DNA from: a virus
Virus record (IMG/VR): IMGVR_UViG_3300021197_000675
Span: 1-46,573 of that record
Direction: 5' to 3' (one strand)
DNA length: 46,573 bases
Shown piece after piece: positions 1 to 46,573 of the stretch. The position numbers were made by a program, and so were the translations under genes. Position 1 is the first letter of the stretch, and each line of letters begins with the position of its first letter. Below the pieces are notes generated by a model. It was not told the DNA's origin. It saw only the letters and a list, made by a program, of their open reading frames with translations, and did no database searches.

Positions 1-348
1 GCGTCCGCAAGCGTAACGTCGGCCAGTAACTAACTGGTAATGATTGCCCGCGATAATTAAGTAAACGCGCCCCGGGGTTCTTTTCTCTTTGTTTTCCCGC
101 AGCCATCGAGCCAACGTCGGCCCTTTGCCTCTGGGGTAAACGTGAAGAGGAACGTAATCGATCCCGAGCTTGGTTAACACCAATCGCAGATTGCGGTCGT
201 TAGCCCCGCGTACCGCGCCTCGATGATTACTAAAACGTCGAAACCACGAAGCACACTCGCTTGTGTCTTGCCCAGTCAAAAACGATAACACGGCAGGGCC
301 GCAGTATCGGTTTGAACGCGCAGGACGGTTCAATGAAAATAATTTCAT
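1..348 (-). CDS. Papain-fold (C39-like) cysteine peptidase, partial at left edge
   Basis: The minus-strand frame opens with ATG at 348 and stays open for 116 codons to the window edge, so the C-terminus is missing. Residues 14-20 read RYCGPAV, the usual context of the nucleophilic Cys (C16) in C39-like and papain-fold peptidases. Residues 101-109 read GNHYQLVTG, which fits the catalytic His (H103). The spacing between them suits a small single-domain peptidase, and the third catalytic residue would lie past the edge. A weak AAGG ribosome site precedes the ATG. The gene is transcribed away from the plus-strand regulator pair. It could process virion proteins or attack a host target, or it could be an inactive relative. 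The fold is inferred from the two motifs only. Confidence 0.65.
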   Translation of the reverse strand, partial: MKLFSLNRPARSNRYCGPAVLSFLTGQDTSECASWFRRFSNHRGAVRGANDRNLRLVLTKLGIDYVPLHVYPRGKGPTLARWLRENKEKRTPGRVYLIIAGNHYQLVTGRRYACGR

Positions 349-441
349 AGAGTTCTACCTTTTCTCTAATTGTTAAAAAACTTAACCGTTTCCAAAAAGA
401 AACAGCTATCGAAACGCTGAAGGGTTTATTCAGCTAAAACC

Positions 442-470
442 ATTATCCCATAAATTATGTGTAAACGCAA
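442..470 (-). promoter_or_regulatory. Candidate sigma70-type promoter for the left-edge peptidase gene
   Basis: On the minus strand a GATAAT -10 box (442-447) lies 17 bases from a weak TTGCGT -35 box (465-470). The expected transcript start is near 435, leaving a leader of about 90 bases before the ATG at 348. The -10 matches consensus at five of six bases and the -35 at only three. The region 349-572 holds no gene. Confidence 0.35.
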
Positions 471-514
471 GCTTTTTATTTTACCTTTAAAATCAACAAC
501 TTAGGGGTACTTGA

Positions 515-536
515 TTATCACATAAAAATATGATAA
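515..536. promoter_or_regulatory. 22-bp palindromic operator candidate with overlapping promoter
   Basis: TTATCA (515-520) and TGATAA (531-536) form an inverted repeat around an A/T-rich centre, and a related TTGATAAT occurs at 546-553. A plus-strand promoter may overlap it: TTATCA used as -35, an 18-base spacer, then TATAAG (539-544) as -10, followed by the helix-turn-helix gene at 573. The arrangement suits autoregulation by that DNA-binding protein, which is inference. Confidence 0.4.
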
Positions 537-572
537 GCTATAAGCTTGATAATTTAACTAGGAAAGGGAATC

Positions 573-764
573 ATGGGCAGACCGAGCAAATGGCCGGACG
601 CACTAGTGGCTGAAATTCGGCACCAACGATTTGAACAGAAACGGAAAGTGGCGTGGTTAAGTGAAACATATGACGTACCTATCGATACCGTTCGGGATTG
701 GCTCTTTCGAGGCCGAAGAACCGAACCCACTAAAGACAACGCATCATTGCACGAAATGCGATAA
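573..764 (+). CDS. Small helix-turn-helix DNA-binding protein
   Basis: This 63-aa protein is one of few plus-strand genes. It starts at ATG 573 behind a clear ribosome site (AGGAAAGGGA, 560-569). Residues 8-48 form a helix-turn-helix pattern: a first helix (DALVAEIRHQRF), then VAWLSETYDVPIDTVRDWL, where the second half resembles a recognition helix, then RGRR. This is the layout of homeodomain-like helix-turn-helix domains in transposases and small phage regulators. The C-terminal dozen residues are overlapped by the zinc-ribbon frame at 661-909, so either the two proteins are separate or a +1 frameshift joins them. A palindrome lies just upstream. Likely a transcription regulator; no closer family is recognised. 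Confidence 0.6.
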   Translation: MGRPSKWPDALVAEIRHQRFEQKRKVAWLSETYDVPIDTVRDWLFRGRRTEPTKDNASLHEMR

Positions 765-909
765 ACCTTTTCAGATGGACGCTAATTTAGATTTAGTCGT
801 TAAAGAAGAGGGCATGACGGTCGAAGCAGTGGTGTGCTTGACGTGCCTGAGTAAAATGATATGGGCGTGGGACGTGGTCTATCCAGAGTCACCCAAGGAC
901 TACAGCTAA
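661..909 (+). CDS. Zinc-ribbon protein overlapping the helix-turn-helix gene
   Basis: The frame can start at GTG 661 or ATG 670. Neither has a ribosome site, and both starts lie inside the helix-turn-helix gene. Residues from about 30 onward hold a convincing zinc ribbon: CTKC, a spacer of about 28 residues, then CLTC. The protein ends at a TAA one base before the convergent stop of the next gene. The N-terminal 28 residues are in the overlap and look unlike normal protein, so the true product may begin by frameshift from the upstream gene (helix-turn-helix plus zinc ribbon in one chain). A sequencing or natural indel could also explain this. The Cys pattern supports the C-terminal part as real; the start is uncertain. 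Confidence 0.5.
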   Translation: MKHMTYLSIPFGIGSFEAEEPNPLKTTHHCTKCDKPFQMDANLDLVVKEEGMTVEAVVCLTCLSKMIWAWDVVYPESPKDYS

Positions 910-910
910 C

Positions 911-1141
911 CTAGTTAGATCCCAACGCCTTGTCATCAAGCCGTTCTTCTTGCAACTTCTTCTCGCGCATCTCGGCTTTTAGAAATTTCTGATCTTGTTC
1001 TGTTAAATTCTCGCGCTTCCATGCATCAAAAATAATGCGTAATTGTCCGCTGATCGTGCGTCCTTCGACGTGCGAAATAACCACAATCTCTTCATATATG
1101 TCTGTGGGTACTAAGACCGACTTCCATTTCTTGGTATCCAT
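911..1141 (-). CDS. Ribbon-helix-helix-like DNA-binding protein
   Basis: This 76-aa protein opens with KSVLVPTDIYEEIVVISH, an N-terminal strand that leads into a helix. GRTISGQLRIIFDAWKREN follows as the second helix, the arrangement of Arc/CopG-type ribbon-helix-helix regulators. The C-terminal third is a charged helix rich in Lys, Glu and Gln. The start at 1141 has a strong ribosome site (AGGAGAG). A perfect TATAAT (minus strand, 1170-1175) sits 30 bases upstream, inside the intergenic gap after the polymerase gene, but no clear -35 goes with it. The gene follows the DNA polymerase and converges with the zinc-ribbon frame. It probably represses the early genes; the operator is unknown. Confidence 0.6.
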   Translation of the reverse strand: MDTKKWKSVLVPTDIYEEIVVISHVEGRTISGQLRIIFDAWKRENLTEQDQKFLKAEMREKKLQEERLDDKALGSN

Positions 1142-1178
1142 TGCGCTCTCCTATCTAAGATTGTATAAGATTATATCA

Positions 1179-3089
1179 TCATTTTATTTCTTTAGCATCG
1201 CCCCAGTTGGGTCCAAGGTCGATATCACACCGATTAGGAACCTCTAAAGGTACGGCCTCTTCCATCATCTTTGCCAAGCCCCGAGCTTCGTCGGCATCTT
1301 TTACCGAGAAAGCCAACTCGTCGTGGACCTGTAGCAACGGAATTTTCCCCGCTTCGCACACGTCAACCATTGCTTGTTTGGTCATGTCCGCCGCACTGGC
1401 CTGTATTAAACGATTTAGACTTTTCCATGTGTAAGCCCTTCTCAGTTTTGTTGTAGGGCCGTAGGCGTTCACAGCCTCGTCGTAGGGCAAAGCTTTAGTC
1501 ATCCCGAACGTATCAGGTTCATACAGGTTAAAACGGCACTTACGTCCTCTCAGAGAGCGGATGCAGCCCCCAGACCGTGGATCGTCAAGATAGCGTTGTA
1601 CGCCTTGGGTCAATTGTTTTACAAACGGTACTTTCTGATGGTACTGATTGGTCAGATCCTTGGCCTCATCTAACGGGATATCCAGTTGCTGCGAAAGCTT
1701 GTTAACACCCATGCCGTACATAAGCGCAAGGTTGATGGTCTTTGCCGTTTTGCGAGGCAGTCCTGATAGCTCCGCTACCATGCTATGAAAATCTGCATCC
1801 GGGTTCTCTTGATACTCTTTAATAAATTCAGACACGCCGCCCATTTCCATTTTGCGGTAAGCGCCAAAGCGTTTAGCGTATGAAGTTAGTATGCGAGGCT
1901 CTTGCTGAGAATAATCTATGGCCGCCCATTCCTCTCCCTCCTCCGGGAGAAACAACCGGCGTATCATCGGACCCAGTTCTGGATCGCGGGCCGGGATTTG
2001 TTGAAGGTTGGGGTTGTTGACGGATATTCTTCCCGAGATGGTTCCCCCATCATCCGAGCGGACTTGATTAATATGACTGTGGATTCTTCCGCTCTTGCCG
2101 ACATACCGCAAGATGCTATCTATAAACGTGCCTTGGATCTTATTCAGATTCCGGGCCTGTACGATAAGCTTTGCGAGTTCATGCGGATGCTCCGACAGAA
2201 ACAATTTGGTGAAACTGGGCGATCCTTTTTCCGTGGAAGGGTAACTTAGCCCCGCTTTATCGAAAGCCTTGGCAATGGATGCGGCTGCCCAAACTTCCAC
2301 AGACATGCCCGCCAATTTGTTAATCTTGGCATACGTGGCCTTCTCCCGTTTTAACAGTTCCTGTTTAGTGCGTTCGGCCTGATCTACGTCTACCCGTATC
2401 CCCCGCTCAGTCATGCTCACCAGATGTGGCAGCAGTGCGGTTTCAAGCTTCCACACGTCCCACAAATCTTCGGTATTGAGTACCGTCTTAAAATGGCTCC
2501 ATAGCTCAAGCGTGATCTCGGCATCGACTTCCCCGTAAGGCCCAACGTACATAGCGGGTAGCTTGTACATCTCACCTTTTGGGTCAACGCCAAACTCCCG
2601 GGCGGCTTCCACCAACGTCTTCTCTGACTTGGTTTTCCCCAGATAGTCATAGCACAGTGCGTTAAGCGAATAAGAAAAGCGGTTCTCATCGATCAAGGCC
2701 GCTGTCATCATCGTGTCGATAATGCGACCTTTAACCTCAAAGCCCATCGCTCTTATCCAACCTAAATCGTACTGAGCGTTGTGCATAATCTTGTCGCCGG
2801 GAGAATCAAACACCTTCTTTAAGTATTTGCCAATCTGTCTCGCGTCCATGTTGCCGCCGCCTTGATGCCCCACTGGAAAATAACCCTTCCATCCCGGAAC
2901 GGCTATTCCGTATCCCACTACTTCTCCGTTTTTTGTAGGCCACCCCGGTCCCCGGTGTTTAAGGTCCGGGTCCCGTGTTTCGACATCGATAGCTATCTCA
3001 GGCGCGTCAAAGATCTCAGGAAAGGGATGCTCTGGGGGAAGCCAGTCAGACTTCGGCGGAAACATCGCCATTTGAAGTTTCGTTTTCAT
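1179..3089 (-). CDS. polA: Family A DNA polymerase with 3'-5' exonuclease domain
   Basis: This 636-aa replicative polymerase has both domains of a proofreading Pol I without the 5' nuclease. Exonuclease motifs are DVET (35-38), HNAQYD (103-108) and YGEVDAE (185-191). Polymerase motif A is DYSQQE (392-397), motif B RKTAKTINLALMYGMG (446-461) and motif C VHDE (588-591). The metal-binding Asp residues D392 and D590 are present. At the position equivalent to E. coli Phe762 the residue is Leu (L454), a variant common in marine virus surveys, where it has been linked to slower or temperate life styles. The ATG overlaps the stop of the upstream zinc-ribbon gene (ATGA), so translation is probably coupled. 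It should act with the primase, helicase and SSB-like protein encoded upstream. Confidence 0.95.
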   Translation of the reverse strand: MKTKLQMAMFPPKSDWLPPEHPFPEIFDAPEIAIDVETRDPDLKHRGPGWPTKNGEVVGYGIAVPGWKGYFPVGHQGGGNMDARQIGKYLKKVFDSPGDKIMHNAQYDLGWIRAMGFEVKGRIIDTMMTAALIDENRFSYSLNALCYDYLGKTKSEKTLVEAAREFGVDPKGEMYKLPAMYVGPYGEVDAEITLELWSHFKTVLNTEDLWDVWKLETALLPHLVSMTERGIRVDVDQAERTKQELLKREKATYAKINKLAGMSVEVWAAASIAKAFDKAGLSYPSTEKGSPSFTKLFLSEHPHELAKLIVQARNLNKIQGTFIDSILRYVGKSGRIHSHINQVRSDDGGTISGRISVNNPNLQQIPARDPELGPMIRRLFLPEEGEEWAAIDYSQQEPRILTSYAKRFGAYRKMEMGGVSEFIKEYQENPDADFHSMVAELSGLPRKTAKTINLALMYGMGVNKLSQQLDIPLDEAKDLTNQYHQKVPFVKQLTQGVQRYLDDPRSGGCIRSLRGRKCRFNLYEPDTFGMTKALPYDEAVNAYGPTTKLRRAYTWKSLNRLIQASAADMTKQAMVDVCEAGKIPLLQVHDELAFSVKDADEARGLAKMMEEAVPLEVPNRCDIDLGPNWGDAKEIK

Positions 3090-3259
3090 ATCCGCACCTT
3101 TTTTATTTCGTGGATTACTGTTTCTCGTAGAATGGCTTTTTCAAAATAATGACATTTGAGGCAATACCACCCCACACGTTTGCGGGTTTCCAAATTCAAA
3201 ACTTCTTCGCTTGTCGCTTGGCATTTCGGACAGGTGTTTGTGCTGAGATCATCACTCAT
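3086..3259 (-). CDS. 57-aa zinc-ribbon protein between helicase and polymerase
   Basis: Read directly from the gap between helicase and polymerase. ATG at 3259 overlaps the helicase stop (ATGA), and its TGA at 3086-3088 overlaps the polymerase ATG in the same way. That tight coupling argues it is a real gene. The protein has CPKC at residues 10-13 and CLKC at 33-36 with an aromatic pair (WY) before the second knuckle, a small zinc ribbon. The C-terminus is a basic amphipathic helix. It may be a replication accessory or DNA-binding factor. Function is not known from sequence. Confidence 0.75.
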   Translation of the reverse strand: MSDDLSTNTCPKCQATSEEVLNLETRKRVGWYCLKCHYFEKAILRETVIHEIKKVRI

Positions 3260-4755
3260 ATTTCATAGGCCCTTGTGTAATCGTCGGGGTCCACAAGATA
3301 CAAGTCTTGTTTGGTACGTGTAACTGCCACGTAAAAAACCCGGTGTAAATCATCCGGGGAACCTTTTAAAGCAGCAGCCGTTAAATCTAAAAACACAACT
3401 ACAGACTCGGCTTCCCCGCCCTTTGTTTGATGGATCGTTGACAAACGTATACGGGGCTTAGAATTAAACTTCTCTCCACGTCGCAGCAAAGCGGTAATGT
3501 ACGCTCTGTCTACCGCCGGGAGCTTGTCCAAAGCCTCGTGCCAAACCATCGAAGTCGTAGCCAACAAACCGTGTTCCAGTTGTAGCTTCTCCATTGAAAA
3601 AATATCATCGGCCTCGCCTGTTATTTTTTTATGTCCCCGAGCAATTTGTCCGCCGTTGCCCGACATGTAATAGTAAATCGCTTGAACCGTGGGCAGTGAA
3701 ACGTGATTACCTTTGCGTAGCTGCTCCCAACCATTGATAGCAGTAGACATCTTTTCGCTAACGCTGCGGGAGCCGTTTCGTTCAAACAAAAAACCAAGGC
3801 TCTTCAGTTCATTAGCTAACGGGGAAAGCATGTAGTTGGCTTGTGCCATGATTAACCACGTGCCGTCACTCATATCCAGTTCTTGAATAGAAGCTAATCG
3901 TCGTACTGTGCCTTCTTCCGGTTTAGGTCGGTAAACTTTAGGGAAACGTCGATGTATGCGGGAAACAATCTTCTGCGCGACGGCATGAACCTGTCTAGGA
4001 ATACGATAAGACTGCTCAAGCACTTCGGACCCGCTATCCAAACTTTGGAAATACTCTACGTCTGCACCACTCCATCGGTAAATAGCTTGGTCATCGTCGC
4101 CCGCTACATACATCTTCTTGGCCTTACGGTCGAGAATATGAGCAATGTCCCACTGTAGTGGCGATAAATCTTGCGCTTCGTCCAAAAAACAAAAATCAAA
4201 CTCAGGGCAAATGCGCGGAGCTTCTTCGGCAAACATCGAAAGCATATCGGTGTAATCAAGCAAACGATGCGTCTGCTTGTATTCCGAATAAGAACGATCA
4301 ATGAAGTCCACTTCTATCCAAGGAAGCTCTAATAAACTAGCGTTGTATTCTGATTTAAGGTTGGTCTTTTTCAACCGGGATAGATTAATCAAACCAAGAA
4401 CAGGGTGTTCCATCGTGGCCGCAGGGCCGTCTTCAATGTTTAAGTTGTTAGTGACGTTTAGCTCTATGCCGATTTTTTCAGACAGGTCATCAAAATGATC
4501 CCGCTGCATCAGGTCTTGCTTTTGTATGGCGAGAGATCGATAAGCAAAACTGTGCAAAGTTCTAAAAAAAGGAAGATCGTCAAAGCTTAAACCAAAGCGT
4601 TCGGCTGCCCGCTCTTTAGCTTCGGTGGCTGCTTTTCGAGTAAACGCTAGAAACGCTATGCGATTAGGAGGAATCCCTTTACCTAGCGCACCGTCCACCA
4701 TATCAAGCAATCGAGTAGTCTTGCCTGTCCCGGGAGGACCAAAGATTCTAAACAT
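3256..4755 (-). CDS. SF1 UvrD/PcrA-like DNA helicase
   Basis: This 499-aa superfamily 1A helicase has motif I GPPGTGKTT (6-14), Ia AFTRKAATEA, a TLHSFAYR segment, motif II DEAQD (192-196), motif III GDDDQAIYRW (219-228), motif IV around YRIPRQVH, motif V STIHQTKGGEAE and motif VI VAVTRTKQ (476-483). It is shorter than cellular UvrD (about 720 aa), with reduced 1B and 2B domains. A start 22 codons upstream (4821) is possible. ATG 4755 is preferred because the upstream region encodes the end of a separate 54-aa protein, and this ATG overlaps that gene's stop. It probably unwinds DNA ahead of the phage polymerase, as no DnaB-type helicase is seen. It is co-transcribed with primase and polymerase. 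Confidence 0.92.
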   Translation of the reverse strand: MFRIFGPPGTGKTTRLLDMVDGALGKGIPPNRIAFLAFTRKAATEAKERAAERFGLSFDDLPFFRTLHSFAYRSLAIQKQDLMQRDHFDDLSEKIGIELNVTNNLNIEDGPAATMEHPVLGLINLSRLKKTNLKSEYNASLLELPWIEVDFIDRSYSEYKQTHRLLDYTDMLSMFAEEAPRICPEFDFCFLDEAQDLSPLQWDIAHILDRKAKKMYVAGDDDQAIYRWSGADVEYFQSLDSGSEVLEQSYRIPRQVHAVAQKIVSRIHRRFPKVYRPKPEEGTVRRLASIQELDMSDGTWLIMAQANYMLSPLANELKSLGFLFERNGSRSVSEKMSTAINGWEQLRKGNHVSLPTVQAIYYYMSGNGGQIARGHKKITGEADDIFSMEKLQLEHGLLATTSMVWHEALDKLPAVDRAYITALLRRGEKFNSKPRIRLSTIHQTKGGEAESVVVFLDLTAAALKGSPDDLHRVFYVAVTRTKQDLYLVDPDDYTRAYEI

Positions 4756-4912
4756 CGGGGTTAATACTCCGCGAAGTATTCTTTTGCCCACGAAAGCCAG
4801 TGCCTTTATCGTTAGAAACACCTTTAGGTATTTTTTTTATTGTCCCGCCACTTTCTAAAAACTTAGCAACGTCGGCTTCTAATTTGATCCTATCCTTCTC
4901 CTGTTGCGTCAC
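4748..4912 (-). CDS. Small conserved-looking 54-aa protein in replication operon
   Basis: This was found by reading the gap between primase and helicase. GTG at 4912 overlaps the primase stop (TAGTG), and TAG at 4748-4750 overlaps the helicase ATG. The protein begins TQQEKDRIKLEADVAKFLES, then GGTIKKIPKGVS, and ends with a Gly/Arg/Ser-rich tail. The FLxxGGxIxxIPxG pattern looks like a conserved phage motif of unknown function. There are no Cys clusters or membrane segments. Overlap at both ends suggests translational coupling and a role tied to the replisome. Confidence 0.65.
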   Translation of the reverse strand: MTQQEKDRIKLEADVAKFLESGGTIKKIPKGVSNDKGTGFRGQKNTSRSINPDV

Positions 4913-6450
4913 TAGAAAGGAGCCTCTTCGTTTTGGCCCATGTCCGGGACACTTATAACTACATTAGATAAGTCGTAAGACGGTATTGCCCAAACGCGAA
5001 TAGTTTTTCCTTTGATCTTCATGGAGGTAGCTTCGCCGTTTATATCGCGCAACCGTTGAGCTATTCGATGAGACTTGTATTCAAAAAAGCGCGACTTCTT
5101 TAAAAACGCTTCAAAGTCTTTTAAACGGAAATAGGTTCTGTTTTCTTCTTCATCCGTCCAAGGACGGCGCAGTAATAGCTCCTCTTTAGCTTGAGCTTGT
5201 TGCATCAACGTACAGAACTCTTCTAAGAAATCATAAAACTGGCCTTCGATACTCGCGTCTTGAGACACCTCTATGATCGAACCATCATGCTCAGACATCT
5301 CTTGCAACAAAGTGTTAATGCGTCCTTCCCATTGATCCATTTTCATCGTGCGTGGCATGAAATCAAGCTGCTCTACACAGGATCGTTGAAACGCTTTTTG
5401 ATTCATTAGCGCATCCGTCTCAAGTTCCAAGGGCCGTGATCCGACATCCACAAACCAAACCGGAGGGGTGCTGTTGTATTTTCTAAGGTTGGCTATCACC
5501 ACGCCAGAGGTAGCGGCTTCTATTCCGTACTTGCGTGTTTTACACAATTCCACATTGCAGTGATTGCAGATCGGAGTGTCCTTACACTTGTAAGCGTAAT
5601 CTTTCTTTTGTAGCTGCTTGGCGACAATGTTGACTTCATCCAAGCCTAACGGAGGATCAAGATATTGCGCGTTATAATTTAAAAACTCGCTCTCCCAAGA
5701 ATCGGGATATGCCTTACGCAAGTACACCCCTAGGTTAAACAAACCGTTGTTACGGCCGCCTTCTGATATTTTTTCTCGTGCCAGTATCTGTAAGCACGGA
5801 GGCCCGTCTTTTACGGGAGTCGTTGTTTCGGGTTCGATGGTTAAACTGCCTACTTGCTCTGGAGTCTGAGCATAGGTCTTGTGCATATCAAAGAATTCGT
5901 GAAGCGAGGCTGATTGCCCGTCGTCTTTAATGCCGTACCGTAAACCGTCTTCGGCATCATAATATGGCATGTTAAGAAAATTTCCCACGTCGCCCCTATC
6001 GAGGAACAGTCTCACCTGTTTGGGAAAAATTTCACAGCCTCCGTAACCTAGCGAGGCTGCGATATGTTGCAGAGTTTCCTGCATCTGCTCTGCACTGATC
6101 CAATCTGTGGTAAACAGGAAACAGTGTGCCCCACCACTCTTGCTCCGACAAACAACAAGTGGCAGGTCGAGCTTTCTTATTTTTATTATTAGTTCTTTAT
6201 GATCCAGTGGGTAAGTATCAATGTCAATACATCCCCACACGCAAGAGTTATCCTCGTTTATGGGAATAATCCCCATAGCATCTCCCTTTCCAGAGAGATG
6301 CCCTTCCCAGTTATCTAGGTTGCGAGGCGCTTTAACAACTTGAGCTTTGCCTACGGATTTACCGTTTTGAGACTTACGATCTATCCGATAAGTGCCAAAT
6401 GCTGCTTTCAAGCCGTCAAAGATTTTAGAAAAAATCTCTGCGTCTTTCAT
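4912..6450 (-). CDS. Archaeo-eukaryotic (AEP) superfamily primase or primase-polymerase
   Basis: This 512-aa protein makes primers for the phage polymerase. The N-terminal catalytic domain (about 20-170) has the AEP signature: CVWGCIDIDTY with metal-binding D76 and D78, then SKSGGAH (103-109) with the nucleotide-binding His, and NFLNMPYY (157-164). The layout resembles the primase domain described in TOTE systems. A PriCT-like helical region (about 215-280) precedes a Cys cluster, C289-x5-C295-x2-C298-x4-C303, which could hold zinc or an iron-sulfur centre. The last 200 residues are unassigned and may interact with helicase. It lies between the SSB-like and helicase genes, and no DnaG- or T7 gp4-type primase is seen in the window. 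Polymerase activity is possible but not shown. Confidence 0.85.
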   Translation of the reverse strand: MKDAEIFSKIFDGLKAAFGTYRIDRKSQNGKSVGKAQVVKAPRNLDNWEGHLSGKGDAMGIIPINEDNSCVWGCIDIDTYPLDHKELIIKIRKLDLPLVVCRSKSGGAHCFLFTTDWISAEQMQETLQHIAASLGYGGCEIFPKQVRLFLDRGDVGNFLNMPYYDAEDGLRYGIKDDGQSASLHEFFDMHKTYAQTPEQVGSLTIEPETTTPVKDGPPCLQILAREKISEGGRNNGLFNLGVYLRKAYPDSWESEFLNYNAQYLDPPLGLDEVNIVAKQLQKKDYAYKCKDTPICNHCNVELCKTRKYGIEAATSGVVIANLRKYNSTPPVWFVDVGSRPLELETDALMNQKAFQRSCVEQLDFMPRTMKMDQWEGRINTLLQEMSEHDGSIIEVSQDASIEGQFYDFLEEFCTLMQQAQAKEELLLRRPWTDEEENRTYFRLKDFEAFLKKSRFFEYKSHRIAQRLRDINGEATSMKIKGKTIRVWAIPSYDLSNVVISVPDMGQNEEAPF

Positions 6451-6452
6451 CG

Positions 6453-7277
6453 CTAGAACGGTATGTCGCTATCGTTAACAGCAGCAGGTATCTCTTCTTC
6501 ACCTTCATGTTTGACCGCAATCTCACCCGCCGTTACTGCGTTGGCAAAATCTTTAGCCTTTTTATAAAGGTCTACCCGGTTTTCTTCGATCAAAGAAGAA
6601 TCAAGCGTCACATTAACTTGCGCCCATCGATTACCATCTTTCTCCCGTGCAAAAGTCTCCAACTTATAAACGTGGCTGTACCTTGCGGGAGTAAACGGGC
6701 CATTCTTGCCTTCAGCCACACGACTGCCGACAAGTGAATTCCACGCCCGAGACGGCTTCAACCCGGTTTTCTTCATACTGTGACACGCCATTTGCGTCAT
6801 GCCGTTCTCAAGAATCATTAGTACATAGTGATTATGAGTTTCTTCCAAGTATTCGCCGTTGTTACACGGACTACCATCAATCTCCTGAGTAATGATGTCC
6901 TTGTTTTGAACGTCTCTTACCGTAGTAGGCATCGGGCCTTCTGGCAAATACTCCGCTATCGGAGGGGATGTGCCACGCACTGCGGGCCAACGTAAAAAAC
7001 GACGTTGATAAACACAAGGGATAACCTTGATGCCATCCGAACCTTTGAAAAAGTCCAAGGTCGCGTCATTATAAAAATCCCCGTTCTCAATTCCGGGCAT
7101 ACTCTGTTGACCTTCGTCAACTTTGTTTCCTTGCAAGATTTTTAATCTCGGAAGCTGTATGTCTTCCCTGCCCATTGCAACGCCTTCCCCGGCGTCTTCC
7201 TCAAACATAGCCACGTTGGCTAATGCCGTTGAGGCTTCCTCTGTTTCTTTTTCTGTTACCGCTTTTTTGTTGCTCAT
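6453..7277 (-). CDS. Putative single-stranded DNA-binding protein with SSB-like acidic tail
   Basis: This 274-aa protein ends in an acidic, disordered-looking stretch (HEGEEEIPAAVNDSDIPF). The final DIPF matches the C-terminal tip that bacterial SSB and several phage SSBs use to recruit partners. The body is beta-rich with aromatic residues (VYQRRFLRWPAV; HNHYVLMILENG; YSHVYKLETF) and has no catalytic motif. It is encoded two bases before the primase and overlaps the upstream gene by four bases, as expected for a replisome subunit. No OB-fold family can be named with certainty. The call rests on the tail and the operon. A recombination-annealing protein is the main alternative. Confidence 0.6.
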   Translation of the reverse strand: MSNKKAVTEKETEEASTALANVAMFEEDAGEGVAMGREDIQLPRLKILQGNKVDEGQQSMPGIENGDFYNDATLDFFKGSDGIKVIPCVYQRRFLRWPAVRGTSPPIAEYLPEGPMPTTVRDVQNKDIITQEIDGSPCNNGEYLEETHNHYVLMILENGMTQMACHSMKKTGLKPSRAWNSLVGSRVAEGKNGPFTPARYSHVYKLETFAREKDGNRWAQVNVTLDSSLIEENRVDLYKKAKDFANAVTAGEIAVKHEGEEEIPAAVNDSDIPF

Positions 7278-7849
7278 TTTGAACCCCTTTTAATTGATGC
7301 TCGTTGACCCGTAAAAACCCCAAATAAATCCATCGGGACTTCTTGTCCTTTTTCTAACTGTTCCTTCACAAACGCTTTCAAGGTTTGCGGATGGACCTCT
7401 TTTTTCTGATCGGGGATATACCCGTTCTTCTGAGCAAGCTCCATAAAATCAGTCGCTGATGAATCTTCACCTCGTCCAAAAGGCACCGACACTAAATTCT
7501 TAATGATGTCGTCGTGTCCTTTCTCTTTCAACCACGCAAAAGCCGCATCCCGGTGTGCCACCGGAATCCTAGCGCCATACGTTTGTTTGACCTCAAGCTT
7601 ACTACCGTCAGCTAATGTAAAAGTAGTGATGCCAACCTCCGCCATCATATCGGGGAGATCACGATCAGTAAGTTCAAGTAATTTTGCTTTCGCGGTTTTG
7701 AGTTGTTCATCTAGTTCAGCAACTTTCCCCTCCCAATTTGAGACTTCTTGGGCGAGACTACTAACTGTCTTCAAACCGTCCGTGGTAACATTGTTGAATT
7801 GAGAAGCGGCTTCCATATCCGCTTCCATTTCTTCTAACAAATCATTCAT
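7274..7849 (-). CDS. Conserved phage replication-module protein, N-terminal coiled coil
   Basis: This is the first gene of the leftward replication operon (191 aa), with start ATG 7849 behind an AGAGGA ribosome site. Residues 25-65 form a coiled coil (WEGKVAELDEQLKTAKAKL). A globular part follows with KLEVKQTYGARIP and LVSVPFGRGEDSSA, which look like conserved motifs of small phage proteins found next to SSB and primase genes. The C-terminus ends in a basic patch. There are no catalytic residues or metal sites. It may regulate or scaffold the replisome. No function is claimed. Confidence 0.7.
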   Translation of the reverse strand: MNDLLEEMEADMEAASQFNNVTTDGLKTVSSLAQEVSNWEGKVAELDEQLKTAKAKLLELTDRDLPDMMAEVGITTFTLADGSKLEVKQTYGARIPVAHRDAAFAWLKEKGHDDIIKNLVSVPFGRGEDSSATDFMELAQKNGYIPDQKKEVHPQTLKAFVKEQLEKGQEVPMDLFGVFTGQRASIKRGSK

Positions 7850-7870
7850 ATATTTTCCTCTTCGTGATTA

Positions 7871-7889
7871 AAGGGTAGTTTTTACCCTT
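7871..7889. promoter_or_regulatory. 19-bp inverted repeat, operator candidate in divergent region
   Basis: AAGGGTA (7871-7877) and TACCCTT (7883-7889) are perfect arms around a 5-base centre. The right arm overlaps the -35 box of the rightward promoter, and the whole site lies downstream of the leftward -10. A related AAGAGGGTAA occurs at 7926-7935. A protein bound here could block the rightward promoter and impede leftward elongation. The ribbon-helix-helix or helix-turn-helix protein is a possible ligand. Confidence 0.5.
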
Positions 7890-7915
7890 GACTTCCCCAT
7901 ATTCTCTCATATAAT
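7888..7915 (+). promoter_or_regulatory. Strong sigma70-type promoter driving the Snf2-like gene
   Basis: TTGACT (7888-7893), a 16-base spacer and a perfect TATAAT (7910-7915). Transcription should start near 7922, about 20 bases before the ATG at 7944, with ribosome site AAGAGGG at 7926-7932. This is the best consensus promoter seen in the window. Confidence 0.75.
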
Positions 7916-7927
7916 CTTTTATGTCAA
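7899..7927 (-). promoter_or_regulatory. Divergent promoter for the leftward replication operon
   Basis: On the minus strand a perfect TTGACA -35 (7922-7927) is 17 bases from GAATAT (7899-7904), a poor -10 match. It interlocks with the rightward promoter on the opposite strand, so RNA polymerase could occupy only one at a time. A weak -10 suggests dependence on an activator or on relief from competition. Confidence 0.5.
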
Positions 7928-7943
7928 GAGGGTAATTAAAATA

Positions 7944-9401
7944 ATGTACAACTTTAAAACTGAACCATACGACCATCAAAAAACAGCATGGGAAGACTCG
8001 TGGACCAAGAACTTCTATTTTCTAGCTATGGAAATGGGAACGGGTAAATCCAAGGTTGCCATTGATTCCATAGGTGCGCTTTACGAACAAGACAAGATAG
8101 ATACTGTCTTAATCGTTGCCCCTAAAGGAGTCTTTGACAACTGGATTCAACAAGAGATCCCTAGACATTTGCCTGATCGCATAGAAAGAACCGTGGTCCG
8201 TTGGCAACCAAACTGGACTGAAAAGTTTAAAGCCGAGATTTCTGCCGTTGCTGTGCCTAAAAACAGAGAGAAGAAGCAGTTAGTTTTTTTGGTAATGAAC
8301 GTGGAAGCTATGTCCACACAAAAAGGACAAAGCACCGCGCTGCGCTTTCTGGAGCTAAACCCTAACAACATGATGATTGTGGACGAGTCTACGACGATTA
8401 AAAACCGCAAGAGTCAACGCACCAAAGCTATTGTGGCTTGTGGCCGTGCCGCCAAATACCGCCGAGTGTTGACAGGCAGCCCGATTACCAAGAGTCCTTT
8501 GGACCTGTTTAGTCAATGCGATTTTTTAGCTAACAAAGCTTTGGGCTACGATAATTTTTTTGCTTTCCAAGCGCGATACGCAGTGATGCAAAGACGGCCT
8601 AGACCGGGAGGAGGTCATTATCCGCATCTTATGGGGTACAGACGATTAGACGAACTTGGGGACAAGCTTGATAAGTTTACTTGCCGCATTTTAAAAGAAG
8701 ACTGCCTTGATCTACCGGATAAAATTTACACGCGACGTAATGTGCCTTTAACGGACGAACAGGCTAAAGCTTACAATCAAATGAAAAGCTTTGCGTTGGT
8801 ACAGTTGGACAACGGAGAGATGGTGACTACCGCCAGTATTTTGACGCAAATCATGCGACTTCAACAAATTACCTGTGGTTTTATCAAGCCGGACGAAGAT
8901 GCTCCGATCCAGACTTTAAAGAACAACAGGCTTTCTCAACTGATGGAAATTATCGAGGAAACCTCTGGAAAGGCCCTAATATGGGCGACTTACACCCATG
9001 ACATCTACGCTATCCGGGAAGCGTTGGCCGGGGTCTATGGAGAAGACAGCGTCGCTACTTATCATGGTCCTACGGCACAGGAAGACCGTCAGAATATTGT
9101 CGTTGAGTTCCAAAAAATTGACTCTCCCTTACGTTTTTTTGTGGGTCATCCTAAAACAGGCGGATACGGCATCACTTTGACTGCTGCTAACACGGTGATT
9201 TACTACAACAACAGTTACGATTTAGAGTCTCGATTGCAGTCAGAGGACAGGGCACACCGTATTGGTCAGGAAAAGTCGGTTACTTACATAGACTTAGTTA
9301 GTCCCGATACAATTGACGAAAGAATTTTGGAAGCGTTACGGAGTAAAATAAATCTGGCTCAGACCGTTTTGGGCGAAGACTTCCGGGGTTGGCTTGTCTG
9401 A
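7944..9401 (+). CDS. Snf2-like SF2 helicase/translocase
   Basis: This 485-aa, two-RecA-domain protein has motif I EMGTGKSK (30-37), Ia LIVAPKGVFDNW, motif II VDEST with KN (146-154), motif III LTGSPITKSPLDLF, motif V GYGITLTAANTVIYYN and motif VI RAHRIGQ (436-442). The last is diagnostic of the Snf2 family. It is close to the minimal Snf2 core, with no extra DNA-binding domain visible, and is typical of phage Snf2-like proteins. Roles may include replication, recombination or clearing host proteins from DNA. It is the only long plus-strand gene, has its own strong promoter, and its 3' end overlaps a small minus-strand gene by 43 bases. That isolation suggests separate timing from the replication operon. 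Confidence 0.92.
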   Translation: MYNFKTEPYDHQKTAWEDSWTKNFYFLAMEMGTGKSKVAIDSIGALYEQDKIDTVLIVAPKGVFDNWIQQEIPRHLPDRIERTVVRWQPNWTEKFKAEISAVAVPKNREKKQLVFLVMNVEAMSTQKGQSTALRFLELNPNNMMIVDESTTIKNRKSQRTKAIVACGRAAKYRRVLTGSPITKSPLDLFSQCDFLANKALGYDNFFAFQARYAVMQRRPRPGGGHYPHLMGYRRLDELGDKLDKFTCRILKEDCLDLPDKIYTRRNVPLTDEQAKAYNQMKSFALVQLDNGEMVTTASILTQIMRLQQITCGFIKPDEDAPIQTLKNNRLSQLMEIIEETSGKALIWATYTHDIYAIREALAGVYGEDSVATYHGPTAQEDRQNIVVEFQKIDSPLRFFVGHPKTGGYGITLTAANTVIYYNNSYDLESRLQSEDRAHRIGQEKSVTYIDLVSPDTIDERILEALRSKINLAQTVLGEDFRGWLV

Positions 9402-9520
9402 GTTTTTTTGAGTTCACGAATAAACTCCACACACTCTTCTAAGTCTGCTTCTATCTGAGACAGACGGTCAATGAAGGCTAACGCTTCGTCGCCACTAATT
9501 TTTATTTTTATTTCGTTCAC
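9359..9520 (-). CDS. Possible 53-aa acidic helical protein at end of virion operon
   Basis: GTG at 9520 overlaps the stop of the large upstream gene (GTGA). The frame runs 53 codons to TGA at 9359-9361, crossing 43 bases into the 3' end of the opposing Snf2-like gene. The protein begins NEIKIKISGDEALAFIDRL and continues with a Glu-rich amphipathic helix and a basic tail, which reads like real protein. It would be the last gene of the leftward structural operon. No family is recognised, and the overlap with a convergent gene lowers confidence. Confidence 0.5.
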   Translation of the reverse strand: MNEIKIKISGDEALAFIDRLSQIEADLEECVEFIRELKKTQTSQPRKSSPKTV

Positions 9521-12500
9521 GACATCAACGAGGCAATGCCTTCCCGGCCTTTAATGACTTCACTGGCAGTGTCGTAAGGGAACATGGCCGCGTACTGAGA
9601 ACGAGTGGTAGGGGAAGCCGCTTGTTGTCCTTGAGCCGGGGGAGGTGGAGGTGGAGTGGGAGCCATAGGCATAGGCGCAACCGCCGGTTGAACCAAAGGT
9701 TCGCTAGATTGTGGCGCGGGCCGTGGTGCGGCCGCTACAGGCACTTCTTCGATTGTTTCGGTTTCTTCCATTTCAAATTCAGGAGACTGTAAATATTCAG
9801 TAATGTTTTGATAAGTAGTCGAACCCAAAATAGTTTCTAATTGAGGTTGTAGCGCAAGATGAAAATCACGCACGTCTTTGGGGTTGCGTATTTTTCGCAT
9901 CATTTGAGCGGCGACTTTTGGATCTTGAGCAGTTTCGATCATCAACGCCAAAGCAGCTTCGCTAGGTAACTTTTCTAAATATCTACTTGCTAATTCAGAA
10001 CCTAATTTTGCTGAAACAAGCGACCCTGACGACCCCCTCAATCCAATCTTTTCTTGAATACTTCGCATAAAACCACTAAACGTGCCAGCGCCCATTGCTC
10101 TTGCACCGGCTGAAACAAACATGTTGTTATCCAAGATTTCTTGAACAAATGCTTGGTCACCCTCAAGAGTTTGTCCGCGCATAAGACTTTTGTTAATCCG
10201 TTCTCCTATATCCGTAATGGTAACTAAACCGTTACGAAACTGATCGTCTACAACATTTTCTTCAACTAACACGTCTAAAATAGTTTTAGGATTTTTCTGA
10301 TTGCGATTAAGCGGTGCGGTTAAAAAATTGCCGAACGCGGCAAAGTCTATGATTCCAGTGTTGGGGTTGCGTGATTTTTCAATCGCTGCATTAAGAACAA
10401 CCTCTTTAAAACCGCGCACGGAGTTACCGGCGGCTGTTCCAAACTCTCCGCTGTCGGCTCTCTTGGCTATTTTTGCCAAACCCCTTAAACTTGCTTCAGG
10501 CGCATTAGTGCGTTTACTTCCATCTAAAATTGCAAGCATAGCTTCTACAGGTCTTTCGGGCACGTCTAAAAACATACGAAAAGCATCAATGTCTGCTTTC
10601 TGCGGTCCGTTGTAAATTCCTGCAAAATCTCTAGCCGGTCCCGTGGCACGTTGTACGCCCACACCACGCTTATCTTTTTTGAGTTTAAAACCGGAACCTA
10701 CAATGTCGTCGCGGTATTTATCTAACTGGGCTTGCAAAGTAGAAGCGTTTTTTAAATCTTCTTCTATTGCTTTCATCCCCGGCAGTTCTAAAACTTTTTG
10801 ATATTTATTAAGGACCTGATCTAACGCATTTAGGTTTATTTCGCCGCGTTGTTTGCCTTTAGACCGAATGATTCCTTCTCGGTTAGCAAACACGTCACGC
10901 AAAATTATTTCTTTTGCCCCACCTAATTCGTATTTCTTTAAAGCGCGTAACTCGTTAGCTTGCGCGGGCGTCACGTTTTTAATGGCAACGTCCATCGCTG
11001 TATCCAGTTGTTTAAAGTTTTGTGCGGTCATCGAACCCGACGTAACAATAAATTTACGAGCAAGCTCTAAAGGGTCCACGCGCTTTGCGCCGCTGGCATC
11101 CTTCGCAAGAAGTGTTCCACCAAACGCTCTGTCAAAAACTTCGTTTTTAGCATACGACAGTGCCCGGGCATTGTTAATGGCTTGTATTTGTTTTTCTACC
11201 GCTTCAATATTTTTGGCCGTAAAGCCAAGTTCTTCTAAAGATTCTCGCGTAGGAATAGCGCCAGACTTATCAAATTTTCCACCAATCGTCATTATGTCGT
11301 TTAAAGCCCGCCGTGCCATTCCGCCGTAATAACCGGTTTGATTTCCTCCGGCTTCTGTAGAGCCTTTTGTCCGGGCATTTCTTAACATTTGAGATCGAAA
11401 CTCTAACAAACGATTAATCGGCACATATGTATTGTCTATAATTTTTTCAATTTTTTTATTAGAATTTTCTACTAGTTTGTCGAGATTTGTAATCGAAGTG
11501 TCAATGCTGCCAAGGCGGGTAATTTTTTCATTTAAGTTGCGTTCTATTTCGTCAACGCCGCTGTTAATTTCACTAAGTTTGGAGTCATATTGACTTGCAA
11601 TTTCCATTTGCTCGTCTGTCATGTCAAGCACTGCAAGACCTGTCGTTTTTTCCGTTTCTTGACGTGGGCCAAGCTCGACTAAGGCACGTTGTGCGGTTGT
11701 TTCGGCTTCTTTTAAATCATTGTTTAAAACATTAACTTGACGTTCTAAAACACTTTTTTCTCCGCGTAAGCTAGAAAGCTGTCCAAAATTGTTTTCGATT
11801 TCAGTCAGTTGTTTTTTGTAAGTGTCACGATAAAGAGGGTCTATCGATTCTTTCATAAAATCTTGGAGGTACTTTATGTATAAACCTTCGGCTGCTTGCG
11901 AACCACCTCGTGCAGGGTTAGTTTTTTCTAGCCAAAAATTAAAAATTTCTTTAACCGGCGCTTCAATACGTTTATCTATTTTTTTCCATGCCCTGTTTTC
12001 TGCTTGTTCGATTAGTTTATAGGGTCGTTCTATTCCGCTTTCTATCAGAATAGCAGCGGCGTTATCCGCATCCCCTAACACATCGCCTTCCGGGACATAT
12101 TTAAAAGTGCCATCTTCTGTCACACGTTTAACACGACGACCATCTTGTCCTTTAGTGGCTAGTCGCTCACCTTGTTGCATGGCCCGTGCAATGCTGCCAT
12201 TGAGAGCCGCTTCCATAAGCTGTCGATAATATTCTTCTGCACTAAGACTGACCGCTTGCATGACGGCGGGACTATCAAACTGAGCAAGGTTGTCTAAAAT
12301 TGCCCCCATTTGTTGTACCGCTTCGGTAGATTGTCTAGCTAACTGTTTTTTACCACGATCAAGAGCGGCCGATCCCGACATGTCTGTTAACGTCGCTTGA
12401 AATATTTGCATAATTTCATCGCCAGTTTTTTCATAACCTGAAAACGGCGGAAGATTTTTTTCTCCTAACAACTCTTTGGGTATGCCCACGTCATCGGACT

Positions 12501-13737
12501 CTAATCTTCTGGCAATTTCTGCTGTGTCCACACCTTTGTACTCAGGAGGGTTAGCCCCCCTCTCTGCTACGGGAGTAGCGTTATAACGAGCCAATCGTTG
12601 TTCGTGAGCGGCTTGGCGTCCTGCGTCAACGTCATCTACTATTTGAGTTAAAACTTTAATCACTTGGTTTTCAGCAGCACCTTCGCCCGCCGCTGCCGCA
12701 CGTGCAGCTTCCCGTCTACCAAGAGCGTAAGCTATCCCTACCGGAGAAAAACCCGTTGCAATTTCAGCAGGAATTCTTAAATACAAGTTGCCCGGATCAA
12801 CCGTTTCAGCGACGGCTCCGGCTGCGCCCATTGCCGTACCTGCCGCCACAGCACCTGCCACACCTAGTTTAGGTGAACTAGCTCTCGCCGCTCTCGCCGT
12901 AGTCGCGCTTTTTTCTAAATTTCTTACCGCTTTTGCTAGGCTTGTTGCCATGCCTACATTGTTGGCCGCGTTTTCAAACAAAAAAGCTGACCCTAAGTTG
13001 ACAGGACTTACGTTGGGTACAAAGGCCCCTGTGCCCGCTTGTTGGATTTCTCCTCGGACACCCAAACCTAATGCTTTCCCTAACCCTGTTTTGGCAGCAC
13101 TTTCAATGGCACGGGTGTAAGCGAAAGGCGAGGCTAATGCGCCAATGGTAAACCCGGCAGTTTCGCCAAAGACCCGGCCCTTTTGTGCAGAAGGGAGCAA
13201 TTGTTGATCTTGACGACCAAGGTCTAAAGTTTCTTTAAGTTTATCTATACCCGCACGAGCCGGTATTGCGGCAGCCGTTGTGCCACCGATAAGTCCGATC
13301 AAACCTCCTGTGACAAAACCAAGTCCTGCACCAATAGTAGAGCCAACTCCGTAACCTGCTGCTGCTCCAAGGGGACCACGCCCGACAATAGTTCCTAACC
13401 CCGATCCTATTCGCCCGCCAATACCCGCACCAACCCGCGCCCCGGACCGTGCGCCAATACCACCGGCTGTTGTTCCTGCCGTACCACTAACCACACCAAC
13501 GGGAAGGGTAGTCGCTAATTCTTCAGCGGCCGCACCATAAGCGCCTTGATCACTTACATTAGCTACGTTGTATTGGATAATGTCTTCATCGGTTAACCCT
13601 GCTTTGCGGGCCGCGTCGTAATCGTAGTTACGCCTTTGAGAAACGTATTGGGCAATATCCGCTGCGTTCAGCCCTTCGACTTGTGCGGCACGAAGGTCGT
13701 ACTGAAGTTGCGGATTGTTGTCAAAAGGAGAAGCCAT
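9517..13737 (-). CDS. Very large (1406 aa) putative internal virion/ejection protein
   Basis: The largest gene in the window and nearly the last of the structural operon. The N-terminus has two short repeats ending in AGLTDEDIIQY and EGLNAADIAQY. A long Gly/Ala-rich, weakly hydrophobic segment follows (about 75-165), which could insert into membrane. The middle is largely helical, with a strong coiled coil near 640-760 (SVLERQVNVLNNDLKEAE). The C-terminus is Pro-rich (TPPPPPPAQGQQ), then a short tail. No lysozyme or transglycosylase motif was found. Size, position after the nozzle gene, and a helical Gly-rich make-up fit the ejection proteins of short-tailed phages (P22 gp16/gp20, T7 gp15/gp16). 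The role is inferred from context. Confidence 0.6.
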   Translation of the reverse strand: MASPFDNNPQLQYDLRAAQVEGLNAADIAQYVSQRRNYDYDAARKAGLTDEDIIQYNVANVSDQGAYGAAAEELATTLPVGVVSGTAGTTAGGIGARSGARVGAGIGGRIGSGLGTIVGRGPLGAAAGYGVGSTIGAGLGFVTGGLIGLIGGTTAAAIPARAGIDKLKETLDLGRQDQQLLPSAQKGRVFGETAGFTIGALASPFAYTRAIESAAKTGLGKALGLGVRGEIQQAGTGAFVPNVSPVNLGSAFLFENAANNVGMATSLAKAVRNLEKSATTARAARASSPKLGVAGAVAAGTAMGAAGAVAETVDPGNLYLRIPAEIATGFSPVGIAYALGRREAARAAAAGEGAAENQVIKVLTQIVDDVDAGRQAAHEQRLARYNATPVAERGANPPEYKGVDTAEIARRLESDDVGIPKELLGEKNLPPFSGYEKTGDEIMQIFQATLTDMSGSAALDRGKKQLARQSTEAVQQMGAILDNLAQFDSPAVMQAVSLSAEEYYRQLMEAALNGSIARAMQQGERLATKGQDGRRVKRVTEDGTFKYVPEGDVLGDADNAAAILIESGIERPYKLIEQAENRAWKKIDKRIEAPVKEIFNFWLEKTNPARGGSQAAEGLYIKYLQDFMKESIDPLYRDTYKKQLTEIENNFGQLSSLRGEKSVLERQVNVLNNDLKEAETTAQRALVELGPRQETEKTTGLAVLDMTDEQMEIASQYDSKLSEINSGVDEIERNLNEKITRLGSIDTSITNLDKLVENSNKKIEKIIDNTYVPINRLLEFRSQMLRNARTKGSTEAGGNQTGYYGGMARRALNDIMTIGGKFDKSGAIPTRESLEELGFTAKNIEAVEKQIQAINNARALSYAKNEVFDRAFGGTLLAKDASGAKRVDPLELARKFIVTSGSMTAQNFKQLDTAMDVAIKNVTPAQANELRALKKYELGGAKEIILRDVFANREGIIRSKGKQRGEINLNALDQVLNKYQKVLELPGMKAIEEDLKNASTLQAQLDKYRDDIVGSGFKLKKDKRGVGVQRATGPARDFAGIYNGPQKADIDAFRMFLDVPERPVEAMLAILDGSKRTNAPEASLRGLAKIAKRADSGEFGTAAGNSVRGFKEVVLNAAIEKSRNPNTGIIDFAAFGNFLTAPLNRNQKNPKTILDVLVEENVVDDQFRNGLVTITDIGERINKSLMRGQTLEGDQAFVQEILDNNMFVSAGARAMGAGTFSGFMRSIQEKIGLRGSSGSLVSAKLGSELASRYLEKLPSEAALALMIETAQDPKVAAQMMRKIRNPKDVRDFHLALQPQLETILGSTTYQNITEYLQSPEFEMEETETIEEVPVAAAPRPAPQSSEPLVQPAVAPMPMAPTPPPPPPAQGQQAASPTTRSQYAAMFPYDTASEVIKGREGIASLMS

Positions 13738-16652
13738 TAGCGGCGAGGACCTAATTCAAACATCGACGGATCAGGCTTGTCTAATTTGCCTAATCCGATC
13801 TCATACGACTTAATTATTTTGTTGTAGTTATCAAGCAAAGGAGTCAAAGAAGTTAAATCTTCTCGCGCCCCAATAATTACTTTTTGATTATAAGCTTGTG
13901 GTGCTTCTAGCACACTTGTAGCCAAACTTTGAACCTCTTGCAGTTGATTCCGCATAGTCTGCAATTTAACAAGAGTAGTCTCGTCCATTTTAAACGCACC
14001 CGGTTGAGCAATTTCTTCAGCCAACGCTTGAATTTCAATAGCTAACGGTCGGCCAGACGTTGAAGAGTTTCGTATAAAGCGTTGCGTCATGTTAGATACG
14101 GCTCTTAATTGCTCGGAAGCTTCATCTACCTCCATATAAGGCGCAGAGGTAGGTAACCCAAATTCTCGTCCAGTTCCCCCACCTACGTTTAAAGCCCTTT
14201 TTAACCCACTTATGGGGCCGGTAGCGTCTTCAAAACTTAACGTCTCATCGACAATAAAACCTTCTGGAGGAGGGGTAGGTTCCAAGGCTGACCGAGGCTG
14301 CTTCATCATCCTTCGCTCAAATTCCGTCATTTGAGGATCACCGCCATTAGCCATTTTTACAACAGCACCCCCTTGAGCAAACATAGGTCCGACGTTTTGT
14401 TCATAAAGCCTAGCTGCTTCAATTACGGCACTTGGTAATACCGGGTTGGTAGAAACTTGAGCGCCTGTCCTTGGGTCATAACTCATAGTAGGTCGGCCCA
14501 AATACTCTATAGACGTAATAATCTGTTGAGCTTCGTCAGGTGAAGATTGTCCCGAACCAAATCTTTGTAACGCTTCTGTGTTTGAAAGAAGCCCCCTCAT
14601 AACCCCTTCTTGACTACCCCCAAATATTTTAGTGTAGTCGGTTTGCATACTGGAAAGAGCATTTATACGATCTGTCGTAGCGCGGTAAGCATCAAGTCCT
14701 AAATTTTCCACGTCTAAGATTGCAGAGGCTTTCTTTAGCTCTTCTTGCAATTTGAATTGAGCGTCTTGATATTTTTGCCTAAATTCTGCTTGTTGTGCCG
14801 ATAAAGCCGCTGCTTCTTCTTGCAAATTCATGCCAAACTCTGTTGCTTCTCTTTCTAAATCAATACCTTGCTCTTGCAATAAAACATTCCATTCGCGTAA
14901 ATATTCAAGCGAATCGGCGTTTTGCGCTGCAATGCCTTGTTGCGATTGTCTGAACTCCGATAGATCTGCCAAAGCGTCTTCGTCTAGCTCTAAACGCCTA
15001 ACGACGGCATCTAAATTTTCGTCGAACTGTCGGCTGTTTTCCGCAATGTTTCTACTTTGTATTTCTAAAGCGTGAGCCTGTTGATCGTCTTGTAAGCCCG
15101 CTCGTGCAGCAATCTCTAAACGCGCAGTTGCACGGGTTTCAAGTCCGCGTATAGTTGTTAAATCCGCTTCGGCGTTCTTTCTTGCTTCAATAAGACCAAG
15201 TTCAAACTCGTTTAATTTTCCGTCTCGCTCTAATTGAGCAATCAGATTGGCGTCTATTAGTCCTACTTGAACTTCGCCACGCTCATTAATCAGTTCTTTT
15301 TGGACGCCGCCTTGTTTTAAAATTTCCTCTATACGTCGGGTTGTTTCTTTATCAAACAAGCGTTCCGTTAAGCTGTTTCTTTCTGTAGCTAATCGTTCTT
15401 GAAGTTGCCGATCGCTTTCACCTTCGGTTCGTTGAAACCTTCGATTAAGTTCGTTTTCACGTCCCGTAAAGCGTTGCCCCTCTACTTGACTGGCTAAAGC
15501 TCCTGCGCCCCGGAACATATCGGATTGAATGCCCCGTGCAGCGCCAATTCTAGCCGCCTCGGCCGCTTCAGCGGACTGTAACGCTCCCGCTGCTGCCCCA
15601 CGCTCTATGTTACGCAATTCCCTAGCTCCGGCTCCTGCGCTTGCGACTACTGGTTGAGCAGCAGAAGCAAGCTGCGAAGCTAAAGGCTTGCCCGCCATCG
15701 ACTGCCCTGTGCGAGGGTCTGTGCCAGAAGCAAGATTCAAACCCGCTTGAGCAATATCAAAATAAAGTTTGGACTGTAAATCTTGTTTAGTTTGATCTGT
15801 GTCGCCCAACAGGCGTTGATAAATAGGCATACGCGCATCCACCATTGAACCAAATTCATCTGCCGTGGAAGGAGCCGTAAGTGCTTGATATTGATCTAAA
15901 ATATTAGAAAGGTCAGGAGGAACGCCGCCCTGATTCATTCTTACCGGACCGCCCGCGTTCATTTCAGGTATGACTTCCTCTACGGACTGACTCATCATTA
16001 GTTCGCCAATGCCCTGCCCCATCGGAGTAGGTACGCCCATCTCGGTTTCCATGTCAACTTCGCCAGAAATGCCTTGCATCAATTCGCCAATGCCAGAGTC
16101 CATTGCGCCCTGCTCTGTCATCATAATCGTAGGCTGAACAAGCGTTAAAACAGATTCAGGAGTAGCCGAAGCGTCACGTTCTCCTACAAAGTTAGCCAGT
16201 TCGTCATAACGCTCTTGTAAAGTCCGGTCATCACCACGCATGGCGTCGATCAATTCTTCGGTGCTGTCAGCGGTGTCTATACCCGTCATCATTTCGTCAA
16301 GATATTCTTGACCTAACGCTTCTCCCTGTTGTGCCGCCGCATTTTCTGCCACTTGCACTTGAGCTTCCGGGGCTGGACCGGGAGCCGGGAGCATGGGAGG
16401 GGGCATCATTGCCGGGTCCATCATGGGCATAGGTTGGCCGCCATTTGCCAAACGGTTCATTTGAGCGCGTAAATAATCTTTTTCTCGCAAATCACGGGCA
16501 TATTCTTCCCGTGCATCAATCCGTCCAGCGCCACTACCGTGTGTTCTAGGTGCAATTCGGTAAATCTCGTCGTCAACATTACGGATGGTGCGCTCGTCAT
16601 GACGCATCAAGCCGCCGCGATTCATAAACATTGGTCGATTGAGTATTGTCAT
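13737..16652 (-). CDS. Large (971 aa) helical putative internal virion protein with GG motifs
   Basis: The N-terminus carries MFMNRGGLM (8-16), then LANGGQP, a Pro/Met-rich linker (MMPPPMLPAPGPAPE), and MNAGGPVRMNQGG near 230. The central part (about 370-640) is a long Glu/Gln/Arg-rich coiled coil, where residues QLQERLATERNSLTERL show clear heptads. A later FAQGGAVVKMANGG (about 755) precedes a C-terminal helical domain. The double-glycine motifs recur in other virion proteins here. The start ATG is two bases from the stop of the upstream gene. No enzyme motif is seen. It is probably an ejection or core protein; a tail-fibre role is less likely given the lack of beta repeats. Confidence 0.55.
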   Translation of the reverse strand: MTILNRPMFMNRGGLMRHDERTIRNVDDEIYRIAPRTHGSGAGRIDAREEYARDLREKDYLRAQMNRLANGGQPMPMMDPAMMPPPMLPAPGPAPEAQVQVAENAAAQQGEALGQEYLDEMMTGIDTADSTEELIDAMRGDDRTLQERYDELANFVGERDASATPESVLTLVQPTIMMTEQGAMDSGIGELMQGISGEVDMETEMGVPTPMGQGIGELMMSQSVEEVIPEMNAGGPVRMNQGGVPPDLSNILDQYQALTAPSTADEFGSMVDARMPIYQRLLGDTDQTKQDLQSKLYFDIAQAGLNLASGTDPRTGQSMAGKPLASQLASAAQPVVASAGAGARELRNIERGAAAGALQSAEAAEAARIGAARGIQSDMFRGAGALASQVEGQRFTGRENELNRRFQRTEGESDRQLQERLATERNSLTERLFDKETTRRIEEILKQGGVQKELINERGEVQVGLIDANLIAQLERDGKLNEFELGLIEARKNAEADLTTIRGLETRATARLEIAARAGLQDDQQAHALEIQSRNIAENSRQFDENLDAVVRRLELDEDALADLSEFRQSQQGIAAQNADSLEYLREWNVLLQEQGIDLEREATEFGMNLQEEAAALSAQQAEFRQKYQDAQFKLQEELKKASAILDVENLGLDAYRATTDRINALSSMQTDYTKIFGGSQEGVMRGLLSNTEALQRFGSGQSSPDEAQQIITSIEYLGRPTMSYDPRTGAQVSTNPVLPSAVIEAARLYEQNVGPMFAQGGAVVKMANGGDPQMTEFERRMMKQPRSALEPTPPPEGFIVDETLSFEDATGPISGLKRALNVGGGTGREFGLPTSAPYMEVDEASEQLRAVSNMTQRFIRNSSTSGRPLAIEIQALAEEIAQPGAFKMDETTLVKLQTMRNQLQEVQSLATSVLEAPQAYNQKVIIGAREDLTSLTPLLDNYNKIIKSYEIGLGKLDKPDPSMFELGPRR

Positions 16653-16653
16653 A

Positions 16654-17814
16654 TTAGAAGCCCATTCCCATAGTCCGCGCTCCTTGTACTGCGCCGAGTC
16701 CTGCTATGCCGAGTCCCAAAACCTGTTGTGCTGTAGAAGGTTGTTGCCCGCCGCCTTGCGTCGTAATAGTAGCTTGACTAGTCGGTGTACCGCGAGAAAT
16801 GTCCGACAAGAAACCAAGCTGTTGATAAGGGGCGGCTAGTCTTTCTACGTTGCTTTGTCTGACCGCATCTAGCTCTGCCTGTTGCTGTCCACGTTGCATA
16901 GCACCTAATGCGGTAAGCGTTTGAATGTCACTTAGGTTTGAGCTTTGTGCTAACTGGCCTAACCCGGCCTGTTGTAAGCCAAGGTTGGCGGCCTGTGTGC
17001 CGAGGCCCGCGTACTGTCCAGCAAGAGAACCGAGTCCTTGCCCGATGCTTTGCATCTGCCCAATGTCAGCCTGACTAAGCTGCCCGTAGTTTAAGCCCAG
17101 ATTACCTATGCCTTCTGAAGCCTGAAGCCTTCTGTTCTGCGTGTTCTCAAACGCCTGTTGTGCCGCGTTCCGTGCAGACTCATAACCTTGCTGGCGCAGG
17201 TTACCGGCGGCTCTACCTTGCTCTCGTAATATATTGGCAGCCAGTTCAGAATCCATAATGCCGGAGCGCGATCCACCAAACGCACCACTAGCCACGGCAT
17301 TGGCGCGTTGCTGTTGAAGCTGCACATCACCTTGATCTTGGATATCTTGCAAGGTTTGTTGGACCACTGCATCTTCATAAGGGTTTTCAAAACTAGACAC
17401 TTGCGTAGAAGGGTCAAACGTCCCGGCACTGGCAAGCATTCCTTCGCCCGCAGCCGTTTGATACTGATAAGGAATCTCACGTAGCTGTTGGGCTAACCGT
17501 CCAGACTCTAATAAATACTCTTGGCCCTGTCCTAACGTAGGAAGCGCCGCGTTTTGAATCATGTTTTGCCCAGCAGTAACTTGATTTAAACCACCTTGCA
17601 GATAAGGAGCGTAAGCGCCTAGCCCTGCTTGTCCCATCGTTGCCGCTTGTTTTTCTAATCCGGTAAGCCCCGCTACTTGATACGCAGGAGGAAGCGCCGA
17701 CTCGTCTGTCAATCTGGCGCTTACAAGGTCTTTAACGTCTTGGAGAGTGCCTAGACGGAACGCTTCGACCCTAGGGTCTTCTCTGACTATCTGTGTGGTG
17801 GTTTCATTAGCCAT
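16654..17814 (-). CDS. Gln/Ala/Gly-rich putative internal virion protein
   Basis: This 386-aa protein is dominated by Ala, Gln, Gly and Leu, with long predicted helices. One of these contains RANAVASGAFGGSRSGIMDS (about 160-185), and near-repeats of LGxLAGQYAGLG and LGLQQAGLGQLA lie between about 250 and 290. The C-terminus is Gly/Met-rich and hydrophobic (VLGLGIAGLGAVQGARTMGM), perhaps membrane-active. Such composition is typical of phage pilot or ejection proteins. It overlaps the upstream gene by one base. The role is assigned from composition and place in the operon only. Confidence 0.55.
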   Translation of the reverse strand: MANETTTQIVREDPRVEAFRLGTLQDVKDLVSARLTDESALPPAYQVAGLTGLEKQAATMGQAGLGAYAPYLQGGLNQVTAGQNMIQNAALPTLGQGQEYLLESGRLAQQLREIPYQYQTAAGEGMLASAGTFDPSTQVSSFENPYEDAVVQQTLQDIQDQGDVQLQQQRANAVASGAFGGSRSGIMDSELAANILREQGRAAGNLRQQGYESARNAAQQAFENTQNRRLQASEGIGNLGLNYGQLSQADIGQMQSIGQGLGSLAGQYAGLGTQAANLGLQQAGLGQLAQSSNLSDIQTLTALGAMQRGQQQAELDAVRQSNVERLAAPYQQLGFLSDISRGTPTSQATITTQGGGQQPSTAQQVLGLGIAGLGAVQGARTMGMGF

Positions 17815-19655
17815 TAGGCAACGCCCTCGTAACTACGCATTATTTCATACATTTTTTTAACGCCTTGATTTCTGTTGCCGTTTCCTGCACCGCGCACCGC
17901 TTGTGCGGTCATTACAAATTCGCCGTCAGATAACATGGCAGGAATATCGTCAGAGGTCCCTGTACCGGGTCCCGCTATTGCGCCGTCCCTACGTGGAAAA
18001 TCTGAAGTAGAACCACCTTCGGCGGCGCCGTAAGGCTTGCCTCCTAAGTTATAAGGCGCTCCGGCATAAAATACTCGATAAGCTTGTGGATCGGCGGACA
18101 GTAAGTCGAAACCGCTTTGACCGCCCATATCAAAAGGATCGGGTGGCGCGGGAATTTCCTCGCCTTCAAAGCCTCCGCTTAAACCTAATGCCCCAAGTCC
18201 CACAGCCGCAGACGGACCAAAACGTCGTAGCATGTTAGGGTTTAGCCCTCTGTCGGTAATCTCAGCAAGAGCGGCGGTAGCCAAGTCTCTATAACTTTGA
18301 CCCCCGGCAACGGCTATTTCCCTTGTTGTTGCTCCGGGCGCCAAACCTAAATCTTTAATTAAGTATTCTTTAATGTTTACCTTGCCCGGAAAAAACACAT
18401 CTTTAGCGGCATCGACAAAATTCCCTCCGCCGTCAAACATATCTTTTACCGAATCCATAAAGCCGGGACGACGTAACGCTTCTGGGTCAAAACCTGTTCC
18501 CGCTTTTTGACCTACCCGACTTGCCGTGATTCCGCTTGAAGGGTCGGCATAAAAAGTATTTATGTCACCTCTAGAAGCTTGAGCATCGCGTGACAACTGA
18601 GCCAACGCTTCACCCGTGTTAGGCGCCGCTGTACCTGTTGCTGCATTAGGATCAAACACAGGATTTTTTTGATAAAACGTATTGTCTTGCGGTAAGGGCG
18701 AACTAATCACTTTAGCCGTTGTATCCGCCGTCGAAGCACCCGCAACTGCTGTTGGTCGAGGGGCGGTTATCGTCTGCTGCATGTTCTGAGGTAGCGAGAC
18801 GGTTGGCTGTCGTTGAGCCGCCGCTAAATTTTGCGTTGTATTTGCGCCCGGTATATTGGCTACAGGAGCATTCGTAGCTCCTGTTACCGTAGTAGACCCT
18901 GCCGGAGCAACCGGAGGCGGTAACGCTTGATTAGCCGCTTGTGCCGCAGTTTGATTAAGCGCCGCTGCTTGTGATGCTCTCATTGCGTCGGGTAAGCCAG
19001 ACTGCACCCCCGCTCTAAAGCCCGCCCCTAATGTGCCGCCTTGCATTTTAGAGCCAATGGCTCCGGTAACGCCTTTAAACAGTCCTGCGGTTAAACCGCC
19101 TATAGCACCCATCTTGAGCGCGTCTTTGAGACTGCCGCCCTGTATCAAGGTGCCTATGCCGCTACCTAAAGCAGAACCCGCAATCACACCAAGCGGTGTA
19201 AAAGATAACCCAATAGATAACGCAATGGGCGCTACCTTCTTAATAACTTTGACTACTTTCTTAACGGCTTTTTTAAGCCCTCTAAACAGCTTTTTGAGAA
19301 AAAACTCAGGCTGGCCGGTTACAGGGTTAATTGAATTAAGTTCGCTACCCACCACGTATCGTTCGGGATCTATGCCCATTGAACGCATTTGATTAAATAA
19401 CGTAGCTTTTAATCGTGGGTTTTCATCAAACACTGCCATCGGGATAACTGTTTCTCCCTCGGCGGCGTGAACCATGTAGGTATCTTCATAACGGCCGTAT
19501 TCTGCAAGCTGATCAGCTACAGACCGAACGCTACCAATACCGCTTGCAGGTATTCTTTCGTCGGTGTCTGCCCAATCTCCGGTCGTTGCCGTAAGAAAAG
19601 AAGCAATACCGCCTTCGGGAACTTCCATTGATTCTGGTCGCACAAAATCGTTCAC
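17814..19655 (-). CDS. 613-aa virion protein with basic-hydrophobic segment and GEFVM motif
   Basis: GTG at 19655 follows a GGAG ribosome site. The N-terminus has YMVHAAEGETVIPMAVFDE (about 60-78). A dense Lys/Arg helix (KKLFRGLKKAVKKVVKVIKK, about 122-141) leads directly into hydrophobic Gly/Ala-rich stretches (about 142-200) that could cross or disturb a membrane. The centre is Ala/Pro/Thr-rich and low in complexity. The C-terminus has DDIPAMLSDGEFVMTAQAV followed by a Gly/Asn-rich stretch; similar PAMLSxGEFVM motifs occur near the ends of phage tape-measure and internal proteins. It is probably an ejection-complex component. No enzymatic motif is seen. Confidence 0.6.
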   Translation of the reverse strand: MNDFVRPESMEVPEGGIASFLTATTGDWADTDERIPASGIGSVRSVADQLAEYGRYEDTYMVHAAEGETVIPMAVFDENPRLKATLFNQMRSMGIDPERYVVGSELNSINPVTGQPEFFLKKLFRGLKKAVKKVVKVIKKVAPIALSIGLSFTPLGVIAGSALGSGIGTLIQGGSLKDALKMGAIGGLTAGLFKGVTGAIGSKMQGGTLGAGFRAGVQSGLPDAMRASQAAALNQTAAQAANQALPPPVAPAGSTTVTGATNAPVANIPGANTTQNLAAAQRQPTVSLPQNMQQTITAPRPTAVAGASTADTTAKVISSPLPQDNTFYQKNPVFDPNAATGTAAPNTGEALAQLSRDAQASRGDINTFYADPSSGITASRVGQKAGTGFDPEALRRPGFMDSVKDMFDGGGNFVDAAKDVFFPGKVNIKEYLIKDLGLAPGATTREIAVAGGQSYRDLATAALAEITDRGLNPNMLRRFGPSAAVGLGALGLSGGFEGEEIPAPPDPFDMGGQSGFDLLSADPQAYRVFYAGAPYNLGGKPYGAAEGGSTSDFPRRDGAIAGPGTGTSDDIPAMLSDGEFVMTAQAVRGAGNGNRNQGVKKMYEIMRSYEGVA

Positions 19656-19717
19656 AAAAAGACTCCGTTATTATTCTGTCTATTATTGCTCAAAGTAGAG
19701 ATATTGTCACTTCTCAT
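19652..19717 (-). CDS. Possible 21-codon linking ORF between two virion genes
   Basis: ATG at 19717 overlaps the stop of the 98-aa gene (ATGA), and its own TGA (19652-19654) overlaps the GTG start of the 613-aa gene. The peptide is Asn/Ser-rich (MRSDNISTLSNNRQNNNGVF) with no recognisable fold. It fills what would otherwise be a rare gap and may serve mainly to carry ribosomes to the downstream GTG. It may be chance. Confidence 0.3.
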   Translation of the reverse strand: MRSDNISTLSNNRQNNNGVFL

Positions 19718-20010
19718 ACGGTAACTGTTACCTGCCCAACTGCCGTCGTAGCCGACGTGCCCGCTAGGTAGGCTTGATTCGCTAATGTAATGTGCAGGAC
19801 TCCGTTAACTTGGAACACTGCGCCTATTTCTAAGCCTTGGTTATTCTCTTGTAAATTCGTCAGCGTAAGGGTCGTGGCCCGTAGATCGCCGGGATTCTGC
19901 ACCTGTTGAAGAAACACAGAGAACGCTCTAACAACCTCGGCGGTGTAGTTCTGGCTGTAATCAGCCGGAGCTTGCGGAAATAACGGCCTTACGACCTTGC
20001 GGGTACTCAT
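19714..20010 (-). CDS. Small beta-rich putative virion protein (98 aa)
   Basis: The first 40 residues are helical (YTAEVVRAFSVFLQQVQNPG). The rest is strand-forming: TTLTLTNLQ, IGAVFQVNGVLHITL, VGQVTVTV. The layout of a short N-terminal helix and a beta C-terminus suits a small tail or head accessory protein. It overlaps both neighbours by a few bases and lies between the nozzle and the putative ejection genes. No family can be named. Confidence 0.6.
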   Translation of the reverse strand: MSTRKVVRPLFPQAPADYSQNYTAEVVRAFSVFLQQVQNPGDLRATTLTLTNLQENNQGLEIGAVFQVNGVLHITLANQAYLAGTSATTAVGQVTVTV

Positions 20011-20564
20011 CGAGGACGATTCCTGTCATCGCGGTCTTTTGGATTTTCGTAATCGTCAAAGCGCCTTGGTTCGGGTAAAACACGGCGATTGGCGTTTACT
20101 TTTCTATTAGGGTCTTTAACCGTTTGTTCTAGCCTAGCCATGCTTTCTTCAAGTCTAATATCTTCCGCTAATTGTTTAGGTGTTTTTGCTTTTAAACGGC
20201 TTATTCTAGGAACCCCCGGAATAATACTAAGCACCGATAACGTGGCTAACTGTTTTAAAGAATCAGAAGCGGCTATGTCCCCTATTTTTTCTGCTTCTAA
20301 AGCGCGGGCCGCTAACATATTTGCGTCGGCTATCCCTGCGGCTATCCCTACTGGAGGCACAAAAGTCTCTAACGCGGCTTGTAACGGCGCTTCTTTTAAA
20401 CCCTGTAAAGTACCTGTAACCATGTTTTTAGCGTCTTCCATTACGCCCGATGGAGTTTGTTCTTGAATATATTCAAACACGGTTTCGGGCATTTCTTTAG
20501 CCCCCGCAAAAAAAGCTTTTACTTTTTCAGAAATGCTGCCTATACCTTGGTCTATATCTGCCAC
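20007..20564 (-). CDS. Hypothetical virion-operon protein (185 aa)
   Basis: The protein starts with an amphipathic helix (GIGSISEKVKAFFAGAKEMPE). Weakly hydrophobic Ala/Gly/Pro-rich segments follow (FVPPVGIAAGIADANMLAAR, LATLSVLSIIPGVPRI), and the tail is very basic and Arg/Asp-rich (DRDDRNRPR). It overlaps the nozzle gene stop by one base. The mix of a membrane-tropic centre and a charged tail resembles its larger downstream neighbours, so an ejection role is possible but unproven. Confidence 0.55.
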   Translation of the reverse strand: MADIDQGIGSISEKVKAFFAGAKEMPETVFEYIQEQTPSGVMEDAKNMVTGTLQGLKEAPLQAALETFVPPVGIAAGIADANMLAARALEAEKIGDIAASDSLKQLATLSVLSIIPGVPRISRLKAKTPKQLAEDIRLEESMARLEQTVKDPNRKVNANRRVLPEPRRFDDYENPKDRDDRNRPR

Positions 20565-22486
20565 TATCTTCTCCCATCAGGGCGGACTTCCACCCGAGGA
20601 CTGCCCAAGCGCCATTGTATGTCAGCGGTGTTGGAGTCTACTTTAAGCGCAAACGATCTGCCGCGCAGCCTAATGTATGTTTCGGTTGTAAATTGTTCCA
20701 CGGGCGTTGTAGCAGTCTGCGTAACCGCCGAAGCCTTGCTCTGCACGTAGTTTCCACCCGGATAGTTTCGTGTCTGAAGAGTCATGTTAAGACTAGCTGC
20801 CGCATCGGTAGACGCCTCAAACGTTACGTCTGGGATCAACCGCGTCAAGAACACAAAGTCTTCGCCCTCGCCAATGCTTAACTGGCTGCTTTCTATAAAA
20901 CTTGTAATAGGAGAAGCCGGAGACGTGCTGCCGTCATTTAACCCCGACTCTTGGTTGTACAAGTAACCATCTGTACTTGCCGCAACTGGAAAATCGTTAA
21001 CTCCACGATCTAACCAGAAAGTTCTAACCAGATTACCGAAAGACCAGACTTTTTCTTCGTAGTTGTAAATCACGTACTTGTCGATCTCAGTAGAGCTACT
21101 AGACGGATAAAACCACCAGATTTCTCCAAAGGAACTGTTAAGAGAAGCGGTAACTAATTCTTTTTGTTCTAAATTAAAATTATTAAAAATGTAAGAGCGC
21201 ACGGTGCAAGGCAGCTTTTGAACTTGTCCGGTGTAAATGTAGAACTCTTCCACGCCCATCCAGAACACCATATCGTCTACGGCCTTGGCAGCAAGCGGTC
21301 CCGCAATAGTGGTGTTTTCGGATATTTGATCAATACCAAAGGTAAATGGCGGTCCAAGAAACTGCATGGCGTGAAGCGACACGTCGGTAAACACCAGTAT
21401 CTGTTGTCTTGTCTCTACCGCGCAAACAATCTCTGAACCTACGCCAACTCTCAAATCACCGGCTGTGTTTTCTACGGTAGCCGCCCATGTGGTCAAAGAC
21501 TCTTGACTGCTAAATCGGATAAGCAAAGGGTCCTGTACGCCGGGGTTTGTTTCGGAATCGCATCCAAATACGACTACGTGACGATCTCTATCACTCACTA
21601 AAACTTGCTTGGCGACAGTAGGCGTTGTGGTATCTGTGCCTAGGGTAGATAAGGGTACAGCGCGATCAGTGCCCAAAGTGTAAGCACTGACATCCCAATA
21701 ATAAATATTGCCGTCACGCACATTAAAAATAAGGTCTTCACCAAAGTTGTCCTGCGTGTATACCCGTAATTCGGTAGTAGAGGTAATGGTAATAGAAGAA
21801 CCCCAAGTAGAACGGCCCCAAGTTCCAGCACCCCATCCAGTACCAGCCACAGCCAAAGTTAACCCTGTGTTAATTTGATACTTGCCAACTACAGAAGCGC
21901 CGCCGTTACCGGTGTCAGACCCGTTTGCTACCACAAGTGTAGGACTTACCTGACCGTCAACGGTAATATCTTGAATAGTGGTTCCCGCAACACGGGCTTG
22001 AATCTTGTAATTACTGTTATCGACTATTTCAGTAATTTGATATTCTTGATTTAAAACCCCGGCGGTAATCGTCCCGCCCAGTGTTGCCGCTCCCGAAAAA
22101 GTTACAAAATCATTGACGACTGCCCCGTGAGAAGCGTCAGTGACGGTTAACGTAGATTCTGTGTTTACCGCCGCAAAGGTTACATCTCCGGCTGCGGTGG
22201 TAGCTCGCAAAGGAGTAATATCGTAATACTGCCCCCCTTCGTTAATGTAATACTTTTGAGAAGTGCCTACGCCCGTGAGCCGTGAGCCGCCTAGCGTTAC
22301 CCACGTATGCAAAGCGCGACAAACGCCCAAGAAGCTATAGATCGAAGTCTTGACCCACCCGCCAATCTTTTCAGGCAATCCTGAACGAAATCTTACCTTC
22401 TCTGAATCGAACCAACCTCCTTCGTTAGTATAAGAGGTAGTTTCCCTGTTCACGCCCGGTCTAAACTGTAATTTAGTTAACGGCAT
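20564..22486 (-). CDS. Tail nozzle/hub beta-propeller protein (P22 gp10-like)
   Basis: This 640-aa protein opens with LQFRPGVNRETTSY, NEGGWFDSEKVRFRSGLPEK and IGGW, a start characteristic of many marine phage tail proteins. The body is a run of beta-blades: LVSDRDRHVVVFGCD, ILVFTDVSLHAMQFLG, DDMVFWMGVEEFYIYTG, EIWWFYPSSSS, KYVIYNYEEKVWSFG. The C-terminus (LRGRSFALKVDS, WRLGSPRVEVRPDGRR) resembles the end of P22 gp10. This fits the propeller-bearing nozzle that closes the tail of podoviruses (P22 gp10, T7 gp12). It follows the fibre genes and precedes the ejection proteins, as expected. Fibres probably dock on it. Confidence 0.75.
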   Translation of the reverse strand: MPLTKLQFRPGVNRETTSYTNEGGWFDSEKVRFRSGLPEKIGGWVKTSIYSFLGVCRALHTWVTLGGSRLTGVGTSQKYYINEGGQYYDITPLRATTAAGDVTFAAVNTESTLTVTDASHGAVVNDFVTFSGAATLGGTITAGVLNQEYQITEIVDNSNYKIQARVAGTTIQDITVDGQVSPTLVVANGSDTGNGGASVVGKYQINTGLTLAVAGTGWGAGTWGRSTWGSSITITSTTELRVYTQDNFGEDLIFNVRDGNIYYWDVSAYTLGTDRAVPLSTLGTDTTTPTVAKQVLVSDRDRHVVVFGCDSETNPGVQDPLLIRFSSQESLTTWAATVENTAGDLRVGVGSEIVCAVETRQQILVFTDVSLHAMQFLGPPFTFGIDQISENTTIAGPLAAKAVDDMVFWMGVEEFYIYTGQVQKLPCTVRSYIFNNFNLEQKELVTASLNSSFGEIWWFYPSSSSTEIDKYVIYNYEEKVWSFGNLVRTFWLDRGVNDFPVAASTDGYLYNQESGLNDGSTSPASPITSFIESSQLSIGEGEDFVFLTRLIPDVTFEASTDAAASLNMTLQTRNYPGGNYVQSKASAVTQTATTPVEQFTTETYIRLRGRSFALKVDSNTADIQWRLGSPRVEVRPDGRR

Positions 22487-22987
22487 TTATGCTGCGCCCA
22501 CTTCAAAAAATAAAAACCCTGCAACAACCACTACAATTATTGCAATAACGACAGCTAAAAATGTTTTTGCTAAGTCTTCAATTAATACTTCATTACTCTT
22601 GGTTTTAGCTAGAGCCTTGGCGTTTGCTTTTTTTCGATCAACTGCTCGTTTCTTTTCGATCTTTGCTGCCTCTGCTTTAATCTTAACCCAACGGTGTGTC
22701 TGACCTTTGCGGGAGTAATGATCCCGTATCTTGTCCATCATTTTTTCGATACGTTCTTCCTGCTGGTCAATAGTAATGGCTTCTTCCAAAGCACTGCCTA
22801 TCATTATGTCATCATTACCAGCCCGTCGAGCTTTGGAGATATGCTCCTCAACTTTTTCTTTAGCCGTAAAGAAACGGCCCACTTCCCCGGCCATGTCCTC
22901 TACTTCTTTCTTTTTAGCAATCGCACCCTGAACCATGACAAACGCGCTGTCCAAGGCTTTGATAGCTAATATCGCTTCACCTATCAT
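22487..22987 (-). CDS. Coiled-coil protein with C-terminal membrane anchor (166 aa)
   Basis: The first 140 residues are helical and highly charged (KARRAGNDDIMIGSALEEAI, QQEERIEKMMDKIRDHYSRK). The C-terminus has one strong membrane helix (TFLAVVIAIIVVVVAGFLFF, about 142-161) and a short AA tail. Proteins of this layout occur next to tail genes of marine T4-like and T7-like phages and are usually called structural. An alternative is an inner-membrane lysis factor, but the lysis cassette is 19 kb away. The start follows the kinase-like gene by nine bases. Confidence 0.6.
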   Translation of the reverse strand: MIGEAILAIKALDSAFVMVQGAIAKKKEVEDMAGEVGRFFTAKEKVEEHISKARRAGNDDIMIGSALEEAITIDQQEERIEKMMDKIRDHYSRKGQTHRWVKIKAEAAKIEKKRAVDRKKANAKALAKTKSNEVLIEDLAKTFLAVVIAIIVVVVAGFLFFEVGAA

Positions 22988-22996
22988 AGTTCATCT

Positions 22997-23440
22997 TTAT
23001 AGAGCTTTAGTTCTATTTAGTTCTGTCTGGACTGCAATAAAAAAATCTAAAAAATGCTCTACTTTTTCATCCTCATCATTAAACCTTTTTATTCGCACAT
23101 CGTAATTAACAGGACGCTCAAAAACTTTATTGGTATCTCCATATTTAGAAATCTGGATAGTGTCCATCCACACCATAAAATCGGCATTGAGACTATCTCG
23201 CCACTTGTTTATAGGACAAATAAAGTCTAAAAAAACTAACCCTTCTTTACCTTCAGCAGCGGATTTCATTCTGTGAAACTGCCTTAATCGTCCGTCTAAA
23301 GAAAAATCCCAATCCTCTGCTGCCGTTCTGACCTCATCAGCGTTGATGTGTGACCCACCGTACTTTTTAACTAATTTCTTAGCTAAAGTTGTTTTGCCGC
23401 TATCGGGCAATCCTGTCAGTAAGATCACACACTTTTTCAT
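22997..23440 (-). CDS. APS-kinase-like P-loop kinase
   Basis: This 147-aa kinase has Walker A GLPDSGKTT (10-18). HINADEVRTAAEDWDFS follows (about 31-47), which matches the D-x2-VR and GF-x-D segments of adenylylsulfate kinase. RLRQFHRM corresponds to the R-x6-R segment, and LVFLDFICP to the strand before the lid. It is shorter than CysC (about 200 aa) and diverges at the C-terminus, which ends in a helix (EHFLDFFIAVQ). If it is a true APS kinase it would make PAPS, the donor used by the sulfotransferase domain encoded 1.6 kb upstream in the same operon. Another small-molecule or protein kinase role is possible. It overlaps the 133-aa gene by four bases (ATGA). Confidence 0.7.
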   Translation of the reverse strand: MKKCVILLTGLPDSGKTTLAKKLVKKYGGSHINADEVRTAAEDWDFSLDGRLRQFHRMKSAAEGKEGLVFLDFICPINKWRDSLNADFMVWMDTIQISKYGDTNKVFERPVNYDVRIKRFNDEDEKVEHFLDFFIAVQTELNRTKAL

Positions 23441-23838
23441 AACGCATCGACTTCATCGTGAGTTGTAGCCGCATTAACAGCCGTGACTCTTGCTTCATAC
23501 GTGTCTTGTGCCGCAGCCACTGCCGCAGCGTCGTACTGAGTGCTAGGAAATTCGTCTATCTCTTTGTTCATTTCTGTTTGCACTACGGTTCGATAGGTGG
23601 CTTGAGCCTGTCCTATTAAACTTCCCTTACGCTCATCCACCGTGATGTCTCTAACGGCATAGACAATCTGAACGGGGTCTACTGAAATATCAAAGGTATG
23701 CCCGTCATAAGTTTGACGATCTGCTGTTAAGTCTGGTTTTACCTCAACCGCTGATTTCCAACCCGCTTCCCCCGCAGGAGGCTGCGTGTCCCAAACTTGT
23801 TTTACTTCTTCGTTTACTACTTGTACAAATAAAGACAT
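23437..23838 (-). CDS. Putative fibre-associated protein (133 aa)
   Basis: Residues 1-70 are beta-rich (VVNEEVKQVWDTQPPAGEAG, HTFDISVDPVQIVYAVRDIT). From about 75 onward the protein is helical (VQTEMNKEIDEFPSTQYDAA, EARVTAVNAATTHDEVDAL). A beta head followed by a helical tail is seen in phage tail-fibre assembly or hinge proteins, and the gene sits directly after the third RCC1 gene. The role is inferred from position. No conserved catalytic residues. Confidence 0.5.
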   Translation of the reverse strand: MSLFVQVVNEEVKQVWDTQPPAGEAGWKSAVEVKPDLTADRQTYDGHTFDISVDPVQIVYAVRDITVDERKGSLIGQAQATYRTVVQTEMNKEIDEFPSTQYDAAAVAAAQDTYEARVTAVNAATTHDEVDAL

Positions 23839-23867
23839 GAGTGTCTCCTTATATTAATAATTAATAA

Positions 23868-25088
23868 TTAACTAGTTTTGAGTAGCATAGGGTGAGTCGT
23901 ATTACAACTAAACGCAGGTAATGTTTTATTCCACGTAGTAAGAGAACCTATCTGTACCGGGGAGGAGTAATTAGTGGTGTTACCCAAACCTAGTCGGCCA
24001 TTAGTTCCCTGCCCCCAAGTCCATAAAGCGCCGCTTGTTGTAACACCGATAGCAAACGAATCACCCGCAGCAACATCTGACCAAGTAGTCAATGCACCTA
24101 CCTGTACTGGAGAAGAACGACTAGAGGTGTTACTTGTCCCTAATTGGCCAATACTGTTATTACCCCATGCCCAAAGAGTTCCGTCTGTTTTAACAGCGTA
24201 AGTAGAATTATTGCCTGTTGCCAATTTACTCCACGTAGTAAGAGCGCCAACCTGTACTGGAGAACTACGAGTGGTAGTAGTACCATCGCCTAGTTGACCA
24301 TTACCATTTAGTCCCCACATCCAAAGCGCGCCGTCTGTTTTAATTGCTGCTACAAAGTAATTTCCCGCAGATATGGTTAACCAAGTAGTTAATGCACCTA
24401 CCTGTACTGGAGAAGAATAATTGGTAGTGTTGCCTAGACCTAAATTTCCGTAATAGTTATACCCCCAAACATAAATCGCACCGGAATTATTGGTAGCTAC
24501 GCTAAATTGTTGTCCCGCAGCTATTGCTGCCCATGTAGTAAGAGCGCCTACTTGAACTGGAGAGGAGCGGTTACTAGTAGTACCATCACCTAACCTTCCT
24601 TTGTAATTATTTCCCCACGCCCAAAGCGTACCATCTGTTTTATTAGCTAAAACGAAGTTGTAACCCGCAGAAGCCTTCAGCCACGTAGTAAGAGCGCCTA
24701 TCTGTACCGGAGAAGAATAATTAGTGGTATTGCCTACTCCTACTTGGCCGCTTGAGTTAAACCCCCATGCGTACATTTGACCCAAAGCATTGATAGCGAC
24801 AGTATGCTGACCACCCGAATTAACCTTACTCCAAGTAGTTAGCGCACCTACCTGAACTGGGGACGAGTAACTAGTTATGTTACCTACCCCTAATTGTCCA
24901 TTAGCATTATATCCCCAACCCCATAGCTCTTTAGGAAGTGTAGGTAAAGGCCACAGACCCCGCTGCTTATAATCTGCTACTTCATCTAAAGTCCATATGC
25001 CTGACGCAGAACCGCCCTCGCCATCAGTAGGGCCAACAACAGTTGGGGCTGTTTTGTTGATAAAACCACCGGGCCACTTTCCACTCAT
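23868..25088 (-). CDS. RCC1-repeat beta-propeller tail adhesin candidate (406 aa)
   Basis: After about 50 N-terminal residues (KWPGGFINKTAP...) the protein is seven RCC1 repeats, each about 50 aa and each ending in SSPVQ[VI]G[AS]LTTW. The blade core is W-x-WG-x-N-x-x-G-x-LG-x-G[ND]. Seven repeats match the seven-bladed propeller of eukaryotic RCC1. In a phage tail operon this suggests a virion-surface binding protein; RCC1 domains there have no chromatin role. The N-terminal stub could be the attachment to the tail or a shared anchor, as its KWP and DEVADYKQRGLWP segments differ from the propeller. The nearest paralogues are the genes at 26863 and 28045. Confidence 0.8.
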   Translation of the reverse strand: MSGKWPGGFINKTAPTVVGPTDGEGGSASGIWTLDEVADYKQRGLWPLPTLPKELWGWGYNANGQLGVGNITSYSSPVQVGALTTWSKVNSGGQHTVAINALGQMYAWGFNSSGQVGVGNTTNYSSPVQIGALTTWLKASAGYNFVLANKTDGTLWAWGNNYKGRLGDGTTSNRSSPVQVGALTTWAAIAAGQQFSVATNNSGAIYVWGYNYYGNLGLGNTTNYSSPVQVGALTTWLTISAGNYFVAAIKTDGALWMWGLNGNGQLGDGTTTTRSSPVQVGALTTWSKLATGNNSTYAVKTDGTLWAWGNNSIGQLGTSNTSSRSSPVQVGALTTWSDVAAGDSFAIGVTTSGALWTWGQGTNGRLGLGNTTNYSSPVQIGSLTTWNKTLPAFSCNTTHPMLLKTS

Positions 25089-26854
25089 TTGACTCTCCGC
25101 AGTGCCTTTTTCTCACTAAGGCGCTCTTTAATTTTATTAAACGGGGCTTCCCAATCACCAAAGGATTCTTGCCTAAGTAGCTTCATTGTATCGTAGTAAG
25201 GACACGTATCGCCCTCTTGCGCGTACAGAAAGTAAGGCATGACAGGAATAACCGTCCAAGTCTCAACACCCATAGCAGCCGCTAAATGACTGACTGAAGT
25301 ACAAGAAGATATAACCAAATCACACGAAGCCGTAGCCTGTCGAGTGTCTTCCCAAGAATCGAGTGGAACCTGTTTAACCCAACGTGGGCAAGCTTCCGCA
25401 CCTTCATCGCGTTGTAAGGAAATAAAATCCGCATCGATATCTTTTAAGGCATTAAACATTAACTGGTAAGGGAATTTCTTTTGGTGCTCCTCTTCAAACG
25501 CCATCTGTCCTTGCCATCGCAGACCAATGCGCTTACGAAACCCTTTAATAGTTTTAGGCTTAGTAATGTACGGTTCGCCTGTTAAGTCTTCTAACTCAAA
25601 CCCAAGTGGCACAACGGCTGACATACCTTGCACATAAAAGTCGTGATAAACGCCCTGACAGCAATCGTGCTGGACAACCGCGCTTACGCCCTCTACATCG
25701 GTAAATAGTGTCACCAAAGAGCCAGAGCAAGCGACAATGACTTTACAGCCTCTAGCAGCAATGTGCTTGGCATAGCGTACTTGGTGTATCTGATCACCTA
25801 ATCCACCTTCTAAATTAAGCAAAACAACGCCTTTAGACTTCCCATCCCACGGCGGTGTGGGTGAGTTAGGGGGTGAATTACCAAAGACACCGACTATGCG
25901 ACCACGATCCATCAGTTGGTAGCCTTCCTGAATCTTGCCTTGACGCAGCACATACCACCCACGATTAAATGCCGCACGGTGATTGTTTGGTTCATCTTTT
26001 TCAATTTTCTGGGCTAACTGCCAACCCTCTGCAAAACTACCCATCCTAGAAGCACTTAGCTGAAGGTCTAAATCATGTAACTCAGGGGTGGTGCGTGGTT
26101 TGTCTAACCAAAACTCTGGCTGACAAAAAGTGCTGTAGTGATGCTTTAAAACGTCCCGTGGGTCTTCGCTATGCTGCTTCGCAAGCACTGGCTGAACATC
26201 GTGCATACCCGCATAGCCATGTACCTCTTCATCGTCTTCTTGGACACTTGTACCGTCAATAGCCTCAAAGTCGTAGTCAAAGTCCTCTAACCCCAAGAAG
26301 GCATGTATACGGTCAAGCTGTGCCTTTGGGTCTGCAATTAAATCTTCGTACTCAACGATACAAAAACATTCTGGGTCATATTCATAACCAGTTTGTAGTG
26401 TAATATATGCCGCTTTTAAATTATCTGCCAACGCGCCCGAATAGATAAAATCATCGAGATTATCGGGTTTAGCTACACGCACGAAAGAGGCCATACAGTC
26501 GGGTATAGAGCGCACAGTAGCAATAATTTTAGGTTTAGCTCCCACCACCTCAGTCATTGCTTGCATAACCTGTGGAATAGGCCAACCACGGCCCTTATCT
26601 ATTACAACAGGCGCATCAAACTCTTTATAAAACGCATCAATAGTTCCACGAACAGAATCGACCAGAATCTTGTGATTTTTTTCATCTGATCTAAGAAGAC
26701 CTGTTGAAGCCCACGTATTAACCATGCCGTCGATGGCAAACACAAGCCCAGATGTTGTGGACACATGAGTCTGTTTATTTTGGTTGAGTATTGCCGCCAG
26801 TACCGTAGAACCGGATCGGTGTACGCCTGACATAAAGTGTAATTGTTTTTGCAT
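25085..26854 (-). CDS. Sulfotransferase - TPR - glycosyltransferase fusion protein
   Basis: This 589-aa protein starts at ATG 26854, eight bases after the stop of the preceding RCC1 gene. A start 21 codons further upstream would overlap that gene by 55 bases. Residues 1-265 are a sulfotransferase domain: the PAPS 5'-phosphosulfate loop SGVHRSGSTVL (9-19) and a 3'-phosphate segment ATVRSIPDCMASF (112-124). Residues about 270-325 look like one or two TPR-type helices. Residues 340-540 resemble GT-B TPR-glycosyltransferases of the GT9 kind: GGLGDQIHQVRYAKH, then ATASCDLVISSCTSVSHLAA. It probably sulfates and glycosylates a surface structure, perhaps the RCC1 adhesins beside it or host envelope glycans. 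The domain fusion is seen; the substrate is unknown. Confidence 0.8.
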   Translation of the reverse strand: MQKQLHFMSGVHRSGSTVLAAILNQNKQTHVSTTSGLVFAIDGMVNTWASTGLLRSDEKNHKILVDSVRGTIDAFYKEFDAPVVIDKGRGWPIPQVMQAMTEVVGAKPKIIATVRSIPDCMASFVRVAKPDNLDDFIYSGALADNLKAAYITLQTGYEYDPECFCIVEYEDLIADPKAQLDRIHAFLGLEDFDYDFEAIDGTSVQEDDEEVHGYAGMHDVQPVLAKQHSEDPRDVLKHHYSTFCQPEFWLDKPRTTPELHDLDLQLSASRMGSFAEGWQLAQKIEKDEPNNHRAAFNRGWYVLRQGKIQEGYQLMDRGRIVGVFGNSPPNSPTPPWDGKSKGVVLLNLEGGLGDQIHQVRYAKHIAARGCKVIVACSGSLVTLFTDVEGVSAVVQHDCCQGVYHDFYVQGMSAVVPLGFELEDLTGEPYITKPKTIKGFRKRIGLRWQGQMAFEEEHQKKFPYQLMFNALKDIDADFISLQRDEGAEACPRWVKQVPLDSWEDTRQATASCDLVISSCTSVSHLAAAMGVETWTVIPVMPYFLYAQEGDTCPYYDTMKLLRQESFGDWEAPFNKIKERLSEKKALRRVK

Positions 26855-26862
26855 AGTATAAG

Positions 26863-28035
26863 TTATTCCTGAATGGCAAAACAGGAGTTTTGAGGAGCAC
26901 GAAATGTGGAAATCCAAGAAGTTAATGCACCTACTTGTATTGGACTATTTGTAATTTTTGTTGCCCCAGTACCTAGTCCTCCAAAGCTGCTGTAGCCACA
27001 ACTCCAAAGCTGCCCTGTTGTAGTTAAACCCGTAAAGAAGCCATTTCTAGCAACCGCATCTGACCATGTAGTTAAAGCGCCGACTTGTTTCGGACTGTTA
27101 TATACAGTGGTGTAGTTTCCGTGGCCTAGTTGCCCAACACTGTTTAACCCCCAAGTCCACAAAGTGCCGTCTGTTTTAACGGCAGAGCAAAAGTCTTTTC
27201 CAGCTGTTCCCTCTCTCACTACCCAGTTAGTCAACGCGCCGACTTGGACAGGGGAAGAGTAGGAAGTGGTATTACTCTGTCCTAACTGTCCACTATTATT
27301 AGCACCCCATGACCATAAAGTACCATCCGTCGCAGTGGCAATCGTAAACAAGCTTCCTGTACAAGCATCTTTCCAAGTGGTTAATGCCCCAACCTGTACC
27401 GGAGAAGAAGTATTGGTGGTATTACCTTGGCCTAGTTGACCTTGTGCATTTGCCCCCCAAGCCCATAGTGTGCCATTAGTTTGAGTCGCCACAACTGAGC
27501 CTGCATTCGCCCCAGAAACCGATACTGAGGCCCACGTAGTAAGTGCGCCTATCTGTACTGGGGAAGAAATAGTGGTGCTATTGTTGTGACCGAGTTGCCC
27601 GTTACTAGCACTACCCCACGACCACAGAGTACCGTCTGTTTTAAGTGCCACAGTACAGTCATAGCCTGTTGATACAGAAGACCACGTAGTAAGAGCGCCT
27701 ACCTGAACTGGAGAAGAATAGGTAGTAGTGCTGCCTAAGCCTAGTTGACCGCTACCGTTGCTTCCCCAAGCCCATAGTGTACCGTTTGCTTTTATACCTA
27801 GAGCAAAACCCCCATCAAAAGGGCCGTCCAAATCTGCCCAATTATCCCCCGCACCTAGTTGCACTGGAGAGGAGTAGCTAGTGGTGCTGCCTAAACCTAA
27901 TCTCCCATTAGAACCACGACCCCAAACCCACAAAAAAGTAAACGGCGCAGGCCACTTACTCGCAGCTTTAGCTTGCGCTTGTGCTTGGAGGTTCCACCTA
28001 CCTGAGTATTGGACACCTGATATTATAATTGGCAT
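26863..28035 (-). CDS. RCC1-repeat beta-propeller tail adhesin candidate (390 aa)
   Basis: Seven RCC1 repeats follow an N-terminal segment ([20 protein letters not shown]) that differs from those of the two paralogues. Blade ends vary more here ([36 protein letters not shown]). Several blades are almost identical to ones in the neighbouring genes, which is consistent with exchange between them. The gene is followed closely by the sulfotransferase/glycosyltransferase gene. It is probably a receptor-binding or accessory fibre protein. Confidence 0.8.
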
Positions 28036-28044
28036 ATCAATTCC

Positions 28045-29181
28045 TTAAAATTGTAAAGCAAGCACACCATGACTTTGTGACATTTTAGGTAAAAAAGACC
28101 ACGCAGTAAGAGCACCAATTTGTACAGGGGAAGAATAATTAGTGGTATTGCCTACCCCTAATTGACCTTTGTGATTATATCCCCAAGACCAAAAAGCGCC
28201 GTCGGTTTTGATAGCGTAGGAAGTGTAAGGGCCACCAGCGATTTTATCCCATGTAGTCAATGCCCCTACCTGCACAGGGGAAGAATAATTAGTTGTATTG
28301 CCTTGTCCTAAACCACCGTAGTTGTTACCTCCCCAAGCATAAAGTTGACCAGCAGTATTGATCGCAAGTACATGATAAGCCCCTGAAGCTATTTTTAGCC
28401 ACGTAGTAAGAGCGCCGACTTGTACTGGGGAGGAAATTCCAACGGAAACAGTGCCTTGACCTAGTTGGCCTCGATCATTCTTACCGAACATCCAGATAGT
28501 GCCATCTGTTTTAATGGCTGCGGCCCAACCATAACCCGCAGTTATGTCTAGCCATGTAGTAAGAGCGCCAACCTGTACCGGAGAGGAATAATTAGTGGTA
28601 TTACCTAAACCTAGTCGGCCATTTTGTCCGTAGCCCCAACTCCAAAGAGTGCCGTCTGTTTTAATTGCATGACTAGCATAAAAGCCCCCAGCGATAGTGG
28701 CCCACGTAGTAAGAGCGCCAACTTGTGCTGGAGTATTGACTACTCCCGTAGTACCTTGACCAGTGGCTCCAAAAGCGTTTTGACCCCATGCCCATAGTGT
28801 GCCGTCTGTTTTAATGGCTAGGCCGTCGTTTCCACCCGCAGCAATTTGTGACCAGTTAGTGTAAACACCGACTTGTATGGGGGTCGAAAACACACTACCA
28901 GTAGTGCCGTTACCTAGTTGCCCAGCGGAGTTATTCCCCCAAGTCCAAAGCGTGTTGTTGTTTTTAATTGCTCCCGCCCAACCATAACCCCCTGAAGCTG
29001 TAAGCCACTCCGTAATACCCACTTGTACTGGAGAAGATCGGTCAACGGTATCACCCAAGCCTAGTTGACCTCTGTGATTATATCCCCAACTAAAAACATC
29101 ACTAGAACTCAAACTGGTCTGGGTCGCCAATGGATCAAACCCCGGCTTTACAATAAAACCTTTATCACTACCAATAGGCAT
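28045..29181 (-). CDS. RCC1-repeat beta-propeller tail adhesin candidate (378 aa)
   Basis: The first RCC1 gene to be transcribed, with ribosome site GGAG before ATG 29181. Seven repeats are visible, three sharing NTTNYSSPVQ[VI]GALT[TA]W. The first three repeats are more diverged ([35 protein letters not shown]). The N-terminal 30 residues (IGSDKGFIVKPGFDPL) may anchor the propeller. The gene lies ten bases from the small beta protein at 29192. The phage-tail role is inferred from the operon. Confidence 0.8.
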   Translation of the reverse strand: MPIGSDKGFIVKPGFDPLATQTSLSSSDVFSWGYNHRGQLGLGDTVDRSSPVQVGITEWLTASGGYGWAGAIKNNNTLWTWGNNSAGQLGNGTTGSVFSTPIQVGVYTNWSQIAAGGNDGLAIKTDGTLWAWGQNAFGATGQGTTGVVNTPAQVGALTTWATIAGGFYASHAIKTDGTLWSWGYGQNGRLGLGNTTNYSSPVQVGALTTWLDITAGYGWAAAIKTDGTIWMFGKNDRGQLGQGTVSVGISSPVQVGALTTWLKIASGAYHVLAINTAGQLYAWGGNNYGGLGQGNTTNYSSPVQVGALTTWDKIAGGPYTSYAIKTDGAFWSWGYNHKGQLGVGNTTNYSSPVQIGALTAWSFLPKMSQSHGVLALQF

Positions 29182-29191
29182 GAGCTACTCC

Positions 29192-29593
29192 TTACGAGCT
29201 AGAAATTTTCTCATAGCTTACGCTGTAGGTAATCTTGCTTGCTGTCCCACTGGTTACAGTGATGGAAGTGCCTTCCATTAAGTAAATAGCTGTAGTCTTA
29301 TCCACAGCAATCACTGACGCATCAGCAGGGACGCTAAGTGTAGAAATAATTGGGAAAGCTGTCCCACTAGAAGGAGCAGAGCCTTGAGCTACCGCGCCGT
29401 TAGTGTAGATACTTATCGTTGTGTTAACCGCACTTGTGCCATCAACATTAGCCGCCACAATCTGATTAATTTTATAGACCAAGCCACTGCTTGCTGCGTT
29501 AGGCAACAAAACTACCTCCGACGTTCCTGAAGGAGTTAGGTAGGTCGTCTCACCTAAAATACTCGTTACTGCTACTATATTGGGGTTTGCCAT
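29192..29593 (-). CDS. Small beta-sandwich virion protein (133 aa)
   Basis: Nearly all strands and Ser/Thr/Ala-rich loops: EVVLLPNAASSGLVYKINQI, NTTISIYTNGAV, ASVIAVDKTTAIYLMEGTS, KITYSVSYEKIS. The pattern matches small beta-sandwich proteins often found beside fibre genes in marine phages. No enzymatic motif. It could trimerise and decorate the tail or link the fibre to the RCC1 adhesins. Start ATG 29593 has a GGAG site. Confidence 0.6.
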   Translation of the reverse strand: MANPNIVAVTSILGETTYLTPSGTSEVVLLPNAASSGLVYKINQIVAANVDGTSAVNTTISIYTNGAVAQGSAPSSGTAFPIISTLSVPADASVIAVDKTTAIYLMEGTSITVTSGTASKITYSVSYEKISSS

Positions 29594-29605
29594 TATATTT
29601 CTCCG

Positions 29606-30394
29606 TTAGAATCCCATGACCATCGCAAGCGCGATTGAAGTTCCTGCTGATATTCCACTAGCGGCAGGGGCTGTTGACTGCCACGTAGAACCTGTAGATG
29701 TTAAAACATTACCTGATGTACTGGGCGCTACAACTTGTACGGCTGAAGTGCCATTACCCAAAACCACATTATTAGCAGTTATAGAAGTTGCACCCGTACC
29801 GCCGTTGGCGACAGGTAATGTACCTGTAACTTGTGATGTAAGGTTAATCGCGGATAACGCGCCCCCTAGCGTTAAGTTACCGGAGCTAGTGACGGTGCCG
29901 GAAAGACTGATCCCGTTGACTGTACCTGTACCACTTACGCTAGTTACGGTTCCATCACCCACATCAACTTGACCCAAGGCGTCTACCACAGCCGCCCCAG
30001 AACCCGCACCATCAAGATAAACAATCTTGGCTGCGCCAGTGGGGATAGTGACATTAGCACCAGAACCCTGTGAAACATTAATAGACTGACTTCCGCTAGT
30101 AGCGTTTTCTATCCACATAACGCGAGAAACGGTGTTTGGCCCAATTGTCAGGGTCCTAGTTGACGTTAAGGAAACGCCAGAAGTAACTTTTAAATACAAA
30201 GCACGGACCGGATCAGCTACGCCATCAGCTACCGTAGTAGTCACATCTCCGTCTGAGGAAAAAGATGCTTGTGTAGCGTACCCAAGCGCATCCCCTATTA
30301 ATTCTAGGTTAGTATTAGTGCTTGTACCCCATGTGCCACTCTCTGCGCCAGTGGCAATCTCTTTTAATCGTAAATTATTAACATACGTTGCCAT
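29606..30394 (-). CDS. Tail-fibre-like protein with GGTGATS repeat motif (262 aa)
   Basis: The N-terminus (TYVNNLRLKEIATGAESGTW, then GTSTNTNLELIGDAL) is a typical fibre or virion-attachment segment. The centre and end are Gly/Thr/Ser/Val-rich and include GTLPVANGGTGATSITANNV, the well-known phage tail-fibre signature LPVANGGTGA, then NVLTSTGSTWQST. The C-terminus (SIALAMVMGF) is short and hydrophobic. It probably forms a trimeric fibre shaft. It precedes the adhesin genes in transcription order. Confidence 0.8.
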   Translation of the reverse strand: MATYVNNLRLKEIATGAESGTWGTSTNTNLELIGDALGYATQASFSSDGDVTTTVADGVADPVRALYLKVTSGVSLTSTRTLTIGPNTVSRVMWIENATSGSQSINVSQGSGANVTIPTGAAKIVYLDGAGSGAAVVDALGQVDVGDGTVTSVSGTGTVNGISLSGTVTSSGNLTLGGALSAINLTSQVTGTLPVANGGTGATSITANNVVLGNGTSAVQVVAPSTSGNVLTSTGSTWQSTAPAASGISAGTSIALAMVMGF

Positions 30395-30406
30395 TTTAAA
30401 ACCTCT

Positions 30407-31096
30407 TTATGCTGCCATTGGAACCCAATTTGGTGTTTGTGACGGTTGTATCTCTATCCACATTGAAGTGCCGCCGACCGCCCCAGTTGCCTCCACTCCA
30501 GTTAAAATTGCCGTAATACTTGTGCTTTGCGTTACTGTACCTACACTACTTGTTGCGGATGTACCCGTTACATTAACAATAACCGGAAGACTAGCCGTTG
30601 CTGCCGTTAAAAGCCCTGTTGCAGATACCCCAGTAAGCGTAACATTGGATGTACCTGTTGTCGTTACCGAACCAATTGCTGTGGTAGCTTCTACACCAAC
30701 CACGTTAGCAGTGCCTTGCGCTATCGCAATAGCAGTACCTACTTCCCCTGTTGCTTGCGATCCTGCGTTAGAGTAACCCCATCCGGCATCACCCCAATCT
30801 CCAATTCCCCATCCCTCTAACGGAACGGTTACCGGTATGCTTCCTGTAGCTGACCCCGTTGCAGACGTAGCAGCTATTCCTGTTAAGGAAATCGTGACAT
30901 GCCGAACCACCGTAGCCGTAACACTACCCACAGCAGAAGTGGCTTCTACGCCGGTCACTGTTACAGTGGAGTCACCCGAAAGAGTCACCCCTCCTACTGC
31001 CGTAGTCGCTTGAACTCCTGCCGAGGTTTCTCCCCAAGAGTCATTACCCCAGCTATTTTGGCCCCATCCGTCTAACCGGATGGTTACGTCTGCCAT
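30407..31096 (-). CDS. Repeat-containing virion protein with WG motifs (229 aa)
   Basis: Two WG-rich segments (GWGQNSWGNDSWGE near residue 10 and GWGIGDWGDAGWG near 95) alternate with copies of a beta repeat of the form V-x-V-x-G-[VIA]-x-ATSA-x-G-x-V. About seven such units are visible (TGVEATSAVGSV, TGIAATSATGSA, VGVEATTAIGSV, TGTSATSSVGTV and others). The same unit appears once in the cupredoxin-domain protein at 32948-33655. This looks like a fibrous or surface-exposed virion protein. No family name is known to me. Confidence 0.6.
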   Translation of the reverse strand: MADVTIRLDGWGQNSWGNDSWGETSAGVQATTAVGGVTLSGDSTVTVTGVEATSAVGSVTATVVRHVTISLTGIAATSATGSATGSIPVTVPLEGWGIGDWGDAGWGYSNAGSQATGEVGTAIAIAQGTANVVGVEATTAIGSVTTTGTSNVTLTGVSATGLLTAATASLPVIVNVTGTSATSSVGTVTQSTSITAILTGVEATGAVGGTSMWIEIQPSQTPNWVPMAA

Positions 31097-31097
31097 C

Positions 31098-31529
31098 TTA
31101 GGCTATCCTAATCAACGCCGAAGTAGAGTTAAACGTAGGCATAACCACTGCAAAATCACCCGCACTTGACGATTTATCTGAACCAAAATCTAAAACAACC
31201 AAAGAAGGGTCGCCAGCAGCGGTGTCGTTGTAAATTAACGCTCCCCTTGCAGTTATCGTAGACGATCCCCAAGTCTGATCTCCAAACTCAGCAAAAGCTG
31301 TGGTTCCAGAGGCACTTGGGTTTACGTTAGTTAAATCTTTTCCCGGCGCAGCATAACCCGTTCCTGACACTTCGCCAGAAGCAGTATACGCGGTAGTGCT
31401 TGCGTTTAAAGTGGCGCTGTTCGTATACAAAGCCATTTTAAAGGTGTTGCCCCCGCTTTTTAAATTGTGTACTCCTTCCATAAGCTCTTGCTTAAAACTT
31501 GTACACATATAATTTCCACTAAAAGCCAT
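31098..31529 (-). CDS. Phage structural protein, beta-rich (143 aa)
   Basis: Beta strands with conserved-looking phage features: KQELMEGVHNLKSGGNTFKM at the N-terminus, ALYTNSATL, then TTAFAEFGDQTWGSSTI and a C-terminal VVMPTFNSTSALIRIA. Proteins of this type are common in head-tail modules of marine and environmental phages. It is encoded one base from the repeat-containing gene that follows it in transcription. The exact location in the virion is unknown. Confidence 0.6.
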   Translation of the reverse strand: MAFSGNYMCTSFKQELMEGVHNLKSGGNTFKMALYTNSATLNASTTAYTASGEVSGTGYAAPGKDLTNVNPSASGTTAFAEFGDQTWGSSTITARGALIYNDTAAGDPSLVVLDFGSDKSSSAGDFAVVMPTFNSTSALIRIA

Positions 31530-31530
31530 G

Positions 31531-31821
31531 TCATAATCTCCTAATCAGTTCGGCTAGTTTTGGTTCCCCAGCATCATTTAACGCATTATAAATCGTAGTT
31601 CTATCACTTTGAATCGCTTCTTTAATATATCCCGCAACAACCGTTTCAATATTGCTTTTAAACGCATGAGCTTGCTGTTGTAGCACAGGATTGGCTTGAT
31701 CGGAAATGCTGATAATTCTGTCCACACACCGAGAGGCTACCTCTTCAGGGGTAAATCCTCGGTTATTGGTAGTATGTACCATTACATTTCCAACAGACAT
31801 TGTTAAATCGTTGGTTATCAT
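31531..31821 (-). CDS. Small conserved-looking phage protein (96 aa)
   Basis: The N-terminal 30 residues are mixed (TNDLTMSVGNVMVHTTNNRG); the rest is helical (FTPEEVASRCVDRIISISDQ, NIETVVAGYIKEAIQSDRTT). It overlaps the adaptor-like gene by four bases. No metal, nucleotide or membrane motif. Small helical proteins at this position can be head-tail joining or chaperone factors, but that is conjecture. Confidence 0.55.
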   Translation of the reverse strand: MITNDLTMSVGNVMVHTTNNRGFTPEEVASRCVDRIISISDQANPVLQQQAHAFKSNIETVVAGYIKEAIQSDRTTIYNALNDAGEPKLAELIRRL

Positions 31822-32468
31822 GTTTTATCCCTTATCACCATTCCTGTTCTGTATTGATCGGTAACTTCTTTAGCTTCACCGAACTGTTTAAGCGCAACTA
31901 ACGATTCAGCGTAACGCTGTTCATACTCTTGCATTAAACTTGGATCACCCTTCATATAGACATACGCTTCTATTAAACAGCCGTACAAAAGAGTTAATTC
32001 TGCATTTTGGCTTAACCATGTTTCTCCGCTTCCTGCTCCGGCAGTAATACTCGCTGGCCGATAAAAATAATGAAGCTCTACACTATAGTTATCATTAGGC
32101 GTAGGGCCAATAATAAAAGAAGTAGCGTCAAAACTAGCGTAGTAACGCGGTTCCCCTGTAAGCGTCCTATCAGGATTAAAACTTTGAATAAAATTTACGC
32201 TTTTAAAATCACAGAATTTTTTGTCATTACTAGAGTCAGTAAAAGACAATGAAAACGGCGACAGAAAATCAGTGGGCATGATCAAGAACTCATCCGTCTG
32301 GGTCATGTTTCCAGTAGAGTTTTTACGGAACAACGTCAACTGAACCGTCTTTAAAATACGCTCCTCCGCAGAACGTATAAAGATAGGCAGATTAGTAACA
32401 AAAGACGTTTCCGTATTTTGAGTATAATCTTGTATCGCTGTCTTTAACTGATCGTATGTAAATGCCAT
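31818..32468 (-). CDS. Putative head-tail adaptor protein (216 aa)
   Basis: The N-terminus YDQLKTAIQDYTQNTETSF and FIRSAEERILKTVQL is helical, then a beta part with LIMPTDFLSPFSLSF and VELHYFYRPASI. A final helical region has TWLSQNAELTLLYGCLIEAY and YEQRYAESLVALKQFG. This order resembles small adaptor proteins that join portal to tail in short-tailed phages (SU10-type adaptor family). The gene lies in a cluster with a second adaptor-like gene at 33655, so two connector layers are possible. Confidence 0.6.
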   Translation of the reverse strand: MAFTYDQLKTAIQDYTQNTETSFVTNLPIFIRSAEERILKTVQLTLFRKNSTGNMTQTDEFLIMPTDFLSPFSLSFTDSSNDKKFCDFKSVNFIQSFNPDRTLTGEPRYYASFDATSFIIGPTPNDNYSVELHYFYRPASITAGAGSGETWLSQNAELTLLYGCLIEAYVYMKGDPSLMQEYEQRYAESLVALKQFGEAKEVTDQYRTGMVIRDKT

Positions 32469-32707
32469 TATCGGTGTCTTCTTGTCTTTTTAGCTATTTT
32501 TTTTGGTTGTGCGCTAAACTGTTTTCCTGCTTTAGTGTCTTTTCGTTTTTTACGAGTGGTAGCCGCGTATTCTTTGGCAGACAAAGATTTTATTGCCCCT
32601 TTAGGCAAATACCTTTCTCCTGTTTTTGCACTCGGTTTCCCTGACTTTGTACCCCATTTTTGTTTAGTCCATTTTTTTAAAGACTGTTGAGATTTTTTCA
32701 AAGCCAT
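32468..32707 (-). CDS. Very basic small protein (79 aa, DUF5872-like)
   Basis: Lys/Arg-rich from end to end: KSQQSLKKWTKQKWGTKSGK, then TGERYLPKGAIKSLSAKEYA and TTRKKRKDTKAGKQFS. The KWTKxKW and GERYLPKxAI pattern resembles the DUF5872 family of small proteins, which also occur in other large-virus genomes; the match is from memory. The high positive charge suggests DNA or RNA binding, perhaps packaged with the genome. It overlaps both neighbours by one base. Confidence 0.6.
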   Translation of the reverse strand: MALKKSQQSLKKWTKQKWGTKSGKPSAKTGERYLPKGAIKSLSAKEYAATTRKKRKDTKAGKQFSAQPKKIAKKTRRHR

Positions 32708-32943
32708 TAATTTCGATAGCCTCCACCTTTTGCTTTGTATTGCTTTGCCAACATCTGAGCCTTACGCGCCGACCATTGACCGGGGTTTCCCCCTTTTCCG
32801 CCTGATTTTATTCTATTAAACATTTGCTTACGCATAGAAGGCTTCGTGTAGTTACCCGCCTCATTTACTTTCGATTTTTTAGCCTCTCCGCCTTTATTCA
32901 TTCGTAAAGGACAAGCTGCGCCTAAATTTACTCTACTATTCAT
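32707..32943 (-). CDS. Basic small virion-module protein (78 aa) with MNKGG motif
   Basis: A longer frame reaches 33030, but it would overlap the cupredoxin gene by 83 bases. ATG 32943, five bases after that gene's stop, is the better start. The protein carries RMNKGGEAKKSKVNEAGNYT then GGNPGQWSARKAQMLAKQYK. This NPGxWSARKAQMLAKxYK pattern is familiar from small marine phage proteins of unknown function. The tail is GGGYRN. Basic and probably nucleic-acid associated. Confidence 0.6.
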   Translation of the reverse strand: MNSRVNLGAACPLRMNKGGEAKKSKVNEAGNYTKPSMRKQMFNRIKSGGKGGNPGQWSARKAQMLAKQYKAKGGGYRN

Positions 32944-32947
32944 GCTA

Positions 32948-33655
32948 TTAAGGCGTATTCGCCTGTCCTCCCATGCCTGAGTGATTAGTACAATAGTAGT
33001 AAAGCGTAGGCGCTCCCGTAGCAACTTCAATTTCAGTGTAAGCGCCCGGATTACCCGCTACGCCGTTAACAGTCACACCCGTGGTGTACTCGGTTCCACC
33101 GCTATGCGTACCATCAGAGGTAGTAGAAAAACGTAACGGATGAGTACCATTAGTACCATCAGCTTGATCTAGTCTATAGGTAGATCCTTCATTTAAGGTT
33201 AAGGTCGCTTGCTGTACACCATCTATATAATATTTGTTACCGGACCCCGGATTAGCCACAGTAATAGCATAAGTGGTTATCGGCGTAGCACTTACAGAAC
33301 CTACCGCACTAGTGGCCGAGACTCCTGTTAAATTAACGGTGACTCCGGCTTCCACACTGTTTACGCTAACTTGGCCCACAAAACCAAAAGCAGTGAGGTT
33401 CCTTAAATTAGGGGCTTCAACCAAAGGAACTCCAACATAAATAGACAACACCATCGGTGTGGTTGGGCGTGGATTCTTCAACGCTTGCGGATCACTAATA
33501 TGTTTCCGAGGATCAAGTTGAGGTTGTTTTTTTTCCCACTCATCCGGCCCTACTAAAGAACCTGTCCACTCAAGCCGCATATCATTAAGCTTATACACAA
33601 AGCCGGAACGATCCGACACGCCTAGGGCGTATTTGCCTTGAGCAAACTTACCCAT
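32948..33655 (-). CDS. Virion protein with C-terminal cupredoxin-like domain
   Basis: This 235-aa protein has three parts. Residues 1-70 (FAQGKYALGVSDRSGFVYKL) match a segment common in marine phage structural proteins. Residues about 100-122 form one beta repeat (LTGVSATSAVGSVSATP). Residues about 128-230 form a cupredoxin-like domain: GNKYYIDGVQQATLTL, LNEGSTYRLDQ, HPLRFST (H172), then YYYCTNHSGMGG with C222, H225 and M228. His, Cys, His and Met are the four ligands of a type 1 copper site, although the C-x2-H-x2-M spacing is shorter than in plastocyanin. It may bind copper or only use the fold. A structural role is inferred from the operon. Confidence 0.75.
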   Translation of the reverse strand: MGKFAQGKYALGVSDRSGFVYKLNDMRLEWTGSLVGPDEWEKKQPQLDPRKHISDPQALKNPRPTTPMVLSIYVGVPLVEAPNLRNLTAFGFVGQVSVNSVEAGVTVNLTGVSATSAVGSVSATPITTYAITVANPGSGNKYYIDGVQQATLTLNEGSTYRLDQADGTNGTHPLRFSTTSDGTHSGGTEYTTGVTVNGVAGNPGAYTEIEVATGAPTLYYYCTNHSGMGGQANTP

Positions 33656-34542
33656 TAATTAACCCTCGCATACGCCACAGAGGGCTGTATGGTAAAGGAG
33701 GCTCTGTCTCTATCTTCCGTTGCCGCAACAATAAATTCTTCTTCGTACAGTGTTTTAAGCAACGTAGTGCGATCAGGGGCAATTTTAAGGGATAGATAGT
33801 AAGCAAGTCCGGCGGTTAAACAAGGGTAAAACCGAAAAGGTACTTCCATTGTATTGGTAAAAGTATCCGCGTCTTGTATGCGAGTAAGCCGGTTGTACAC
33901 AATAATATCCGTATTGTTATTCGGGGTCGGCCATACTTCTAACTGAGGCGTGACCAAACGGTTCAAGAAAAACTGATCTACTCTTCCTGTAGTCGTTTTA
34001 TTCGGTATTACCAGATAATCGTCTCTACTTACCCGAGGTATAGAATAGTCCGTGTTGTCTCTTCTTAAAACCGCGCTCAAGATATCAATTGTTCCGCGAA
34101 CATCTAAAAAGTCTATTGCCGCTGATAGCGTGGTGGCCGTACCGGTAGTTCCGCCTGTAATCACTTCCCCATTAGAAAACGAACCTACCGGAAGAGTAAT
34201 AGCAAAACTCGTTGCAGAGGGAATGCTGGTAATTTGGCACGTTGCACCACTAGTTCCACCCGTTAAAGTTTCACCTATAGTGAAATTAGCAGAAGCTGCA
34301 ACAGACATAGTAAGTATTCCACCGGGATATACACGTATGTTTGCCGCTAAAGGCATCGTGGTTTCTCTAATCGTCCATTGATTTAGCCCACGGTTTGCCC
34401 ATTCTGCTAACAATAGGTTCAAAGAGCGTTTGGCTGTTTTTAAGTCGTAACCAGTACGCACTGTTTTTCCACAACGCTCAAAAGCCTCTTCGATGTAGTC
34501 CGCTACATCTAGCTCAAAATCGGTAGAACCAGAGGTAGTCAT
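33655..34542 (-). CDS. Head-tail adaptor (P22 gp4-like) with inserted beta domain
   Basis: In this 295-aa protein the N-terminal helices (DVADYIEEAFERCGKTVRTG, NLLLAEWANRGLNQWTIRET) and the C-terminal part (RVSRDDYLVIPNK, LEVWPTPNNNTDIIVYNRLT, PFRFYPCLTAGLAYYLSLK) follow the pattern of P22 gp4-type tail accessory factors. Between them (about residues 75-140) lies a Gly/Thr-rich insert with paired motifs TIGETLTGGTSGATC and SNGEVITGGTTGTAT, a small duplicated beta domain not usual in the family. It joins portal and tail. It overlaps both neighbours by one base. Confidence 0.72.
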   Translation of the reverse strand: MTTSGSTDFELDVADYIEEAFERCGKTVRTGYDLKTAKRSLNLLLAEWANRGLNQWTIRETTMPLAANIRVYPGGILTMSVAASANFTIGETLTGGTSGATCQITSIPSATSFAITLPVGSFSNGEVITGGTTGTATTLSAAIDFLDVRGTIDILSAVLRRDNTDYSIPRVSRDDYLVIPNKTTTGRVDQFFLNRLVTPQLEVWPTPNNNTDIIVYNRLTRIQDADTFTNTMEVPFRFYPCLTAGLAYYLSLKIAPDRTTLLKTLYEEEFIVAATEDRDRASFTIQPSVAYARVN

Positions 34543-34928
34543 TAGCGCCCTCTAGGGCCTTTTACCCGAGACATCTTCTTTACCGCCGCCATGCCGCCAC
34601 CGCGCATTTTAACGGGCGACTTGCCTTGAGGAACGCTTTTTCCCATAGCCATAAGTTTGTGTTGAGGGGTATTAGAAGAACTATCCGAACTGCCTGAACT
34701 TCTTCCTACTGCTCCACCTGCACCTAAGTTAACCACTCTTTTTGCTTTGGTTTTGCGGTTACCTTTGTCCATAGTACCAACCGCCGCAAACTTACGACGG
34801 CCCATAGACTTTTCAGTGCCTTCGCTTTCTTTACGGCGAGAAGCCATGCTTTGCTTTTTCTTACCTTTGTTTCTTTCGCCTAAAGATTCATCTAACCGAG
34901 AATCATAACCTTGTTTTTTACGAGCCAT
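34542..34928 (-). CDS. Basic low-complexity protein (128 aa)
   Basis: ATG 34928 is preferred to a start nine codons upstream because CGGAGG lies seven bases before it. The protein is rich in Lys, Arg, Gly and Ser: RKKQGYDSRLDESLGERNKG, SMASRRKESEGTEKSMGRRK, and C-terminal SPVKMRGGGMAAVKKMSRVK. No fold is evident and it is probably disordered. A similar basic tail is seen in neighbouring small genes, so it may bind genome DNA or acidic scaffold. Confidence 0.55.
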   Translation of the reverse strand: MARKKQGYDSRLDESLGERNKGKKKQSMASRRKESEGTEKSMGRRKFAAVGTMDKGNRKTKAKRVVNLGAGGAVGRSSGSSDSSSNTPQHKLMAMGKSVPQGKSPVKMRGGGMAAVKKMSRVKGPRGR

Positions 34929-35478
34929 TTTTAAGCCTCCGGTAGTAGGTTTCACGAACTCTTAACATATCCATTAAACCAAATTGTTGTTCATACTCTG
35001 TGTAATACCCTGTTTTCTTTAATTTTTCTCCAGCTTCATGCAACTTGCTTAATCTTTGTATAAAAATCATGGCATAGTCGGTATCTATCACACTTAAAAA
35101 ATCATTTTCAGTGTAAACAATATCGCTAGGCTGATCCTCGGGATGATACGCCATTAACCAAATGTCTTTTTCGATAAAAATACCTTGAGAAATAGCCTCA
35201 TTCAAACCGTCAATGTGCTGATAAAACTTTTCAGAATCTTTAATGTAATTAAGGTCCACAAGAACCACTAAATCGTTTTTATCGTCCCAAGTAGAAATCA
35301 ACGTCGTTAAATCTTGAAAAGCGGGACACGTCTTAAACGCAATCCCTACGCGGTCTTCCGCCCACGCTCCTTCGGCAAAAGGACATGGGGGCAAATTAGC
35401 AAAGCTAGGGTTAACTTTTTCTAAAGCTTCCTTAGACCAAGACCTAATTTCTTTTTTAATAGCGTCTTCTATTACCAT
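34918..35478 (-). CDS. Conserved-looking protein of unknown function (186 aa)
   Basis: Mixed alpha/beta protein: PSFANLPPCPFAEGAWAEDR near the start, VGIAFKTCPAF, LVVLVDLNYIKDSEKFYQHI, then IFIEKDIWLMAYHPEDQPSD and a C-terminal helix (FGLMDMLRVRETYYRRLKNG). The PPCPFAEGAW motif and the strand order resemble small enzymes of unknown type (DUF1415-like), but I cannot assign a reaction. It overlaps the basic gene downstream by 11 bases and the upstream gene by seven bases. It is unusual among the structural genes around it. Confidence 0.6.
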   Translation of the reverse strand: MVIEDAIKKEIRSWSKEALEKVNPSFANLPPCPFAEGAWAEDRVGIAFKTCPAFQDLTTLISTWDDKNDLVVLVDLNYIKDSEKFYQHIDGLNEAISQGIFIEKDIWLMAYHPEDQPSDIVYTENDFLSVIDTDYAMIFIQRLSKLHEAGEKLKKTGYYTEYEQQFGLMDMLRVRETYYRRLKNGS

Positions 35479-35756
35479 GCTTTACATGACCAGTAACGTG
35501 GCGTGAATTTATCTTTAGCAGTATCACAATTGTGACGCGCTCTAAAGTTTTTACGGCGGCTAGGTTGATCTTTTTTTATCGTCATGTTGGCATCACCAAA
35601 ACGCACTAACTTTATTTCTGTACCTTTTTTAGCCAAAACCGCCGACTTTTTAGCGCCTTTAACGCTTCTTTTAGGCTTGTTATACCCAGCAAAAGTTTCT
35701 CCTCGGTACTTCAACCTACCGCTAGGCAACCGCTCTACGTTCTTAGTAGTAGCCAT
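35472..35756 (-). CDS. Basic small protein ending in HNC/RYWSCKAW motif (94 aa)
   Basis: N-terminal SGRLKYRGETFAGYNKPK, a Lys-rich middle, and a C-terminal KNFRARHNCDTAKDKFTPRY then WSCKAW. The RHNC-x7-KFTPRYWSC signature (two Cys and a His) looks conserved and could hold a metal. It is the kind of short protein repeatedly seen in marine phage head genes. Function unknown; perhaps a head-closure or DNA-binding protein. Confidence 0.6.
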   Translation of the reverse strand: MATTKNVERLPSGRLKYRGETFAGYNKPKRSVKGAKKSAVLAKKGTEIKLVRFGDANMTIKKDQPSRRKNFRARHNCDTAKDKFTPRYWSCKAW

Positions 35757-36376
35757 TAATTATAAAACACCGTAAAAGCCGCAACATCGGCTACTAAAAA
35801 ATTAACAAAAACCCCGTCTGAACACAAAAGCCCTTCATCAGGAATGTCGGGGTAATCTGAACTGGCTGCCGTACCAGAAGTTTGTAATGTCAAAACCGCA
35901 TCCCCGTTATTACCATTAACAAAAGCTAACGGACCAGAGTTGCCACTATTAACAAAATAAACGCCTCTAATACGCGCCCTTCCGGCAAAAATAGTTTTAG
36001 AAATAGTCGTCCCACTTCCTACGGTTACGTTGCCGGTTAAAGCCCCACTAACAGCGATCTGGGTTATGGTTTTAAATACTTTTGTAGTGCTTACAGTTGC
36101 CGAGGAACCCGGACCATTTAAAGTTTCGGTTACAGCATTGTCGTTTGCATCTGTCCCGGTAAAAGTAAAAGTTTTACCTGTTTCCGACGAACCCGCAGAG
36201 GTAACTGTTGCATTACGCACCGGAACTAAAGTAGCAACTCCACCACTTGTAAGGGCGCCATCAATCGTTAAATTGGCTGCGCCTCCAGTAGTTTGTGCTT
36301 CACAAACCCCATTTGGATCGACAGCAGCAACATCTGACGATAAGACATAGGTCGAAAAAACATCTGAACCTGCCAT
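35756..36376 (-). CDS. Beta-rich virion protein (206 aa), decoration or fibre candidate
   Basis: Alternating short strands and Thr/Gly/Ser loops: LTIDGALTSGGVATLVPVRN, KTFTFTGTDANDNAVTETLN, TQIAVSGALTGNVTVGSGTT, then RARIRGVYFVNSGNSGPLAF. It resembles Ig-like or head-decoration proteins. It lies between small basic proteins and the histone-like gene. No active-site residues. Virion location is not certain. Confidence 0.6.
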   Translation of the reverse strand: MAGSDVFSTYVLSSDVAAVDPNGVCEAQTTGGAANLTIDGALTSGGVATLVPVRNATVTSAGSSETGKTFTFTGTDANDNAVTETLNGPGSSATVSTTKVFKTITQIAVSGALTGNVTVGSGTTISKTIFAGRARIRGVYFVNSGNSGPLAFVNGNNGDAVLTLQTSGTAASSDYPDIPDEGLLCSDGVFVNFLVADVAAFTVFYN

Positions 36377-36379
36377 AAG

Positions 36380-36610
36380 TTACTCCTTAATTTCGCCACG
36401 CAAAATCATGGCTTTGTATGCAGCACTGCCCGGACTTGGCATATCGGCTTTTTTCGCAGGTGCTTTCTTAACTGCGGCTTTTTTCGCAGGTGCTTTCTTA
36501 GTAGCCACGGTAGTCTCCTCCCAAGCTTCATTAATATCGGGAGTAGAGGGGTCATCCCCTCTAAACTTCCCGGTTTCGTTTCGCGCACGTTTACGAGTTG
36601 TAGTCGCCAT
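36380..36610 (-). CDS. Histone H1-like basic protein (76 aa)
   Basis: The N-terminus is TTTRKRARNETGKFRGDD, then an acidic-polar stretch (STPDINEAWEETT) and KKAPAKKAAVKKAPAKKA, an exact Lys/Ala/Pro repeat like eukaryotic H1 tails and bacterial histone-like proteins. The C-terminus is SPGSAAYKAMILRGEIKE. The DNA shows a matching tandem repeat (TTTTTTCGCAGGTGCTTTCTTA units). It probably binds DNA in the virion or during packaging; RNA binding is possible. Confidence 0.65.
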   Translation of the reverse strand: MATTTRKRARNETGKFRGDDPSTPDINEAWEETTVATKKAPAKKAAVKKAPAKKADMPSPGSAAYKAMILRGEIKE

Positions 36611-36613
36611 AAT

Positions 36614-37372
36614 TTATACACTTATATTATAAGAAACACCTCGATCCTGCGCTGCCAAAACATAGTCTACGCCCATGCTTTTGGTTCCCGTAGCATCTCC
36701 ACTAACCGATATAATCGCTGGAGTGATGTTTGCAGTGGGTACATTCGCGGTATGAGTACCTACCAACTGCTTATCTACAAAGAACTTAACTACTTCAGTT
36801 CCGCCAGTAAGTTTACCTTTGGTTGCAGTAAAGCCTAATGTAACGAAAGTTCCGTCAGTCAAATCGTGAGTGCTTGTCAAGACAGTTTCTGTCTCAGAGT
36901 CTCCACTCTCAGTGATTAACCGAAGCCTTGCGCTGCCATCATCCATTTGAAAACCAATACGGTTAGATGACAAAAAGCCCGCTTCTGGGTTAGTAGCAAA
37001 GTTTTCGCACATTCCCCAAAAAGCATCCATTTGACCCACACCTGAACCAGATGTGCTGTCTACATAGATCCTTGTTTCAAAATAAACCATTTCGCCTTGT
37101 ACATTAGGCAATCGAAATATTTCGTTGGCTTGAATAGAGCCGCCATCGTTGTCCGTCGTTGCCGTAGAAGTAATAACCAATACTCCGTTAGCAACGTCTG
37201 CCGCAATAGCTACCGTTGCGCCACTGTCTTTTACAACAGTCCAGCCAGTGTCGAGTTCATCAACAAAGTCGTCCCATTTGGAACATTGATCGGGCCATAC
37301 GCCTATGTTTAAGTTTTCCAGCCCTTTCTGGGCTGCCGAATAAAGAATCGGGCCTTTAAAATGAGTAGCCAT
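36614..37372 (-). CDS. Jelly-roll-like virion protein, head decoration candidate (252 aa)
   Basis: Beta protein with segments GVLVITSTATTDNDGGSIQA, MVYFETRIYVDS, GFQMDDGSARLRLITES, FVTLGFTATKGKLTGG, then EVVKFFVDKQLVGTHTANVP. The order of strands and WGM/FFVDK motifs resembles concanavalin-type (LamG-like) folds in phage head or fibre proteins. It follows the capsid gene across a terminator/promoter region and is the first gene after it. Confidence 0.65.
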   Translation of the reverse strand: MATHFKGPILYSAAQKGLENLNIGVWPDQCSKWDDFVDELDTGWTVVKDSGATVAIAADVANGVLVITSTATTDNDGGSIQANEIFRLPNVQGEMVYFETRIYVDSTSGSGVGQMDAFWGMCENFATNPEAGFLSSNRIGFQMDDGSARLRLITESGDSETETVLTSTHDLTDGTFVTLGFTATKGKLTGGTEVVKFFVDKQLVGTHTANVPTANITPAIISVSGDATGTKSMGVDYVLAAQDRGVSYNISV

Positions 37373-37433
37373 GTAGTGTTCTCCTGTCGTGGCTAGTGTC
37401 TACTGCGGGATGCAATAGTCAGGTAACTTACTT

Positions 37434-37462
37434 AGTATAAACCAATAAAAAAAGGGCGACAA
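37434..37462 (-). promoter_or_regulatory. Candidate promoter immediately after the capsid-gene terminator
   Basis: On the minus strand TTGTCG (37457-37462) is 17 bases from TATACT (37434-37439). The -35 lies inside the terminator hairpin and the spacer is its T-tract. A new transcript for the minor structural genes would start near 37427, leaving a leader before the ATG at 37372. The -10 matches five of six bases. Confidence 0.45.
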
Positions 37463-37476
37463 GAATGCCGCCCTTT
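37447..37476 (-). terminator. Rho-independent terminator after the major capsid gene
   Basis: Minus-strand transcript: AAAGGGCG (37469-37476) pairs with CGCCCTTT (37451-37458) around a 10-base loop, followed by a run of seven T (37447-37453, shared with the stem). It begins 21 bases after the stop of the capsid gene and should cap the abundant capsid transcript. The clearest intrinsic terminator in the window. Confidence 0.85.
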
Positions 37477-37496
37477 CTCTGTAACAACAAAGTTAC

Positions 37497-38402
37497 TTAT
37501 GCGCCCGGTGTTCCATAGACACAACGCCAATCAGAGACGCCAAAAGCGTATCTCTCACGAGCCTTGAATCGCATGTTACCAGTGTCAAAATCTCCTTCCA
37601 TCGCTGTTTTAAGCGGAGTACGGTTGAAGAGTTTGAAACCATTTGGACAGTCGGTTTTAACAAAGTACGCATCGGCATCAGTAAAGAAGTGGTTTACGGC
37701 CGCTCCTTCTGGAAGCATTCCCATTGATTTCATTGCGTTTATGTCGTTATCGGCCGTACCCGGACGAAGGTTTGAGTTAATGATTCTTTCAGCAATAAAC
37801 TGAAGTTCTTTAGGAATCAACAACTTAGTGCCGCGAACGGCAATTTTCAAACCTCTTTCATCAGTAAACCCAGCAATCTGAATCAAAATGTCTTCAAGAG
37901 ACGTTTCGTTCAAATCAGCAGGAGTCTCTAAAAGGTTTCTCTGATTACCAGACAAACTTGGGTGAGCGGCTGAACAAAGTGCAGCGCCGTCGCCAATTGG
38001 AGAAGTGGTTAAAAACGCATTGTTTAAAACACTAGCTCCTTTGATTTGCTTGGTTTGAGCCATAGAACGAGCCAATGCACGAGTGTATCGGGCCGCTAGA
38101 CGATCATAAAGATTGTCTTCTACAGCTTCTTCAGTGATAGAGAACGCTAGAGCAATAGTTTCCATTGTGTAACGTGCAGTATAAGTTTCCTGCGCGTCAT
38201 CAAAGTTAATTGCACTGCCTTCTGTTTTAACGGGAGCAGTTCCGAAACCAGACAACATGACTTCTTCCTCAAATGCTCTGTCAGAGCCTTCTGATTCAAA
38301 AATCTCAGCCGCTTCGTTTTCGTACCTGTCATACTCCAACCCAAATAAGGCATTCAGGCCGGGTTCTAGTTCCTTCGCTAATTGAGCGCGAGAAATAGTC
38401 AT
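37497..38402 (-). CDS. Major capsid protein (Mu gpT-like family)
   Basis: 301 aa with features of the Mu-like gpT major head subunit: N-terminal LNALFGLEYDRYENEAAEIF, then FEEEVMLSGFGTAPVKTEG, SAINFDDAQETYTARYTMET and IALAFSITEEAVEDNLYDRL, and C-terminal FKARERYAFGVSDWRCVYG. These are consistent with an HK97-type fold without an obvious delta domain. It lies downstream of scaffold and decoration genes and is followed by a strong terminator, which suits high expression. Confidence 0.85.
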   Translation of the reverse strand: MTISRAQLAKELEPGLNALFGLEYDRYENEAAEIFESEGSDRAFEEEVMLSGFGTAPVKTEGSAINFDDAQETYTARYTMETIALAFSITEEAVEDNLYDRLAARYTRALARSMAQTKQIKGASVLNNAFLTTSPIGDGAALCSAAHPSLSGNQRNLLETPADLNETSLEDILIQIAGFTDERGLKIAVRGTKLLIPKELQFIAERIINSNLRPGTADNDINAMKSMGMLPEGAAVNHFFTDADAYFVKTDCPNGFKLFNRTPLKTAMEGDFDTGNMRFKARERYAFGVSDWRCVYGTPGA

Positions 38403-38413
38403 AATCAGCCTCC

Positions 38414-39067
38414 TTAGTTAAGTCCGGTAGAATCCGCAGTAGTTTGAGAATCAAAGCTACGGGTTCCGGCGTTAAAGTGAGCGTTTAACCGCACCACAAA
38501 CGGGATACCCGCTACGGTGTAGTCGCTATTTGCCTCATCATCCACAAGCCCAACAATACGAAGTGGAAGCGTTGCAGTCGCTGCTGCATTAGCCACACTC
38601 ATTTGAGATGTAGAAGACCCTGTATCTGTTGACCCAGTACGAGCCGACGTTCCAAGATCCGTGTTAGCAAAAACCAGACCTTGAGCAGTTGCTCGGTCGG
38701 TTGTGCTTGCATCAGAGGCTATCTGAAATAACTGGTTAGGGTTGTCAGCAACATAAGCACGGACAGGATGATTTGTGTCCACACTTACACCACCCGAACC
38801 GGGCCAGTAATTAAGCCACACAGGCTTCTTTTGAGTTGCATCGTGGTACATAACTCCAGTAAGCACACCTAGTGCTTGAGTTGTACCGCCGTTTGTAGCA
38901 CCGGCTTGACCTATAAATCCTGTAGCAAGTGGAACAACAATTTCGCCATTAAAAATGGCGTTAGTGTCGTTGTTGGCTAATTCATACTCAGTAATACCAG
39001 TTGAATTTGCGCCGCTTCCCACCATACCAATAGGACGTAGACCATAGGCAGTTTCTTGATTTGCCAT
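38414..39067 (-). CDS. Capsid decoration/head protein (217 aa)
   Basis: The N-terminus ANQETAYGLRPIGMVGSGAN is typical of a protein encoded just before the capsid gene in many environmental phages. The body is beta-rich (GEIVVPLATGFIGQAGATNG, VLTGVMYHDATQKKPVWLNY, HPVRAYVADNPNQLFQIA), ending in a Gly/Ser/Thr stretch. It probably stabilises the head. No enzyme residues. It ends 11 bases before the capsid start. Confidence 0.7.
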   Translation of the reverse strand: MANQETAYGLRPIGMVGSGANSTGITEYELANNDTNAIFNGEIVVPLATGFIGQAGATNGGTTQALGVLTGVMYHDATQKKPVWLNYWPGSGGVSVDTNHPVRAYVADNPNQLFQIASDASTTDRATAQGLVFANTDLGTSARTGSTDTGSSTSQMSVANAAATATLPLRIVGLVDDEANSDYTVAGIPFVVRLNAHFNAGTRSFDSQTTADSTGLN

Positions 39068-39093
39068 AAGACTAATCTCCTAAAAGGTTTGGG

Positions 39094-39579
39094 TCACTCT
39101 TTATGAGGACCACCAAAGTTTACACGAGATTGACGGTCAGGTTTGCTGATCGTCATTGTATTGTGAGCATTCTCTCTCTGTAACTCTTGGTCTACCGCAT
39201 CTTGCAGGTCTTTAGCGCGACCTTGATAATAATCGTTTCTTTCTTTTACGGTTTCCAAAGGTATACGAGCTAACAATAGCCCACCAACCCCAATTACACC
39301 TTCATATTTACCTGAATCAACCACGGGAGCCTCAAAATCAGGATGTTCGTCTGCACGTACCAGTTCGTATCCTTCTCGTAATCTTGCTGAAACATTTTTA
39401 GTGTCAACAAAACCACGCGCTTCTGAGCGTATCCACCGATGTTTGTACCCTTCGGGTGCAGGTGGTGCATCTAAACTAGAGGAGGGTGCCCAAGGCTTAC
39501 GCCTTGCGGTCTTTTCTCTAGTGGTGTCTGCGCGAGGAGTTTTGGTGCCCTCAAACCCTTTCTTAGCTGATGACATCAT
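39094..39579 (-). CDS. Capsid-module protein of unknown role (161 aa)
   Basis: A disordered basic N-terminus (SSAKKGFEGTKTPRADTTRE) is followed by YKHRWIRSEARGFVDTKNVS, a beta part (GVIGVGGLLLARIPLET) and a helical C-terminus (RNDYYQGRAKDLQDAVDQEL). AGGAG lies four bases before the first of two ATGs and seven before the second (39576). It stands between scaffold and decoration genes and may help head assembly or maturation. Confidence 0.65.
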   Translation of the reverse strand: MMSSAKKGFEGTKTPRADTTREKTARRKPWAPSSSLDAPPAPEGYKHRWIRSEARGFVDTKNVSARLREGYELVRADEHPDFEAPVVDSGKYEGVIGVGGLLLARIPLETVKERNDYYQGRAKDLQDAVDQELQRENAHNTMTISKPDRQSRVNFGGPHKE

Positions 39580-39585
39580 GTTCTC

Positions 39586-40527
39586 CTAAGTTTTGACATA
39601 CTTCGCGTATTCTTCTAGTGGCACCCCAAGTTTTTTCGCAATAGCGACTTGGCTTTGGGTGAGTTTGACTTGCGTCTTGCGTCCCTTACTTCTACTGCGC
39701 GAATTTCCAGCTACATTTTGGACGGGTTTTCTACTGGAACCGCTATTAAACTCTTGTGGGAATCTACCCTGTATACGAGAATCTAGCTCATCATAATAGT
39801 CATCGCTTAAAGGGTCAAATCCTTCTTGATCTACCATTTTCTGATGTATCCCAAAAGCAGCAAAAGTCATGGCTTCATCTTTTCCAAACCATTCGTTTTT
39901 AGAGGCCCATTCTTCTGCTTTAGGGTCAGGTGGCTGCTCTGGTTGCTGTTGGGGAGGTGGAGGCTGCTGTTGCTGTTGGGGTTGTTGTTGAGGCGTCGCC
40001 GCAACTTGTTGAACCTGTTGTTCCCGAGTACGTTGAACACCCTTATACGCTTGCGCCGAAGCGGCTAATTCCGCAAGTTTGCGCTGGCTTTTAACGACTT
40101 GATCCGTATCTCCACGATCCATTGCCTCTTTTAGCTGAGACTCTGTTTGATTTTGCTCTATGTTTAAACGGTTGCCATACTCCGTCATGTATCCTTGATC
40201 AACCGTTTGTAACTTGCTTTTTAAAGCATCTGCTTCGGTCTTTACGCCTTGTGCGTATTTTATAGCATCCTGCTCTCGTCGCTCGGCTTCCCGCATTTTT
40301 TTAGTTAATCTATCAATGCGTTTTTTGACGTTTTTCGACACTTCCTCATGCTCGTCGTCAACGTCTTCTCTTTTCGCCTGTACTTCCGACTCTACTTCTA
40401 CTTCGGTTTCGTTTTTTTCGCCCGTATCTTGCGAGGGAAGGTCTACCGTAGTTTCTTCGTACTCCTCAAAACTAAGGTCTACTTGTCCGTCTTCTTGCTC
40501 GTGAGTGTTACTTTTTTCGTTTGCCAT
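39586..40527 (-). CDS. Capsid scaffolding protein
   Basis: This 313-aa protein has a very acidic N-terminus (DGQVDLSFEEYEETTVD), long charged helices (VKKRIDRLTKKMREAERREQ), and a Gln/Pro tract of about 35 residues (TPQQQPQQQQQPPPPQQQ). A compact region with WASKNEWFGKDEAMTFAA follows, then a basic C-terminal helix (KKLGVPLEEYAKYVKT). This matches T7 gp9-type scaffolds: acidic, helical and with a basic capsid-binding end. It is encoded just upstream of the capsid genes. The Gln/Pro tract is a simple CAG/CAA-type DNA repeat and may vary in length. Confidence 0.82.
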   Translation of the reverse strand: MANEKSNTHEQEDGQVDLSFEEYEETTVDLPSQDTGEKNETEVEVESEVQAKREDVDDEHEEVSKNVKKRIDRLTKKMREAERREQDAIKYAQGVKTEADALKSKLQTVDQGYMTEYGNRLNIEQNQTESQLKEAMDRGDTDQVVKSQRKLAELAASAQAYKGVQRTREQQVQQVAATPQQQPQQQQQPPPPQQQPEQPPDPKAEEWASKNEWFGKDEAMTFAAFGIHQKMVDQEGFDPLSDDYYDELDSRIQGRFPQEFNSGSSRKPVQNVAGNSRSRSKGRKTQVKLTQSQVAIAKKLGVPLEEYAKYVKT

Positions 40528-40537
40528 TGACTTGTCC

Positions 40538-40993
40538 TTAATAACTTAAAATATCATCAGGGTCAGAAATAGTCGCTATAACTTCGTCGTCGTTAAGTAT
40601 GCGAACCTCGCCACCTTCTATTCGGAATCTAGACCCCGCATAACGCGGAAAGACCACCCACTCTTTTTCCTTGCACCAAGGTCCTTCTGGAAACTTGTCG
40701 GTGTCTTTATAAGCTAAAGGGCCTTGCCGAAGAACATAACCTACCACTGTTTGAACTTGATCTTCATCCAACGTAGATTTAGTTATGGCTATCCCGCCAG
40801 AAGTAATTCCTTTGCCTCTATACGGCAGCACCAGCATTCTCCAACCGGTAGGTTGAGGCATACGATCCATTAAAGAATTACTAATCTGGGAAGGCTCTAA
40901 TACACGCTCATCGGGTTCTACATAAGCGTCATCAATGGTTTCTACTTTTGCGGAAGCGGTAACGCCCGCAGGGGTAATAATTGCACTAGTCAT
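40538..40993 (-). CDS. GroES-like co-chaperonin
   Basis: 151 aa. Residues 48-148 follow the GroES/cpn10 fold: TGWRMLVLPYRGKGITSGG, mobile-loop region GIAITKSTLDEDQ, VVGYVLRQGPLAYKDTDKF, EKEWVVFPRYAGSRFRIEGG, then EVRILNDDEVIATIS and DPDDIL. The N-terminal 45 residues are an extra arm not found in GroES. It probably works with host GroEL to fold the large capsid protein, as T4 gp31 does. Viral co-chaperonins of this kind are frequent in marine phages. It is placed before the capsid genes, which fits. Confidence 0.85.
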   Translation of the reverse strand: MTSAIITPAGVTASAKVETIDDAYVEPDERVLEPSQISNSLMDRMPQPTGWRMLVLPYRGKGITSGGIAITKSTLDEDQVQTVVGYVLRQGPLAYKDTDKFPEGPWCKEKEWVVFPRYAGSRFRIEGGEVRILNDDEVIATISDPDDILSY

Positions 40994-41183
40994 CTAACTG
41001 CTCCTGTTTTTGTAAGAGGCCCGAGAGTTCCTCTTCTACATAAAATAAAGCATCCAATTCACCCATGAGCTTTTGATACTGCTCCATGTTTTGAATGCCG
41101 TTGTTTACTAAAATATCTCCAACGCTTTGACGCCGAGTTCTTACTGTTTTTTGTACAAACTGCACTAACTGAATAGTGTCCAT
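40986..41183 (-). CDS. Small helical protein (65 aa)
   Basis: The first 35 residues (TIQLVQFVQKTVRTRRQSVG, DILVNNGIQN) and the rest (EQYQKLMGELDALFYVEEEL, SGLLQKQEQ) form two helices, the second amphipathic and Glu/Leu-rich. It overlaps the co-chaperonin gene by eight bases. Unknown function, possibly a partner of the co-chaperonin. No metal or membrane motif. Confidence 0.6.
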   Translation of the reverse strand: MDTIQLVQFVQKTVRTRRQSVGDILVNNGIQNMEQYQKLMGELDALFYVEEELSGLLQKQEQLDD

Positions 41184-41225
41184 TCTTATATTTCCTTATT
41201 TAATCGGACACTATCTTATACTATT

Positions 41226-41642
41226 TTACTCCTCAAACCAAACAGGATTAACGTGGGGGCGATTAGCCAAATGAGCGTCTTTAATGGCGGCTTTGCTTTG
41301 TCCAAAATACTCTACGGCAAGGTGGTTTTTTACAAGTTCTTGGCACAACCACTTGTCATATACTTTAAAGTCTCCCAAGTAACGTCCGTACTTTCCTTTT
41401 TCGTGAGTCTTTAACGTAGCGACTGATCCGATTTTAAGGAAGTCTTGAACAAATCCTTTGGCCGCGAGTCCAAAACGTTTTTCTTCCAGATCTCTAGTGC
41501 GAGATTCCTCGCAATCAACCCCGAAAAGCCTAATACGCTGATTTGTAACAGAAATATTCCAGCCAAGATCCACATCCACATCTACCGTATCCCCATCGAT
41601 TATTTTGAGAATGGTGCAGCGAAAGATATAAGGATCAGACAT
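41226..41642 (-). CDS. Staphylococcal-nuclease-like endonuclease
   Basis: 138 aa with the SNase fold and the catalytic residues of the family: IIDGDTVDVDVD (D18 equals SNase D21), RIRLFGVDCEESR (R38, D43, E46 equal R35, D40, E43) and GKYGRYLG (R87 equals R87). The Ca2+-dependent active site is complete. No signal peptide, so it is probably cytoplasmic, used for host DNA breakdown or processing of phage DNA. It lies next to the lysis cassette and overlaps the lysozyme by eight bases. Confidence 0.88.
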   Translation of the reverse strand: MSDPYIFRCTILKIIDGDTVDVDVDLGWNISVTNQRIRLFGVDCEESRTRDLEEKRFGLAAKGFVQDFLKIGSVATLKTHEKGKYGRYLGDFKVYDKWLCQELVKNHLAVEYFGQSKAAIKDAHLANRPHVNPVWFEE

Positions 41643-42069
41643 AGGTGTTAGTCTTAATCATGTCAGTCACCTCTAAGCTACGACCTTTTACCTGTCGTGC
41701 CCATAAGCTATCTAAAAATTCAACGGCGGCTTTGGAATGTTCCCCTTTCTCCATATGGCCGATTGCTTTCTTAAACTGAGCGAAGCGTACCCGCCCCAGA
41801 TTGAAGTGCATATTAATAATGCCATCACGCCGCGCACCGTCCTCCAGTTCAGCAAACCACTTGTATTCCCGCGACAATTCCTTGATGGTGCGAAGAATAT
41901 CATTGGACAACATATAATCGATTTCGTCATCGCTTAAACCAAGCCCTTTGTGACTTGCCGCGCCTTCTATATTTCGCCCACAACCAATGTGTAAGATTCC
42001 CAAAGAATCTCTGTATGCGTGGGTTTTTACGCCTTCGTGGCGCTTGAGTGTTTCTATTAACTTTTCCAT
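41635..42069 (-). CDS. T4-type lysozyme (GH24 endolysin), Thr26 replaced by His
   Basis: 144 aa from ATG 42069, one base after the holin stop. Aligned without gaps to T4 lysozyme: HEG (E12, the catalytic Glu11 equivalent), YRDSLG (D21, Asp20 equivalent), then HIGCGRN, where T4 has TIGIGHL. Thr26 is therefore His27 here and His31 is Arg. The C-terminal helices align as well (ARRDGIINMHFNLG, WARQVKGRSLEV). An alternative start at 42174 would add 35 residues (MLMLLQLILLSVIWEGLLVQ...), a signal-like hydrophobic arm with a GGGAG ribosome site, but it would overlap the holin gene by 104 bases. The enzyme cleaves or rearranges peptidoglycan at the end of infection. Confidence 0.85.
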   Translation of the reverse strand: MEKLIETLKRHEGVKTHAYRDSLGILHIGCGRNIEGAASHKGLGLSDDEIDYMLSNDILRTIKELSREYKWFAELEDGARRDGIINMHFNLGRVRFAQFKKAIGHMEKGEHSKAAVEFLDSLWARQVKGRSLEVTDMIKTNTYV

Positions 42070-42070
42070 T

Positions 42071-42547
42071 TTATTTTCTGACACTACTGTCTCTGCCGTA
42101 GAAGCTGGAGGCGGCTGAACTAACAAGCCCTCCCAGATAACCGATAACAAGATTAGTTGTAGCAGCATCAACATCTGCTCCCATTAGAGTAACGAAAAAG
42201 CAGTATACCAAAAAACCGATAAGGGAGATCAAGGCAAACGCTTTACTGGTTCGGTCTTTGCTGAAGTGCCTACGGGCGTCTTTGGCATCTTCCGCTTCTG
42301 CATGGAATGCTTCTAGGTCAATCTCCATCTCGCGGATCTTGTCTTCAAACTCTCGATCTGCTTCTTTAACCTCGGCTACCCGATCGGGATTCTTTTCCAA
42401 AAACTTCTCAATCTTAACCGGGTTCTTTTCATTAATACCCAGCTTGTCAGACAGCATCTTGATAGCCATCCCCGCGACCGGATTGCTAGAGGCAATTGTC
42501 TTGGTGATGGTTGGGGCAAGAGTCTTGAGTAGGCCGCTAAGTTTCAT
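42071..42547 (-). CDS. Holin (GTA-type 3-TM holin family)
   Basis: 158 aa. N-terminal SGLLKTLAPTITKTIASSNP, helical middle (EFEDKIREMEIDLEAFHAEA), then two clear membrane segments: FALISLIGFLVYCFFVTLMG (about 104-123) and ATTNLVIGYLGGLVSSAASS (about 128-147), ending in FYGRDSS. This matches the GTA-type three-TM holin family, whose third, weaker helix would be the N-terminal one. It should form the membrane hole that lets the lysozyme act. Directly upstream of the lysozyme. Confidence 0.8.
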   Translation of the reverse strand: MKLSGLLKTLAPTITKTIASSNPVAGMAIKMLSDKLGINEKNPVKIEKFLEKNPDRVAEVKEADREFEDKIREMEIDLEAFHAEAEDAKDARRHFSKDRTSKAFALISLIGFLVYCFFVTLMGADVDAATTNLVIGYLGGLVSSAASSFYGRDSSVRK

Positions 42548-42562
42548 ATAACATCCAAAGTT

Positions 42563-42589
42563 TAATTAGGGCTTCGACGTTCCTAATTA
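42563..42589. other. Hairpin between lipoprotein and holin genes
   Basis: TAATTAGG (42563-42570) and CCTAATTA (42582-42589) form an 8-bp stem with an 11-base loop. It overlaps the stop codon of the lipoprotein gene and lies 16 bases upstream of the holin start. The T-tract is poor, so it is a weak terminator, an mRNA-processing site or a translational control element. Confidence 0.4.
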
Positions 42590-42799
42590 CTTTCCCTCGG
42601 CGTCTTCCTCCACAATCTCTTCAATCGTGTCACATACGTCCGGGACTCTAATCCCGGTTGTAACTTCAGTAGTTACACGGCCAACGGCTCGTATGCCTTT
42701 GTACACACCAGAGCAGTACAGTTCTTTGTTAGCAATCATGTCCTCGGACACGGAACAGCTACTTAACAGGAAGATAAACAATAGACAGACTTGTTTCAC
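42587..42799 (-). CDS. Small lipoprotein, spanin-like candidate
   Basis: 70 aa, GTG start overlapping the upstream gene (GTGA). The N-terminus KQVCLLFIFLLSSCSVSEDM is a bacterial lipoprotein signal with lipobox LSSC (Cys15). The mature part has two more Cys, CSGVYKG and VPDVCDTIEE, and an acidic tail. Its location before holin and lysozyme suggests an outer-membrane lysis factor like Rz1-type spanins, or a superinfection-exclusion lipoprotein. No inner-membrane spanin partner was recognised. Confidence 0.6.
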   Translation of the reverse strand: MKQVCLLFIFLLSSCSVSEDMIANKELYCSGVYKGIRAVGRVTTEVTTGIRVPDVCDTIEEIVEEDAEGK

Positions 42800-42945
42800 G
42801 TGGAACTCCTCTTCTTTTTGCGTCGGCTCTTACCGGCGGTGTTCAAGGCAATAGCTACCGCTTGTTTTTGCGGAAAACCCTCGCCTCTCAGTTTTTTTAC
42901 GTTACTACTTACAGCTTTCTTGGTTTTACCTTTTTTAAGTGGCAT
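42796..42945 (-). CDS. Basic 49-aa protein (DUF6496-like)
   Basis: Read directly from the gap: ATG 42945 to TGA 42796-42798. The protein begins PLKKGKTKKAVSSNVKKLRG and continues EGFPQKQAVAIALNTAGKSR, then KKKRSS. The N-x3-LxxEGxPxKQAVAIALxxAG signature is that of DUF6496-like small phage proteins. Its TGA overlaps the GTG of the lipoprotein gene. Function not known; the basic ends suggest nucleic-acid contact. Confidence 0.75.
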   Translation of the reverse strand: MPLKKGKTKKAVSSNVKKLRGEGFPQKQAVAIALNTAGKSRRKKKRSST

Positions 42946-42948
42946 AGA

Positions 42949-43170
42949 TCACCTAGTGTTTACAAAAATGGGAGTTTGATCACCAACCCAAGCGCCTACT
43001 ACATTAAAGTCAAAATACTCATGGGCCTCGTCGTAGGACATTCCTTGACCTTGCAAGACTTCAATACACTTTTCTCTGTCGTAAACGGCAACAGTGGGCT
43101 GACCACAACGCTCCCCAGTGCCTATAAGGGCGTCCTCAAATCCATCTGCGAGTAAAAGTTCTTTTTCCAT
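42949..43170 (-). CDS. Small acidic protein common in marine phages (73 aa)
   Basis: EKELLLADGFEDALIGTGER, then QPTVAVYDREKCIEVLQGQG and MSYDEAHEYFDFNVVGAWVG. This LLADGFE-x-A-[LF]IG and YDREKCIE pattern is frequent in small phage genes near portal or nuclease genes. Alpha/beta, acidic. The YDEA-x2-YF-x-FN motif may make protein contacts. Function unknown. It overlaps the next gene upstream by one base (TAATG). Confidence 0.65.
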   Translation of the reverse strand: MEKELLLADGFEDALIGTGERCGQPTVAVYDREKCIEVLQGQGMSYDEAHEYFDFNVVGAWVGDQTPIFVNTR

Positions 43171-43379
43171 TAGTTAATTGTAAATTTTCCGCCTCTAAGC
43201 ATGGCTCCCATGCCACGGCACGTTCCCGTAGTGACCTTACCTTTGCCTAAGTTGGTAGGGGTAGGTATTTCTTTGTAGTCACTGAAAGGCGCTTTGCCCT
43301 GATCTTGAATAACCTCAAACTTAGAAGCTGCGGGTGTTTTAGGTGGCGGCGAACCGTTTGTTTTTACTGTTCTGCTCAT
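43170..43379 (-). CDS. Small basic protein with GMGAMLRGGKF end (69 aa)
   Basis: The N-terminal half is Pro/Lys-rich and probably disordered (TNGSPPPKTPAASKFEVIQD). The C-terminus TNLGKGKVTTGTCRGMGAML then RGGKFTIN has a double-glycine element like those in other virion-module proteins. It overlaps the portal gene by four bases (ATGG region). No enzyme motif; probably a small head component. Confidence 0.6.
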   Translation of the reverse strand: MSRTVKTNGSPPPKTPAASKFEVIQDQGKAPFSDYKEIPTPTNLGKGKVTTGTCRGMGAMLRGGKFTIN

Positions 43380-45811
43380 GGTGTTTCTCCTTCTTTTTGA
43401 CGTAATCTCATCATTTCGCGTCTATCTGACGCACTTATCCGCGCTGCGGTCTGGTTTTCTTGCGATTCTAGCCGATCATCAAACTGACGGCTTCTTTCCT
43501 GCATTTTTTGCTCATCTAACCCGAGTTTTGCTTGGTCGTTAGCAATATCTGCCTGTGTTTTCTGACCTTTTATGTCTATTTCTTGTTGTTTGAGAGCAAT
43601 TAACGGATCGGGACCTTCTTCTTCCCCTCCACCCATGATCTGCTGACTTAACTGACGTACCGCTGTCAGTTCTTGAGCAATAATCTGCGCCACCATCGCT
43701 TCCACTTGCAACATCTGGTCTTCCGTAGCCGGTTGACCTTGGTTTTTCTCCACAAATTGGATAGCCGCTTGCTCTCTAGCCTTCAATTTGACATGTTCCA
43801 GTACGTGTTTCTGCAAAGCCACTATAACATTAGGCAGTTGCTGCACCATTCCACCCGCCATAAACGTCAAATGCGCCATAATATGCGCGTCATGGTCCTG
43901 TCCCTCGAAAGCTCTGAGAGAAATCTCTTCCAAAGCGTCCACGTTCTCCTGTGCTGGATCTTTAGGCTGCGGTTCTTCCACTTCAGGCGCTTTCAAAATA
44001 CTGTCAATGTCCCGAACACCCAAGGCTTCGTACATTCTGCGGAAGGCTTCCTGCTGGTTGTGTAGCTGCGGAGCTTGCATAGCCAGTTCTAACTGACTTT
44101 GCGCCAAAGCAATGCGCTGTGCTTGTGAAAAAATGTTGGGATTGGACACAGGAACCACGTCTATGCGGTCATCAAAGTCCGAAGCCATGATGGTCTGGTC
44201 CCCACCGGGCACAGAATACGGATACTCTTGCGGCAGCGACTCGTGCATCACCCTAGCCAGAATCTTAAACTCTTTCCGCATCGCATAATGCAAACGCTTA
44301 TGCACAGCACTCATCACCCGTGCGCCCTGCTCTAGCATAGCCACCGTTGTCCCTACCGCTGCGCCTTGGTTACCGTCCCCTACTTTAAGATCGGTAATCG
44401 TGGCAAACCGTTGTGCGGCATCAACCACAAACCCCAGTAACTGGAACAACGTCGTATCAGGACCTTTGAACGGCAACGGCATCAGGCTATCCCGAATCGC
44501 ACCGCCCGGAGCATCCACGTCTCTAAACTCACCCGGCTGCAAAGGATCGGCATCGTCCCTGACCCGTAGGCCACGGGCCTTGAACCCTGCTGGCAAGTTA
44601 GACAACGTCCCCGCGTCAATCAACTGACGCAAAGCAGCGGTAGCCGTTCTCGACAAACCACCTATTGTGTGGATTAGCCCTAGCCCATAGAAACCAAAAC
44701 CGGGCAAAAACTTGTAATGTACAAAATAATTAATCTTTGTTTTTTTAGGGTCTTCTTCCGCGTAGTTTCTGCGAATAGATAGCACCGTTCCTTTCTCTTC
44801 GCTGATGGTCACGATATAGGGAAGTTTTATTCCCGTAGGCTCGTTCTCATCATCCATGTCTTCAAAGCCGTCTAAATCCAGTTCAACGTGAAACTCCAAC
44901 AGGTTAACGTCATAGTTAACGGTACTAGACGGGTCCACCCCTTCTATCTTGTTAATTTCTTTCTGAACTTCGTTATCAGGACCCTGCTGCGGTTCTAGCT
45001 CTACGTCTCTGTAGAATCCTGCAAGTTGTTGTTTTCTAAGGTCATTAGCCGACATCGGCACAACGTGAGTGATAATCGGACACGTCTCTAGGTTAGACGT
45101 TTCATAAGGAACCACTAAATGCTCGGCAGGAACAAAGGTACTGACCGGACGCTCTAACGCCGAATCGTAATACACTTTCTTAAACGTCGATCCTGCTAAC
45201 GGTAAATAAAACAACATCTGATCAAACTCAGGAGTGTATTCCTCCATAATGTCCGTCAGGTAATAATTCATAAACTGCTTAACGCGCTGGGCTTGCTGTT
45301 CTTTTTCTTTGGTTAACGCACCCATAATAGTCGTGCGAACCGGACCCTCTGGCGGCAAAAGCTCGTTGTAAGCCTGTGCCTGAAACTGAGTGGCAGCTTC
45401 GGCTAGTAACGGATGCGTTACTCCCGTAGCACCGCGAAACGGCTGAGTGCGTTCCTCATAATGAAAACCCAATAACTTGAGTCCCTCAGAATAAGTATCC
45501 ATCCACTCTTTGCGGGTTTCGTTGTTCCCTTCATACTGACCCTGCAAGTCCGCCGAAAGCGTACCTAACACCGTATCGTCCATGTCTTCAGCAAGGTTCC
45601 TGTAAAAGTCTCCTTCGTCCACCATCCTTTCATCTTGCGGGTCAAAGTCCACTAAAACCCCGCCGTCTTCCGTGTCGCTAACTTCAATCTCAGCCATCAA
45701 ACCTTCAATGTCTAACCCCGTGGTCTGAGGAGCGCCAATTTCGACATCGTCCATAATCTCAATGTCCACGGTATTCTCTACCATTGGCGTGATGCCTTCA
45801 CCATTAGCCAT
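43376..45811 (-). CDS. Portal protein
   Basis: 811 aa. The acidic N-terminus (about 1-65) is followed by the portal core: FRGATGVTHPLLAEAATQFQ, AQRVKQFMNYYLTDIMEEYT, FYLPLAGSTFKKVYYDSALE, FVPAEHLVVPYETSNLETCP. The crown/stem part follows with IGGLSRTATAALRQLIDAGT, GFKARGLRVRDDADPLQPGE and FRDVDAPGGAIRDSLMPLPF. The C-terminal 150 residues are coiled coil and Gln/Glu-rich (QQEIDIKGQKTQADIANDQA). This is a P22-type portal, large for the family. It forms the DNA gate at one vertex, and the downstream adaptors attach to it. The terminase is probably encoded upstream of the right edge. Confidence 0.85.
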   Translation of the reverse strand: MANGEGITPMVENTVDIEIMDDVEIGAPQTTGLDIEGLMAEIEVSDTEDGGVLVDFDPQDERMVDEGDFYRNLAEDMDDTVLGTLSADLQGQYEGNNETRKEWMDTYSEGLKLLGFHYEERTQPFRGATGVTHPLLAEAATQFQAQAYNELLPPEGPVRTTIMGALTKEKEQQAQRVKQFMNYYLTDIMEEYTPEFDQMLFYLPLAGSTFKKVYYDSALERPVSTFVPAEHLVVPYETSNLETCPIITHVVPMSANDLRKQQLAGFYRDVELEPQQGPDNEVQKEINKIEGVDPSSTVNYDVNLLEFHVELDLDGFEDMDDENEPTGIKLPYIVTISEEKGTVLSIRRNYAEEDPKKTKINYFVHYKFLPGFGFYGLGLIHTIGGLSRTATAALRQLIDAGTLSNLPAGFKARGLRVRDDADPLQPGEFRDVDAPGGAIRDSLMPLPFKGPDTTLFQLLGFVVDAAQRFATITDLKVGDGNQGAAVGTTVAMLEQGARVMSAVHKRLHYAMRKEFKILARVMHESLPQEYPYSVPGGDQTIMASDFDDRIDVVPVSNPNIFSQAQRIALAQSQLELAMQAPQLHNQQEAFRRMYEALGVRDIDSILKAPEVEEPQPKDPAQENVDALEEISLRAFEGQDHDAHIMAHLTFMAGGMVQQLPNVIVALQKHVLEHVKLKAREQAAIQFVEKNQGQPATEDQMLQVEAMVAQIIAQELTAVRQLSQQIMGGGEEEGPDPLIALKQQEIDIKGQKTQADIANDQAKLGLDEQKMQERSRQFDDRLESQENQTAARISASDRREMMRLRQKEGETP

Positions 45812-46573
45812 CTACTTTCTCCTCGCCATGATGCGGTCTATCGTTCCGGCCATCTCTGGACTCATACTTTGTCCTTGCATACTGCCAATTCCTGCTTGGG
45901 CCATGAGCCGTGATCCGACAGCCTTGGACCGCGAGTCTTCGACCTCGCCTCCGTGAGCAAAGCCAACCTTGTCCTTGTCTTCAAACCCAAATTGAGTAAG
46001 ATCAATATCTAACTCGCCCGCCCTTTTTATAGCATCCTCTTTCTTTAGACCAAAAGACTGCGCTACTTGATCTAAACTCATCTTGTTGCGCTTGGCAAAA
46101 TCCAACATCCGGTAGGCTGCTTCTTGAGCCGTATAATCCTCATCCCCTACCGCCTTATCATCACCAAAACCGGTGCGTAATTGTTCCTGCCTTGCGGCTA
46201 AAGTATTGTACATTGGCTGCGCTGCGGATATGTCTTCCGCTGTTTCAGTAATAAAACCACCGCCATAACCACCGTCGGCTACCGCTTGCAATACCGAATC
46301 AGTAGCTTCTCCTATATTTCGTTCGCCTGTTTCACTAAGCGTAAACCCCGGCTGCATACCAAACTTTGTAGCTTGATCGGTTAACGTACCTGCCGCAACG
46401 GAGCCGACAACCGGTTGAACCGCTTCTGCGATCTGTCTCGCCGTAATTCCGCCGACAGACGCCGCATAATCCCCAATACGCTGTGCAGCAATATCTTTGG
46501 TAGGGGAACTGTTATACAAGTCTTGAATGACTTGGGCGTCAAACCTCGGGGCGGGTGTAGGTGTAGGTGTAGG
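45812..46573 (-). CDS. Putative virion protein, open at right edge
   Basis: The frame has no stop upstream and continues past the right edge, so the true start is outside. At the edge it encodes PTPTPTPAPRFDAQVIQDLY, from a (GTGTAG)n-type DNA repeat. Then come ITARQIAEAVQPVVGSVAAG, EAAYRMLDFAKRNKMSLDQV and a helical segment KKEDAIKRAGELDIDLTQFG. The C-terminus has FAHGGEVEDSRSKAVGSRLM and MAGTIDRIMARRK. The FAHGGEV resembles the GG motifs in the other virion proteins. It lies immediately upstream of the portal. Role unknown. Confidence 0.55.
   Translation of the reverse strand, partial: PTPTPTPAPRFDAQVIQDLYNSSPTKDIAAQRIGDYAASVGGITARQIAEAVQPVVGSVAAGTLTDQATKFGMQPGFTLSETGERNIGEATDSVLQAVADGGYGGGFITETAEDISAAQPMYNTLAARQEQLRTGFGDDKAVGDEDYTAQEAAYRMLDFAKRNKMSLDQVAQSFGLKKEDAIKRAGELDIDLTQFGFEDKDKVGFAHGGEVEDSRSKAVGSRLMAQAGIGSMQGQSMSPEMAGTIDRIMARRK

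Follow-up and report, generated by a model that had tools for sequence, protein, structure and literature searches.

A natural histidine at the position of T4 lysozyme Thr26 in a phage GH24 lysozyme, and its repeated exchange with threonine among related viruses

The stereochemical outcome of catalysis is generally regarded as fixed within one glycoside hydrolase family. In T4 lysozyme, the engineered Thr26-to-His change converts an inverting enzyme into a retaining one (PMC2976769). The original prediction for the locus studied here held that a phage lysozyme carries the equivalent of this change naturally, and the locus thus raises the questions of whether the assignment is correct, how common such a histidine is, and which chemistry the enzyme would perform. 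The gene lies in a window of 46,573 nucleotides (the whole stretch of DNA analysed) from the IMG/VR virus record IMGVR_UViG_3300021197_000675:

41635..42069, minus strand: GH24 (T4-type) lysozyme/endolysin gene, 144 aa (PF00959, PHROG 7, T4 lysozyme fold)

The reading frame runs from an ATG at 42069 to a stop at 41635, and no other GH24 gene is found in the whole virus record (56.7 kb). Its product passed the curated cut-off of the Phage_lysozyme profile PF00959 (34.3 bits against 22.3) and matched the endolysin family PHROG 7 (4.9e-12). The AlphaFold model of the protein (pLDDT 90.6) has the T4 lysozyme fold and aligns with T4 lysozyme chain 173l over 142 residues (Z 17.9, rmsd 2.5). For every published structure of the GH24 family, the catalytic triad is stated to be Glu-X8-(Asp/Cys)-X5-Thr (PMC8228626). 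The first two members are present here as E12 and D21 at the E-X8-D spacing; in place of the threonine the lysozyme has His27, and the full spacing reads E-X8-D-X5-H. By its predicted fold and its sequence the protein is a GH24 lysozyme, but one without the canonical triad. The active-site positions discussed below are these, with the T4 lysozyme equivalents to which they were aligned:

42034..42036, minus strand: Glu12, equivalent of the general acid Glu11 (invariant in 187 aligned rows)
42007..42009, minus strand: Asp21, equivalent of Asp20 (Asp in 185/187 rows, Cys in 2/187)
41989..41991, minus strand: His27 codon (CAC), equivalent of Thr26 (ungapped alignment, PDB search, offset of the model alignment)
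41974..41976, minus strand: Arg32, equivalent of His31 (common among both Thr and His relatives)
41680..41682, minus strand: Arg130, equivalent of Arg145, the partner of Glu11 (Arg in 182/182 rows reaching the position)

BLASTP aligned the lysozyme with T4 lysozyme (24% identity, E 2e-14) without gaps over residues 4-35, pairing H27 with Thr26, E12 and D21 with Glu11 and Asp20, and Y19 with Y18. Both the placement of the histidine and the retention of the two acidic residues were therefore as predicted. The structural alignment agrees: it pairs model residue 2 with residue 1 of chain 173l, the same one-residue offset as in the sequence alignment, and, judged from the aligned ranges, it keeps H27 at position 26 and offers no alternative residue there. 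In the model, residue 27 belongs to the second strand (26-29); the interval first singled out in the DNA, 41986-41994, covers L26-H27-I28. When the PDB was searched with the lysozyme sequence, chain 1qt8, the T26H mutant of T4 lysozyme (E 6e-9), outscored 148l (7.5e-8), which we take to be the T26E adduct entry of T4 lysozyme.

With wild-type T4 lysozyme the window enzyme shares the fold, the E-X8-D-X5 spacing, Arg145 and the GxG hairpin, but, at the low identity given above, it has His for Thr26, Arg for His31 and a shorter N-domain loop. With T4 T26H (PDB 1qt8) it shares the identical substitution at the same position together with the Glu11, Asp20 and Arg145 equivalents; the histidine of the window enzyme, however, occurs in nature and is conserved across a clade of viruses, and a likeness in activity and stereochemistry would follow by analogy. 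The lysozyme of phage P1 also has a natural substitution in the GH24 catalytic triad (PMC8228626), but there Cys stands at Asp20 and Thr is retained, whereas in the window enzyme Thr is changed and Asp retained. Within the phage record collection, the lysozyme of phage C72C1 (42% identity) is the nearest relative; it resembles the window enzyme in overall sequence and in its GRN hairpin but has Thr at the site in question.

The frequency of His at residue 26 was examined in two samples. Among 80 close IMG/VR relatives, a set that leans towards the query, residue 26 was His in 55 and Thr in 25, with no other residue. For a sample unbiased at this residue we used a DNA pattern that fixes only E-G, Y-x-D-xx-G and I-G-x-G and leaves residue 26 free; a profile made from our own alignment assigned all of its matches, taken in collection order, to GH24. 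Thr was found in 118, His in 1 and Ser in 1 of the 120 matches listed, which gives a His frequency of about 1% in these matches (95% interval 0.02-4.6%). On these sequences, His26 is exceptional across GH24 and the majority state in the marine clade of the window lysozyme. The histidine is thus not peculiar to one phage: it prevails across a large clade of marine viruses and turns up again in other lineages of GH24.

None of the related isolate phages examined carried His26 (all had Thr, except for one with Ser), and a scan of bacterial genome contigs gave a single 22-residue match (L082), in a genome without a PF00959 match. In the open-access literature searched, we found no report of a natural His26 form of GH24. 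Other natural departures from the triad were seen in isolates: Shewanella phage ZP9 (L202) is changed at two triad positions, Asp20 being Cys and Thr26 being Ser, and Vibrio phage 1F53_PE003 (L205) has Cys20 with Thr26.

Sequencing error or chance as the source of the histidine was ruled out, since 90 distinct relatives have it and both His codons are used (68 CAT and 51 CAC in 119 His-bearing GH24 matches). His27 is real and selected. It is very improbable that the His form is the inactive remnant of a lysozyme or an artefact of assembly: the near-invariance of Thr elsewhere, in the 118 of 120 matches listed above, would fit such a reading, but the remaining catalytic and structural residues are conserved in all these 90 distinct His sequences.

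Phylogenetic analysis indicated that residue 26 has switched many times. In trees computed without columns 24-26, at least 13 Thr/His changes were counted over 187 rows (9 of them forced by well-supported branches), 12 over 87 rows (7 forced) and 8 in a careful 36-row tree, the exact number being soft because the sequences are short and many forks are open. A single origin of His was rejected by the AU test on the 36-row tree (p-AU 2.5e-7). Thr and His interchange among relatives that are 77-98% identical, and Thr rows nested in the His background of the lysozyme's own clade suggest a return to Thr. To go from Thr (ACN) to His (CAY), two bases must change; neither of the intermediates, Asn or Pro, was present at residue 26 in any of the 187 aligned rows.

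Scans specific for His, with searches that followed them up, showed that several divergent GH24 groups contain it. In group A (L104 type) it occurs in 4/80 rows, with the hairpin GIPHIG there as against mostly GNRTIG in the rest; in group C, in which the lysozyme is a domain of a larger protein, it occurs in 1/23 readable rows, and in group D in 3/4. Two members of group C, L306 and L307, differ at 11/290 bases, five of which fall within nine bases (TTC CCT ACG / TTG CCC CAT). Such clustering of replacements in the active-site hairpin suggests either a short tract of conversion or an event affecting several bases at once.

Little else in the active site changes alongside residue 26: the Glu11, Tyr18, Gly28 and Gly30 equivalents are the same across the 187 aligned rows. 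Arg at the His31 position, which had been noted as a neighbouring change, is correctly identified (R32 pairs with H31), but its linkage to the histidine does not hold. Arg is found at this position in 78/90 His rows as against 26/96 Thr rows, and two His rows retain His31; a combined Thr26His and His31-to-Arg package was ruled out, Arg31 occurring with Thr26 as well. The hairpin residues 24-25 do shift together with residue 26 (NRT/IPH, FPT/LPH). This could mean that His was acquired for another reason, such as metal binding, pH optimum, stability or a substrate modification, with a mechanism that is mixed or substrate-assisted. We consider this unlikely; residues 24-25 vary widely in Thr enzymes too, and no second new polar residue consistently accompanies His.

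Residue 20 bears more directly on mechanism. A pattern scan that required His but left residue 20 open gave 119 GH24 matches, 115 with Asp and 4 with Gly. The forms combining Gly20 with His26 fall in two His lineages, L458-L460 and L461. The former retain a TPARAKR or TPARARR segment with the Arg145 equivalent, and isolate phages related to them have Cys20 or Asp20, with Thr26; L461 is a single-base variant, at the residue-20 codon, of L147, which has Asp. Gly20 was absent from 96 distinct Thr rows, and its weak excess with His (3/60 vs 0/96, Fisher p = 0.055) compares two samples that were drawn differently. T4 T26H reportedly requires Glu11 and not Asp20, according to a report of 1999. The occurrence of Gly20 in two His lineages fits with Asp20 being dispensable once His takes over.

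The explanation that we favour, holding it about as firmly as we doubt it, is that the gene encodes an active GH24 endolysin in which His27 probably serves as the nucleophile of a retaining reaction, by analogy with engineered T26H. In the endolysin of this marine podovirus-like phage, His naturally takes the place of the water-positioning Thr26. The His27 side chain would attack the anomeric carbon of MurNAc, and Glu12, paired with Arg130, would act first as general acid and then as base. The outcome would be a retaining double displacement with transglycosylation possible, as in the engineered T4 enzyme, which is reported to be retaining (Kuroki 1995, Kuroki 1999, Hiromoto 2017). The agreement with T4 lysozyme in fold and spacing, and the presence of His at the T26 position with the general acid Glu retained, speak for this mechanism. 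So do the constancy of the Tyr18, Gly28, Gly30 and Arg145 equivalents in His rows, the restriction of the 80 close relatives to Thr or His despite the two bases involved, the repeated origin of His, and the Gly20 forms. We favour retention through a His nucleophile over inversion with a His base because the rest of the engineered enzyme's features are kept.

It is nevertheless quite possible, if short of probable, that the enzyme is still inverting, with His27 and Asp21 positioning or deprotonating the catalytic water as Thr26 does, in which case the swap would be nearly neutral and the product unaffected. The retention of Asp20 in 115 of the 119 His matches speaks for this and against a His nucleophile, so the residue appears mostly still needed for something. 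The interchange between close relatives, with a probable return to Thr within the His clade, points the same way, since such easy reversion may mean that the two residues are functionally equivalent. At 24% identity to T4 lysozyme, the orientation of the histidine could also differ from that in T26H. Against continued inversion stand the enzymes with Gly20 and His26, from which the usual base is gone, and T4 T26H, the sole tested His26 enzyme known to us, which is retaining (PMC2976769). The parallel with T26H drawn in the original prediction thus survives as the best available analogue for a step from inverting to retaining (PMC2976769), and a changed mechanism in the natural enzyme would be an extension of it.

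In a wider reading, GH24 would be a naturally mixed-mechanism family, in which single-residue flips between inverting (Thr26) and retaining (His26) forms took place on seven or more occasions, probably both ways, with some His forms later losing Asp20. We hold this wider reading tentatively, as nearly an even call. From the Thr/His interchange it could follow that a change of stereochemistry is tolerable to phages, or that His performs the role of Thr; switching without other catalytic changes implies that both chemistries are equally useful to the phage or that the residues are chemically equivalent. The natural Thr/His pairs are evolution-tested material for asking if a single residue decides between inversion and retention, if the choice matters to phages, and if a retaining enzyme would also transglycosylate in the course of lysis. 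They also provide the classic engineered T4 mutant with a natural counterpart and offer natural scaffolds for transglycosylating muramidases. With its recurrent origin in related viruses, the change may be a case of nature repeating a well-known protein-engineering experiment.

The lysozyme gene sits between a holin-like gene before it and an SNase homologue and a GroES-like gene after it:

42071..42547, minus strand: small holin-like protein directly upstream of the lysozyme (phrog_1544; hydrophobic C-terminal segments seen by eye; putative function)
41226..41642, minus strand: SNase homologue (PF00565)
40538..40993, minus strand: GroES-like co-chaperonin (PF00166)
43376..45811, minus strand: portal protein

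The portal protein shares about 51% identity with its counterparts in Pelagibacter phages HTVC027P and HTVC023P, which relates the virus to this group of marine phages. In the phages nearest by portal (HTVC027P, HTVC023P, DSL-LC04, 023Pt_psg01 and CRP-902), no GH24 gene was found in the stretch examined around the portal gene. The lysozyme frame itself stays open upstream of the ATG at 42069, adding a hydrophobic extension of 35 residues (42070-42174, minus strand) that shares its DNA with the upstream gene, which is read in a different frame. A similar in-frame extension is seen in many relatives; it may serve as a signal or anchor sequence, or may simply result from the overlap of the two genes.
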